A DNA stretch of 64,000 bases from the NCBI RefSeq assembly GCF_024166365.1, contig NC_064838.1:75036001-75100000 (forward strand). Direction: 5' to 3'. The translations under genes and the position numbers were made by a program. A model generated the notes under the pieces. It was not told the origin of the DNA. It worked only from the letters and a program-made list of their open reading frames with translations, and made no database searches. Shown piece after piece: positions 1-64,000 of the stretch. This DNA comes from Elephas maximus indicus (Eukaryota > Chordata > Mammalia > Proboscidea > Elephantidae). Position 1 is the stretch's first letter, and each line of letters opens with the position of its first letter.

Positions 1-485
1 AGGATATATAACTCCAATGTATTATTTACTTAATTTTTTTCACAAGCAATAGACCTTTGGGCCCATGTTTTGCGTGGTCGGTTTGTCAGACAGCATTCAG
101 TATATATTTGCGTCTCTTTTTGAATTTAATGTTATAAATATAATCTCATACACTATTCCTGTCCACGTAAATGATGTTTCATTTCTACATATGTTTATGT
201 ATTATATATTAGTGATGTGTACTTATACAAACATGATGTATTACGACATCTATTTCTTCATCAGTAAATGAGAAAATATAGTCTTCATGAATTCTTCCTC
301 TTGCTAAGAATTAATCTTTATTATTCAAGTGATTACTAAATCAATTATTAATAAATCAAAGTTATCAATTAATATTTCCAGCATTCACTTGCAATTTTTC
401 ATTCTGTTTATTGCTTATAATATTCAGTGGTTTGATAATGTTTCCAAATATACATAGCTTTTTAGCATTGCTAGTTTTTAGTCTA

Positions 486-586
486 TCCACAGTTTCCCTT
501 AGCCTCTTGTCCCAGCATCAAACAGCCCCAAGTTAGGAGCCAGGATTTCAAGATACCATTCCGTGGTCAATTTTCCATTAGAACAG
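486..586. repeat. 101-bp block identical to 9427-9527
   Basis: Positions 486-586 match 9427-9527 base for base. The flanks on both sides differ by about 15% or more and contain indels. The block has no ORF and no recognised repeat. Its copy at 9427 lies about 0.9 kb upstream of the OR in unit A, which is on the minus strand. Confidence 0.9.
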
Positions 587-766
587 ATCTCTTTAAGTGG
601 AATTGTAAACAAATAATTCCAAACTGTGACCAAAATTAGAAGAATGTAAAGATTATAAAATATACTTAACAACCTGGTATATTTTCCCAGTATTCATGGA
701 AAAATATTATTTTAAGAGCTGATTCTCTGGCTATTCCAACAGACAACATTAAATGGATTGAGGTAT

Positions 767-843
767 GCAAAAAAAAAAAAAAAGGAAAGAAGAGGAGGAG
801 AGAAGAAAAGGAAAGGGATTGGAAGGGAAAGAAAGGGAAGGAG
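767..843. repeat. Purine-rich low-complexity tract
   Basis: An A-run is followed by GGAAAG/GAGGAG repeats. The matching tract in unit B lies at about 9683-9750 and is shorter. Simple sequence, not coding. Confidence 0.8.
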
Positions 844-1624
844 CTCACATACATGTTATCTGTCAATTCCAATCAATATTTGAAGGAATGTTCTTCAGTT
901 TCTGAACTCATGACAGCATATGGGAAAAACACCCATTCTCTATCAAAATAATAAATACATCTCTTTGAAAAAATAACAGTGGAAAAATCTTCATGCTTGA
1001 TATCTAGATTTGAAATTATGTTTCAAATCAATATATCAAAAACCTAACTCATTATGTTTAGTCATAATGAGAATGAGAACTATGTTACAAAACTGCAGGG
1101 AAATGTGAGACTCAGCTGAGCCTTTTGCTCCTTCTTTCCTTGCTTCAATACAGCAGTGAGCAGCGATGGCCAGTTCTCTAAGTGCACGGCGTGTGGAGAC
1201 TCCTGGAGAAGCTGTGCTGAAAGCATTAGGAGGAGCATTTAAAGGCACTTGAGGAAGCATCCCCTATGGTGGCTCTTGGATAAGGCTAGAAAATACATTC
1301 TGTTTGTTTTTGTTATAGTTGTTTAGCTTTTAAATGTGCTTTTTAAAAATTTCATTTAAATGCTTCAAATACGTTAAAAATTAAGTATAGGTTTTAAGAC
1401 TAATGAGCAGAAAATTAGAAAATAAAATAGCCTTATTTCATTCTATGCAGGGAATAAACCCTAATGTATTCATTAAATTTATTAAGAGTCTTTCTCTGCT
1501 TACACTACCAAGGTGATAATTTATTTGTATTCCAATTATTCTGTTTTTTTTTTAATGCAAATAAGGTCAAACTAAAATGCACTTCTTATTTTCCTTTTTT
1601 TAAGTTATAGCCATCTTGGTGGGT

Positions 1625-2160
1625 GTGTGTGAGGGTAGACCTTTGTGACTGAGCAGTAGAATTCTTACCTTCCATGTGGGAGATACTGGTTTGAATCCTG
1701 GCCAACGCATCTCATGCACGGCCACCACTCATTTATCAGTGAAGGTTTGTATATTGCTACTATGCTAAACGGAAACCCTGGTGGAGTAGTGGTTAAGTGC
1801 TATGACTGCTAACCAAGAGGTCAGCAGTTTGAATCCTCCAGGCCCTCCTTGGAAACTCTGTGGGACAGTTCTACTCTGTTCCGTAGGGTCACTATGAGTC
1901 GGGATCCACTCGGCAGCAGTGGATTTTGGTTTACTATGCTAAACAGATTTCAGCGGAAAAAAAAAAAAATTTTTTTTTTTTTTTTTTTCAGATTAAGATG
2001 GACTAGGAAGAAAGAGCTGATGATCTCCTTCTGAAAATCAGCCAGTGAAGCCCTATGGATCACAATGAGTCAATCTCTAAGCCCTTATGGGGATGGTGCA
2101 GGACCAGGCAGCATCCCATCCATTGTGCGTAGGGACTTACTGAATGCCAGCTCACAATAA
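1625..2160 (+). mobile_element. Long tRNA-derived afrotherian SINE with RTE-like tail, interrupted
   Basis: The head has a tRNA-like layout: an A-box-like segment, then a 'gtttgaatcctgg' B-box-like segment near 1690. The tail (about 2015-2155) is a 'gatgatctccttctgaaaatc' type segment ending in a CAATAACAA-like repeat, as in RTE LINE ends. The element is split by an AfroSINE (1771-1935) and by an A13/T19 run (1957-1988). The copy in unit B (10530-10880) is uninterrupted, which confirms the layout. Confidence 0.75.
1771..1935 (+). mobile_element. AfroSINE, unit A-specific, with target-site duplication
   Basis: Typical AfroSINE order: 'ccctggtggagtagtggtta', 'gctaaccaagaggtcagcag', 'ccttggaaactctgtggg', 'tcactatgagtcgg', and a GGTTT-type tail. 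It is flanked by a perfect 13-bp direct repeat, TACTATGCTAAAC. Unit B has one copy of the related target near 10675 and no insert, so the element landed after the tandem duplication. Confidence 0.93.
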
Positions 2161-2429
2161 CAAATTGAATATTTGTCACAGTACGATGGCATCCATTTTA
2201 GGGAAAACATATAAATTCAAGGTGGAAGGAAAACTGCACAATATTTTGCCCAAACCCAAGGGCCAAGATAATTTTTTTTTTTTTAATCCAAATCTCGACG
2301 ATTCCAATTCTGGGATGTATCAACTCAATGGAAGAAAATTGTTAAGATTTTGGAAAAAGAACATTGAAAACTCAATGGACACAAATTGAGCTTAGCAAAC
2401 ATGACATGAGTAGGTAAATGTTTTTAATG

Positions 2430-4838
2430 CTGTTCTTTGTTGTTAGGTGCCTTCAAGCTGATTGTGACTCACAGAGATCCTATGTACAACAGAACAAAAC
2501 ACTGCCCACTGCTGCACCATCCTCACAATCACTTTTATGCTTGAGCCCATTGTTGCAGCCACTGTGTCAGTCCATCTCATTGAGGCTCTTCCTCTTTTTC
2601 ACTGACACTCTACTCTACCAAACATGATGTCTTTCTCCAGGGACTGATTCCTTCTGATAACTTGTCGAAAGTATGTGAGATGAAGTCTCACCATCCTTGC
2701 TTTCTAAGGAGCGTTCTGGTTGTGCTGCTTTCAAGACAAGAGTTCTTCATTCTTCTGGCAGTCAATGGTATAGTCAATATCTTTTGCCAACACCATAATT
2801 CAAAGTTGTCAAATCTTCTTTGGTCTTCCTTATGCTTTATCCAGCTTTCACATGTATATGAGGTCACTGAAAACACCATGGCTTGGATCAGATACACCTT
2901 AGTCCTCAAAGTGACACCTTTGCTTTTTAACACTTTAAAGAGGTCTTTTGCAGCACATTTGTCTAATGAAATGTGTCTTGATTTCTTGACTGCTGCTTCC
3001 ATGGGTGTTGATTGTGTATGCAAGTAAAATGAAATCCTTGACAACTTCAATCTTTACTCCATTTATCATGATATTGCATATTGGTTCAGTTGTGAGGATT
3101 TTTGTTTTCCTGATAACAATGTGTAATTCATACTGAAGGCTGAGTTCTTGATCTTCATCAGTAAGTGCTTCAAGTCCTCTTCACTTCCAGCAAGCAAGGT
3201 TATGTCATCTGCATAAGACAGGTTGTTAATGAGTCTTCCTCCAATCCTGATGCCCCATTCTTCTTCATATAGCTCAGCTTCTAGGATTATCTCTCAGCAC
3301 TCACACTGAATTTAAGTATGGTCAAAGCACACAACCCTGACCACACACCCTTCCTGACTTCGAACCACACATGTTCCCCTCTTCTGTTGCAACAACGGCC
3401 TCTTGCTTTATGTAGTTTCCCCATAAGCACAATTAATTGTTCTGGAATTCCAATTCTTTGTAATGTTATCCATAGTATGTTTTGATCCACACAGCCAAAT
3501 GCCTTTGTATAGTCAATAAAACACAGGTAAGCCACTTTCTGGTATTCTCAGCTTTCAGCCAGAATCCATTTGACATAAGTGGTGATATTCCTCGTTCCAT
3601 GTCCTCTTCTGAATCTGGCTTGAATTTCTGGCAGTTTCCTGTCCATGTACTGCTGCAACCACTTCCGAATGATCTTCAGAAAAATATAACTTGCATGTGA
3701 GTTGTTCAGTAGTTAAGAGCTAAGACTACTAACCAAAAGGTCGGCAGTTGGAATCCACCAGCTGCTCCTTGAAAACGCCATGGAACAGTTCTGCTCTGTG
3801 CTATAGGATCCCTATGAGTCAGATTTGGCTTGACAGCAATGAGTTTTGATGACACTAATGATTTTTTTCCATAATTTCTGCATTTGGTTGAATCACCTTC
3901 CTTTGTAATAGGCGTAAATATAAATTTCTTCCAGTTTGTTAGCCAGGTAGCTGACTGCCAAATTTCTTGGCATAGAAGAGTGAGCACTTTCAGGGATGCA
4001 TATGTTTGTCAAGCATCTCAAATGGTATTCCCTCATTCCTGGAGCCTTATTTTTCTCATGTTTTCAATGCAGCTTGAACTTGTTCTTGATCGTATGCTAC
4101 CTCCTAAAATGTTTGAAAGTCGAAAAGCTCTTTTTGGTACAGTGACTCTGTGTATTCTTCCATCTCCTTTTGATGCTTCCTGTGTCGTTCAGTATTTTGC
4201 CCATAGAATCCTTCAATATTGCAATTCAACATTGTAACTCAAGAATTGAAATTTTCTTCAGTTCTTTCAGCTTGAGAAATGCAGAGTGTGTTCTTTCCTT
4301 TCAGTTTTCTAACTCCAGGTCTTTGCACATGCATTATAATACTTTAATTTGTCTTTTTTTGTTCCCCTTTGAAGTCATCTTTTCAACTCTTTTACTTCAT
4401 AATTTCTCTTATTCCTTTTAACTACTCTATGTTCAAGAGCAAGTTTCAGAGTCTCTTCTGACATCCATTTTGGTCTTTTCTTCCTTTCCTATCTTTTTAA
4501 TGACCTTTTACTTTCTTCATATATGATATCCTTCCACAATTCATCTGGTCTTTGGTCATTAGTGTTCAATGCATCAAATCTATTCTTGAGATGGTCTCTA
4601 AATTCAGGTGGGATATACTCAAATCGCACTCCGGCTCTCGTGGAATTTTTCTAATTTTCGGAAACTTCAGCCTGAACTTGCGTATGAGCTCTTGATGATT
4701 TCTTCCGCAGCCAACACCTGGCCTTTTTCTGACTGATGATATTGAGCTTTTCCATTGTCTCTTTCCACAAATGTAGTCGATTTGATTTCTGTGTATTCCA
4801 TCTAGCAAGTCCAAATGTAAAATCACTGTTGATGGTTT
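2430..4838 (-). mobile_element. RTE-class LINE, 5'-truncated, decayed (unit A)
   Basis: Minus-strand fragments match RTE/BovB-like LINE proteins in order: end of the endonuclease domain ('HRNQIDYICGKRQW', 4566-4826), RT motif A ('YLCFIDYTKAFGCVDQ', 3287-3535), a YADD box at about 3203-3214, and the C-terminal 'FELWCWQKIL' block (2688-3050). The frame is broken repeatedly. The 3' end (left side) has the family's TTGTTAGGTGCC-type sequence. An AfroSINE sits inside it. The same element at the same place in unit B shows that it predates the duplication. Confidence 0.9.
3700..3852 (+). mobile_element. AfroSINE nested in the RTE LINE (unit A)
   Basis: 'cagtagttaagagctaaga', 'aaaaggtcggcagttgg', 'ccctatgagtcagatttgg' and a GAGTTTTGATG tail. 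It is also present in unit B (12436-12580), so it inserted before the duplication. Confidence 0.9.
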
Positions 4839-5214
4839 TTTTGTTTTTGTTTTTTTAAGGTGCTCGAAAAAAAGAAGTAGTCTTGCAAAATTCTATCATA
4901 TGTATGAAGGTCTCCATGGGTAAAGTTTATTCAAGAGAATCTATCTCTACTGTCTTCTATCGGGTTGGCTGCTTATGGGTGATGGGACACATGGTAATAT
5001 CAATAGTCTGAGATCATGACAACAATTTCACACTTCTGTTGTTCACAAACATGTGTTGTGTCCTAGGCAATGTTTATGGGATATCATGTCAATGGATCAC
5101 ATAGTCTGCAAGCCCTCAAACAGTGTAGTTGGAGGCACTGTGGGGAAAAACGCACTATCTATATCTAAAGTATTATCATTTCAATCTATATCTGAAGAAT
5201 TTAAAATTTCCAAT

Positions 5215-5635
5215 AAGTATTTATAATTAAGATTACAGACAAAATTAAGGTTGCTAGTCATCTAACTTTAAAATAAGGAGATTATACTGCATTACCCGGT
5301 TGAGCTCAGTATAACAACCAGTATCCATAAAGGTGGAAGAGTGAGACAAAAGAAAAAGAAGGAGATATGGTAATGGAGGAATGGTCAAAGATACGCAACG
5401 TGGCTGGCTTTGAAGATTTAGGAAGGGGTCATGATCTAGGGAAAGTGGGTGACCTCTAGGTTCTGGAAAAGCTGAGAGCCTCCAAAAGAAACACAACCAT
5501 ACTGTCACTTTCATTTTAGCCCAGTGAGACCTATGTCAGATTGTCAACCTAGAGAACTTAAGGTCATAAATTTGGGGTGTTTTAAGGACTACACTTGTGG
5601 TAATTTGTTATGGCAGCAGTAGAAAACCAATACAT
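5215..5635 (+). mobile_element. MaLR/MLT1-type LTR fossil (unit A)
   Basis: The 3' half of the element ends in the MaLR-type pattern 'ttttagcccagtgagacc', 'ggggtgttttaagg', 'ttgtggtaatttgttatggc', 'aaaaccaataca'. It is a solitary, old and broken LTR with no internal genes nearby. The matching copy in unit B is at about 13950-14370. Family assignment is from memory of the consensus, so subfamily is not given. Confidence 0.5.
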
Positions 5636-5639
5636 CTTG

Positions 5640-6612
5640 AAGCATATACTTTAAAAAAACATCTCCAGATGTCCTTGCAAAAGCTTCTAATTGCAAATCA
5701 TTGGTGGGTGCCCTCATATTAAAAATCTTTCAATCTCCAAACTAATATTCTGTCCTCCTATGCTAGCACCTTCAAGACTGACACCTATAGTAAAGTGTTT
5801 CCCCATTTCTCACCATACATTCGCTAGACAATATAATTACCTCATGTATATCATTTCTAAAAGAGTAAGGGTTGTATTTTACTGCTTTGATTTTTCTAAG
5901 ACTTGTCCCTGGTTAGTCGCTTGAAAGTAATAAGGGATAAACGAGGGGGTTCTGGAAGAGAACAATTCTCGTTGCACAACAACTGCTTCAGATGACATAA
6001 TGCCATGGGATCAAGGCAGGGAAGAGTTTTGTCCCCTTGCATCGGGGAGCCAACCCAGCGGGTCCAGATAATTTTGAGGCTCATGGTTCTCACTCTTCTG
6101 CACAAACATTTCCCTGTTTTAGCTTTCAGAGTCCCATTCTATCTCTAACAGGACAGTGGTTTCAACAAAGGAACCCTGTTGAGCTGTACCTTCAGTCTTC
6201 TTTGCAGTTCTGCCACTTTTATTATAAAATTCTGAGTCTGATCTAGAGCACAATTTCTGCTTGCAAGAGACTTGGTGACAGTGGCAGCAGTGGCTCTAAA
6301 CTGAGTACATGTCCAGGGGATATAATAGATGGAGTGTTTCTGGGTAGACTGCTACATGGATTCAATATACACTCCCTTTTTATCTTTTCCATTTCTTGAA
6401 ATAGAAGACATCAGCAAAACTCTTCCAACTGGAATCTACTAATATGAAAAACTTTCAATAGTAGAATCAAACTGTAGCTTCTCTAATCAATGGTAAACTA
6501 CTTGAGATAGATCCACCTTGAAATTCCAAGAATCCTAAATAAAATAAGTGATGTAAATATGTCAGTATAGTTTGTCTTAGAGTCTACAACATTCCATGTC
6601 CACACAGAAAAA
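5640..6612. other. Gene-free interval inside unit A
   Basis: Unique-looking AT-rich sequence with a diverged counterpart in unit B (about 14370-15362). No gene, tRNA or recognisable repeat is visible. Confidence 0.6.
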
Positions 6613-7422
6613 TAGATGTTCATTTTATCAAGCTAAAGAAATGCCAAAGTTCTTGGTACAATAGAATTGATACAAATTTGAAAAATTTAATACAATTTAT
6701 TATGAAAATAGAATTTAGATGTCTCAAATGAACAAAAACACTCATGTCTAATTTTCTGTACAGATAAAAATACAAAAAAGAAATGAAATTGAAGTTAGGT
6801 TCTAAATAAATGATCATGTAAATAGAGACTGTGCTGTCAGATGGGTAGTGACAAAACTTGGTATCTATCCCCACTGCAGAAACATACATTTCCTATAAAC
6901 ATTCAGTTCTCTCTACTCAAGTTATTCTCTTTTCTAATTTGTATTGAAAACTCACTAAAATTTTCTATCCGTGACATACATATTTCTGTTTCAAAGCCCC
7001 AAATTCCTTCTCTGGATTATCACATTCAGTTTTGAAAACAAAAGCTACCAGACTGGGAATTTAAGAATCTAGAGGCTAACTGTAATCACAATAAAAAAAC
7101 AAACAAACAAACAAATCCATTGTCATCGATTTGATTCCAACTCATGGCAACCCCCATGTGGTTTTTTGGCTGTAATCTTAACAAAGTAGAATCACCAGGC
7201 CCTTTCCTCTGTAGCAATGCGAAGTGGATTCAAATTGCCAGCCTTTGCTTAGGAGTCAAGCAATACCACAAATCAACATGAAGAAGGACAAGGAAAACAC
7301 CAGGCAAAAATTACAAGTGGTTATAGGCATCCAATGGAGGCAGAGAGACCACTGTGAAAAATCTAAGGTAATGTGCTTTACATACCTGTTTGTTCCTGGT
7401 GTGGTCTCTTCCTCAATATGAA
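6613..7422. repeat. 810-bp block identical to 15363-16172
   Basis: Every line compared is identical to unit B at a constant offset of 8750, including a (CAAA)n stretch and an AfroSINE. The first mismatches outside are 6612 versus 15362 and 7423 versus 16173, after which the copies diverge quickly. The block ends about 170 bp short of the OR pseudogene's stop codon. Confidence 0.95.
7112..7262 (-). mobile_element. AfroSINE inside the identical block (unit A)
   Basis: Reverse-orientation AfroSINE: 'ccattgtcatcgatttgatt', 'ccaactcatggcaaccc', 'ggctgtaatcttaacaaag', 'caccaggccctttcct', 'ggattcaaattgccagcc'. It belongs to the longer subtype with the 'ggctgtaatctt' segment. Confidence 0.85.
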
Positions 7423-7591
7423 ATTGAGTCAATACTAACCAGTGTATGTGTTCAGATTGCCTATTTTCCTAAAGAAACTAGCTCTCATTCCACAAGATAG
7501 GATTCTATTAAATCCAAAATTAGAAGATACTATTTTCTGTTAAATTATTCTAGGTCGAGTCAAGATATTAACAAGGATTTGAAACTTCCAT

Positions 7592-8525
7592 TCATCTTTG
7601 GTCTTCTGAGATCAGCTTCTTGCTCCATAGCTTCCTCATGCCATTTTTCACCTCAGCATTTCTCAGCGTATAAATCAGAGGGTTAGTCAACGGTGTTCCA
7701 GTTGTATAAAACACAGTTTTTTTTTATCATCTTATCCATGGGGAAGGTGGTTGCGGGACATGTATATATAAACATACAAGGACCAAAGAACAAGATGACT
7801 ACGGTGATATGGGAGATGCAGGTGGAAAGGGCTTTTTTCCACCCTTCAGCGCTGTGGTTTCTCAGAGAATGCAAGATGATAACATAGGAGAGCATCAGCA
7901 TGACAAAACTCACTGTGCAAACAGCCCCACCATTGGATACTAGTAGTAAGTTGATCACAAAGGTGTCTGTACAGGCAAGTTTTAACAAGGGTTGCAAGTC
8001 ACAGAAATAGTGATCAGTCACATTGGGACCAGAGAAATGTAAGCTCAAGGTCAGAAAAATCTGAATTGAAGAATGTACACAAGTCTCTACCCAGGCTATA
8101 GCTACCAACACACTGTAGACCCGCCGGCTCATGATGCTCATGTAGTGCAGGGGTTTACAGATGGCCACATAGCGGTCAACAGCCATCAGGATAAGGATCA
8201 AGACCTCCAGGCAGCCAAAGAAATAGGCTGAAAAGACTTGGATCGTGCACTCACTAAAAGAGATGGTATTCTTCAGACAGGCATCCACAATCATTCCAGG
8301 GGCTATGGAAGTAGAGAAGCAGGTGTCAGATAAGAAGTAGAAAAGGAAGAAGTACATTGGACTCTCAGGTACCCGGCTGGTCTTGATGGTGATGATAATC
8401 AAAAAATTACCCAACAAGGTCCCTAAGTAGAAAAGCAAGAAAAAGACAAACACTATTTTCTTTCTAAAAGGATCTTGTGTCAACCCAAGCAGAATGAACT
8501 CAGTCACATTATTATTCAGCAGCAT
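7592..8525 (-). pseudogene. OR4C16: OR4C16-like olfactory receptor pseudogene, copy A
   Basis: The start used is the ATG at 8525-8523 ('[19 protein letters not shown]'), which matches the OR4C16 N-terminus. An in-frame ATG at 8552 would add nine residues. Recognisable family features are GN in TM1, [21 protein letters not shown] and KALSTCISH. A frameshift at the A9 run (7717-7725 on the plus strand, a net gain of about 7 bp relative to the expected codon) replaces TM7 with a short wrong tail. Beyond it the old frame continues through NPLIYTLRN to a stop at 7592-7594. Other damage: the extracellular-loop Cys of FCGPN is Ser, TPRMI has become APGMI, and one codon each is lost in TM2 and in the DALLKxNT segment. 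The gene cannot make a normal seven-helix odorant receptor. Confidence 0.95.
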
Positions 8526-8568
8526 GATTTCGTGAATGAGGAGCAGGAACAAGTGTGAAGCGGTTTAT

Positions 8569-8585
8569 CTGAAAAGAAAAATACA
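8569..8585 (-). promoter_or_regulatory. Splice acceptor upstream of OR copy A
   Basis: Read on the minus strand, a pyrimidine-rich run (ATTTTTCTTTTCAG) ends in AG 43 nt before the chosen ATG. OR genes normally splice a 5' UTR exon to the single coding exon at such a site. The equivalent AG is AA in copy B. Confidence 0.6.
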
Positions 8586-9426
8586 GGAATTAATTTATGT
8601 TCTATGCAACAGTGTGAAATATTTTAAACAAATTAATTTGTGGTGCTAAGTGATGTTATGAGCTGTTTTGAGCAAAAATAAATATTCCTCATTAGAGACA
8701 TTCTAATTGTTTCTTAATGAGTCACCTCACCTCTTTGCCCCTCAGTTCTTAATGACCTCTTCATAGGGTCATTTTAAACCTCAAGTAAGCTTAAAAAAAC
8801 AATTTTTTTAAGCTTATGAAAGGTATTTTCATAAATCACTCTTAAAATGCAAGTTCTTGTTAATTTTAACATGTTTCTGTTCTCATTGATTCAATTTATG
8901 TGATAAATAAAAATTCTGGATATATGGCTGCAATGTATTATTTACTTAATTTTTTTTCATATTCAGTAGAACTTGGGGCCCGTATTTTTGCATGGTAGGT
9001 TTATCAGGCAGAATTTAGGATATACCTGTCTCTCTTTTTGAATTTAATGTTATAAAGTCACACACTATTCCCATCCACATAATTCATGTTTCATTTCTAC
9101 ATATATTTATGTATTATATATTAGTGATGCACACTTATATGAAAGTAAATTACTATTATGATCACTGTACGGACATCTATTTCTTCATCAGTAAATGAAG
9201 AAGTATAGTTTTCATGAATTCTCCCAGTCACTAAAAATTAATTTTATTAATCACATGATTTATTTAATCAATTATTAATTAAGCAAAATTATCAGTTAAT
9301 ATTTCCATCATTCAATTATAATTTTTATTCTGCTTATTGCTTATAATATTCAACCATTTGACATTGTTTTCAAATAGTTATAGCTTTGTAGCATTGCTAG
9401 TCTATCTGAAGTAGAGTAAAAAGCAT

Positions 9427-9527
9427 TCCACAGTTTCCCTTAGCCTCTTGTCCCAGCATCAAACAGCCCCAAGTTAGGAGCCAGGATTTCAAGATACCAT
9501 TCCGTGGTCAATTTTCCATTAGAACAG
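9427..9527. repeat. 101-bp block identical to 486-586
   Basis: Partner of the block in unit A. It lies upstream of OR copy A with respect to transcription. Expected divergence at this array's background would be around ten differences; none is seen. Confidence 0.9.
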
Positions 9528-10529
9528 GCCCCTTTAATTTGACTTGTAAGCTAATAAACATTCCAAACTGTGATTAAAATTAGAAGAATCTAAAGCTTAT
9601 AAAAATATAGGCAGCAACCAGATGTATTTTCTGAGTATTCGTGGAAAAATATTATTTTAAGTGTTGATTCTATGGATAGTCAAAGAGACAGAGGGAAAGG
9701 GAAGAGAAGAGAAAGAAAAGGAAAGGGAATGGAAGGGAAAGAAAGGGAAGAAACTCACTCACATGTTGGCTGTCAATTCCAACCAATATTTGAAGGGATG
9801 TTCTTGAGTTTCAGAACTCATGACAGCAAACAGGAAAAACACCAATTCTCTATCATAATAATAAATATATCGCTTTGAAAAAAAAAACAGAGAAAAAGTC
9901 TTCATGCTTGATATCTAGATTTGAAATTAATATATAAAAAACTAATTATCAAAAATTAGTCATAATGAGAATGAGAACTATGTTATGAAACTGCAGGGAA
10001 ATGTCAAACTCAGCTGAGCCTTTTGCTCTTGCTTTCTTTGCTTCAATACAGCAGTGAGCAGCGAATGCCAGTTCTCTAAGCGCATGGGGTGTGGGAACTC
10101 CTGCAAAGCTGTGCTGAAAGCAGCAGGAGGAGCATTTAAAGGCACTTGAGGAAGCTGAGTGCAATCCCACCAGTATTCCCTATGGTAGGTCTTGGACAAG
10201 ACCAGGAAAAATGAACTGTTTGCTATTGCTATGGTTGTTATTTAACTTGTTTATTGGTTTGGCTTTTTAAAGTGCTTTTTAAAATTCTTTTAAACTGCTT
10301 CAAATATGTATTATTAAATATTTAGTACAGGTTTTGAGACCAATGACCAAAAAATTGAAATAATAAAATAGCCTTATTTCATTCTATTCATTAAATTTAT
10401 TAAGCCTCTGCTTATATTATGAAACCCCATAATTTATTTGTATTGCAGTTATTCTGCTTTTTTTAATGCACATAAGCACAAACTAAAATACACTGGTTAT
10501 TTTCCTTTTTTTTTTTTAATTATAGACAT

Positions 10530-10880
10530 CCTGGTGGGTGTGAGGGTAAACATTTGTGATTGAGTAGTAAAACTCTTGCCTTCCATGTGGGAGTTACTAG
10601 TTTGATTCCTGGCCAGTGCATCTCACGCACAGCCACGGCCCATTTATCAGCAGAGGCTTGTATATTGCTATGATGCCAAACAGATTTCAGTGAATCATTT
10701 AGATTAACATAGACTAGGAAGAAAGAGCTAATGACCTGATTCTGCAAATCAGCCAGTGAAACCTTAAGGATCACAATGATTCAATCTGTAAGCCAACATG
10801 GAGATGGCAGAGGACCAGGCAGCATCCCGTCTATTGAGTGTGGGGACTTACTGGACAGCAGCCCATAACAACAAAATGAA
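10530..10880 (+). mobile_element. Long tRNA-derived afrotherian SINE, uninterrupted (unit B)
   Basis: Same element as 1625-2160: tRNA-like head ('tgattgagtagtaaaactct', 'gtttgattcctggccag'), middle 'aacagatttcagtg', tail 'gacctgattctgcaaatcag' to 'cagcccataacaaca'. It preserves the empty site for the unit A AfroSINE. Confidence 0.78.
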
Positions 10881-12390
10881 TATTTGTCACAGTAGAATAG
10901 CATCCATTTTAGGGAAAATATATAAATTCAAGGTGGAAGGAAAATTTCAAAATATTTTTCTTAAACCCAAGGGCTAAGGTAATTAAAAAAAAAAATCTGA
11001 ATCTGTTAGATTCCAATTCTGAGATGTATCAACTCATTAGAAGAAAACTGTTAAGAGTTTGGAAAAAGAATATTGAAAACTCAACGTGAACAAATCGATA
11101 TTAGAAAACATGACATGACTAGGTACTTTTTTTTTTTTTTTGACGGTTGTTGTTATTTGTTGTTAGGTGCCTTCAAGCTTGGTCTGATTCACAGAGCTTC
11201 TATGCGCAACAGAACAAAACACTGCAGGCTCCTGCTCCACCTTCACAATCATTTTCTTGCTTAAGCCCGTTGTTGTAGCCATTGTGGCAGTCCATCTCAG
11301 TAAGGTCTTCCGCTTTTTCGCTGACACTCTACCAAACATGCTGTCCTTCTCCAGCGACTGGTCCTTTCTGACAACATGTCCAAAGTATGTGCGATGAAAT
11401 CTCATCATCCTTCATTTCTAAGGAGCATTCTGGGTGTGCTGCTTTCAAGACAGATTTTTTTCATTCTCCTGTCAATCCATGATATATTCAATATTCTCTG
11501 CCAACACCATAGTTCAAAGGCATCAAATCTTCTTTGGTCTTCCTTATGCTTTATCCAGCTTTCACATGCATATGAGGCCACTGAAAACTCCATGGCTTAG
11601 TCCTCAAAGTGGCATCTTTGCTTTTTAACACCTTAAAGAGGTTTTTTGCAGCACATTTGTCCAATGCAGTGTGTGTTGATTTCTTGACTGCTGCTTCCAT
11701 GGGTGTCGATTGTGTATGCAAGTAAAATGAAATCCTTGACAACTTCAATCTTTTCTCCATTTATCCCATGATACTGCTTATTGCTCCAGTTGTGAGGTTT
11801 TTTGATTTCCTTATGTTGATGTATATTTCATACTGAAGGCTGTAGTCTGTGGTCTTCATCAGTAAGTGCTTCAAGTACTCTTCACTTTCAGCAATCAAGG
11901 TTGTGTCATCTGCATAAGGCAGATTGTTAACGAGTCTTTCTCCAATTCTGATGTCCCATTCTTCTTCACAGAGTCCAGGTTCTAGGATTATTTGCTCAGC
12001 ATTCAGACTGAATATGGTTAAAGCATATAACACTGACCACGTGCCTTTCTTGACTTCAGACCACACAGTATTCTGTACCAACAACTGCCTCTTGCTCTAT
12101 GTTCAGTTTCCGTGTAAGCACAGTTAAGTGTTCTGGAATTCCGATTCTTTTAAATGTTATCAATAATTTGTTATCATCCACACAGTTGAAAGCCTTTGTA
12201 TAGTCAATAGAACACAGGTAAACCACTTTCTGGTAATCTCAGCTTTCAGCCAGGATCCATTTGACATAAGCAATCATGTTCCTCATCCAATGCCCTCTTC
12301 TGAATCTGACTTGAATTTCTGGCAGTTCCCTATAGTGTACTGCTGCAACCACTGCTGAATGATTTCAGCAAAATTTAACTTGTGTATGAA

Positions 12391-12430
12391 CGCTATGAGT
12401 CGGAATCGACTAGACGGCAGTGGATTTGGT
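12391..12430 (+). mobile_element. 5'-truncated AfroSINE tail, unit B-specific
   Basis: Only the last ~40 bp of an AfroSINE ('cgctatgagtcggaatcgac' plus 'cggcagtggatttggt') is present, flanked by direct repeats TATGAA (12385-12390 and 12431-12436). Unit A lacks it. It is much closer to the consensus than the older SINE beside it, so it is younger. Confidence 0.8.
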
Positions 12431-12435
12431 TATGA

Positions 12436-12580
12436 ATGGTTCAGTGGTTAAGAGCTAAGGCTGCTAGCCAAAATGTCCGCAGTTTGAATCCACCAGACGC
12501 TTCTTGAAAACCCCATGGGACAGGTCTACTCTGTGCTATAGGGTCCCTATAAATCAGATTTGACCTGACATCAATGAGTT
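12436..12580 (+). mobile_element. AfroSINE nested in the RTE LINE (unit B)
   Basis: Counterpart of 3700-3852, with the same order of tRNA-like head and 'tccctataaatcagatttg' tail. It predates the duplication. Confidence 0.88.
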
Positions 12581-13949
12581 TTGATAATACAAATGATATT
12601 TTTCCATATTTTCTGCATTTGGTTGAATCACCTTCCTTTGTAATAGGCATAAACATGAATCTCTTCCAGTCTGTTTGCCAGGGAGCTGTCTTCCAAATTT
12701 CTTGGCATAGAAGAGTGAGCACTTTCAGGGCTGCATATGTTTGTCGAACATCTCCAATGGTATTCCCTCATTCCTGGAGCCTTATTTTTCTCCAGTGTTT
12801 TCAGTGCACTTCAGTGAACATCTTCTTGATCATATGTTACCTCCTGAAATCTTTGAAAGTCGAACAACTCTTTTTGGTACAGTGACTCTGTATATTCTTT
12901 CATCTCCTTTTGATGCTTCCTGTGTCGTTCAGTATTTTGCCCATACAATCCTTAGTTATTGCAACTTGAGAACTGATTTTTTTGTTCAGTTCTTTCAGTT
13001 TGAGAAATTCAGAGTATGCTCTTCCCTTTCAGTTTTCTAACTTCAGATCTTTGCATGCATTATAATACTTTAGTTTGTCTTCTTCTGCTCTCCTTTGAAA
13101 TCTTCTTTTCAACTCTTGTACTTCATAATTTCTTTTAATCCCTTTTACTATTCTACATTCAAGAGCTAGTTTCAGAGTCTCTTTTGACATGCATTTTGGT
13201 CTCTTTTTTCTTTCCTATCTTTTTAATGACCCCTTGCTTTCTGTATTTATAATGTCCTTCATGTCATTCCAAAGACCAGTTCATCTGGTCTTTGGTCATT
13301 AGTGTTCAATGCTTCAAATCTATTCTTGAGATGGTCTCTTATTTCAGGTGGCACATACTCAAATTCGTACTTTGGCTCTCATGCAATTGTTCTAATTTTT
13401 GTCAGCTTCAACTTGATCTTGCACATGAGCACTTGATAGTTTGTTCTGCAACCAACCCCTGGCCTTGTTCTGACTGATGATATTTAGCTTTTCCACAGTG
13501 TCTTTCCACAGATGCAATTGATTTGATTCCTGTGTATTCCATCTAGCAAGTCCACATATAAAATTGCCATTTATGTTGTTGAAAAAAGGTTTTTGCAATA
13601 AAGAAGTTGTTGGTCTTGCAAAATTCTATTACATATCCAAAGTCTCCATGGGTGGAGCCTATTCAATAGCATCTATCTATCATTACTCTCTTCTACCAGG
13701 TTGGCTGCTTATGGGTGATGGGATACTTGGTAATATCAATAGTCTGAGATCATGACAACACTTTCATACTTCTGTTCCTCACTAATGTATATTGTGTCCC
13801 AGGCAATGTTTATGGGGTATCATGTCAATGGATCACATAGTCTGCAAGCCCTCAAACAGTGGAGGAACTGTGGAGAAAGAAGTCACGATCTATATTTAAA
13901 GTATTTATCTTTTCAATCTACAGCCAAAGAATTTATAATTTCCAAGAAG

Positions 13950-14370
13950 TATTTATAATTAAGGTTACAGACAAAATTAAGGTGGCTAATCATCTAACTT
14001 TAAAATAGGGAGATTACCCTGTATTATCCAGTTGAGCTCAGTATAGTCACAAGTATCCTTACAGGTGGAAAACAGAGGCAGAAGAGAATGAGGGAGATAT
14101 GGTAATGGAAGAATGGTCAAAGGTATGCAATGTGGCTGACTTTGAAGATTTAGGAAGGGGTCATGATGCAGGGAAATTGAGTGGCCTCTAGATTCTGGAA
14201 AACTTGGGGCTTCCAAAAGAGATGCAACCATGCTGACACCTTCATTTTAGCCCAGTGAGACCTATGTCAGATTGTCAACTTACAGAACTTAAGATAATAT
14301 ATTTGGGGTGTTTTAAGCACTACATTTGTGGCAATTTGTTACAGCAGCTGTAGAAAACCAATACAATAAG
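13950..14370 (+). mobile_element. MaLR/MLT1-type LTR fossil (unit B)
   Basis: Counterpart of 5215-5635 with the same 3' LTR pattern ('ttttagcccagtgagacc', 'ggggtgttttaagc', 'ttgtggcaatttgttaca'). Solitary, old and broken. Confidence 0.5.
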
Positions 14371-15362
14371 TACATACCTTAAACTATACTTTAAAAAGCC
14401 AGCTCAGTATGTCCTTGCCAAAACATCAAATTGCAAATCGTTGGCGGGTTCCTTCATGTTAAAAAAATTTCAGTCTCCAGATTTATAATCTGTGCTCCTA
14501 TGCTAACATATTCAAGATTAACTCCCATAGTAAAGTGTTTCCCCATTTCTCACCATACATATTACCTAGGCACTGTAATTACCTCATGTATGTCAATTCT
14601 AAAAGAGTAACAGTTGTATTTTACTGCTTTAACTTTCCTGAGACTTGCTCCTGGTTAGTCTTTTGGAAGTAATAAGGAATACAGGAGGAGGTTTTGGAAA
14701 AGAACAATTATCATTGCACAACAACTGCTTCAGATGATGTAATCACATAGGACTAAGGCACAGAAGACTTCTCTTCCCTCCCAAGGGGGAGCCAACCCAG
14801 AGGATTGAGATAATTTGGGGGCTCACGGTTCTCACACTTCTGGACAAACATTTCCCTGTTTTAGCTCTGAGAGTCCCATTCTATCTCTATCAGGACACTG
14901 GTTTCAACAAAGGAAGTCTGTTGAGGCTGCACCTTCAGTCTTCTTTGCAGTTCTGCCACTTTTTTTTATAAAATTCTGACTCTGATCTAGAGCACAATTC
15001 TTTTTCAGCAGTAGACTTGGTGAGAGTGGCAGCAGGGGCTCTATACTGAGTACATGTCCAGGAGATAGATTAGATGGTGTGTTTCTGAGTAGACAACTAC
15101 ACTGGATCCAATACACACTCCTTTTTGTCTTTTCCTTTCCTTGAAATAGGAGAAGACATCAGCAAAACTCTTCCAACTGGAATCTAATACTATGAAATAC
15201 TTTCAATAGCAGAATCAAACGGTAGCTTCCCTAATCAATGATAAACTGCTTGGGATCAATTTCACCTTGAAATTCATAGAATATATATTTTTAAAAAATG
15301 ATGTATGCATGCCACTGTATTTCCTTTTAGAATCTACATCTTTCCATATCCACACAGAAAAG

Positions 15363-16172
15363 TAGATGTTCATTTTATCAAGCTAAAGAAATGCCAAAGT
15401 TCTTGGTACAATAGAATTGATACAAATTTGAAAAATTTAATACAATTTATTATGAAAATAGAATTTAGATGTCTCAAATGAACAAAAACACTCATGTCTA
15501 ATTTTCTGTACAGATAAAAATACAAAAAAGAAATGAAATTGAAGTTAGGTTCTAAATAAATGATCATGTAAATAGAGACTGTGCTGTCAGATGGGTAGTG
15601 ACAAAACTTGGTATCTATCCCCACTGCAGAAACATACATTTCCTATAAACATTCAGTTCTCTCTACTCAAGTTATTCTCTTTTCTAATTTGTATTGAAAA
15701 CTCACTAAAATTTTCTATCCGTGACATACATATTTCTGTTTCAAAGCCCCAAATTCCTTCTCTGGATTATCACATTCAGTTTTGAAAACAAAAGCTACCA
15801 GACTGGGAATTTAAGAATCTAGAGGCTAACTGTAATCACAATAAAAAAACAAACAAACAAACAAATCCATTGTCATCGATTTGATTCCAACTCATGGCAA
15901 CCCCCATGTGGTTTTTTGGCTGTAATCTTAACAAAGTAGAATCACCAGGCCCTTTCCTCTGTAGCAATGCGAAGTGGATTCAAATTGCCAGCCTTTGCTT
16001 AGGAGTCAAGCAATACCACAAATCAACATGAAGAAGGACAAGGAAAACACCAGGCAAAAATTACAAGTGGTTATAGGCATCCAATGGAGGCAGAGAGACC
16101 ACTGTGAAAAATCTAAGGTAATGTGCTTTACATACCTGTTTGTTCCTGGTGTGGTCTCTTCCTCAATATGAA
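15363..16172. repeat. 810-bp block identical to 6613-7422
   Basis: Partner of the unit A block, with no indel or substitution seen in 810 bp. The flanking sequence returns at once to the array's background divergence. Confidence 0.95.
15862..16012 (-). mobile_element. AfroSINE inside the identical block (unit B)
   Basis: Identical to 7112-7262. It belongs to the block shared by both units. Confidence 0.85.
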
Positions 16173-16334
16173 GTTAACACTAGCCAGTGTATGTATTCAT
16201 ATTGTCTATTTTCCTAAAGATAGGAAAGTATTAAATCCAAAATAAAAATATACTATTTCCTGTTAAATTCTTCTAGGCTGATTCAAGATATTAGGAAGGA
16301 TTTGTAACTTCCATTCATCTTTGGTCATCTGAGA

Positions 16335-17245
16335 TTAGTTTCTGCTCCATAGCTTCCTCATGGCGTTTTTCACCTCAGCATTTCTCAGTGTGTAAATCAG
16401 AGGGTTAACCAAAGGTCTTCCAATTGTATAAAACTCAACTATTATTTTATCCATGGGGAAGGTGGTTGCAGGCCATGTATATGTAAATATACAAGGACCG
16501 AAGAACAAGATGACTACGATGATATGGGAGATGCAGGTGGAAAGGGATTTTTCCTCCCTTCAGCACTGTGGTTTCTCAGAGAATGCAAGATGATAACATA
16601 GGAGAACATCAGCATTACAAAACTCACTGCAGAAATGGCCCCACTATTGGACACCAATAGTAGGTTGTTCACATAGGTGTCTGCACATGCAAGTTTCAAC
16701 AAGGGTTGCAAGTCACATAAATAGTGATCAATCACATTGGGACCACAGAAAGGTAAACTCAAGGTCAGAAAAATCTGAACTGAAGAATGCACACAGGCCC
16801 CTACCCAGGCTATAGCTACCAACACATTGTAGACTTTCCGGTTCATGATGCTCACATAGTGCAGAGGTTTACAGATGGCCATATAGCGGTCAACAGCCGT
16901 CAGGATAAGGATGAAAATCTCCAGGTAGCCAAAGAAATGGGCTGAAAAGACTTGGATCATACACTCGTTAAAAGAGATAGTGTTATCCTTCAGAAGGGCA
17001 TCCACTATCATTCTAGGGGTTATGGAGGTAGACAAGCAGGTGTCAGATAAGGATAAGTAGAGAAGGAAAAAGTACATTGAACTCTTAAGTGTCTGGCTGG
17101 TCTTGACGGTAATAATAACCAACAAGTTGTCCAACAATGACCCTAAGTAGAAAGGCAAGAAAAAGACAAACGCTATTTTCTTTTTAACAGGATCTTGTGT
17201 CAACCCAAGCAAAATGAACTCAGTCACATTATTATTCAGGAGCAT
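16335..17245 (-). pseudogene. OR4C16: OR4C16-like olfactory receptor pseudogene, copy B
   Basis: Start ATG at 17245-17243 ('[19 protein letters not shown]'). PMYFF-like 'SMYFF', [40 protein letters not shown] and LKLAC are present. The main lesion is a one-base loss in the T-run at 16548-16552 (plus strand; six T in copy A), which turns KKALSTC into a wrong tail after 'GRKNPF'. Beyond it the old frame is clean through [34 protein letters not shown] to a stop at 16335-16337. A second one-base loss just before that stop shortens the C-terminus. The TM1 motif is DN, not GN. The upstream splice acceptor is also lost. Its lesions differ from those of copy A, so the two copies died independently. 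Confidence 0.95.
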
Positions 17246-17340
17246 GATTTCATGAATGAGGAGAAGGAACAAGTGTGAAGTGGTTTATTTAAAAAAATAT
17301 ATATATGTATATAAATTAATTTATGGTGCTGTGCAATATT

Positions 17341-17515
17341 GCTGAAACACTGGTGGAGTAGTGGTTAAGTGCTACAGCTGCTAACCAAAGAGTCGGCAGT
17401 TGAATCCACCAAGGTGCTCCTTAGAAACTCTATGGGGCAGTTCTACTCTGTCACATAGGGTCACCATGAGTGGTAATCGACTGGACAGCACTGGGTGTTT
17501 TGTTTTTTTTTTTTG
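17341..17515 (+). mobile_element. AfroSINE, unit B-specific, upstream of OR copy B
   Basis: 'aaacactggtggagtagtgg', 'aaccaaagagtcggcag', 'tcaccatgagtggtaatcga' and a T-rich tail. Flanked by GCTGTGCAATATT / GCTATGCAATATT (12 of 13 identical). Unit A has no insert at the same place, so it inserted after the duplication. Confidence 0.92.
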
Positions 17516-17813
17516 GCTATGCAATATTCTAGAATATTTTAAGTGCATTAGTTTGTGGTGCTATGTGATGTTATGGAATATTTTGAGCAAAAATAAGTAT
17601 TTCTCATCAGGGACATTCTAGCTGTTGTTTCTTAATAAGCCACTTCAATTCTTTGTTCCTCAATTTTTAATGAGCACTTCATAGGACAATTTCAAGTCTC
17701 AAATAAGCTTATGAAAGATAATTCCTTAAATCACTGTTTAAAAGCCACTGCTTGTTAGCTTTAATATGTTTCTGCTTTTAGTAATTTGTTTTACTTGAGG
17801 GATATAAAATCAG

Positions 17814-18030
17814 GATATATGGTTCCAACTTATTATTTACTTTTTTTTTTTTCATATTCAATAGACCTTGGGGCCCACGGTTTGCATTGTTTCTCACTCA
17901 GCATTTAGGATATATCTGTCTTCTCTTTTGAGTTAAATGTTATAAAGTCACACACTATTCCCATTCTTATAAAGAATGGCTTATTTTACATAGATGTAAG
18001 CTTTACATATTAGCAATGCATTCTTACATA
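17814..18030. repeat. Partial third copy of the tandem unit
   Basis: 'ggatatatggttccaactta', 'cttggggcccacggtttgca', 'gttataaagtcacacactat' align with positions 2-240 and 8916-9140. Homology stops near 18030. This is the visible right edge of the array or a later truncation. Confidence 0.88.
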
Positions 18031-18039
18031 ATATATATT

Positions 18040-18185
18040 ACTTATAAATACACAATAAGACCCTACGTGTCACAGAGTAGAACTGCTCCATAGCGTTTTC
18101 TTGGCTGTAATTTTTACAGAAACTGATCACAAGGCCTTTCCTCCATGATGGTGCTGGGTGGGTTTGACCTTTAGGTTCATAGTCT
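18040..18185 (-). mobile_element. AfroSINE, degenerate
   Basis: Reverse-orientation pieces: 'gaccctacgtgtcacagagt', 'agaactgctccatagcg', 'ttggctgtaatttttacag', 'cacaaggcctttcctcc'. Starts where homology to the tandem unit ends. Confidence 0.75.
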
Positions 18186-18296
18186 AGTCTGAAATGTTTA
18201 CTCCACTCAGGGACAAACAAATATCTGTGACCCAGTTATTTACTGAACACTCTCTCCAAGATATTCCAGTTTGAAAAAAGGGTAAGAAACATTCAT

Positions 18297-18510
18297 TTGC
18301 CCCATTGTATTCAAGTTGATTCTAACTCATAGTATCCTATAAACACTTATTAAATCAAAATCAAACCTATTGCTCTCAATTTGCTCTTACTCAAACCGAC
18401 CTATAGAATACAGTAGAACTGCCCCATGGGGTTTCTAACAGGTGGCTGGTAGATTCAAACTTCTGACCTTTTTGTAGCAGCTGAGCTCTTAAACACTGCA
18501 TCACCAAAGC
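18297..18510 (-). mobile_element. AfroSINE plus a second short SINE fragment
   Basis: 18357-18510 is a reverse AfroSINE: 'atagaatacagtagaactgc', 'cccatggggtttctaacag', 'gagctcttaaacactgca'. 18297-18345 looks like the tail of another ('ttcaagttgattctaactca'). Confidence 0.75.
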
Positions 18511-19840
18511 TACATAAAACCTATTAGTTTCTAAATAATCTATTTTTACCTTCAAACACCCTAATGATATTTAATACTTGACATTAGCTAATAAGCACAA
18601 ATGAATGTCCTTTGACAATTGGCATTAATTATCTTAAATATCCCCATTTCTATTTTTCTTCCTTCAATTTCTGAAAAGCTGAAAAGTACCTCTTAGAGCA
18701 TTCAAAGTATCTGAGCTTACATTTCCAAATTAAAAGAGGGGTGATGATTGCTTAATAGTTCCTGCTTTGGGTTTTTAGCTTAAGTGTTTTAGACCTGGGG
18801 CGGTAGGAGTGGGGGTTATTACCAGGCACACCAGGCAGCTGGTGTGGGATCAAAATATGACTGTAATCCTCAATAAAGTGTTTTTATCCTGGTAACTGAA
18901 AATCCCATGTTCCTGGAACAGAGCAGAGCAGTAGAAAAGGGAGGGCAATGTGGTTAGAACAGGTTAGAATAATCAGTAAGTGCCTTCTTTATTTGTTTTC
19001 TATCCTACCAAAGTTAATGATTATTACTGAAATTTGGAAATATCACATCTTTCAATGAAGACTTCTTTTACAAATTTAGACAGAAATAATCAAAGCCTTC
19101 ACTTTCAAGAACAAAAGTTTTTTTTTTTTTACATCTTTCTTATTACTATGACATTGGAAGGGAGGCCATATGCAAGTAAAAATATATACTGAAATATTTT
19201 GTATTTAAATATAATATAGAAGACTGAATTATCTTATTGTGTTCTTCCCAAGCCACATCCATACCTCCAATACATTGTCTAGACAGTTATGAGTTGGCCA
19301 AAATCCAGACTGGGTTAGTCAAATAGACTAGTTTTCTTCTTCCTTTGTAAATTCTCTATTCCCCAACAGCCTTCAAATAAACCTTATCTTCCTCCAAAGC
19401 AAAACCTACCCTTGCAAAATTTCCTGATAGTTACTCACTTTTGAGTGCTCAGAATAAAATATAATTTTCTTTGGACTATGTGATTCTGGACAAGGATAAA
19501 CTGTAAGAAACTTGAGTCTTGGTATCTTAACCTTTATATTAAGCTCATTCTTTTCATTATTCATTTTTAAACAAGTGATTCATCATAAAATATTTGTATT
19601 TGAAAATATGGTAGACATTGGAAGTAAGATGATAGAAAAGTCTCATTCATCTTCAATAGTCTGTGATTTTGGTTACTCCTTTGAGAATAGAACTTTGGGT
19701 TTGTTTATTGTCAACCCCATTAAGTTATCCATTTCTAAAACAAGCTTATTTTCTATGTATATTTTGACATAAATCTTTAAGATAAATTATGAATCATAAA
19801 TACTTTTTATTAATTTGTTTATAATTTTGAGTTCTGCCTT
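18511..19840. other. Gene-free interval
   Basis: AT-rich sequence with no coding potential or recognised repeat. The short ORF at 19512-19772 has no family resemblance that I can see. Confidence 0.55.
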
Positions 19841-19844
19841 AATT

Positions 19845-20290
19845 ATCTAGGGCTGCTGTAACAGAAATATCACACCTAGGTGGATTTAAAGAAAATAAAT
19901 TTATTTTCTCACAGTTAGGAGGTTAGAAGTTTGAAATCAAGGTGCTGGCTCTAGAGGAAGGCTTATTCCCTCGTTGGCTCTGGGAGAAGGTCCTTGTCTT
20001 TTCAGCTTCTATTTCTTGGCTCTTTGGCGATCTTCATGTGGTATGGCATGTATCTTCCTGATCTCTCCTTGCTCACTTGCTTGTTTAATCTCTTTTATAT
20101 ATGAAAAGAAATTGATTTAAAACACACCCTACACTAATACTGTTTCATTAACATATCAAAGAAACCCCATTCCCAAATGGGATTATAGCCACAGGTATTG
20201 GGGATCTGCAGTCTTAAAGCTCATTTCTACCCGTTCGTATTCCAAACAAACCAGACTACTTTAATCATACATTTACTAATATCCTTTAGA
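19845..20290 (-). mobile_element. MaLR/MLT1-type LTR fossil
   Basis: Reverse-orientation LTR pattern: 'agggctgctgtaacagaaat', 'aataaatttattttctcaca', 'gaggttagaagtttgaaatc', 'aagctcatttctacc'. A related copy lies at 58665-59060. Solitary, old, broken. The superfamily is likely, the subfamily is not resolved. Confidence 0.5.
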
Positions 20291-20569
20291 AACATTTTCT
20301 ATAACCTCAAGTACACGTATTTTTTTTTGAACAAAGGAATTTTTAATCTATTTTTAATCTACAAAATATCATGATCTAGAAAAGCATGAATATAGTTCCC
20401 AAATTGACAAATATTCATTGAATTCTGTGTCTAATAAGGATATGTTCAACATGCAATGGAAGCTTGGGTGTAAGGATTAGTAAATATATCAGGTGGGAAC
20501 TTCATAATGGAAATAATGTAAAAGCCAGAGATTAGAAAAGAATAGGGATGAAATTCTCAAAACTCATCT

Positions 20570-20905
20570 TGCTATTTCCTTTCCTCCTTTTCTTATCCAA
20601 CTGCTTCATCCTTCTCAAAACTTCATGACCCAACTACAGAGGAACCTCCTTTAGGCAGCCTTCAATGCTTGTCTTGTGGTGAAGGAAATTCTCTCTCGTA
20701 CATTCTACAAGCTTTCTTTATAACATGTCTTATAGTATTACATATTTTCACTTACAATACAATTATTTGTATGGGATTGTTTTAGCTTCCTTCCTCAAAT
20801 AAGATTCTTGGAAAACTATGTGCTCTCAGGATTTTATTTTCTACTGTTCCATACCGTATGCCTTATACAACACAGGTGCTCAGTAAATGCTTTTGAACTG
20901 AACAT
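20570..20905 (+). mobile_element. L2 LINE 3'-end fragment
   Basis: Resembles the L2 3' region: 'cctcctttaggcagccttca', a T-rich middle, then 'caggtgctcagtaaatgctt' at the end. Diverged, as expected for an old element. Confidence 0.5.
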
Positions 20906-20995
20906 TCTCTACCTTGTAAAACTGCTAATAAATGTTACTAATTTCTGTATAAGATTACTAATTACTAATATTATAATGTTATTCTGATTACATGG

Positions 20996-21190
20996 AGCCC
21001 TGGTGATGCAGTGGTTGAAACAAATTGGCTGATATCCAAAAGGGTGGCAGTTGGAACCCACCAGCTGTTCCCAAGAAGAAAGATGTGGCAGTCTGCTTCT
21101 GTAAAGATTACGGCCTTGGAAACCCTATAGAGCAGTTCTACTCTGTCCTATAAGGTCACCATGAGTAGGAATTGACTCAACAGCAATGGA
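20996..21190 (+). mobile_element. AfroSINE, long subtype
   Basis: 'ggagccctggtgatgcagtg', 'gatatccaaaagggtggcag', 'tctgcttctgtaaagattac', 'ccttggaaaccctatagagc', 'tcaccatgagtaggaattga'. It includes the extra middle segment seen in the longer AfroSINE subtype. Confidence 0.92.
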
Positions 21191-21319
21191 AATTCTGATT
21201 ACAAAATATATTCACACCATTCATGTAATGGGGCTTTCTGTCTATCACATATAGTATGAGGGACAGACAAATATACTCCAAGTTTAAAAAGCTGGGGGAA
21301 AAGAGATTTTAAATAACTT

Positions 21320-21375
21320 GTCCCTATGAGTCAAAATCAACTCGATGAGTCAAAATCAACTCGATGGCAATGGGT
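21320..21375 (+). repeat. AfroSINE tail with 19-bp tandem duplication
   Basis: The SINE 3' end 'ATGAGTCAAAATCAACTCG' occurs twice head to tail (21326-21344 and 21345-21363), followed by 'atggcaatgggtt'. No SINE body is present. Confidence 0.85.
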
Positions 21376-21782
21376 TACAGTTTTATGGGTTAGTGAATCA
21401 GCCATATAATCTGTAGTAAAAGATAATGAACTTTGCACTGCACCACAATGCCATGTAAGACACTGACACCTATGAACATGATAATATTAAGCATTTGTAT
21501 TTTTTTTTTTTATGTGAATACTTGGCCCTTGTAGTTGTTAGCTGTCAGTGAGTCTCTTCCGAGTCATGTCAACACACATGTATGAGATAAGGTTAACAGG
21601 TTGTCCCGAGATTCTTTAGCTCTCAAAAGTCTAGTTTAAGGGATGGTAGAGTCTACCTTTTTTGAGCTCCTCGCTCTATGCAAGTGATCCCTTGACTTCT
21701 GATATCTTGTAAAGAGATACCTTGGAAACAGTCTGGCTTTAGAACCAAAAGGTTGTCATAAAATTCAGTATACATTACCTAT

Positions 21783-21955
21783 GCTTCCAGTGGAAACCCT
21801 GGTGGAGTAGCGGTTAAGAGCTACAGCTGCTAACCAAAATGTTAGCAGTTTAAATCCACCAGGTGCTCCTTGGAAACCATCTGGGACAATTCTACTCTGT
21901 CCTATACGGTCTCTGAGTCAGAATCGACTCAATGGCAATGGGTTTGGTTTTGATT
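21783..21955 (+). mobile_element. AfroSINE
   Basis: 'ggaaaccctggtggagtagc', 'gctaaccaaaatgttagcag', 'caggtgctccttggaaacc', 'gagtcagaatcgactcaatg' and a GGTTTGGTTTT tail. Near full length. Confidence 0.93.
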
Positions 21956-21959
21956 TATG

Positions 21960-23100
21960 CTTCCAATATCTGGTTGCCCCAAACATAACGGCATTAATAT
22001 TTAATTGTTCCTCTTACTGTATTTTATCAGAGAAGCAGGAGTATTATGGAGGCACAATGGCAAACAAGATGTCAAGAGGAAGTAGGTCAGATAGGGACAA
22101 ATATTGAGTAAAAGGCATGATATTTACCCAAAATATTTTCAGTAACTACCCTTCCACATAATAGGGCATATTATTCTTCAACTTAATTATATAGGTTTTA
22201 GCCTCCTTATCATCGTGTTTGCTCTGAAGTTTCTCCAAGATGTCATTATTCAACTTTTCAAAATCAATCTCGGAAGAGTATCAACTGCAAATTATTTTCT
22301 TTCTTTCATTTTGGAAACATGCAAGGAGTAATTATTCTATACTGTGATATTACAATATTCTGTTTAATGTACTCACTTGGAGACGGAAAATCTGGCATTC
22401 TCCAAAAACTATGTCAAGGTCACCATGTCCATTAACTTTTTTAATCTAATTTCTAATCAGACATAACCTCTTCTACCTTTCCAGTACTTGAAGCTCTTTG
22501 CTACAACTTCATTGCTACCTTACAACAGAAGCATTTGTGAACTTTTATACACTCTACCATCTCAAGAAGCTTGGTTTCATTCTTCTTGCCCCACACAACA
22601 AAGATGGCTTTTCACATACCAGATGCTCATAAAATATTTGTTGAGTTCAAAAGATAGGTTTCCTTCCCCAATTTTGTATTTTGTTCTATTTGTTTCCTAA
22701 GTAAACTTTTACAAGCATTGAGTTGTTAATTTTTTCCCTGTTCCTTTCTCAGAGGATGTGGCAGCAGCATAGTGACAAAACATAAGAAAGTATATTAGAA
22801 TATTATGCTGAATTACTCTGTAATGTTGTTTTTCTGAGTTTAAAAGATGGAGATAATCTTTTACTTACCTATTAGTAGACTGTCTAAGTTACTATCGAGT
22901 CTGCCTATCCCTTTTCTAAATAAGCATTCTTGTAGACTACTGGGGGAAAAGAGTTTTCTGCATTCCAGAGGGAATATCTTAAGACGTAATCATCTAAGTT
23001 ATTATCATTCTAGAAAGTATTATTCCCTAATGTTTTCCTTCCTGTGCTAGTCAGAAACATCCCAGGTGTTGTACTAAACTTAACTTTTTGTTTATCTATT
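21960..23100. other. Gene-free interval
   Basis: No coding region or clear repeat recognised. Short ORFs at 22488-22700 and 22847-23050 show no family features. Confidence 0.55.
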
Positions 23101-23111
23101 TAGCCTGTAAG

Positions 23112-23328
23112 AATAGCAAGTTGTTGGGTGCCAACCATTTGATTCTGATTCATAGCGACCCTGTAGGACAGAGTAGAGCTGCACTCATAGGGTTTCCAAA
23201 GCTGTGTGTAATCTTTAGGGGAGCAGATCACTAGATCTTTCTCCCACAGAGTGGCTGACTGGTGGGTCCTAACTAACAACCTTTGGGTTAGCAGCCCAGT
23301 GCTTAACCACTGTGCCACGAGGGCAAAT
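23112..23328 (-). mobile_element. AfroSINE, long subtype
   Basis: Reverse orientation: 'ttctgattcatagcgaccct', 'gtaggacagagtagagctgc', 'gtgtgtaatctttagggg', 'gcttaaccactgtgccacga'. Confidence 0.92.
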
Positions 23329-23544
23329 TAACCCTCCTCATACTCAGAAACCAGAAAAAACAAGAGTTCGCTAGGTGCCTCAGGCAGATCGAAGGTACCA
23401 GAGAATAAAAGAAAAAGGACAAGCGGTGATGAAAGCTGGGTGGAAAACAGAAAAAAGAAAAAATAATGTTATCGATAGGAGAGGGAGAAGATCACAAAAA
23501 GAATTCCAGTCCCACCCAGTACCCTAATTGCCCCTTGCTACATT

Positions 23545-23690
23545 AAAACTCATTGCCATCTAGTAGATTGCAACACATAGGAACACTAGAACAGACTAGA
23601 ACTGCCCCATAGGGTTTCCAAGACGTAGCTGGTGGATTTGAACTGTGGACCTTTTGGTCTAAAGCCGAGCTCTTAGCCACCAGGGCTCCC
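23545..23690 (-). mobile_element. AfroSINE
   Basis: Reverse orientation: 'ctcattgccatctagtagat', 'agactagaactgccccatag', 'tggtggatttgaactg', 'gagctcttagccaccagggc'. Confidence 0.9.
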
Positions 23691-23849
23691 CTTCCTGCAT
23701 TAGGAGACAGACTTTTCTGGCTCTTGCAATTTATTTGCAAGTAAAATTCAAGGAAGTCATTGTGGCATCCTGAAACCAGAGATTCTATGCTGTGGGCTAT
23801 AAAGATCCTCTACCAAGGAACCAGATTTACAGCAAGGGGTCTAGGGAGA

Positions 23850-24190
23850 TAATTATATATAAATATAGTAACTATAACTATATATACAGAAGGAGAGAGA
23901 GCCCTGGTGGTCCAGTGGTTAAGAGCTCAGGCTGCTAACCAAAGGGTTGGTCGAATCCAGCAGCTGCTCCTTGGAAACCTTATGGGGTAGCTCTATTCCA
24001 TCCTATAAGGTTACTAAGAGTTAGAATGGACTCAGTGGCAACAGGTTTGCATTTTCTTTGGTGTATAAACATATATATATATATAGTTTTATACTTATAG
24101 CAGCTACATTTATAGCTATAGTTACAGTTATAAAAATAGCTATAGCTATAGTTTTTACAGTTATAGTTGTTATAGTTATTTATACTTAAT
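23850..24190 (+). mobile_element. AT-rich TATAGC-type array split by an AfroSINE
   Basis: Flanks 23850-23890 and 24060-24190 are degenerate TATAGC/TATAGT repeats. Between them (about 23897-24052) is an AfroSINE on the plus strand: 'gagccctggtggtccagtgg', 'agctgctccttggaaacc', 'tactaagagttagaatgg'. The SINE appears to have landed in a pre-existing AT-rich repeat. Confidence 0.85.
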
Positions 24191-24344
24191 TATTTGCAAC
24201 TTAGATATCTCATATTTAATTCACTTTCATTTGGTCTACTAATTCATGTTAGTAAAAAGACATTTAATAGAGAATACTGTTTTACTGAAATAATTTTACT
24301 TCATCAAATATTTATTGAATAATGGGAATTCCAGAACACTTAAT

Positions 24345-25330
24345 TTTGCTCATGAGGAACATGTACATAGATCAAGAGGCAGTCGTTTGAACAGAGCGAG
24401 GGGATACTGCGTGGTTTAAAGCAAAGCAAGTTGTGCATCAGGGTTGTATCCTTTCACCATACTGACTAAATCTGCATACTGAGCAAATAATCAGAGAAAC
24501 TGGACTATATGAAGAGGAATGCAGCATAAGGATTGCAGGAAGACTCATTAACAACTTGTGATATGCAGATGACACAACCTTGTTTGCTGAAAATGAAGAG
24601 GACTTGAAGCACTTACTTACGAAGACTATAGCCTTCGGTGTGGATTACACCTCAATTTAAAGAAAAGAAAAATCCTTACAACTGGACCAATAAGCAACAT
24701 CATGATAAACAGAGAAAGGGTTGAAGTTGTCAAGGATTTCATTTTACTTGGATCCACAATCAACACCCGTGGAAGAGCAGTCAAGAAATCAAACAACACA
24801 CTGCATATCAAACAACACCTTGCATTGGGCAAATCTGCAAAGTGTTATAAAGCAAAGATGTCACCTTGAAGACTAAGGTGTGCCTGACCCAAGCCATTGT
24901 TTCAATTGCCTAATATCCATGCAGAAGCTGAGCAATGCATAAGGAAGGCCTAAGAATAATTGATGCCTTTGAATTATGGTGTTGGCAAAGAATATTGAAT
25001 ATATCATGGACTGCCAAAAGAATGAACAAATCTGCCTTGGAAGAAGTAGAACCAGAATATTTCTTGGAAGCAAAGATGAGGAGAATTCATCTCATGTACT
25101 TTGGAAATGGTATCAGGTGGGATCAGTCCCTTCAGAAGGACATCAAGCTTGGTGAAACAGAGAGTTAGCAGAAAAGAGGAAGACACTCAACAAGATGGAT
25201 TGACATGGTGGGCCCACCAATGGACACAAGCATAACAATGATTGTAAGAATGGTGCAGGACCAGGCAGTGTTTCATTCTGTTGTGTATAGGGTTGCTATG
25301 AGTACTAACTGATGGCAACTAACAACAACA
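24345..25330 (+). mobile_element. RTE-class LINE fragment
   Basis: Plus strand. Contains an RT motif C region with YADDTTLFAENEEDLKHLL preceded by a stop, and the C-terminal 'FELWCWQRILNISWTAKRMN' block in the ORF at 24935-25168. It ends in 'gatggcaactaacaacaaca'. 5'-truncated and decayed. Confidence 0.9.
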
Positions 25331-25339
25331 TCCTTTTAC

Positions 25340-25515
25340 ATACTAGACACTGTCTTTATTCCTTTGCATAAGTTACATATATTTAATTTATTTAGCTATT
25401 CCATGAGTTAGGTATTAGCAATGACATCTTATATGAGAAAAAATTGAAATTCACAGAAGTTAAGTAGCTTGCCCAGGTTGTACATATAGAAATTTCAATA
25501 CTGAAATCTACACCA
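25340..25515 (+). mobile_element. MIR fragment
   Basis: 'agaaaaaattgaaattcaca', 'gaagttaagtagcttgccca', 'ggttgtacatatagaaat' match the MIR core and 3' half. Diverged. Confidence 0.65.
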
Positions 25516-26195
25516 ATGACAATTTTCTTCCATGGTTTGTCTTCTTTCTGCTCATTTTCCACACACTCTCCCGAATACAGAATCAGGGAGTATCAGAAAG
25601 TGATGATAATGAAAAACATACCTAATGGTTAAGTGATGGCATGTCACTTTGGGGCTTTAATAGTAAAGCAATGGGAATAGGTTGAAATTCAGGTATCCAC
25701 AGCATATCCTAGTGAAAATGTTCAGTATACAACTGTATTTTTTTTTTTTAAGTATGAAATCCAAGTCAGAGCTGTAGAACTAGATTTTGGAATCCTTACT
25801 CTTGTATGATAGATGAAATCACAAGATTAGATGAGGTCACCCAAGGAAAACAAGTAGAGAGTTTGGATAAGTAGGCTAACAACAAAATGTAGGGTTACAC
25901 TAACATTTAAAAGACTGGAAGAAATAAAGAAGAATCCCAGAAGGGACTCAAGAAGCATGTTCAAAGAATCATGAGTAAAATATATGGAACCCAAAGCAAT
26001 ATAGTTTTAGGAAGGAAGGAGTGAGTTTTTCTGCATAAGAAGGCCACAAGAACACTAGTGTCTGAAACCCACATACATACAAATCTTGATAAAACTGATC
26101 AATGACTAAAGAAATGTAAAATAGGAAAATGGGCTAGAAGCTAGGAAATAATTCCACTTTTATTCCTCAAACTTAGTAAGTTCTCCTGAACTGTA
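25516..26195. other. Gene-free interval
   Basis: No gene or recognised repeat, apart from a T-run at about 25738-25749. Confidence 0.5.
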
Positions 26196-26295
26196 GAGGA
26201 GCCCTGGTAGCCTAGTAGTTAAGAGCTCAGCTGCTAACCAAAAGGTTGGCAGTTTGAATCCATCAGCCTGTCCTTAGAGACCCTATGGTGCAGTT
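26196..26295 (+). mobile_element. AfroSINE, 3'-incomplete
   Basis: 'ggagccctggtagcctagta', 'gctaaccaaaaggttggcag', 'ccctatggtgcagttgg'. The usual 3' tail is missing. Confidence 0.88.
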
Positions 26296-26369
26296 GGTTG
26301 ATTGCTTAATATTAGATATGACAGTGAGCAAGAGAGTCATGGTCCCTACCTTTATCGAGTGTTTACAGT

Positions 26370-26535
26370 TCAGTTGTTGTGTGCCACTGAGGCAGTTCCA
26401 ACTCATAGAGACCCTATAGGACAGAATAGAACTGCCCCCATAGAGTTTCCAAAGAGCCCCTGGTGGATTCAAACTGCCAACCTTTTGGATAGCCGCCATA
26501 GCACTTAAGCACTACTCCACCAGGTTTTCCATATC
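26370..26535 (-). mobile_element. AfroSINE
   Basis: Reverse orientation: 'ttccaactcatagagaccct', 'ataggacagaatagaactgc', 'gatagccgccatagcacttaa'-type head, 'ccaccaggttttcc'. It lies close to and opposite the fragment at 26196-26295. Confidence 0.9.
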
Positions 26536-26539
26536 TAAT

Positions 26540-28690
26540 ATAGTACGTATTCAGTAAATGATAGTATATAGTATACATTTGATAATCGTTCGGTGATTGA
26601 ATGAATAAACTAAACAAATTCAGAAAATAATTTAAGTAATTACTTATAATAACCTTTTCTAAAAAACTGCTTATGTAATGGTAAATGAAATAAGTAGAAG
26701 AGATTCTTTCTGAACTAGCGCTAAGACCACTAATTGAACAGAATAGCAAACAGAAGTGAGGTCAGGGTTTGGGACTCAAGTACTCCTCTGGGACTCGTTT
26801 TCATTGATGTGACTTAGCAGCACTTAGAATCTACTGGGAGACAATATCAAATGAAACATTGAAAATGACAGGTTGTCTCCACAACAGAGTACAATGCCTT
26901 TCATTAAGCAGTGTGCAATATGGTGTCAATAAGGAATGGATGCATTCGTCCTTTGGTGAGTATCTGCTATCTTGCTGCATAATATCTAAACGCCCTTCCA
27001 GATACATCCTGCCTGCTTTATAAAGATGCTAAAGACGAGTTGCAGAAACTGTCTTAGTGGGCTCTGATTGTTTATGCCTTATCAGAGTCCATTTTCCTTC
27101 CTTGGGTAATTGAACCTTGCTCTTCCTTTGAGGACTTAAGGATGCTCCAATATTCAAATTTCCAAGGTAATACCATACATTTTCACAAGGAGTGTAGGAA
27201 ATGCACCTAACCATGTGCCACAGAAGGAGAGGACTGGAATATACGTGAACATCCCTAAAAACCTCCACATTATGAGGAAAGGGTTATGTAGAATATTCTG
27301 TTTGTTTTAATCAGGAACATGGGTAATCTGTAATGCACAAAAAGCTTAAGTTTATATTTTTAATGCCTGTCTAAAAATGTCAATTCCTAGCCACTTAGTC
27401 TGTGTCATATTTAAAATACAATTTCTGAAACACTTAAATAGACTGGTTTCCTATGTAGAAGAGAAATGGCAGGAAGATTCCCCCTTATTTATTAAATATT
27501 ATTAAGATAATATGGTCTTAAAAGTTAGTTTTGTGGTATTTGATTAATTTTTATTAATCAGAAGGATATCTATAGAAATGTTTTCATCTACCATTATACT
27601 TATATTCATACCTACATTATTCTAGAGCTTTCTGAAGCAAATAATTAAAGAGGACTTTTAGAGGTTAGGAGAGGCATGATAATGAAGAAATCCTAGAGTT
27701 GTGTGTAATATCGCACAGTTGTTCATTTCCTGGAATATAGCCTGGTTCAAAAATCTAGCCAAGTAGAAGAAAGTTCCCTGTTTGGAAAGTGATAATGAGA
27801 TGTATCTTAACTCCTTCACTGATTTGCTACAGATCAAGAAATAGATGAACCTCTAGGACCTTGAGTCTTAAGTAGACCTGTGACCTCCTAATGGAAGATT
27901 CTATCTGCAGGTGTTTTAACCTATAAGAAATTCCTTTAAGTGAAAAGCTCAGAAAGACTACATGACCAAAGAGATTTACCTTCATTCTACTGCACCCAAT
28001 ATTACTTATTATCTGGTGTGTAAACTGTTCATATGCGGATGCCAAGTATTTCTCTGGGGCGTAATTTCTTGAGGTTATGAGCTAGATTAAAGCAACGATA
28101 GTGATGTATTCTTTACATCAGCCCTACTTACAGAGTCCCTAGAACTGCCTCTGGCACACGAAGCAGGGAAAGAAAAAATGCATTCCCTCGGGGTACACAG
28201 CAAGCTTTGGTCTCTGTCTTCTTCCCACTTGGTCTCTTGGTCTCCCAGGCTGATGCAATGCCTTAATTATGCAGAATGCTTGGTGCCAAAACTGCTTCCA
28301 CGCTAACAGGCACTCTTACGTATCAACTCCCTAACGATAACTTCTAGCAGTAATGCTTTTTTGACCAGAACTTCAGAGCTGAATCCTAATATTAAGCTAC
28401 TGAAAATGACTCCTACTAGTGCTTCCCAATTCCCCGACATAGTAAAAGATCCTCTGAAGACATTATATCAGCTGCCGTGTGTGGTGTTTCCATATCCAGT
28501 GGCCTGACCAGTCAAGAACTGTGATTCATGCCACCAGCCCTTTTTTTCCAACTCTGAGTTCCTGCCAGATCTCTGAGTTCACACATAGCATCTTCCTGAG
28601 ATTATGGTTCTCCATTTCCTGTCATTCAAAGCGTGGGCAGAGCTCATCCTCCCACCCAAGACTTGTGATTCCCTTTGAAATTTTCATTAT

Positions 28691-28721
<31 letters not shown>

Positions 28722-29520
28722 TACAGATTTATACGGCACTTCAGGGTACCTATTCAATGTGTAGACAATTGTTTACCAAGCTTGAGTACCTTATAGAAGA
28801 TTTTTAATAGGAATGCTCTAAAGTTCAGTTTTAGCCTTGCTATTCGGTCTACATCATTTATCACCTTAGACTTTCTCATTTGAAATGTCAAAGAGGTGAA
28901 TGCCTACTTCAGTGTCATTTCTGACATCCCTGACCTTCAGAGATATGGCTACATAGGTTACAATGATATCCAATCTACATAATGATAGTATCATAAATTA
29001 GTCATGGCCTTCTGATTTATTGTTACTATATGAATATTCATTTTCAAACATTGGTGATCATTTTAGATGTAACTTGAAGAGATCACCCCCTTATATGCTT
29101 TATTCTACTACCACTTTGGTTTTCTCTCTGATAGTAAACATTAACCACATTGACATTCCCATAATATCAATAATTATGATACTAACCTTTCCTCCAAAAT
29201 TGGAATATAGACATGAAAGTCATAAGTGCAGCTGACAGGAAATCATTTCGGGAGCAAACAAAATGAAATTGTAAACATTTTCCTTCCTTCATTTTTTTAA
29301 AAATTTAACTAGCACCTCATTGCTAACAAATGAAATCTTTTTTTTTTAATTTTTCCTGTTTCTTCTTGCTTCAAATAAATTAATGAAATTGTCTGATAGG
29401 GCTAACATTGCTCCGTAACGTTTAACTATGCATGTATATGGGAGCGCAAACACATACACACACACAAACACACATAAAACAACTTTAAGATATGTGAAAT
29501 ATATTATTTAATAATATTTT
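26540..29520. other. Gene-free interval with a (CA)n microsatellite
   Basis: About 3 kb without a convincing ORF, tRNA or recognised element. A pure (AC)11 run lies at about 28691-28712 and a shorter interrupted CA run at 29455-29475. Confidence 0.55.
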
Positions 29521-29524
29521 TACT

Positions 29525-30055
29525 TTTTGTCTGGTTTATGTTATGGATTGAATTACATAAACCCAAAATATGTGTTAGAATCATAAACACTATACCTGTG
29601 GCTATAATCTAATCTAATATAATCACCTTATATGTAATATAATCACTTTCCTTAATGCAATCTAATGTAATGTAATCAACACCTAAAATACAAACTAATG
29701 CGATGTAATCAATCAGTAGAGGTCATACCAGTGTAGGGTGGATCCTAAACCTAATCACTTTGGAGTTATATGAAGAGTAGCATGGACACGGAGATTCATA
29801 TAGATACAAGGGAAGAAATAAACTATTTGACAATGGAGGCAGTTGAATCTGCAAGCCTAGGAACTCCAAGGATTGCTAAGGCTCAAATTGAGATATAAGG
29901 ACCTTGTCTTAGAGCCATACCCTGAGTTCAGAATTCTAGCCTCCTAATTGACGGCACTGGGTACTGGGTAAACTGTAAGAAAAAAAGTTCCTGTTCTTTA
30001 AAGCCACCCACTTGTACTATTTCTGTTAGAACTGCTGTAAGAAACTGAGACAATT
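29525..30055 (+). mobile_element. MaLR/MLT1-type LTR fossil
   Basis: Begins 'tgttatggattgaattacat' (MLT1-like start) and ends 'taaagccacccacttgtact', 'actgctgtaagaaactgaga'. This is the full span of a solitary LTR, with no internal region. Old and broken. Confidence 0.65.
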
Positions 30056-31155
30056 TGGATGCTTGTAGAGGATGATGACCATTGGAAGGGGTCTGGATGA
30101 ACTCTTCCTATGAGACATTAAAGAAAGTTTTCCAGGATAAAGCGGGAAGTAGAAAGTGGAGGAAAAAAAAAAAGTTAGGAAGCAGATGCTGGGTCAAGAT
30201 AAAAATGCACAGTGTTTGGAGGGAAGAAAAATAAGCTCTTCATGGAGCCATTTCAGAACGGTGGATCCTTTAGGTACCAGTTCTGGTAACCACTAAAATG
30301 ATATCCAAAATTATCTCGTTGGGTTACTTCCCATCAGGGCATGCTACAATAGAAACTGACCGAGTGTTTCTAGCCACTGTCATGAGACTGAAGAATTAGC
30401 AATGGCCAAGATTTCTATTCTTGCTCTGTGGCATCAGAAGAAAGGTGCTAGAACACCTGAGTATATAGGAGGCTGCTGTAATATCAGTGGTGTGTGAGTA
30501 AGTGAACCCATCATGAGTGATACCTGGAATCAATTTTGTGGGGTACATGATATACAGAACCACACCTCCAGGGACATGAAGATAAGTGCTTCTCCCAGTA
30601 GGTCATAGGAATCCACAATGAAATGTGCTCCCAGACTAGAGTGGACTTGGTGGAATTTGAAGTCACCATTAGTCCTTTCTTGGTCATTTTAATATTACTT
30701 TGGAAAACTCTAAACCTCAGAGTCTGTTGGTTTGAGAAGTGGAAGCAAATGCCACTCGACATGTATTTGGCCACTTCTACTTCTGCTCCAGCTGTCAAAG
30801 GTAACAAAACCAACTGGTTGCCTTGATATAAACTTAATTAATGACCTTAATTAACTTATTTCCATGTACCAATTATTAAAAACCTATATTTAAAAGTCTA
30901 GTCAATGATATATTCCCAACTTCTCTTTCTAAATGCTCTGGAAGTTACGTGTGCTGGCCCCATAAAATAGCCCCAGGCCAGGATGAGTTTATTTTAATTT
31001 TTAAAGCCTCAAAGACTGTGAGAAATATCAGAAATTTATCAAAAACATCCTTGTCTTTAGGAAAGAACCTGTTGATTTTAAGGAATAAATCTATACTGTA
31101 ATAATTCTGCTTTGAGTTTATGCTGATCAGCATGAGTGCCTGTCCTGGCCCCTGA
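30056..31155. other. Gene-free interval
   Basis: Overlapping short ORFs on both strands (30511-30826) have no recognisable domain. Nothing else seen. Confidence 0.5.
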
Positions 31156-31159
31156 GATT

Positions 31160-31585
31160 GGAAATCATCCACCGCCTCCTTAGCAGCTGTTGTTCTCTAC
31201 CCCATCATATCCATCATAATAAAACTATCCTGTTATTTCCCTCATCTTGAAGGTTCCATTCTATTAACCTTGCTTCCCCGCCTGATACTTTTCTATTCAT
31301 TTCTTCTTGTTCTTAGTAAAATGCACTGAAATAGTTTTCTTACTTGCTGTTTCTAATTCCTTTCCATTCAGTCCATCCTAAACCAACTCCAGGAAGACTT
31401 TCCCCACTACTCCACCTTAACAAGGCTTTCTTGTTGATATTGCCAAGGACTACCATATTGCTAAATCTAATGGTCAATTCTCAGCCATCATTTTACTAGA
31501 TCTATCAGCAATATTTTTTTTTTTTTTATCAGCAATATTAGAAACAGCTGACCACTTTTACTTCCTTGGTATGCTTTATTAACTC
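31160..31585 (+). mobile_element. L2 LINE segment, first copy of a local duplication
   Basis: Matches 33010-33410 at about 88% over its length, starting with 'gcagctgttgttctctaccc' in both. It corresponds to the L2 reverse-transcriptase region ('aatggtcaattctcagccat', 'atttta' then 'ctagatctatcagcaatatt'). It contains a 14-T insertion with a 12-bp direct repeat (31504-31539). Confidence 0.7.
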
Positions 31586-31589
31586 CAAA

Positions 31590-32095
31590 GAACAAGGGCT
31601 AAGGAGCCAGCCCCATGGTCCTGGAACTGTCACACGCCTTGGGTGAAAACTGAAACTGCTTAAGAAGAGTGATTTTAACATTCTGTCCCATAAAAACTGA
31701 TTGGAACCACATTTACAATTATAGGTACCATAAAGTGCAGGAAGCCTGTTAATCATAGGAAGAGTGTGAAACAAATACCTGAGAAAAAACCAGGAATAGA
31801 TGATGCTCCGGAGACTGCTCCTGAAGCAGCAGCAACAGCCTTGGCATCTGCCTTGCTACCAGGTTCAAATGGTGTGTACTTTATTTGAAAAGGGTGACAT
31901 TAACAGACCATGAACAGAACTTGGAACTGAAGCACACTTCCAGAAATTTCAGATAAAAATAAGGTGACAGAGACTTTAAACCTGAAGGGAAAAGGAAAGA
32001 ACTTGTTACCAAAGGAGTTGACAACACATTTTTAAAAAATGGAGATTGGAAAATTTGGCATGCCTGTGGATGAATACATGAAGCCAGGGCTATAG
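31590..32095. other. Unassigned interval between L2 copies
   Basis: Non-repetitive-looking sequence. A short open segment (about 31780-31890) encodes an Ala-rich peptide, but no gene family is recognised. Confidence 0.4.
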
Positions 32096-32097
32096 TA

Positions 32098-32285
32098 ATT
32101 GTGCAGGAAGAAAGGCCTGGTGATCTGCTTATGAAAATCAGCCAGTGAAAACCCTATGGATCACATCTGTCTGATCCACAACCAGTCATGGGAATGGCAC
32201 ATGACCTGGCAGTATTTTGTTCTGTTATGCATGGGGTCACCATGGATGAAGGGTCATCTTGATGGCAGCTAATGAAAACAACAGT
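32098..32285 (+). mobile_element. 3' part of the long afrotherian SINE
   Basis: 'gaaggcctggtgatct'-like start, 'atgaaaatcagccagtgaaa', 'ccctatggatcacatctgtc', 'gggtcaccatggatgaaggg', ending 'ggcagctaatgaaaacaaca'. It matches the 3' half of the elements at 1625 and 10530. Confidence 0.8.
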
Positions 32286-32699
32286 GATAAATGCTCAGAG
32301 AAAAATCAGTTCTCAGAACCATCTCCTAAACAGGTGCAAGAACAAACCACCCACCCTAATCCCTGCTCATATTAGGACAACCTGGTTGATGGTAATCTTT
32401 TTTTTTTTTTTCTGTAGCTCTGTAACTTAATCAATCTAATCTTTATACTCTCTTCCCAGAAGATGGCGATCAAGTCAAATATTAGGCCAAATAGCTGCTG
32501 CTTCAAAATGTAATCCAGACCTAGACGATTTTGCGTATTTACCTGTTTCTCCAGAAAATGTTATTGGATTGTGTAAATTTTTAACCAAGGTGTGATTCAA
32601 CTTCTGAGTGTCACTTTAGATTCATGGCTGTGAATGTCTAATGGGCCCTCGATGCTACCAATATATCATACCACATGCCTTCAGTCCTTTTATTCTCCT

Positions 32700-33740
32700 G
32701 CTGTACTAAAAGATTATTTCATAACTTTTCTTCTCTCTTCAAAACCCTAGTACATCCTTCCATTTTTTCAGTCTCAACCCACAATTGTATTTTCTATTTC
32801 ACTGAGAAAACTTGAAACAGTTGGAGAATTTCTACAAACTGACATCATTCTATCTGCCCACTCTCCAGCATCTGTACCCACGTATTTTTCTCCCTGTCTC
32901 TTACCATAGAAATCTTCTCTTCTGTAAACTATCCTTGTGACTATCTGAAGTAAAAACCTCCACTTGTGCACATTTCTTCTTCTCTGCTCAACAGTAATTG
33001 TCTGATCATTCTCCCCACCACCTCCTTGGCAGCTGTTGTTCTCTACCCCATCATATTCATCACCATAAAGCCATCCTGTTATTCCCCCTGTCTTAAAAGT
33101 TCCATTCTCTTAACCTTGCCTCCCTACCTGCTAGTTTTCCATTTATTTCTTCCTCTTCTTAGTAAGATGCATTGAACTAGTTTTCTTGCTTGCTGTTTCC
33201 AAAGCCTTCCCATTCAGTCCATCTTAAACCAACTCCAGGAAGACTATTCTCACGACTCCACCTTAACAAAGCTTTCTTTTGGATATTGCCAAGGACCTCC
33301 ACTTTGCTAAACCCAATGTTCAGTTCTCGGCCATCGTTTTACTAGGTCTGTCAGCAATATTGGAAATAGCCGATCACTTTTACTTCCTTGATATACTTTG
33401 TTCACCTGGTTTCTGATATCACACATTTTCTTGGTTTTCCTTCTACCTCACATGGCACTCCTCATTCTCCTTTGTGGATTCTGCCTTTTTTACCTCACCA
33501 TTTAAGGTTATAGAGTGCTCCAGGGCTCAGTCATTGGTCTTAACTTTTTTCCTCTGTCAATACATACTGCTTCAGTAAATGCATCCAGTCCAATAGTATA
33601 AACAGTTATTCAAATGCTGAATACTCAAAAATTTATATCTGTATTCCAGACCATGCCCCCTACCTCCACACTTGTATACATCCAATTGTGTGTTCAAGTC
33701 TTCCCTTAGATAGCTAAGAATATTATGTTCCCTAATTGAA
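32700..33740 (+). mobile_element. L2 LINE segment, longer copy
   Basis: 'tatttcactgagaaaacttg', 'cacttgtgcaca', 'aaccaactccaggaagac', 'gtgctccagggctcagtcat', 'caaaaatttatatctgtatt' follow the order of the L2 reverse-transcriptase coding region. No open frame. The middle part repeats 31160-31585. Confidence 0.7.
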
Positions 33741-33754
33741 TTACTGGAAACAGC

Positions 33755-34325
33755 AGACAAGACATCAAAACACGCATTGTCCTGGGCAAATTGGCCGCAA
33801 GGGAGATCTCTTCAAAGTGTTAGAAAGCAAAGATGTCACCTTGAGGACTAAGGTGCCCCCGACCCAAGCCTTGGTGTTTTCAATTGTCTCATATGCATGA
33901 GAAAGCTGGACAATGAATAAGGAAGACTGAAGAAGAATTGATGCCTTTGGATTGTTGTGTTGGTGAGAAATATTGAATCCACCATGAACTGCCAAAAGAA
34001 TGAACAAATCTGTCTTGGAAGAAGTACAACCAGAACACTCCTTAGAAGCAAGGTGGCAAGATTACGTCACACATGCTTTCAACATGTTATCAGGAGGAAT
34101 TGGTCCTGTGAGAAGGACATCATTTTTGGTAAAGTAGAGGGTCAGGAAAAAAGAGGAAGACCCTCAGCGAGATAGATTGACACAGTGGCTGCAACAATGG
34201 GCTCAACATAGCGACAATTGTGATGATGGCATAGGACTGGGCAGTGTTTCATCCTATTGTGCATAGGGTTGCTATGAGTTGGAACCTACTCCATAGCACC
34301 TAACAACAACAACGACAACAACAAC
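33755..34325 (+). mobile_element. RTE-class LINE 3' fragment
   Basis: 'agcaaagatgtcaccttgag', 'gaagaattgatgcctttgga', 'cagtgtttcatcctattgtg', 'ggttgctatgagttggaac', ending 'cctaacaacaacaacgacaa'. 5'-truncated. Confidence 0.9.
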
Positions 34326-35055
34326 TGAACTACAAGAATGACAAAAGTTCCAATTATTACTGATAATTAGAAGCTGTAGCAGAAATAAGATTAAAAGGTC
34401 TTTTAATCTTCTGATGACATATCCTGCCTAGGAACTTGGAATATTGACAAGGGCAAGTCAAGGGTCAATACTGACAATATGTCACATTTAATCCAGGGCA
34501 TAAAGAGAAATAAAAGAACATCTAAAGAACAACATAAGAGCTAATAAGTGAGACTCCGAGTGAAAGACACCAAGAGCTCAGTAAAGAGTTGCTAAAACAA
34601 TTATGAATGAGACACAAGAAAATAAACTGGCAACAGCAAATCTAGAAAGGACAAGTCTCTAGGAGAAAATGTAAGTCAATCTGACAGCCTCAGGAGGAAA
34701 ATCTTGATAGCTTGGGAATGTTTTTAAGGAACCATGTTTCCCTTTCTACTTATGTTGTGGAATCATTCATGGGTAACAACTGCCAACAGATAACTCCTTG
34801 TGCTTCATAAAGAAATTATTCCAAAGGGGAGGGAGAAAAAAAAAAAAAAAAGAATAGTAGTATATGCCTCTCTTATGTGAGAGTATGGATTAAGCTTCAT
34901 ATTTAATTAAGAAATGCCATTTTGTTGTCATTTACATGAGGGGATGAACTAAATTTTGTTGAACATTAACTATGAACCAGACACTTTGGAAGACATTTGG
35001 CAAACATTAGATAGTAATTCTTACATTATGATGTAATTACTAACCCCATCTTAAA
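34326..35055. other. Gene-free interval
   Basis: No gene or recognised repeat. An A-run lies near 34835-34852. Confidence 0.5.
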
Positions 35056-35059
35056 AACA

Positions 35060-35250
35060 AAAACCAAACCGGTTCCTGTCAAGTCCATTCGGACCCCACG
35101 TGTGCCCGAGTAGAAAGTTGCTCCATAGCAGCTTTCAATCGCTAAAACTTTCAGAATTAGATCCTCAGGCCTTTCTTCCGAGGCTGCTCTGAGTGGACTC
35201 AAACCACCAATCTTTCAGCTAAACACATGTTTGCTCCACCCAGGCAGTTT
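35060..35250 (-). mobile_element. AfroSINE, long subtype
   Basis: Reverse orientation: 'aaaaccaaaccggttcctgt', 'cattcggaccccacgtgtgc', 'ctccatagcagctttcaatc', 'atcctcaggcctttcttccg'. Confidence 0.85.
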
Positions 35251-35899
35251 AACTTCATCTGACTTATGAGCCAAATGAGGCCATTTGAGGTTAACTGGAT
35301 TGCCAGGTCTTTTGGACAGTGTCTGGACTCTTTCCACAATGTTACTTTGATCCTTTACCTGATTCTAAAATCAAAAAATGCAGGGATGACCATGGACCAT
35401 ATTAGAAAAGTTGTCTTTGGTTCTTCCTCTATCATGTCTGGGAAATTTTCTTCCTCTGTCATGTCTGAGGCTGCTCTCAGTTGACTCTCATCTTTGCAGA
35501 TAACCCATCTTCACTTATTTCCTCTTTTCAAAGGGAACAAACAATTTAATGATTTTATTCCCACCAAAGTACCCCACCAAAGTAAAGATATTACTTATAT
35601 TTGGAAAAGAAGTTCAATTGATAGGATAGCAATCAACTCAAAAGAATAAATAGTGAATGGTTAAATTTGAAATGATATGACACATAGGTCAAGAGAAAAC
35701 TTTAAGTGTCAAGTCACACCAAGGGGTTGGCTAAGTATATCCTCTGTCTGGTATGAGTCAGAATCAACCCAAAGGCAATAGGTTATGGTATGAGAATAGC
35801 TTCCTTGAAGAATAAATACTGGTTCTTCACAGTAACTTTCCCCATATTATATACTCTGGGATATTAATCATGTTAATAAGAAAAAGGATTGTTTGATCA

Positions 35900-36295
35900 A
35901 ATAAGTTGAAGACCAAAGAAGAATTGACAGTTTTCAATTATGGTGTTGGCAAAGAATACTGAATATACTGTGGACTGCCAAAAGAATGAAAAAGTCTGTC
36001 TTGGAAGAAATACAGCCAGAATGCTCCTTAGAGGCAAGGATGAGGAGACTTAATCTCACATATTTTGTACATGTTATCAGGAGGGATCAGTCCCTGGAGA
36101 AGGACATCATGCTTGGTAATGTAGTGTCAGCAAAAAAGAGGAAATCCTCAATGGAATGGACTGTCACAATGACTGCAACAATGGGCTCAAGCATAGCAAT
36201 GATTGTGAGGATGGTGCAGGACCAGGCAGTGTTTCGCTTTGTCGCACATAGGGTCACTATGAGTTGGAACTGACTCAATGGCACTTATCAACGTG
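35900..36295 (+). mobile_element. RTE-class LINE 3' fragment
   Basis: C-terminal RTE protein piece with 'FVHVIRRDQSLEKDIMLG' in the ORF at 35986-36273. The DNA ends 'cactatgagttggaactgac' without the full CAACAA tail. Confidence 0.9.
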
Positions 36296-36356
36296 TGTAT
36301 TTACTTTTTTTAGAAAAAACAAATGGGTATTATCTTTCATTTTCTACATACTATAC

Positions 36357-36565
36357 AGCTGTTGTTGTTGTTAATTGTCGTCAAGTCAGTTTCAACTCAT
36401 GTTGACCCTGTATATGCAGAGTAGAACTCTTCCATAAGGTTTTCAAGGCTGTGAACTTTCAGAAGCAGATCACAGTGCCTGTCTTCTGAGGAGCCTTTTG
36501 GACGGGTTCAAATAGTCAACCTTTCAGCTAGTAGTCTAGCACTTAAACATTTGCACCTCCCAGGG
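36357..36565 (-). mobile_element. AfroSINE, long subtype
   Basis: Reverse orientation, with 'ttgttgttgttaattgtcgt', 'ttcaactcatgttgaccctg', 'gcagatcacagtgcctgtct', 'tagcacttaaacatttgcac'. Confidence 0.85.
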
Positions 36566-36714
36566 AGTCAAACTGAAAATGGAAATTCAGAAAGGTCAAA
36601 GTTTTCTTACTGGTTACATTCTAGTTAGAAGCAGATAAATAATAAGCAAATAAAAGCTAAATGAAAGATATAATTTCCGATAATGACAAATGTGATAAAA
36701 ACAATAAAATAGTA

Positions 36715-37135
36715 GTGTCATGGAGCTTGAAAATGAATAAGGAAGACTGAAGAAGAATTGATGCCTTTAAATTATGGTGTTGGTGAAGAATATTAAAAAC
36801 ACCATGGGATTCCAGAAAAACAAACAAATCCATCTTGGAAGAAGTACAGCCAGAATGCTCCTTAGAAGTGAGATGGTGAGACTTTGTCTTACGTACTTCA
36901 AGACATGTCATCAAGAGAGACCAGTGCCTGGAGAAGAACATCATACTTGGTAAAGCAGAGGGTCAGCAAAAAAGAGAAAGACCTTCAATGAGTTGGACTG
37001 ACACAGTGGCTGCAACAGTGGGCTCAAATATAGAAACTATTTTGAGAATGACGCAGGACCAAGCAGGGCTTTGTTCTGTTGTATATAGGGTCACTATGAG
37101 TCAGAACTGAGTCAACAGCACCTAACAACAACAGT
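36715..37135 (+). mobile_element. RTE-class LINE 3' fragment
   Basis: 'gaagaattgatgcctttaaa', 'gaagtacagccagaatgctc', 'ggacaagcagg'-type block, 'gggtcactatgagtcagaac', ending 'gcacctaacaacaacag'. Confidence 0.9.
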
Positions 37136-37139
37136 GTGA

Positions 37140-39335
37140 TAGAGAGGGATTAGATACATATTTGAATAGCCATTGATGTGATGACTGAATTAGAATTTGC
37201 ATGAATTGACTATAGAGACTCATTACTCTCTCCCCATCTCTCCCCACCAAGAGGAGTTGATTCTTACCCACATCTAAATGGCTCCAGTGACCTTTGGGTA
37301 ACTTCAGACCTAATGTCTGAAGAGTTAATATCAGACAATTAGTAAAAATGATTCTAGAGCAAAAATAAGTCTGCAGAAAATCTATGAGGATTAGATTCTG
37401 AAAATTGAAATAACCATCCTAACTCGGATAACTGTATAGGGTGTTAAAGATTTAAAAAAAAAAAAAAAAGTTAATGCAAATGAAATCACTTTATAAGGTG
37501 GAGAAGGAATGAAAATTGTAATCCATTATTCCAAAAATAGTAAAACAACATTAATTGAAAATGCCATTTCTTAATAAATTTGAAAAAAATTAAATACATT
37601 TTTCTGCCTGGGTACAAATTTTCTGATCATAAGAGTGACCTCCCAGGGACAGACGTGACTTCTGTGTGGGAAATGGAACCCAGAGATAGGATATGACTCA
37701 GGTTCCTTCCTGTTGCTATATTCTATTTAAAGCTGTGGCTGTTCTGTAATTGAGGTACACATCACAGTGCATGAACAAATGACTAAATGGTTAATACTGT
37801 GATCTAGGTTTGTGCATGTTGGCTTGGTCTTAGTGATATTCTGCCCCTGAGTATACCCTATTATTAAAGTGGGCGAATGCGAATTCACTAGGTTAGGGAT
37901 TAGCCTCTCTGTCAGTGGAGATCTAGCCTCAGAGGGCTACAACTGAATGATGTAAGTTCGTATCTTGTCACAGCTGTTCAAAATGGGCCTTCTGTCCTTT
38001 TATAACCCAAAGGAGAACATGGATCCATGATTTATCTTCTGAGAAACTGAACAAAGACAATTTCTGCTTTGATCTCAATATACAATCCACTGGGATTCAA
38101 AAAGGGACGTGAATGATTCAATAAACTCTCTGCTTCGCTACCTCTTCAGCAATCCTTCTTAATTGGAGAGAATGTAAATAAATCCCTTGGTAAAACAGAA
38201 AGTATATTCCTCCATTAGGCTCATAGATAACTACATCTTCTGCTTTAAATCTCTCTTCAAAAGCAATAGAAATTCTGGTTGAGAAATTTGACTAGTATTT
38301 AGTGACTGGATGACATTTTTTCCATTTATATCCTGGACAGCTTATTTCCACAGCAAGAAAAACTACCTTGGAATCATTTCACCTGGTTCTTGGACTCTCT
38401 GGAGAAGTTGCTTTATGTGAATGGATCTTAGGTGGGATAAGATCTTGAGTTAGACTTGAAATGATTAAAGTCTTTTTTTTGTACAACTTTCCACTTTTGA
38501 CCAACTGTAAAAACTAAATTCTAAGGTTCAAGTTTATTACTTGAATGAGTACTTAATACATAGGTTTTAATTTTTGCATAGAATTGTCACATAGAAATCA
38601 CTTTCAAATTATGACAAATTTTAATTGAATTAATTATGTAGTAGTATTTTTTTTTAATATACATATCATTTGCTTTTAAAGTATGTCAATAATTCACACT
38701 CAAAACCTATGTGCTTTATCCGTTAGCAATGTTTATTCTCTGGATAAGGAATTTGAGTCATGAACTTCAGTTTATTCTTAAGTTCTAACTTGAGTGACAT
38801 CAAGTTATTTTGCTTGATCTACCTTTTACTCTGAGAGAAAAAATTAAGTCAGTTGGCCTCCACCTTAGAACTGAAAGTATGTAAATAAAATAATATGCAT
38901 AGGTTTCCAAAAGAGGAGTAGATAATATATCTGGAAATGGTTACTAGGAGATTGTTTTTTTTTTCCCCCAATTTCATTTCAATCTTTTTCTCTTGCTCTG
39001 TTCTCTCTCTCCGCCTCTCTCCTATTTAGCTCTAGCTCCTCCCTGTGAGTGTGTATGTGTGTCTCCCACTCTCTTTCCATTTATTTTCTTCTCTCTCTCT
39101 CTTTTTTTCTTAGTTCTCAAGGCCATTTCTCTCTTTCCTTCCCCCAGATATTGTTCTTTCTCATCTTAGGTTAAGGGTAAAAAAAGAGGTATTAATATAT
39201 TATTTTTCTTAAAATCTCTGATGTTTAGAGAGTAATAATTAAATTTTAGATTGAACGTCTTAATTTAGGAATAAGCTGAATTTGTATATTTCTTTATAGG
39301 TAAAGCACGACAACCAGTAAAATTTGTTATAAGTA
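37140..39335. other. Gene-free interval with a pyrimidine-rich tract
   Basis: No gene recognised. 38955-39150 is strongly pyrimidine-rich (CTCT runs) on the plus strand. A-run at about 37454-37469. Confidence 0.5.
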
Positions 39336-39339
39336 GATC

Positions 39340-39560
39340 TACCCACAGGAATGATGGTGGTGGTGGTGAAGGTGATGATGAAGATGTCAGTGGTGGCAGT
39401 AGTAATGATAGTGGTGCTGGCAGTGCTGGTGATGATACAGGTGGCAGTAATGGCAGTAGAGATGGCAGTGTTGGTGATGACAGTGATGATCTCAGTGGTG
39501 GTGGCAGTGGTAGTGGTGGGGATACCTGTGGTAATGCTGGTGGTTTGGTGAGGGTGAAGA
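39340..39560. repeat. Diverged trinucleotide (GGT/GAT/AGT) repeat
   Basis: About 220 bp built of RGT/GAT/GGC triplets with strict 3-bp phase. At least two plus frames and one minus frame stay open across it (Met/Val-rich, Gly/Asp/Ser-rich and Thr/Ile-rich products). This is expected of a decaying triplet microsatellite and is not good evidence of coding. Confidence 0.9.
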
Positions 39561-39599
39561 CAGATGTAATTTAGGAGTATTCCATGGAAACACCAATAA

Positions 39600-40320
39600 A
39601 TTATTGTAGATCCCAATATTAAAAATACATTATTGCCACTTCCATTCTACAAAATTCTACTGGAGTTAGTTGCAATCCCACTAATTTGCCATTAGTTTTA
39701 TGAAAAGAGAAAAAAAAAAAAAAACTGGGGTGATGCTACTTTAAAGTCCTTTAGGGATAAGAGAAAAATCTAGGTTGATACTCAGAGAGCTTCAGAGCTA
39801 CAAGTCCATTGCCTACAAAAAACTGACAATCCAAGTGTGATCTCTAGAACCATCTAGGTATGTAGGTTTTCAATGGAGATGTTATATAGCCCAGACAGAA
39901 TTCAGAAAGAACTACCAGCTCCAGACTCCAGCTTCCTGGATTCAAAAACAGACTATATTGCTCACTAACTTCATGACCTCAAGGAAGTGAACAAGTCAAT
40001 ATGCTCAATAAATGCTAATTATTATTACAGTTGTTATTTTGAGATGAGTAGATCGATTATTGACAAATCTAATTAGACAAAGAATAATTGTTCTTTATGA
40101 AATGAGTTTAAATGTTTACTTACTAAAAATTCTTCTGAATTATATTCTGATATACAATGATGCCTCTATAATAACAAAATTAATACAACTGAAAAGTAAG
40201 AAATTGATGTAAAGAAGAAAGACAAAAATAATAGAAAAAAAGGATAGAAAGAAATGTATTATTGTTATGAATGACCATCTTGTAAGGAGAATTTACCAGT
40301 ACCTACCCTTTTTTTTTTTT
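39600..40320. other. Gene-free interval
   Basis: AT-rich. 'gaccaactgtcatgacctc'-type MIR-like pieces around 39940-40010 are too weak to call. T-run at 40311-40325. Confidence 0.45.
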
Positions 40321-40327
40321 TTTTTAC

Positions 40328-40495
40328 CCAAGTGGATCCCTGATGACACAGCAGATAAGAGCAATGGCTGCTAATCAAAAGGTTAGTAGTTCAAATCTAC
40401 CAGCTGCCCCTTGGAAACTCTTTGGGGCCATTCTACTCTGTCCCATAGGGCTTCTGAGCTGGAATCAACTTGACGCCAGTGGGTTTGGTTTGGTT
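40328..40495 (+). mobile_element. AfroSINE
   Basis: 'gtggatccctgatgacacag', 'gctaatcaaaaggttagtag', 'cagctgccccttggaaactc', 'cccatagggcttctgagctg', 'gtgggtttggtttgg' tail. Confidence 0.92.
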
Positions 40496-40599
40496 ATCCA
40501 AGTTTAAGATGTTCATATCCTGTGATTCTGCAATTCTATTGCAAAAACTTATTTTACAGAAATACTTAAATCTATTGCTATCTTGATCTGCATCTATAT

Positions 40600-40770
40600 T
40601 GTTATAACCTGGCCCAGTTGCTGTCTAGGTGATTCCGACTAACAGCAACACTAAAGGCCATAGTAGAACTGCCCCACAGGGCTTCCAAGGAGCAGCTGGT
40701 GGATTCGAACTGCCTACCTTTGTGGTTGGCAGCTGTAGGTCTTAACCACTACGCTACCAGGGTTTCCCTG
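40600..40770 (-). mobile_element. AfroSINE
   Basis: Reverse orientation: 'ggccatagtagaactgcccc', 'gcttccaaggagcagctggt', 'ggattcgaactgcctacc', 'cttaaccactacgctaccag'. Confidence 0.92.
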
Positions 40771-41029
40771 ATAAAGTCATAGATACATACATCAATACAA
40801 AACATTCACCGTAGCATTGTAGTAGCAGAAAATTGGCAATATGATAAATCTCCATATACTGACATGGAATGTTGTCAATAATAAATCACTGATTAAAAAT
40901 TTAATGTACAGTATATTTGCATACATGATGCAATCTATGTATAAATTTATATTATTAAAATGCATTTATAAATATGCAAATGCAATATTTCTACATAAAA
41001 ATGCAGATCTGGAAGAATAAATGACTTTT

Positions 41030-41360
41030 AGCTAATTACACAGCTAAAAAGTGTTCCAGAAGTCAAAATTAGAACCTGGTCTATGTTAACTCTAAGACCT
41101 TAGCTCTCTGTTCTGCCCTGAACCATGTCTGTTATCCCCAGCTCTGGGCCTTTGCTCACACTTTCCTCCCTGCAGGGAATAGCCTTTGTCTAGCTTTAAA
41201 ACTTCAATACTTTGTTTTTCTTTCATTTCTTCAGTTCTTAATGGTTTTTGTCCTTATTTTAAATTTACTAGTCCTGCCCCTTATTTAAGGAAAGAGCCAC
41301 ATCTGACACTTGTTTTTATTGCTCAAATTTGCAGTGTCTGCTGAGTTTTTGAAATATTTG
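41030..41360 (+). mobile_element. Old MIR/L2-like 3' fragments
   Basis: 'cacagctaaaaagtgttcca' is MIR-like. 'tctgggcctttgctcacact' to 'tgcttaaataac' resembles an L2 3' end. Both are diverged and the call is tentative. Confidence 0.4.
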
Positions 41361-41835
41361 TTGTCTGCTTAAATAACTAGGGAATAAGAGGGAATTGGAC
41401 TGACAAAGGAAAAGAAAAATGTTAACTAAGATTGCCCCTTTCTTCATTTGAGCAGTCTTTTGAAAAATGTTCCTCACTGAGCCATTGTGGAAAGAGAAAA
41501 GAAATATCAAAAAAAGCAGCTGATGGTTGTGAGTCAGGGCTGAATTGGAAGTTTGGGATATGGTTTGGTCCTTGGTTATGGCTAAAGCAAGTCTAGAAAT
41601 ACAAATGTTTACAGACTATACGAGATAACTGTCATTCTTGAGTCTGATTGACAGAGTGATAGTAGCCATTCTCTGACATCAACTCCACTCTTAAGCCTGG
41701 AGAAAGGGCTGACACCAGTATTGTTTATTTAGTTTACAGTTCGTTGCAGTTTCCTTTTGTTCTATAAAATATCATGAATTGTATTGGTGCCCTTTGCATA
41801 CTTAGTAATTTATTAGGAATGTTGAGAAATGTGAA

Positions 41836-42036
41836 GTCCCTGGATGGTGCAAACAGTTAATGTACTCAGCTGCTAACTCAAAGGTTGGAGGTTTGAGTCT
41901 ACCTAGAGGCACCTCAAAAGAAAGCCCTGGCAATCTACGTCTGAAAAATCAGCCACAGACAACCCTGCTGCTCACAGTTCTACTCTGACACACATGGGGT
42001 CACCATGAGTCGGAATCTACTCTATGGCATCTGGTC
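41836..42036 (+). mobile_element. AfroSINE at the edge of the duplicated OR flank
   Basis: 'gtccctggatggtgcaaaca', 'gctgctaactcaaaggttgg', 'tctgaaaaatcagccacaga', 'cacatggggtcaccatgagt', 'tcggaatctactctatggca'. It ends where homology to the OR 3' flank begins. Confidence 0.9.
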
Positions 42037-42335
42037 TAGACTTAGGTTGGCAAGTAATAGTCATCATGCCGAGAACGTTATGAATTTCCCCTAGAATCAT
42101 TCTGTCAGAGATAGAGAAATAAAACTGCCCATCCTCCACTAGAATCCAGAGATATCTTTAAAAAATTAAGTCTGATTTATGATTTAGGGTATTTACAATT
42201 ATGACATTATGATACTCTTTGTTTTCTACTTTCCCTTGGTTTCCCATTGCCTTTAGACATTCCTTGCTTAGTCCTAGATTCCCTGATTAATCTGGTTACT
42301 GCCTCTACCTCTCCAAACACATTTTGAGCCAAATA
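42037..42335 (+). repeat. Diverged copy of the OR 3' flank, upstream of the OR
   Basis: Aligns with 43333-43640, the sequence directly after the stop codon of the OR at 42425-43333, at roughly 80% identity over 300 bp ('ttggcaagtaatagtcatca', 'gagaaataaaac', 'atttagggtatttacaat', 'actgcctctacc'). It includes a second AATAAA (42118-42123). It looks like the remains of a neighbouring paralogous unit whose coding part is gone. Confidence 0.88.
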
Positions 42336-42424
42336 AATGAAGTCAAATAGTCACTAATTACAAATCCTATGTTGCTTTTTAGATTTTCTGACTCTCAGCC
42401 AGAGTGCATATCAGTACCTGGTAA

Positions 42425-43333
42425 ATGGGAGACCAAAACAATGTGACTGAATTCATTCTTTTGGGCCTTACGAAGAACCCACAGCTGCGGAAAATATTCC
42501 CTATTGTGTTTTTAATCATGTATGTGGCCACCGTATTGGGAACCTTACTCATTGTGGTAACTATGACTACAAGTCAGAGTTTGAGGTCACCTATGTATTT
42601 TTTCCTTACTTCCTTGTCCCTAATGGATACTGTCTATTCTTCTGTCATCACCCCCAGGATGATTGTGGATTCCTTCTCTGAGAGTACTACCATCTCCCTC
42701 AAAGGCTGCATGATTCAGCTTTTTGCAGGACATTTCTTTGGTGGGGTGTCAATCATCCTTCTCATTGTGATGGCCTATGACCGCTACATGGCCATCTGTA
42801 AGCCCCTGCATTATATGACCATCATGAGTCCTCGGGTTTGCCGCCTGCTGCTGGGAGGGACCTGGGTGGGAGGATTTTTGCATGCAATGATACAGCTCCT
42901 CTTCATGTACCAAATACCTTTCTGTGGTCCCAATGTCATTGATCACTTTATATGTGATTTGTTTCAATTGCTGACACTGGCCTGCATGGACACCCACATC
43001 CTGGGCCTTTTGGTCATTCTCAACAGTGGAGTGATGTGTGTGGCAATATTCCTTTTCCTGATTGCCTCCTATGCAGTCATCCTCTGCTCCCTGACATCGT
43101 GCAGGTCTGAAGGGTGGTACAAAGCTCTCTCCACTTGTGGTTCCCACCTCATGGTGGTCGTCTTGTTCTTTGTGCCATGCATTTTCTTGTATGTAAGACC
43201 TGTGACCACTTATCCCATAGACAAGGCAATGGCTGTGTTGGGGGCCATCATCACACTCATGTTGAATCCCTTGATCTATACTCTGAGGAATGTAGAGGTA
43301 AAAAATGCCATGAAGAAACTTTGGATGCAATGA
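42425..43333 (+). CDS. Olfactory receptor, OR4C family (OR4C12/46-like)
   Basis: 302 residues, single coding exon, usual OR length. Predicted odorant-binding GPCR of the olfactory neuron cilium membrane. Seen: N6-glycosylation site (NVT), PMYFF at 56-60, C95, [10 protein letters not shown] (116-125), C167/C177/C187 in loop 2, KALSTC (233-238), NPLIYTLRN (281-289). '[19 protein letters not shown]' and 'TTYPIDKA' resemble OR4C12/OR4C46. Odd points: the near-invariant TM1 asparagine is Thr40 (LGT in place of LGN, ACC for AAC), the usual Pro of PMLNP is Leu278, VFYT is VLGA, and GRxKALSTC is GWYKALSTC. The frame is open, but function may be relaxed. A candidate splice acceptor AG ends at 42398, 26 nt before the ATG. 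AATAAA lies at 43423-43428. Confidence 0.95.
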
Positions 43334-43640
43334 AAGACTTCAGTTGGCAAGTAACTGTCATCATGCTGATAGCATTATGAGTTTTCCCTAAAGAGAAGTC
43401 ATCCTCTCCAAGATGTGTGAGAAATAAAACCACCCATTTTCCAGAAGAATCCAGAGGGATCTTTTAAAAATATGTCTGATTTATATTATTTAGGGTATTT
43501 ACAATATAGAGATTATGATACTCTTTTCTTTTATACCCTTCCTCAGCTTCCCACTGCCTTTGGAAATTCCTTCCCTTGTTCTAGAAATTCCTGGTTAATC
43601 TGATGACTGCCTCTACCTTCCCCAGCACATTTGGAGCTCC
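43333..43640 (+). repeat. OR 3' flank, partner of 42037-42335
   Basis: Sequence immediately after the OR coding region, duplicated in diverged form upstream of the gene. It contains AATAAA at 43423-43428, about 90 nt after the stop codon, which is a plausible polyadenylation signal. Confidence 0.85.
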
Positions 43641-43689
43641 CCATCTCCTCTCCTCAGCCATGCTGGTTTTTTTCACCTGTACCTAGGGC

Positions 43690-44010
43690 TATCTAAGCCC
43701 TTTCTCACAACAGTGACTTTGCATTTGCTGGGCTCGGAAACAAGCAGTCATATTGTGTCTTACATTGGTATCACTTTCTCTGAGAAGCCTTTCCAAACGA
43801 CTCTGTTAAAAGAAACTTTCACTCCTGCCATTATTTTCTATCTCAACATCTGCTTAATTTCCTTATAGCTGTGATCAAAAATGTAATTGTTTTTGTATAG
43901 TTATCAGTTGACTTCTGTGACTTTCCATCTTCCTCTCTAATTGAAAGCCTCTGAGGCAAGAACTTTCATTTTATTGATGCCTGGGACCTATTTAAACTGT
44001 CTGTTGAATG
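43690..44010 (+). mobile_element. L2 LINE 3'-end fragment
   Basis: 'tctctgagaagcctttccaa', 'ttgaaagcctctgaggcaag', 'gtctgttgaatgactatgga' follow the L2 3' pattern. Diverged. Confidence 0.55.
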
Positions 44011-44612
44011 ACTATGGAAGATAAGCACCTTTCCTTTTCAAAAGAGTCAAATTCTGATGATTAGGGAGACAGTTAATAAGCAATTAAAAATAAGCAAAAA
44101 AAAACAAAAAAAACAAAGTGTGATCAGTACAGCAGAGTTAACAGGAATGGAGTGCTTTGATTATTTCTGGGAGAGTATGTCATAGTGGGTAATCAGAGAA
44201 GGATTCTATGAGTGAGCAACATTTCACATTGATTTTGAGATCTGTTGAAGTTTCTTTATAAAAAGTGATTAAATGTATTAATAAGATTAATAACAATGAC
44301 AAGCACTAATAATTGACAAAAGGAATCATTAGGAAATTACCCCATAAGGAGTACTAGGATAGAGATTCTAGGGAGAGACAATACATAGAGTAGCTCTAAG
44401 GCAGGCATTTTCAAGGAACTATAAAAGATTAAAGTGGCTGGAATATAATTATTAAGGTAAAGGGTAGCAAGAAGCGCAGACTTGTAGGCAGGGGTCATAA
44501 TATATCTAAGTCCTGGCCTTCTCTGAAGCCCCAAAGAGCAAGAATTTTATTATTACCTGTTCGAAATGACTCAAAACCAGAAATTCTTTTAAAATCTCAT
44601 ATTGACTCTAAC

Positions 44613-47600
44613 TTTTTTTTTTTTTTTATTGTGGTTTAGATGAAAGTTTACAGAGCAGATTAGTTTCTCATTAAACAATACGCATATTGTTTTGTGACAT
44701 TGGTTGCCAACCACAGGACGTGTCAACCCCCTCCCCTTCTTGACCTTGGATTTCCCATTATCAGCTTTCCTGTCCCCTCCTGCCTTCTCATTCCTGTGCC
44801 TGGGCTGGTGTACCCATTTAGTCTTGTTTTGTTTTATGGGCCAGTCAAATCTTTGGTTGAAGTGTGAACCCCAAGAGTGACTTCAGTACTGAGTTAAAAG
44901 GGTGTCCAGGGGCCATACTCCTGGGGTTTCTCCAGTCTCTGTCAGACTAAGTCAGTTTTTTTTTTTTTCTGTGAGTTTGAATTTTATTCTATATTTTTCT
45001 CTCCATCTTTCCTGCCCCTTCCTGTCTTCTGAACTTTGTTTTTGAGCAAGTGCTGCCCTTTCGGTCTGGTACAGTTGATTGTTCTGAGGAGTACTTTCCT
45101 CGCGGGTGTTATTGTTCACGTTATAGGCCTGTCTGTTGTTTGGCTGAAAGGTGACTGTGTTCAGTTCCAGATTTGAAGGGTGTCTAAGGGTCATAATTTT
45201 GGGGGTTCCACCAGTCTCTATAAGATTAGTAAGTCTGGTCTTTTTTATGAATTTGAATTTCTTTCTACATTTTTCTCCCACACTGTCTGGGACCTTCTAC
45301 TGTGATCCTGCTCAGAGCAGTCGGTAGTGGTAGCTGGGCACCATCTAGTTCTTCTGGTCTCAGGCTAGTGGAGGCTACGGTTCATCTGGTCCATTAGTCC
45401 TACAGACTAATTGTTTCCTTGAATCTTTGATTTTCTTCACTCTTCTTTGCTCCAGACAGGAAGAGACCAATAGTTGTATCTTAGATGGTCAGTCAGAAGC
45501 TTTTAAAACCCCAGTCGCTACTCACCAAAGTAGGCTGCAGAGCATTGTCTCTATGGACTATGCTAGATGTCCTCCAAGACTGTGGCCCTAAGACCTCAAG
45601 CCCAGTGACTCAGTCCCTCATGGTGTTTGGTTATGGCTAAGAAGTTTTCATAACTTTGCCCCCTGTGAGCTCTATTATATGTATGGGTATATTTGCAACC
45701 AAGTAAGCAAACCGGTGTCCGTCAAGTCAATTTCCACTCATAGTGACCCTAAGGGACAGAGTAGAACTGCCCCATGGGATTTCCAAGGAGCAGCTGGTGG
45801 ATTTGAACTGCTGACGTTTTGGTTAGCAGCCAAGCTCTTAACCACTGCACCACCAGGGGTCCAGATATTTTTGCAGCACATACGAATATGAATGTAAAAA
45901 TATCCTCTGCCAAACCTATATATGCTGGTGGGTTTGCTCCCGTACTAATATATCTACCTATGTATCCACTCATAAATTATTGTTTGCTATTACTGTTACT
46001 GAGAGATGGTGTATGTAATAGTACTTACTGCCATTGCCTTTTACTCTTGGCGTACTTCCCAGTGTCTTCCTTTGCCCTGATCATGTTATCCTGACCTACC
46101 CCTTGTTGTGTATTGCCTTTCTCTTTCCCCAAGTTAATAAGTGTCTACTATCTAGTTATTTATTTTCCCTCTCTCCCCCTCCCATCCCTGGTAACCATCA
46201 AAGAACATTTCTTTCTATGTGTAAACCTTTTCTTGACTTTTTATAATCTTGATCTCATACAATATTTGTTCTTTTGTAACTTATTTCACTCAGCATAATG
46301 TCCTCCCGGTTCATCCATGTTGTAAGATGTTTTATGGATTCGTCATTCTTTAACAATGCATAGTATTCCATTGTGTGTACGTATCATAGTTCGTTTATCC
46401 ATTTATCCGTTGATGGACAGTAAGATTGTTTCCATCTTTTTGTTATTGTGAATAATGTTGTGATAAACATGGGTGTGCATATACCTATTCATTTCTCTAG
46501 GATATATATCTAGTAGTGGGATTCCTGGATCACATTATATCTCCTCTATTTCTAACTTTTTAAGGAAGTACCATACCATTTTCCACAGTGGTTGTACCAT
46601 TTTACAATCCCACCAACAGTGTATGAGAGTTCTAATCTCCCCACACCCTCACCAGCATTTGTTGTTTTTCGTTTTTTTGATCATTACCATTATTGCTGTG
46701 GTGGGATGACACCTTGTTGTTGTTTTGATTTGTATCTCTCTAATGGCTTTTTTTAATGGCTAAGTTTTTTTTTTTTTTTTTTGGTGTTTTGAATGGCTAA
46801 TGATGGTGAGCATCTTCTTGTATTTTTTGGCTGTCTGAATGTCTTCTCTGGTCAAGTGTCTGTTAATGACTGTTAATGTCCTTTGCTCATTTTTAAATTG
46901 GATTGTTTGTCTTTTGTCATTGAGGTGTTGAAGTTTTCTTTGCCAAATATTTTTCCCAGTGTATAGTCTTTGCCAAATATTTTTCCCAGTGTATAGTTTC
47001 TTTTTTTTACTCTTTTGGAAAGGTCGATGTGCATAAGTGTTTAATTTTTAGGAGGTCCGAGTCATCTAGTTTACCTTTTGCTGTTTGTGCATTTTTAGTT
47101 ATGTTTGGTAGTCCATTTATTCTGTAAATTAGGGTCCTTAGGGTTGCCCCTATTTTTCCTTCCATGATCTTTATAGTTTTGGGTTTTACATTTAGGTCTT
47201 TGACCCATTTTGAGTTAGTTTATGTATGTGGTGTGAGGTATGGAAACTGTTTCACTTTTCTACAAATGGATATTCGGTTTTGCCAGCACCATTTACTAAA
47301 GAGACCAACTCTTCCCCATTTAATGGCTCTTGGCCCTTTGTTGAAGATCAGCTGTCCATAGGTGAAAGTATTTACTTCTGGATTCTCCATTCTGTTCCAT
47401 TGGTCTATGTGTCTGTCATTGTACCAGTACCAGGCTGTTTTGACTACCGCGGCTGTATACTTGGTTCCAAGATAGGGAAGTGTGAGACCTACTTTGTTCT
47501 TCTTCTTCAATAGTGCTTTGCTTATCTGGGGTCTCTTTCCTTTCCAAATAAAGTTGGTGATTAGTTTTTCCAGCTCTTTAAAGAATGTTGATGGAATCTG

Positions 47601-50405
47601 GATTGGGATTGCATTATATCTATAGATCGTTTTGGGTAGTATTGATATTTTCATAATGTTAAGTCTTCCTATTCATAAGCATAGTATGTTCTTCCATTTA
47701 TATAGGTCTCTTTTGGTTTCTTGCAGTAGTGTTTTGTAGTTTTCTTTGTATAAATCTTTTATATCCCTGATTATGTTTATTCCTAAGCAATTATCTTTTG
47801 GGAGGCTATTGTAAATGATATTGTTTTCCTGATTTCCTTTTCAGAGTTGTCTTTGTTAATCTAGAGGAATCTGACAGATTTTTGTATGTTGGTCTTGTAC
47901 CCTGCCACTTTGTATCGCCGTATCTTCCTCTCCATATGGAAGGTGTATGATTACATTTCTTAGTCCCTCTTTATTATTTTAGTGTTGTCTTCTTTTATAT
48001 AATAACATCACCGTTACCCTGTGTTGGGTTTTTTTTTTTTAATCTTGCTTTGTTTTTTTGGATTTCCCTGTCTGGGTTGACTTCTGGTTGCTCTGCCCAG
48101 TGTTCTAGTCTTGGGTTGATACCTGATATTATTGATTTTCTAACTAAAGAACTCCCTTTAGTATTTCTTGTAGTTTTGGTTTAGTTTTTATGAATTCCCT
48201 CAACTTGTGTTTATCTGGAAATGTCTTAATTTCACCTTCGTATTTAAGAGACAGTTTTGATGGATATATGATTCTTGGCAGGCAGTTTTTTTCCTTCAAT
48301 TTTTTAAATTTGTCATCCCATTGTGTTCTTGCCTGCATGGTTTCTATCAAGCAGTCCGAGCTTATTCTTATCGGCTCTCCTTTGTAGCTGACTTTTTGTT
48401 TATCCCTCGCTGCTCTTATAATTGTCTCTTTATCTTTGGTTTTGGCAAGCTTGATTATAATATGCCTTGGTGACTTTCTTTTAAGATCTACCTTATGTGG
48501 AGTTCGATGAGCATCTTGGATACATATCTTCTCATCTTTCACAATATCAGGGAAGTTTTCTGCCAACAAACCCTCAACAATTTTCTCTGTATTTTCTGTT
48601 ATCCCTCCCTGTACTGGTACTCCAATCACTCGGAGGTTCTTTCTCTTGATAGAGTCCCACATGATTCTTAAGGTTTCTTCATTTTTTTAAATTCCTTTAT
48701 CTGATTTTTCTTCAAATATATTAGTGCCAAGTGATTTGTCTTCAAGTTCAGAAATTCTAGCTTCTACTTGCTCAGTTCTGCTCCTCTGATTTTCTATTGA
48801 GCTATCTAATTCTGTAATTTTATTGTTAATCTTCTGAATTTGTGATTGCTGTCTATGGATTTTTCTAGTTTATTAAAATTTTCATTATGTTCCTGAATAA
48901 TCTTTTTAATTCCTTCAGCTGCTTTATCTGTGTGTTCCTTGGCTTGTTCGGTGTATTGCCTCATTTCTTTCCTGATGTCTTGAGGGGTTCTGTATATTAA
49001 ACTTTTGTATTCTGCATCTGGTAATTCCAGGAATGCACTTTCATCTAGAAGATCCCTGGATTCTTTGTTTTGAGAACCTGTTGAGGTGATCATAGTCTGT
49101 ATCCTTATGTGACTTGATATTGACTTGTCTCTGAGCCATCTATAAGTTATTGTATTAGTTTATGCTTGCTTACTGTGTTGTAGCTTGTTGCTTTGTTTTG
49201 TTTTGGTACACCCCTATGGATTGCTTGAGTGAGCTAGCTTGATTATTTTCACCTTTGGAGCTCTGGTGTCCTGTCCCCAGCTGGCTAGAGCTGTTATCAG
49301 GTATATCAGTCTAGGAGTCCATTCAGTTTTCTTGTATGAATTCAGGTCAGGTTTCCAGGTAGCTGATATCAAGTGTGTGGTATAGGCTATGTCCTACAGC
49401 CTTAGAGGGGCAGGGGTGATTGGCATATATACCGGTATCTGATTGCAGCACAGGGTCATGCTCTGAACAAGGCAGGGGGCTGAGAACTGACTTCCAAGTG
49501 ACTCTGAGGAAAACGTGTCTCTGTTCCCTAGAGCGTGCTGGTGGGTGGATTCTGCAGAGGGACCATGGACACCCAAAGTTTTTGGTTGTAAGGACTGGGA
49601 GGTACCAGTTATTTTTGGACCCCTGTCAGGGGTGGCTGGGTGACCTGAGTGGAGCTACCAGTCCTTAGGTCCCGGTTGTGGGTAGGTGAGGACCTGGTTT
49701 AATAGTCAAAGCAATGTCAAACGTCAAACACCCACCTCTCCACCACACAGCTGAAATTGTTGGAGTTTGCCAACAAGGGCCTATTCTCTCGAAATAGACC
49801 TACACAGCTCCATGAAGAAGGGAAAGGTGCTGAAGGTCCATGGACTATTTATCCCTGGACAGGAGCCGCTTCTATCCTGAGCTCCCCCAGTTAATGGAGC
49901 TAGCAAATTATCTTTTCCCCCCAGTTGCAATTTTTTCCTTTCCCAAGGCTGGGAGGATGGCTCTAGGTGCTCACCAGGGCCTATCTCAGGCCTAGGGATT
50001 CAGCTGCTGAAGCCGTCTTGGAGGTAAAGGGGCGCGGTAAAATCTTTGCAAGTACTTAGCTTTTGCCAAGAGCGCTGTTCTCCTCAGATTCTGGAGGTGT
50101 GAGTGGGCTGTGTGGCTGGCTGCTTCTCCCTGAGGAAACTGTGGCCTAACGCTAGTACTAGCCCGCTGCCACCCCTGCTCCGGGAATGGTGTCTGAGGGC
50201 TCCCTGGGATTCGGTCCGGTAACTCCTCTCCACTTCTGAACGGCCTCCTCCTCCCCCTGCCCCTCAGTTCATTGTCTAAGCTTGCCTTTGATGCTCAGAG
50301 CTCCCAGCTTGTCACATTTATATTTGTTTCACTTGTTTTTTCAGACCTTTATTGTAAAGAGGGCTCGGCAGAAGCATCTGTCTATTCCGCCATCTTGGCT
50401 CCACC
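44613..50405 (-). mobile_element. L1 LINE with both ends but internal ORF2 loss
   Basis: Left edge: T15 (the poly(A) end) then the 3'UTR. Right edge: minus-strand 'GGTGGAGCCAAGATGGCGGA'-type 5' end. Minus-strand parts in order from the 5' end: GC-rich 5'UTR (about 49100-50405), ORF1 coiled-coil piece (48806-49093), ORF1 RRM/C-terminal piece (48144-48662, e.g. 'SPRHIIIKLAKTKDKE'), a short link, then the ORF2 thumb and after ('KTAWYWYNDRHIDQWNRMEN', 47220-47654), and a long 3'UTR. The endonuclease and the catalytic RT core, over 2 kb, are missing. An AfroSINE sits at 45700-45866 and a perfect 30-bp tandem repeat at 46938-46997. Confidence 0.9.
45700..45866 (-). mobile_element. AfroSINE nested in the L1 3'UTR
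   Basis: Reverse orientation: 'aaaccggtgtccgtcaagtc', 'gacagagtagaactgcccca', 'ggtggatttgaactgctgac', 'cttaaccactgcaccaccag'. Younger than the L1. Confidence 0.93.
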
Positions 50406-50945
50406 TCTCTGCTCACAAGCTTTTACAACTCCAGATGCTACTCACCAAAGTAGGATATAGAATATTTTCTTTATAAACTATGTTATGCCAATTGAGCTAG
50501 ATGTTCCCCAAGACCATGGTTCCTAGCCCTCAGCTCAGTAATTCAGTCCCTCAGGGAGTTTGAATGCATCTATGAAGCTTCCATGACCTTGCCTTGGGCA
50601 AGTTGTCCTGGCTCCCCAGTATTGTGTACTGTCTTAACCTTTCACCAAAGTTATCGCCATTCTATTGTCTGGTTAGTGTTTTTTTCTCCCCACTCCTCCC
50701 CTCCGTCATAACCATCAAAGACGGTTTCTTTCTGTGTGTAAACCTTTTTATGAGTTTTTATAATAGAGGTCTCATACAGTATTTGTCCTTTTGTGATTGA
50801 CTTATTTCACTCAGCATAATGTCCTCCAGATTCATCCATGCTGGGAGATGTTTCTTAGATTCATCATTGTTCTTTATTATTGTGTGGTATTTCATTTTGT
50901 GTGTACACCATGGTTTGTTTATCCATTCATCTCTTTGATCCTAAC
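50406..50945 (-). mobile_element. Older L1 3'UTR fragment abutting the L1
   Basis: Matches the 3'UTR of the neighbouring L1 (from about 45497 and 46150): 'agcttttacaactccagatg', 'tactcaccaaagtagg', 'ttcactcagcataatgtcct'. The intact L1 5' end lies exactly against it, consistent with L1 inserting into an older L1 piece. Confidence 0.8.
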
Positions 50946-51167
50946 TTGTGTGCTATACAGTTATTGAACAGTATGATGTGAAAAGGTTTTGTAGCTACCT
51001 TTTATTTTGTCCTTTAATTTTTAATTGTAGAATAAACTTCACAATACTTTCTTAAAATATTTCAAAGTACCCATATTGACTTTCGAATCATTCATTTTTC
51101 AGCTTATCATCACTATGGATGAGAAATGCCATCATAGTATGGTTATTTGTGTCTTTGTAAGAACCTT

Positions 51168-51335
51168 TCAAAAAAACAAACCCATTGTCTTTCAGTCAAT
51201 TCGAACACATAGTTGACCCTATAGGACAGAGTAGACCTGCCCTTTGCAGTTCCAAGGAGCACCTGGTGGGTTTGAGCTGCCAGCCTTTTGGTTAGCAGCC
51301 ATTGCTCTTAACCACTACGCCACAAGTGTTACCTG
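51168..51335 (-). mobile_element. AfroSINE
   Basis: Reverse orientation: 'cccattgtctttcagtcaat', 'aggacagagtagacctgccc', 'ccagccttttggttagcagc', 'cttaaccactacgccacaag'. Confidence 0.92.
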
Positions 51336-51471
51336 CAAAAAGCTTAGGAGAGTCTTTATTATAATCATATTATGTGAATACTGAGAGGGATTTAGCCTGT
51401 GGTCCTAAACTTTATATATGTATAATATGTGAGGTTTAATAATATTATATTTAATTCCATGTTTCTAATTG

Positions 51472-51655
51472 TTTGGAGCCCTGGTTGCACAGTGGTTAAG
51501 GCTCAGCTGCTAACCAAAATGTTGGCAGTTCAAATATACCAACTACTCCCTGGAAACCCTATAGGACAGTTCTCCTGTGTCCTATAGAGTCGATACGATT
51601 CAGAATCGACTCGAAGGCAATGAGTTTCTTTCTTTCTTTCTTTCTTTTTTTATTG
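51472..51655 (+). mobile_element. AfroSINE with (TTTC)n tail
   Basis: 'ggagccctggttgcacagtg', 'gctaaccaaaatgttggcag', 'cagaatcgactcgaaggcaa', then a (TTTC) repeat at about 51625-51648 in place of the usual GGTTTT tail. Confidence 0.92.
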
Positions 51656-51744
51656 TCTAGTTCAAAGTCTTTCTGACTAGGTCTTCCTATAACATAGGTT
51701 CACCTGCCAGTTATTTGACATTTTTTTCAATAAGTAATTAGAAT

Positions 51745-52215
51745 TGTTGTTGTTGTTAGGTGCCATCGAATTGGTTCCAACACATAGTGATGCTGTGTAC
51801 AACAGAATGAAACACTGCCTGGTCCTATGCCATCCTCATAATCTTTGTTATGTTTGAGCCCATTGCTGCAGCCACTGTGTCAAGCCATCTATTCGAGAGT
51901 TTTCCTTTTTTTCGCTGACCCTCTACAAAGCATGATGTCCTCTCCAAGGGCTGGTCCCTCCTGATAACATGTCTAAAGTACGTGAGATGAAGCCTTGCCA
52001 TCCTTACTTCTAAGAAACATTCTGGCTGTACTTCCAAGACAGATTTGTTCCTTCTTCTGGCAGTATATTCAATATTTTTTGCCAAAACCGGAGTTCAAAG
52101 GCATCAATTCTTCTTCAGTCTTCGTTATTGATTGTCCAGGTTTCACATGCATATGAGGCAATTAAAAATACCATGGATTGGGTCAGGTGCACCTTAATTC
52201 TCAAAGTGACAACTT
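51745..52215 (-). mobile_element. RTE-class LINE 3' fragment
   Basis: Reverse orientation: starts 'ttgttgttgttaggtgccat' and carries the C-terminal protein piece 'YFRHVIRRDQPLERTS' in 51825-52085. Confidence 0.9.
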
Positions 52216-52509
52216 TAATTAAAATTAGTTCTCATCTCATGAATTGGGATGCTTGTCTTTCTCATTAAATACATTTTAGCAGGTAAGGACTATCAATTAT
52301 ATACATATAGGTATAAAATCATTTCCAAGACGCCAAAGTGGGATTTGGTAGATCTTAGTCTGGATGGCAGTGGGTTTAGTCTGGATTATGATCAAAACAC
52401 AGAAAACTAAAGCAAAATTGAAATTCTTTAACTTGATGAAAGGATTTCTTCTAAAAAACTTTAAAAAAGTCAAATTTAGTTGTGAAAGAAGCTCATTAAA
52501 TTGAGTAGC

Positions 52510-52740
52510 AGGACAAGGCCATCTTTTATTATTGCAGTCAAACAGGTAAGCGCTTGACTACTAACTGAGAGGTTGATGGTTTGAATCTACCCAGAGGCAC
52601 TTTGGAAGAAAATCCTGGCAATCTACTTCTTAAAGGTCATTGCCACTGAAAATCCTATGAAGCACAGTTCCACGCTGGCACACATAAGGCCTCCGTGAGT
52701 TGGGATCAACTCAATGGAAACTGTTTTTTTTTTTTTTTAA
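52510..52740 (+). mobile_element. AfroSINE, long subtype
   Basis: 'cgcttgactactaactgaga', 'gatggtttgaatctacccag', 'ctggcaatctacttcttaaa', 'cctccgtgagttgggatcaa', T-rich end. Confidence 0.88.
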
Positions 52741-53640
52741 TTATTATTATTACTATACATTGTACTGAGGACCCTAATGCAGAGATCTCAACCTCAAAAC
52801 CTACAGAGTACAGTTGAATAATAAAAAAAAACAAACAGTAACACCAGCTTCTGTGGAGATTTTAAGGGGTCATAGGAATATGGCTTCTGGAGATGGAGTG
52901 AATTTTATCCTCCTTCAGAGTCGTCCATTACTAGCTCTGATCTGTTGTTGCCTTATGGGAGTGTGTGTCCAAATTTGCCAAGCACTCAGATTTTCCGGAG
53001 ACATATGGCATCCATATTTTTATTGATTTGAGTATGTTGATAACTAAGTTTCTTTAAAACCCTTTGCTGAGCAACAATCTTTGAATCAAACAAATTCTTT
53101 CAGGGGAATTCTGTCCATGGGCTGTCACTTTGGAAACTCTGTGTTAACCAATAAAATAATGGCAAAAAGAAGTAGGGTAATCAAAACAGAACATGAAGAG
53201 ACACAGTTCTTTATTTACTAACATGTTCATCTACTTAGAAAAACGGAGACAGTCAACGGACAAATTTTAAGGTTTATTAAAACCATTTAGCTGAAAATCA
53301 GCATAATAATATTTTTAAATAAAATTGCAATAAATATTTAGAAAATGAAATAAGTCACAATAGAACTAAAAACTATATAAAGAAAATAAAAATGTGTGAA
53401 ATCATTATGAAGAATACTAAACATTTTCCCAAAGGAAAGCTGAATAAAGTGAGGGATAAAAATTTAATTTTCTTAAACATAGTACTTAATCTTTTCAGAC
53501 ATAGCAGAGAAATTGGACTTCTCTATTTCTTTACTAAAACTAGAAAGTAATATGAAGCAATTGTTTCCAATATTGGAAAAAAGGCAGTATAGAATCAGGG
53601 CCCTTTAGGGAATGGAAACAAAATAGGTGAGCCGTAGACT
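52741..53640. other. Gene-free interval
   Basis: AT-rich with no recognised gene or repeat. The ORF at 52814-53026 shows no family features. Confidence 0.5.
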
Positions 53641-53644
53641 AGAT

Positions 53645-53855
53645 GAAAGGTCCTTGGATGGTACAAAAAGTTTGTGCTGGACTACTGACCTAAAGGTTGG
53701 TGGTCCAAACCCACCCAACAGTGCTAAGGAAGAAAGGACTGGCAATCTACTTCTGTGAAGATTACAGCCAAGAAAGCCCTATGGAGCAATTCTACGGTGT
53801 AACACATGGGGTCACCTTGATTCAAAGTTGACTCCATGGCAGCAGGCTTAGGTAT
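53645..53855 (+). mobile_element. AfroSINE, long subtype
   Basis: 'ggtccttggatggtacaaaa', 'tgacctaaaggttggtggtc', 'ctactt'/'ctgtgaagattacagccaag', 'ggggtcaccttgattcaaag'. Confidence 0.9.
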
Positions 53856-53859
53856 TATT

Positions 53860-54885
53860 TTGTTTTGCTCTGTTTTAAGATAGCTGCACTCTTCTGCTAG
53901 AGGCCCTTTCTGATCCACATTTCTCACTGAGATGAGGAACGAGAGGTCAGAATTCAGGGTTGCTGAATAGGCTGCAATCTGAGAGGCCGAGTCCTGGAGA
54001 GAAAGGAGCTATGTAGAGACAAAAAATCCAGAAATCTGCACAAGGGGCCTGAGCAATCTGAGTCTGTTGCTGAATACTAACAATACTCAACTGTGCGTGT
54101 ACGGGATGAAACTCCACAAGGCAGAGTAAAGAATAATCAAAAAATGCATTCACTCTACATATTTCTTGCAATTTGAGCCTCTGCTTGACACGGTAAATCA
54201 GGGACAGGCTGGTAAAGACTCCACTGTCTTGTACCTGAATACACAAAGTGGACATTTAGGTGATATCAGAATCTGCCATATTGGTTATATGCAAATGCCA
54301 GATCTTAACTTGTTTAAGAATGAGTAAAATATATATATATATATATTCTGAGGACTATGGAAATATTCTGCATTATGACACAAATGAAAAACAAATGGGA
54401 AACATTTCAAGGAATAGATAAATCAACAACATGGATGTAAAAAAGGTTTTCTTCATGAAATAAAAGTAAATTTGGGACTCTATTCCTTGTACACTCCTCA
54501 AAATTTAGAAGACATGAACTCTTAATGAAATAAATAAAGAATGAAAAGTTATTACACAGGATGGTGGAAACTGAAAATGACCTCCTTTACCATATAAATA
54601 ACCACAAGGGATTTTCTAATAGCTATCTTGGATCTTTTATGAGGTCATCTGTGATTTCTATTTTTGTTTTTTTTTACTTGTCCTCATGGTCTTGCCCAAT
54701 CCAAGGCTGATTTTCAAGGCTTCTTTTTATACTCCTAATCTTATGCTTGTGGTGGTTACCTTTCCCCTTAGGCTTCCCCATGTCAGTCCTTTCCCCTCAC
54801 TACTGGAGCTCCTTTATCAGATCTAAGACTTATAATTCATTTTGTAGTTTTCCCTGTTTACAGGTAAAGTTTAACTACACAAACT
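53860..54885. other. Gene-free interval
   Basis: No gene recognised. An (AT)n run lies at about 54328-54346. Confidence 0.5.
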
Positions 54886-54889
54886 TTTT

Positions 54890-55765
54890 CTTTTTTTAAT
54901 TTTTATTGTGCTTTAAAGTAAAAGTTTACAAATCAAGTCAGTCTCTGATACAAACATTTATACACACCTTGCTATATACTCCTAGTTGCTCTCCCCCCAA
55001 TGAGACAGCACACTCTTTCTTTCCACTCTCTATTTTTGTGTCCATTTGGCCAGCTTCTGACCACCTCTGCCCTCTCATCTCCCATCCAGACAGAAGCCAC
55101 CCACATAGTCTTCTGTGTCTACCTGATCCCAGAAATTCATTCCTCACCAGTATCATTTTTTAACCCATAGTCCAGTCCAATCCCTGTCTGAAGAGTTGGC
55201 TTTGGGAATGATTCCTGTCTTGGGCTAATGGAAGGTCTGGGGACCATGATCTCCAGAGTCGTTTCAGTCTCAGTCAAACCATTAAGTCTGGTCTTTTTAT
55301 GAAAATTTGAGGTCTGCATCCCACTGCTTTCCTGCTCCCTCAGGGGTTCGCTGTTGTGTTCTCCGTCAGGGCCCTCATCGGTTGTAGCTGGGCACCATCT
55401 AGTTCTTCTGGTCTCAGGCTGATGTAGTCTCTGGTTTATGTGACTCTTTCTGTCTCTTGGGCTTGTAATTACTTTGTATCTTTGGTGTTCTCCATTCTCC
55501 TCTGCTTCAGGTGGGTTGAGACCAATTGATGCATCTTAGCTGGCCACTTGCTAGTGTTTGAGACCCCAGACACTGCTCTTCAAAGGGGGATGCAGAATGT
55601 TTTCTTAATAGATTTATTATGCTAATTGACCTAGATGTCCCCTGAAACCATGGTTTCCAAACCCCTGCTCCTGCTACACTGGCCTTCAAAGTGTTCCGTT
55701 TATTCAGGAAACTTCTTTGATTTTGGTTTAGTCCAGTTGTGCTGACCTCTCCTGTATTGAAACTA
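54890..55765 (-). mobile_element. L1 3'UTR fragment, 5'-truncated
   Basis: Same 3'UTR family as in the L1 at 44613-50405: T-rich start, 'aaagtaaaagtttacaaatc', 'agctgggcaccatctagttc', 'ttctggtctcaggctgatg', 'gctaattgacctagatgtcc'. No coding part is left. Confidence 0.82.
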
Positions 55766-55769
55766 GGCA

Positions 55770-57000
55770 AGCTTTTGTCCATAAAGTGTACCTTTCACAA
55801 GTGTGCACACAAATTGTTTCTCAACTTCAGGAGGTAATGCACAATCCCTTCCTAAGGGGAAATCAGTTCTTTTGAATCTCAGCAATGATACAAATCATTA
55901 TTTCACATTTCTAATGTAGCAAGGTGCTGAGGCTGAAATTTTGGCTAGACACAATGCGTGAAATTACAAAGTGTGTCCCAGACCACACCATGCCTGTTTC
56001 CATAGTGAAGGCAATGAATGATAAAGATCAGAATCCTCACAACTAAATAAGGGATATGGAACCTGCTCAGTGTAAAGTGGGCGAGTGGTTGGTGAGAAAT
56101 TCTTTGGAGAATTCCCTGTAGAGAATTCCCTTGCCCCACCATGGGAGTAGAGAGAGGTATGTCAGACTCTGACATCGGTACCCATTTTTCTGATGTTTCT
56201 GTGGAGGGACATGTTTGGAGTTGCCTACTCTGCCATTTGGCTGACATCACCTCCTACTTTAATTTTTAGTTGTCTCTCAACCAGAGGTTATAGCTAACCA
56301 TTCCAGTCAAGCACCTTAAAATTTGTGTGTGTGTGTGTGCATTTGCACATACGTGTGTACATGCATGCTGGAAAGGCATTTCTAGAGAGTGCTATTCTGA
56401 CAGGCTAGTATATGGTCCTCCACATTGATGGCTGCAGGGACTGAGATCAGAAAAATCTAGGCACAAAGAGAGACTTAGTGGTATCAGTGCAGGATTGCCC
56501 AGTGAGGCAGGCTCAGCTATAGATGTCCAAGGTATCATCTTCTAGGACCATCCTATCAAATGCTCATACTGGCAAAATGACAACCTGGATTCTGCAAGTT
56601 TTCAGTCTCTCATGGACTGGCTCATGTTGACCAAATTCATATTTTACTAGAATAAGGCTTATAAAAGGAATTTGGTGGACTCACACGCACACAATCATCC
56701 TGTGATTAGTCAGTGAATTTCTTTCAGGAGAAAAATTTCTACAAGAAGTTAAATTACCAAGTGAAAATGGTCAGATGTTGATAGAATTCAAGTATGGATA
56801 GTTATAGGTTGTTCACAACGGTTATGAGCTTAAAGTACTCATAGTCTAATGCAATCCTCTCAGAATATTAAATGTGTGTATAACATGTTGATGTATATTG
56901 ATTGCTGTTTCCTGTTAGGGTTGTTTCCTGTTAGGAGTATTTCTAATTTCCTGCCATGTAACAAAAACTGATTTAAGGAAGTGTAATTTAATTTGCCATA
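55770..57000. other. Gene-free interval downstream of the OR4C11-like gene
   Basis: No gene recognised. A (GT)n run lies at about 56322-56339. AATTAAATTA on the minus strand near 56987 could serve as a variant polyadenylation signal for the OR. Confidence 0.45.
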
Positions 57001-57014
57001 TTTACCAACTAAAG

Positions 57015-57929
57015 TCATAATTTGCTACACCATAACTTTTTCATGGCATTTTTCACTTCCGCATTCCTCAGTGTATAGATCAAAGGGTTGAGAAACGGTG
57101 TCCCAATTGTGTAAAACACAGCCACCATCTTGTCCACTGGAGATGCAGTTGGTGGGCGTGTGTACATGAACACACATGGACCAAAAAATATGACAACCAC
57201 AATGAAATTGGAGGTACAGGTAGAAAGAGCTTTTTGCCTTCCTTGTTCGCTGTGGTTTCTCAGAGAGTATAAAATGACAACATAGGATATAAGCAAGAGC
57301 ATGAAACTCACCATGCATATGGCCCCACTATTGGACACAAGTAGCAAATTTATCACATAAGTGTCCATGCAGGCAAGTTTCAACAAGGGCTGCAAGTCAC
57401 ACAAATAATGATCAATCACATTGGGGCCACAGAAAGGCAATTTCAAAGTCAACATAATCTGTACTGAAGAATGGATACAAGATGCCACCCAGGCTAGAAT
57501 CACCAGCGCGCCACAGACACGCCTGCTTATGATGGTTGTGTATCGCAGGGGCTTACAAATGGCCACATAGCGATCAAAAGCCATGAGGATGAGCACAAAT
57601 ACCTCCATACACGCAAAGAAATGGACTGCAAAGACCTGAGTCATGCACTCATGGTAGGAAATAGTCTTCTTCTGAGACAGAGCATCCACAATCAATCTGG
57701 GTGCCGTAGTTGTAGAAAAGCAGGCATCGGCAAAGGACAGGTAGAATAGGAAGAAGTACATGGGACTCCCAAGAGTATGACTTGTCTTAATAGTCACCAC
57801 AACGAGAAAATTCCCCAGCAGAGTCAAAAGGTAAAGAACCAAGAAGATTCCAAATATCACTTTCTGCTTTTCAGCATCCTGCGTCAACCCAAACAGAATG
57901 AATTCAGTCACACTGTTATTCATCACCAT
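57015..57929 (-). CDS. OR4C11: Olfactory receptor OR4C11-like, intact
   Basis: 304 residues, single coding exon. Predicted odorant-sensing GPCR of olfactory sensory neurons, coupling to Golf as OR family members do. Seen: N4 glycosylation site (NNS), GN in TM1 (39-40), PMYFF (56-60), TAPRLIVD, C95, MAFDRYVAICKPLRY (116-130), C167/C177/C187 in loop 2, KALSTC (233-238), [12 protein letters not shown] (278-289). 'TAPRLIVDALS', 'KPLRYTTI' and 'FYTIGTPFLNPLIY' match OR4C11 as I recall it; OR4C6 is a less likely alternative. The one notable change is TSNF where TSHI is usual. The start at 57929 aligns with the OR4C11 N-terminus; an in-frame ATG two codons on is less likely. All hallmark residues are kept, so it is probably functional. 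Confidence 0.95.
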   Translation of the reverse strand: MVMNNSVTEFILFGLTQDAEKQKVIFGIFLVLYLLTLLGNFLVVVTIKTSHTLGSPMYFFLFYLSFADACFSTTTAPRLIVDALSQKKTISYHECMTQVFAVHFFACMEVFVLILMAFDRYVAICKPLRYTTIISRRVCGALVILAWVASCIHSSVQIMLTLKLPFCGPNVIDHYLCDLQPLLKLACMDTYVINLLLVSNSGAICMVSFMLLLISYVVILYSLRNHSEQGRQKALSTCTSNFIVVVIFFGPCVFMYTRPPTASPVDKMVAVFYTIGTPFLNPLIYTLRNAEVKNAMKKLWCSKL

Positions 57930-57970
57930 GTTAGTAGCTGTAGGTGGGATGAAGTTGACAAAGGTTTAAT

Positions 57971-57990
57971 CTGCAGAGAGAAGAAAAAAG
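57971..57990 (-). promoter_or_regulatory. Splice acceptor of the OR4C11-like coding exon
   Basis: Minus-strand sequence CTTTTTTCTTCTCTCTGCAG ends 41 nt before the ATG. It is a strong pyrimidine tract plus AG, the usual join between an OR 5' UTR exon and the coding exon. Confidence 0.75.
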
Positions 57991-57999
57991 TAACATTTT

Positions 58000-58660
58000 G
58001 GGAAGATCATTTGGCTAAACTCTGAATTCATTGTTTCTGTTGCATATTTTGTTACCTCCAATTGCCTTTGGTGTGCACCAAAATTCCCCAGGAATCTGTG
58101 TCAATCTATAGATGCACAGGCCTCTCCCAGATTTATCTGTTGATTCAGAAACTGACTGGCCCAACACTTTCGTATTTTGTGAATAATATATATATATATA
58201 TATCTCCTTCACAAACTTTTATTTTTATCAAGATTGAGAACTACAGAACTTGTTCTTTCCTGGGCAAAAGACTTAACTGCTTTGAAACTTGGCCTTCATA
58301 GGAAAAATGAAGCACCAATATCTGCCCTACCTTATTCTGAGTCATCATGAGAATTTAAAGAAAGGTTTTACTCACATATATGCATGAATATATGTTTCAT
58401 GCATTATGCATCTTATCTGTGTGCTTTGAAATCTGAAAAAACACCATTCCAATATAATTAAGCAATAAAGTTGTTGGAGATTTCCTCATGAAGAACATAT
58501 TTTCAGTTCTGTTGACACATTTTTGGGTCTACTATCCCTGCCCCTTAGGATCTTGGTGGAATATGCTTCCCAACAAATCTATTTTTACAACCCATCATCT
58601 ATGCTTCTAACGCTCAAGATGTGAGCTTCACTGATGTTCATGACATAACGGATGTCTGGA
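58000..58660. other. Gene-free interval upstream of the OR4C11-like gene
   Basis: Would hold part of the 5' UTR intron. Apart from a (TA)n run at about 58187-58203, nothing recognisable; no promoter could be assigned. Confidence 0.45.
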
Positions 58661-58664
58661 TAAC

Positions 58665-59060
58665 GCTTGTCTTAATTATCTAGTGCTGCTATGACAAAAT
58701 TATCACAAATGGGTGCCTTTAACAAACAGAAATGGATTTTTTCACAATTTAGGGGCCTAGAAGTCTGAATTCAGTGTGCTGACCCTAGAAGAAGGCTTTC
58801 TGTCTCTGTTGGCTCAGAGGAAGTTCCTTGTCTCTTTGAGCTTCTGCTCCTGGGTGATCTTCATGTGGCTTAGCATCTTTCTTCCCCTATCTCGGCTTTC
58901 TGGCTTTCTTGCTTAATCTTTTTTTTTTTTTGAATCACTAATTCTGTCTCATTAACATAAAAAAGACAACCCATGCCCAAATGGGATTATAACCACAGGC
59001 ATAGAAGCTAGGATTTACAACACATATTTTTGGAGGACACAATTCAACCCACAGCAATGC
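58665..59060 (-). mobile_element. MaLR/MLT1-type LTR fossil
   Basis: Reverse orientation, related to 19845-20290: 'ctagtgctgctatgacaaaa', 'gcctagaagtctgaattcag', 'cccaaatgggattataacca', 'ggacacaattcaacccacag'. Solitary, old and broken. Confidence 0.55.
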
Positions 59061-59489
59061 TTTTGATTGGTATAATGGAGGGAAACTACTCTTTATCTTT
59101 TTCTCGAACTTATCCTCTTAACTTGGCTTCAAGATAGAATATTGAGCTTCTCTACCTACAAATTTGACTTGCATATAATTTCTAAAATTCCAATAACCTC
59201 AGTATTGTTTTTACTCATATATAGCCTTCTTTATTCTGAATTCCCCAGGATACTTCTTCTAAAAACTTTCTTGGATATCATTAATAAGCAAGGCATTATG
59301 CAATATGTACTAAAAGAGAAGAAACCACATGCAGAGAGAAAGGCACAAATTTCTCAAAGATAGATTGAGCAGTGAAGAATTCAAAGTTATGTAAGTGAAC
59401 TATAATTTTAACTGGAGACATCCATGTTCCAAACCATGTTCTATCAGATGCAAACATTCAAATGGAGAACTGAGAGATATTTTAGCAAA

Positions 59490-59745
59490 GTAATCAGCAC
59501 ATAGAGTCTGAAGGTACATTGCCGAGATTTAAACCTCACCCTATTGTTCACCAGAGCTGTCGCATTTAACAGGTTTTTTGATACTTTGTGCTTTATTTTC
59601 TTCATCTGTAAAACAGAAATAATAAATATATGCTTTAAGGCTGCTGGAAAGATGAAATAATATGACTTTATTAAATTATTAAATGTCAGGACTCAGTACC
59701 CATAGTAACAGTGGTTATTTTCATTATGATTTTGGCTACTGCGTT
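59490..59745 (+). mobile_element. MIR fragment
   Basis: 'gagatttaaacctcacccta', 'ttcttcatctgtaaaacaga', 'ggctgctggaaagatgaaat' follow the MIR pattern. Diverged. Confidence 0.6.
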
Positions 59746-60535
59746 TACAAGAGATATTTTCAATTTTTCAAAAATATGAATTCAAATTTTTTATCTACCC
59801 ATAATAAAGCTATACCATTGTATTAAAATATTAAGTTCCTTTGCTGAGTGGCTGAAATCCTATCAGCACTGTGGATGATAATAGTGTTCTTATAATGATC
59901 AGAAGCTAGGATTGAGAGTTCTGAATATCTTTAATAAGTAAGAAAGAGAAAAATGAATAAAAAATATGAAGTAGCATCAACACAAGGGACCCATGATGAG
60001 AAGAAAGTAGAAATAAAATGAGATCTTGGTTGTGAACAGTTTGAAACCAAAAGCAAAGGAATGAAGGCATTTAGATGAGAAAAAATGAAATCAAAGCTTT
60101 AATGGTGATGATAAGGCACATGCTATATTAAGAAATAGATCAGTATGAAACCTCCAGTTTAGTCAGACTCAAAAGTTGTGGTAGAAATGTTGGAAAAGTA
60201 AGTTACCCTCATAGCTGAAGGCCATAAAAGTCAGGTTATAAAGTTTTGATTTTTTCTACTAGTAAAGCAGAAAATTTGGAGGCATAAAAACATAACAGCA
60301 CCTTCTATTAAGATTTATTAGGCAACTCATAACAAAAAAGCACTCTGCGTTGTTTAGTGGAATTTAACCATCTTTTTTGTTTTTAGACTAAATTTAGTCC
60401 ATTTCGACTTTGAGGTTTTCTGTAAAAAAGTGCCTATCTTCTTCAAGATTACAGAGTCCTACTGAAGACTTTCTTTCTGTTCCCTGCACTTAGAAATCAG
60501 TAGAAGGGATTCAAGTTGATTCACTATAAACCACC
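59746..60535. other. Gene-free interval
   Basis: AT-rich. No gene or recognised repeat. Confidence 0.5.
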
Positions 60536-60539
60536 AAAT

Positions 60540-60745
60540 GAACCCTATTGCCTTGGAGTTAATTCAGACTCATAAAACAACACCATATGTTACAGAGTAG
60601 GGCTGCTCCCTAGGGTTTCTTGGCTGTAATCCTCACAGAAGCAGTTCACCAGGCCTTTCTTCCATGGTGCCACTGGGTGAGTTTAAACTGCCAATCTATT
60701 GGTTACTAGACAAGCACAAACCCTGTGTACCATCCAGGGACCTGG
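60540..60745 (-). mobile_element. AfroSINE, long subtype
   Basis: Reverse orientation: 'gttacagagtagggctgctc', 'cttggctgtaatcctcacag', 'caccaggcctttcttccatg', 'gagtttaaactgccaatc'. Confidence 0.88.
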
Positions 60746-60749
60746 ATTC

Positions 60750-61495
60750 ACTGTAGCCTCAACAAAATAAAGACTGGCTCTACAGTTATCCCAAATATGA
60801 TTCATCAGTGGCTTCAGACTTGTCACTTCCTTTCTTAAAGAAGGATCAAAAATGCTAACTCTCAACTCATCTCTGTGGGAGGCAAAAAACATGTAGGGAG
60901 TACAGACAGGTGGATGATAATCTTGTCTATGCCATTAAATGTCAGTTGACCTTGGTCAAATTAGTTCATTTCTAAGCCTGAATATAGTTATTTCCATTGA
61001 GGGGGCTCAAGAAAATGATTTTCTTTTCCACTTTAACGTAAGAATCTTTTCACACTATATAGTAGTCATTAAAATTTTAAATAAAAATCTCACACAATTA
61101 GACGAAATAAAAACAGTATGTATTGCTATACTTGTGTAGGTTTTCATTGTGAGAACGATTAACTCATGTGTAACAAAAATGCAGACTTGGATTTAATAAA
61201 ATGGATGGTTCTGGAATTCCTTAAGTGGATCCTCACAGGCTTTTATTGAGATGCCTGTTCTATGACTCTAAACAGAGAAAAAAAGAACAGGGAAGAAGGA
61301 CTCAAATTCAGCAATCCCCTCTTCTCATTCTTTCTCTCCTCTCCCTCATTTTACCCCTTTGTCATCCCTTAAAAAGACAAAGTGGGAATTCCAAAAAATG
61401 TGATGAGTCGTAAATACAATAAAATGTTTACTATGATTTTATAATCTAATGGCTGTATTGGTGCTCATCATGGATTTCAAGCCCTCCAATGCTGT
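60750..61495. other. Gene-free interval
   Basis: No gene recognised. A possible MIR scrap near 60920-60990 is too weak to call. Confidence 0.45.
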
Positions 61496-61499
61496 GACA

Positions 61500-61910
61500 G
61501 AATCTTGCTTTTTACTTTTCTTGCCCCGACTTCTGCCAACGCATGCTCCAGTCAAGCCTGACACTTGATGTTCCTCATTAATATACCAAGACCATTTTTT
61601 TACATCCAATTTTTTTTTACATCTGACAGCAGCTGAGCACCCCTTTCTCTGTTACAGCCTAAACTTTCCATTTCTATCTGTGGCGAGTACCTAGTTCAAA
61701 TGTCATCTCCTCAGAGAAGTATATCTGGATTTCCCCTAGTCGCTCTCTTGCTAGTGGCTTCCACAACTGAAAACTAAATATTTGTTAAATCATGTAGTCC
61801 CTGATTATATTCTTCTCTCATTTTTGCTTTCACATCTTTTGTTCTTTGATTTTATAATATCTTGTGAGTAAAGTAAGGCAAGTTTGCTTTGTTCTATTTT
61901 GTGCACTTTG
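61500..61910 (+). mobile_element. L2 LINE 3'-end fragment
   Basis: 'gttcaaatgtcatctcctca', 'gagaagtatatctggatttc', 'cacatcttttgttctttgat' match the L2 3' end pattern. Diverged. Confidence 0.55.
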
Positions 61911-64000
61911 TGTTAAGCTGGGAGGCAGAGTTTAGCAAAGAGCAGTTAGAGTAAATCCAGGACCAAAACCAAAGTCTTTAGTCTCCATAACATTCTGTCT
62001 CTACCTCTTCACCCCACATCAGACTACAGCCATCCGGAGAGAGCCAACAAAAGCTCAGAAACCATAAACAGGTAAAGAAGAAAGCTGCTGGCATATTCAT
62101 GGATGGAAATTATAGGATGGGTGAAACAAAGAGATCAGTATTTTATGTTTATATTTGAAAAAATAATACTGAGGAGGAGGTAGTGATTAGATAAAGAAAA
62201 GAGTCAGATCAAAAGGGAAAAGATGAGTCATTGTGACTTAGAGAAGAAAGAAGGATCAGGGTGGGGGTAAGACAGGGAAAAATCCATAGGGCAAGCCAGG
62301 GTGCGCAAAGAATTATGTTAGGGATTAAATAGTCTATGCCAGGATTTAATTAGAGATATTTCTTCTCCCTTTTCCATGCCTCATGTTATCTTTTTCTCCA
62401 ACTCCAGAAGTAGGTGTGGTTTGGGTTATAAGCAGGGGTGACAGTGGGTCCCGGACACCCAACATTTGTATTCACTTATGCATCCTCATGCTTTTCCTGA
62501 ACTTAAACCTTTCAAATAGTCCGAAGGTAGGATATTCTGCCAGGTTGGTCTTGGTGCCAGGTAATAGTTTGTTTCATCCCCTTTTTTCAAGCAGAATTGG
62601 CCTCAGAGGCAGGGATGCACCAAGCAGAGGCCAGCAAAAGCTGAGGGTCCCTGAAACATCAGAGCCTTAGCATCGCTGTGGGAAATATGTTCCTGGAACT
62701 TCAAGTTTCTCAAGACACATAACTAAATGGTGGTAACTGTTCTAAAAAATGGGGCAGCATCGGAAAATTATATAGAAACAGCTTGGAAATGGGAGGCAAG
62801 ACAAAGGAAATATTTCAGTTGAGCTTGAAAAACCTACCTTTTTTCTTGTAAGCAAAGGGATTACAATCAATGGAGAGCTCATAGTCTTCTCTTTTTCAAT
62901 TCTGATGTACATTGAAGATTAACCATGTGCAGTGCATTGCAACATGCAAATTGTACTTGAGATAGGTCTACTATGGCTTTCTGTTGAAGGAGCTATCAGA
63001 AGAGAAAATGCCCCACAGGTAGGCAACTCTTCCTAGAAGGCCTGAATTAGACTCTATAAGAGGGTCTGTATTGTTAGCAGGAGAAAATTTTTTAAAGTTT
63101 CTTATTTCTGCACTTAAAATTTTCCAGAAGAAAAAATATTCTCATTAATCTATGGTAGAAATTTTTCTACAGCCAGCTCTACTAGCCTCAAAACACTCCC
63201 TGCAAAACACATGAATTAAGCATGTCTTCTTCTTCCTTCAGATATTTATAGGGGTTTCATAGAAGTTCACAAATGCCCAGAACTGCATTTCAGCCACCAG
63301 AGACCAAGGACTACATTTCTCCCAATCCAACCCTAAAGGATTGGCTCAATGAGCTACTTAGCATGGTTAGCCCAGCAGCACAGCAAACCATAAAAACCAT
63401 AGGGACAGTTAATCCCAGACAAGGTTGTCAGCAGCCAGATTTTGTCCTCAGAGCCCTCCTTTCCACTTCGTTTGACCTGAGAGACACCTCCAATTTCAGT
63501 TACCAAGTGTTCATGTGGCTACATCTCTGCCCCACTTCACCCATACACCCTTCTCTAAGGAACAAGCACATTTTCAAACTCACATTGATATGTAGGCCAA
63601 GAAAAGTTACCATGGAAGGCTACCAAAGGCTTTCTCCTTTAAGTAAAATCTTTTCAAATGGTAGGCAAAGCTCAAGTAGGTGTGATGTAATTAAATTCTC
63701 TGACTCCATTGCTTATGTTTATGTGACTTCAGACAAGTTTATTAACTTCTCTTACTTTCCTATTATGGAAAATATTATTTTTAAATTTTTTATAATAATT
63801 ATTATTAATCCTAATAATATTAATAGAATATATTACAGAATTTTACATGAAAACTACAAGTTAAATTTTCTGTAATTTCTAAAACATTTTGAAGTCGGTA
63901 AAAAAGGAAGGGAAATGAGGGATGGATTAAATTTACAACGAGTAACACAAGACCAATTAATTAAAATAAATTTTATTTAAAGATTTTTTTTTTAGCATTG
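61911..64000. other. Gene-free interval to the window end
   Basis: The 200-codon open frame at 63273-63875 has no recognisable domain, ends in AT-rich Ile/Asn-rich sequence, and is probably chance. No other gene or element recognised. Confidence 0.5.

Follow-up and report, generated by a model that had tools for sequence, protein, structure and literature searches.

Two neighbouring units of a tandem olfactory receptor (OR) array, designated A and B, were found to share an 810-bp tract without a single difference in the window, the 64-kb stretch of DNA analysed here (C28:75036001-75100000, from an assembly of 3.40 Gb in 64 contigs). The best explanation is recent one-way interlocus (non-allelic) gene conversion from unit B into unit A, to which we give a probability of about 0.8. 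In such an event, unit A would have suffered a break or gap that was repaired with the neighbouring unit B, in the same orientation and 8.75 kb away, as the template; the 810-bp stretch on the 3' side of the OR pseudogene of A would thereby have been replaced, presumably in one step, by the sequence of B. The conversion should be recent, with neither substitution nor indel nor change in (CAAA)n length between the two copies since that time. The features concerned are listed in Table 1.

Table 1. Coordinates of the OR units and associated features (window positions, except for unit C)
Feature	Position	Strand	Basis
Converted tract in unit A, probable recipient	6613..7422		Identity with 15363-16172 and distance to C
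Matching sequence in unit B, probable donor	15363..16172		Identity with 6613-7422
Unit A, homologous to unit B	1987..8619		Self-BLAST (identity 84.7%, with 54 gap openings)
Unit B, oriented as A and located about 8.7 kb downstream of it	10698..17347		Self-BLAST and global alignment
OR pseudogene of A	7592..8564	-	Three-frame translation; Pfam 7tm_4, E 2.2e-32, open part 7683-8564
OR pseudogene of B	16315..17284	-	Frame broken; Pfam 7tm_4, E 7.2e-32, open part 16514-17284
SINE-like stretch with (CAAA)n, inside tract	7090..7262	- (presumed orientation)	Unit alignment
Interval matching the A-left/B-right junction of C	6757..6846		Changepoint of C against B
Unit C (L009; L009 with L029 spans C28:76511141-76531037)	C28:76521141-76531037, reversed	-	A-left/B-right chimera

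The two copies of the tract agree at 810/810 positions with a fixed offset of 8750, and the first base beyond either end differs. The exact copy described in the initial annotation is thus real and maximal on both sides. By global alignment of the two units, no A/B difference was detected between 6613 and 7412, a region of eight consecutive 100-bp windows. In contrast, 26 of 100 positions differ in the 100-bp window on the left of the tract, and 9 of 73, plus 27 gap columns, in that on the right. The sliding A/B divergence therefore falls to zero exactly at the proposed edges. Identity of the tract is far above that of the rest of the units, where 828 of 5817 aligned sites (14.2%) are substituted and the longest identical run is 46 bp; the indels noted earlier in the flanks were observed, but the earlier estimate of about 10% divergence was somewhat too low. 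The tract stays in homologous register with the flanks on both sides. Gapped A/B alignments give a run of 809 instead of 810, because the indel at the right edge is placed at 7422. At the divergence rate outside the tract, the chance of a run of 810 is about 1e-54 per start. When 11 units were aligned, A and B agreed over an unbroken run of 246 polymorphic columns, whereas 10,000 shuffles gave no run longer than 57.

The unit family was surveyed for long identical runs by using 22 units (A, B and 20 other loci), all 231 pairs of which gave 276 BLAST alignments with a length of 1500 bp or more. The A/B alignment was by far the most extreme of the 276 (E about 1e-64; next 4e-8). A family-wide tendency to long identical runs was rejected, as no other run of this size was found, the next longest among the 256 alignments differing by at least 10% being 122 bp. 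Closer pairs, about 2-6% apart, gave identical runs of up to 352 bp with E of 0.0002 or more, and the low divergence of these pairs roughly explains such runs. Under a crude uniform-rate model, 33 of the 276 alignments, A/B included, pass E < 0.05/276; the other 32 depend on much shorter runs than A/B, and may represent minor ancient exchanges or rates that vary along the unit. The same model gave E of about 1e-8 to 1e-7 for identical runs of 90-122 bp in pairs 14-18% apart, such as L016/L027 and B/L019. In a pairwise shuffle test of 52 of the 55 pairs among 11 units (three close pairs excluded), the A/B value was 246 and the highest shuffled value 41; L009/L015 came next, with 28 against 27. 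The tract is the only one of such size in the survey, which fits a single rare event, and would also fit a single assembly fault.

Relatives of the tract were located on C28, C9 and C17 by a search of the whole assembly, in which 40 of 530 candidates were scored. Within this scored set, the two window copies were the sole matches of 100%, and the third-best match, 91%, was at C28:76524341-76525137 on the minus strand, followed by 88% and lower. For the left flank of A (40 of 46 candidates scored genome-wide), the best other match was unit C with 97%, followed by 84% and lower, and B reached 83%. This ranking is the reverse of that for the tract, for which B gave 100% and C gave 91% among the scored candidates. 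For the left flank of B and the right flank of A, the comparison covered the fetched loci.

Unit C resembles A on the left and B on the right. In the region 5613-6612, A and C are 3.3% apart (96.7% identical) and B and C 16.5% apart, while in the region 7423-8560 the A-C distance is 10.6% and the B-C distance 6.5%. By changepoint analysis of C against B, the junction was best placed at 6809, with a divergence of 16.0% to its left and 6.1% to its right and a gain in log-likelihood of 37.5. The B-like similarity of C, about 5% apart, extends at least to window position ~29,300. The C locus carries a single unit where the window carries two, an arrangement that would result from unequal crossing-over of an A-type with a B-type unit. 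Among the 12 best matches in the comparison of L030 with L009, no colinear counterpart was found at the C locus for the unit upstream of A (~-7346 to -320). Judging by the C locus, the number of units seems to differ between the duplicated arrays. On the left, A and C are about 3% apart, less than the roughly 5% between B and C on the right, and the history of C probably had more than one step.

Phylogenetic trees were constructed for 11 of the 22 units. In the left-flank tree, A was grouped with C (support 0.999) and B stood apart. In the tree for the left part of the tract, A and B were identical, with weakly supported neighbours (0.727-0.751), and C stood apart. The tree for the right part again showed A and B as identical, with C beside them (1.000). 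In the right-flank tree, B was grouped with C (0.997) and A with L017 (0.924). Among these 11 units, the flanks thus keep the history of their own copy, without reciprocal exchange and without gain or loss of a unit. The grouping expected of gene conversion in the initial annotation, flanks by copy and tract A with B, holds within this genome through the paralog C. Together with the drop of divergence at the exact edges, the trees support the recent gene conversion proposed there, and the direction of transfer can now be added.

In the region 6613-6820, the sequence shared by A and B differs from C at 25 of 199 sites (12.6%), far more than the 3.3% of the adjacent A-C flank would give (P 1.4e-8); under the B-C rate of 16.5%, the probability of so few differences is 0.08. 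The original sequence of A is missing in this part and that of B is kept. The possibility that A was the donor of 6613-6820 was rejected, since about 3% divergence from C would then be predicted. Between 6842 and 7422, C and the shared sequence are 4.7% apart, closer to the B-C distance (6.5%) than to the A-C distance (10.6%) of the right flank, in consistency with the same direction. As the distance of the shared sequence to C is B-like and not A-like, B most likely overwrote A. For the right part of the tract we infer this direction, as C is no proxy for the pre-conversion sequence of A beyond ~6820. Within the tract, only 3 differences in 196 sites separate C from the shared sequence in 7013-7212, compared with about 5-8% on either side; this was noticed post hoc, and may be due to chance or to a small separate exchange.

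An artefact of assembly or polishing, in which the sequence of B was pasted into A by gap filling or by mis-assigned reads, would also leave the two copies without any difference, down to the length of the (CAAA)n run, and the tract is the sole case of this size in the survey. A clean patch from B into A would even yield identical trees, and the corresponding caveat of the initial annotation stands. Against this explanation, however, N bases were absent from the window and from the 30 fetched loci (L029 and L030 included), and the tract edges carry neither a gap nor lost or doubled bases. The tract and flanks are in register, although a clean patch would look likewise. Long reads, if used for this assembly, should be easily assigned at 14% divergence. 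We consider such an artefact unlikely, and the assembly at this site is presumably correct.

Gene conversion between A and B should also be judged with respect to their divergence. According to a review, from which only these points are taken, interlocus conversion takes place mainly above 80% identity, and conversion tracts in hamster cells have a mean length of 287-296 bp (PMC3924818). The two units are about 86% identical. OR clusters are named among conversion hotspots in the portions of the literature consulted, in which exchange is commonest between tandem duplicates of high identity (PMC3790853, PMC4467073). As for human segmental duplications, conversion events average 6.26 kb and hotspots favour a median identity of 99.4%, as summarized in PMC10172114. 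In the cited sections of PMC7085117 and PMC9881173, MLH1, MSH2 and BLM of mouse cells suppress deletions between repeats 1-3% different; break-induced recombination between repeats 19% different, inhibited by BLM, has also been recorded for human cells in work cited there. The suppression at 1-3% (PMC7085117, PMC9881173) and the hotspots at 99.4% (PMC10172114), as far as these excerpts go, count against conversion at about 86% identity. The process itself is ordinary, and a recent perfect 810-bp tract at this identity is at the low end of expectation.

The same divergence is an argument for replication template switching between A and B, homology-poor or driven by microhomology, in place of conversion by homologous repair. 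A and B could be too diverged for efficient homologous pairing, to judge from the suppression described in parts of PMC7085117 and PMC9881173, and both edges of the tract adjoin strongly diverged sequence (26/100 on the left, an indel on the right). However, homologous register is kept at both ends without visible junctional insertion or deletion, as homologous pairing predicts, and template switching is regarded as very unlikely. The overwriting of both A and B by a third, unsampled unit would be conceivable in that the donor was identified only through C and more distant units. A third donor was rejected, since no third unit above 91% was detected in the whole-assembly tract search (40 of 530 candidates scored); in addition, the distance from C to the shared sequence in the right part is similar to the B-C distance beyond the tract on the right, and such a history is highly improbable.

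The tract lies on the 3' side of the OR pseudogene of A. The frame of this pseudogene is broken towards its 3' end, and the stop codon at 7592-7594 (minus strand), in the shifted frame, is separated from the tract end by 169 bp; the tract indeed stops just short of the OR region, as had been noted. The lower end of the B pseudogene corresponds to the site matching the stop codon of A. Two open OR frames, both matching Pfam 7tm_4, were found near the pseudogenes, at 57015-57965 (minus strand, E 8.7e-49) and at 42425-43333 (plus strand, E 1.5e-37).

The initial annotation also placed a (CAAA)n stretch and a SINE inside the tract. Both are present, the latter as a SINE-like stretch, putatively the AfroSINE named there, with a presumed minus-strand orientation. 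In 9 of the 11 aligned units this stretch has 166-173 bases; L016 and L017 have about 40 fewer. From the similar length in the nine units, the insertion probably predates the divergence of the units; the SINE is then probably old and not the cause of the A/B identity. A BLAST of the stretch within the window gave, besides the tract copies, one partial match of 51 columns and another of 59.

Strong purifying selection on a regulatory element, already doubted in the initial annotation and favoured by the exact identity alone, is excluded because the identity is confined to A and B: five further representative units diverge from one another by 9.0-17.4% within the tract windows, as in the flank windows (7.2-17.6%), the shared sequence differs from C by up to 14.3%, and 5-11 gap events separate it from each of nine paralogs, C included, in a count where the right-edge indel is the sole A/B event.

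The age of the gene conversion from B into A can be limited by the lack of changes. For 0 changes in 810 sites, the upper 95% bound is 3/810 or 0.37%, roughly one ninth of the divergence between A and C. A rate of 2.5e-8 per site per generation and a generation time of 25 years are used in the part of PMC12361634 cited here. If this rate applies to the animal, taken to be an elephant, the conversion would be younger than about 1.9 million years.

Gene conversion is well known in OR clusters; what is unusual here is a recent conversion at only about 86% identity. In the mammalian OR-cluster conversion of Sharon et al. (1999), as cited in the excerpts of PMC4467073 and PMC3790853, OR paralogs likewise exchange sequence; here they are neighbouring copies of the same orientation. 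Unlike that case, the tract described here lies 3' of two pseudogenes and contains no OR coding sequence, and the donor and recipient are about 14% apart. The donor/acceptor logic is common to that for human segmental duplications, in which, in the section of PMC10172114 considered here, a recipient tract is nearer to a paralog than to its own closest relative. In contrast to the values of 6.26 kb and 99.4% given there, the tract is only 0.81 kb long and the units are about 86% identical. Among the titles listed in literature searches for conversion or tandem clustering of olfactory receptor genes in elephants, none dealt with this locus.

The case represents a clean example of directional conversion at about 14% divergence, to which a chimeric third copy in the array bears witness. 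Tandem OR arrays accordingly seem able to exchange sequence long after they diverged, which affects the dating of such families and the building of their trees. If confirmed, the locus would provide a natural test of the divergence tolerated by mammalian germline repair.

Unequal crossing-over between tandem units yields hybrid units. Unit C looks like a hybrid of this kind between A and B, its locus holding a single unit in place of the two in the window. The event that formed C is, however, older, and changed the flank and the unit number, whereas the A/B tract leaves both flanks unchanged. As the junction of C falls inside the tract, two A/B recombinations touched the same stretch. The region around 6613-7422 might then be a local site of recombination between OR units about 14% diverged, where the recent B-to-A conversion followed an earlier crossover making C. 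The junction inside the tract is suggestive only as a hotspot sign, the chance of its landing there being about 12% (810 of ~6630 bp), and we hold this extension to be doubtful. If it were true, exchange between diverged copies would escape mismatch-dependent rejection at particular places of the array.

Units of the family were also found in opposite orientations in two stretches of C28, at 74.96-75.36 Mb on the plus strand and at 76.24-76.55 Mb on the minus strand. Further members are located on C9 at 104.5, 111.9-112.1 and 115.9 Mb, and on C17 at 26.47-26.52 Mb.
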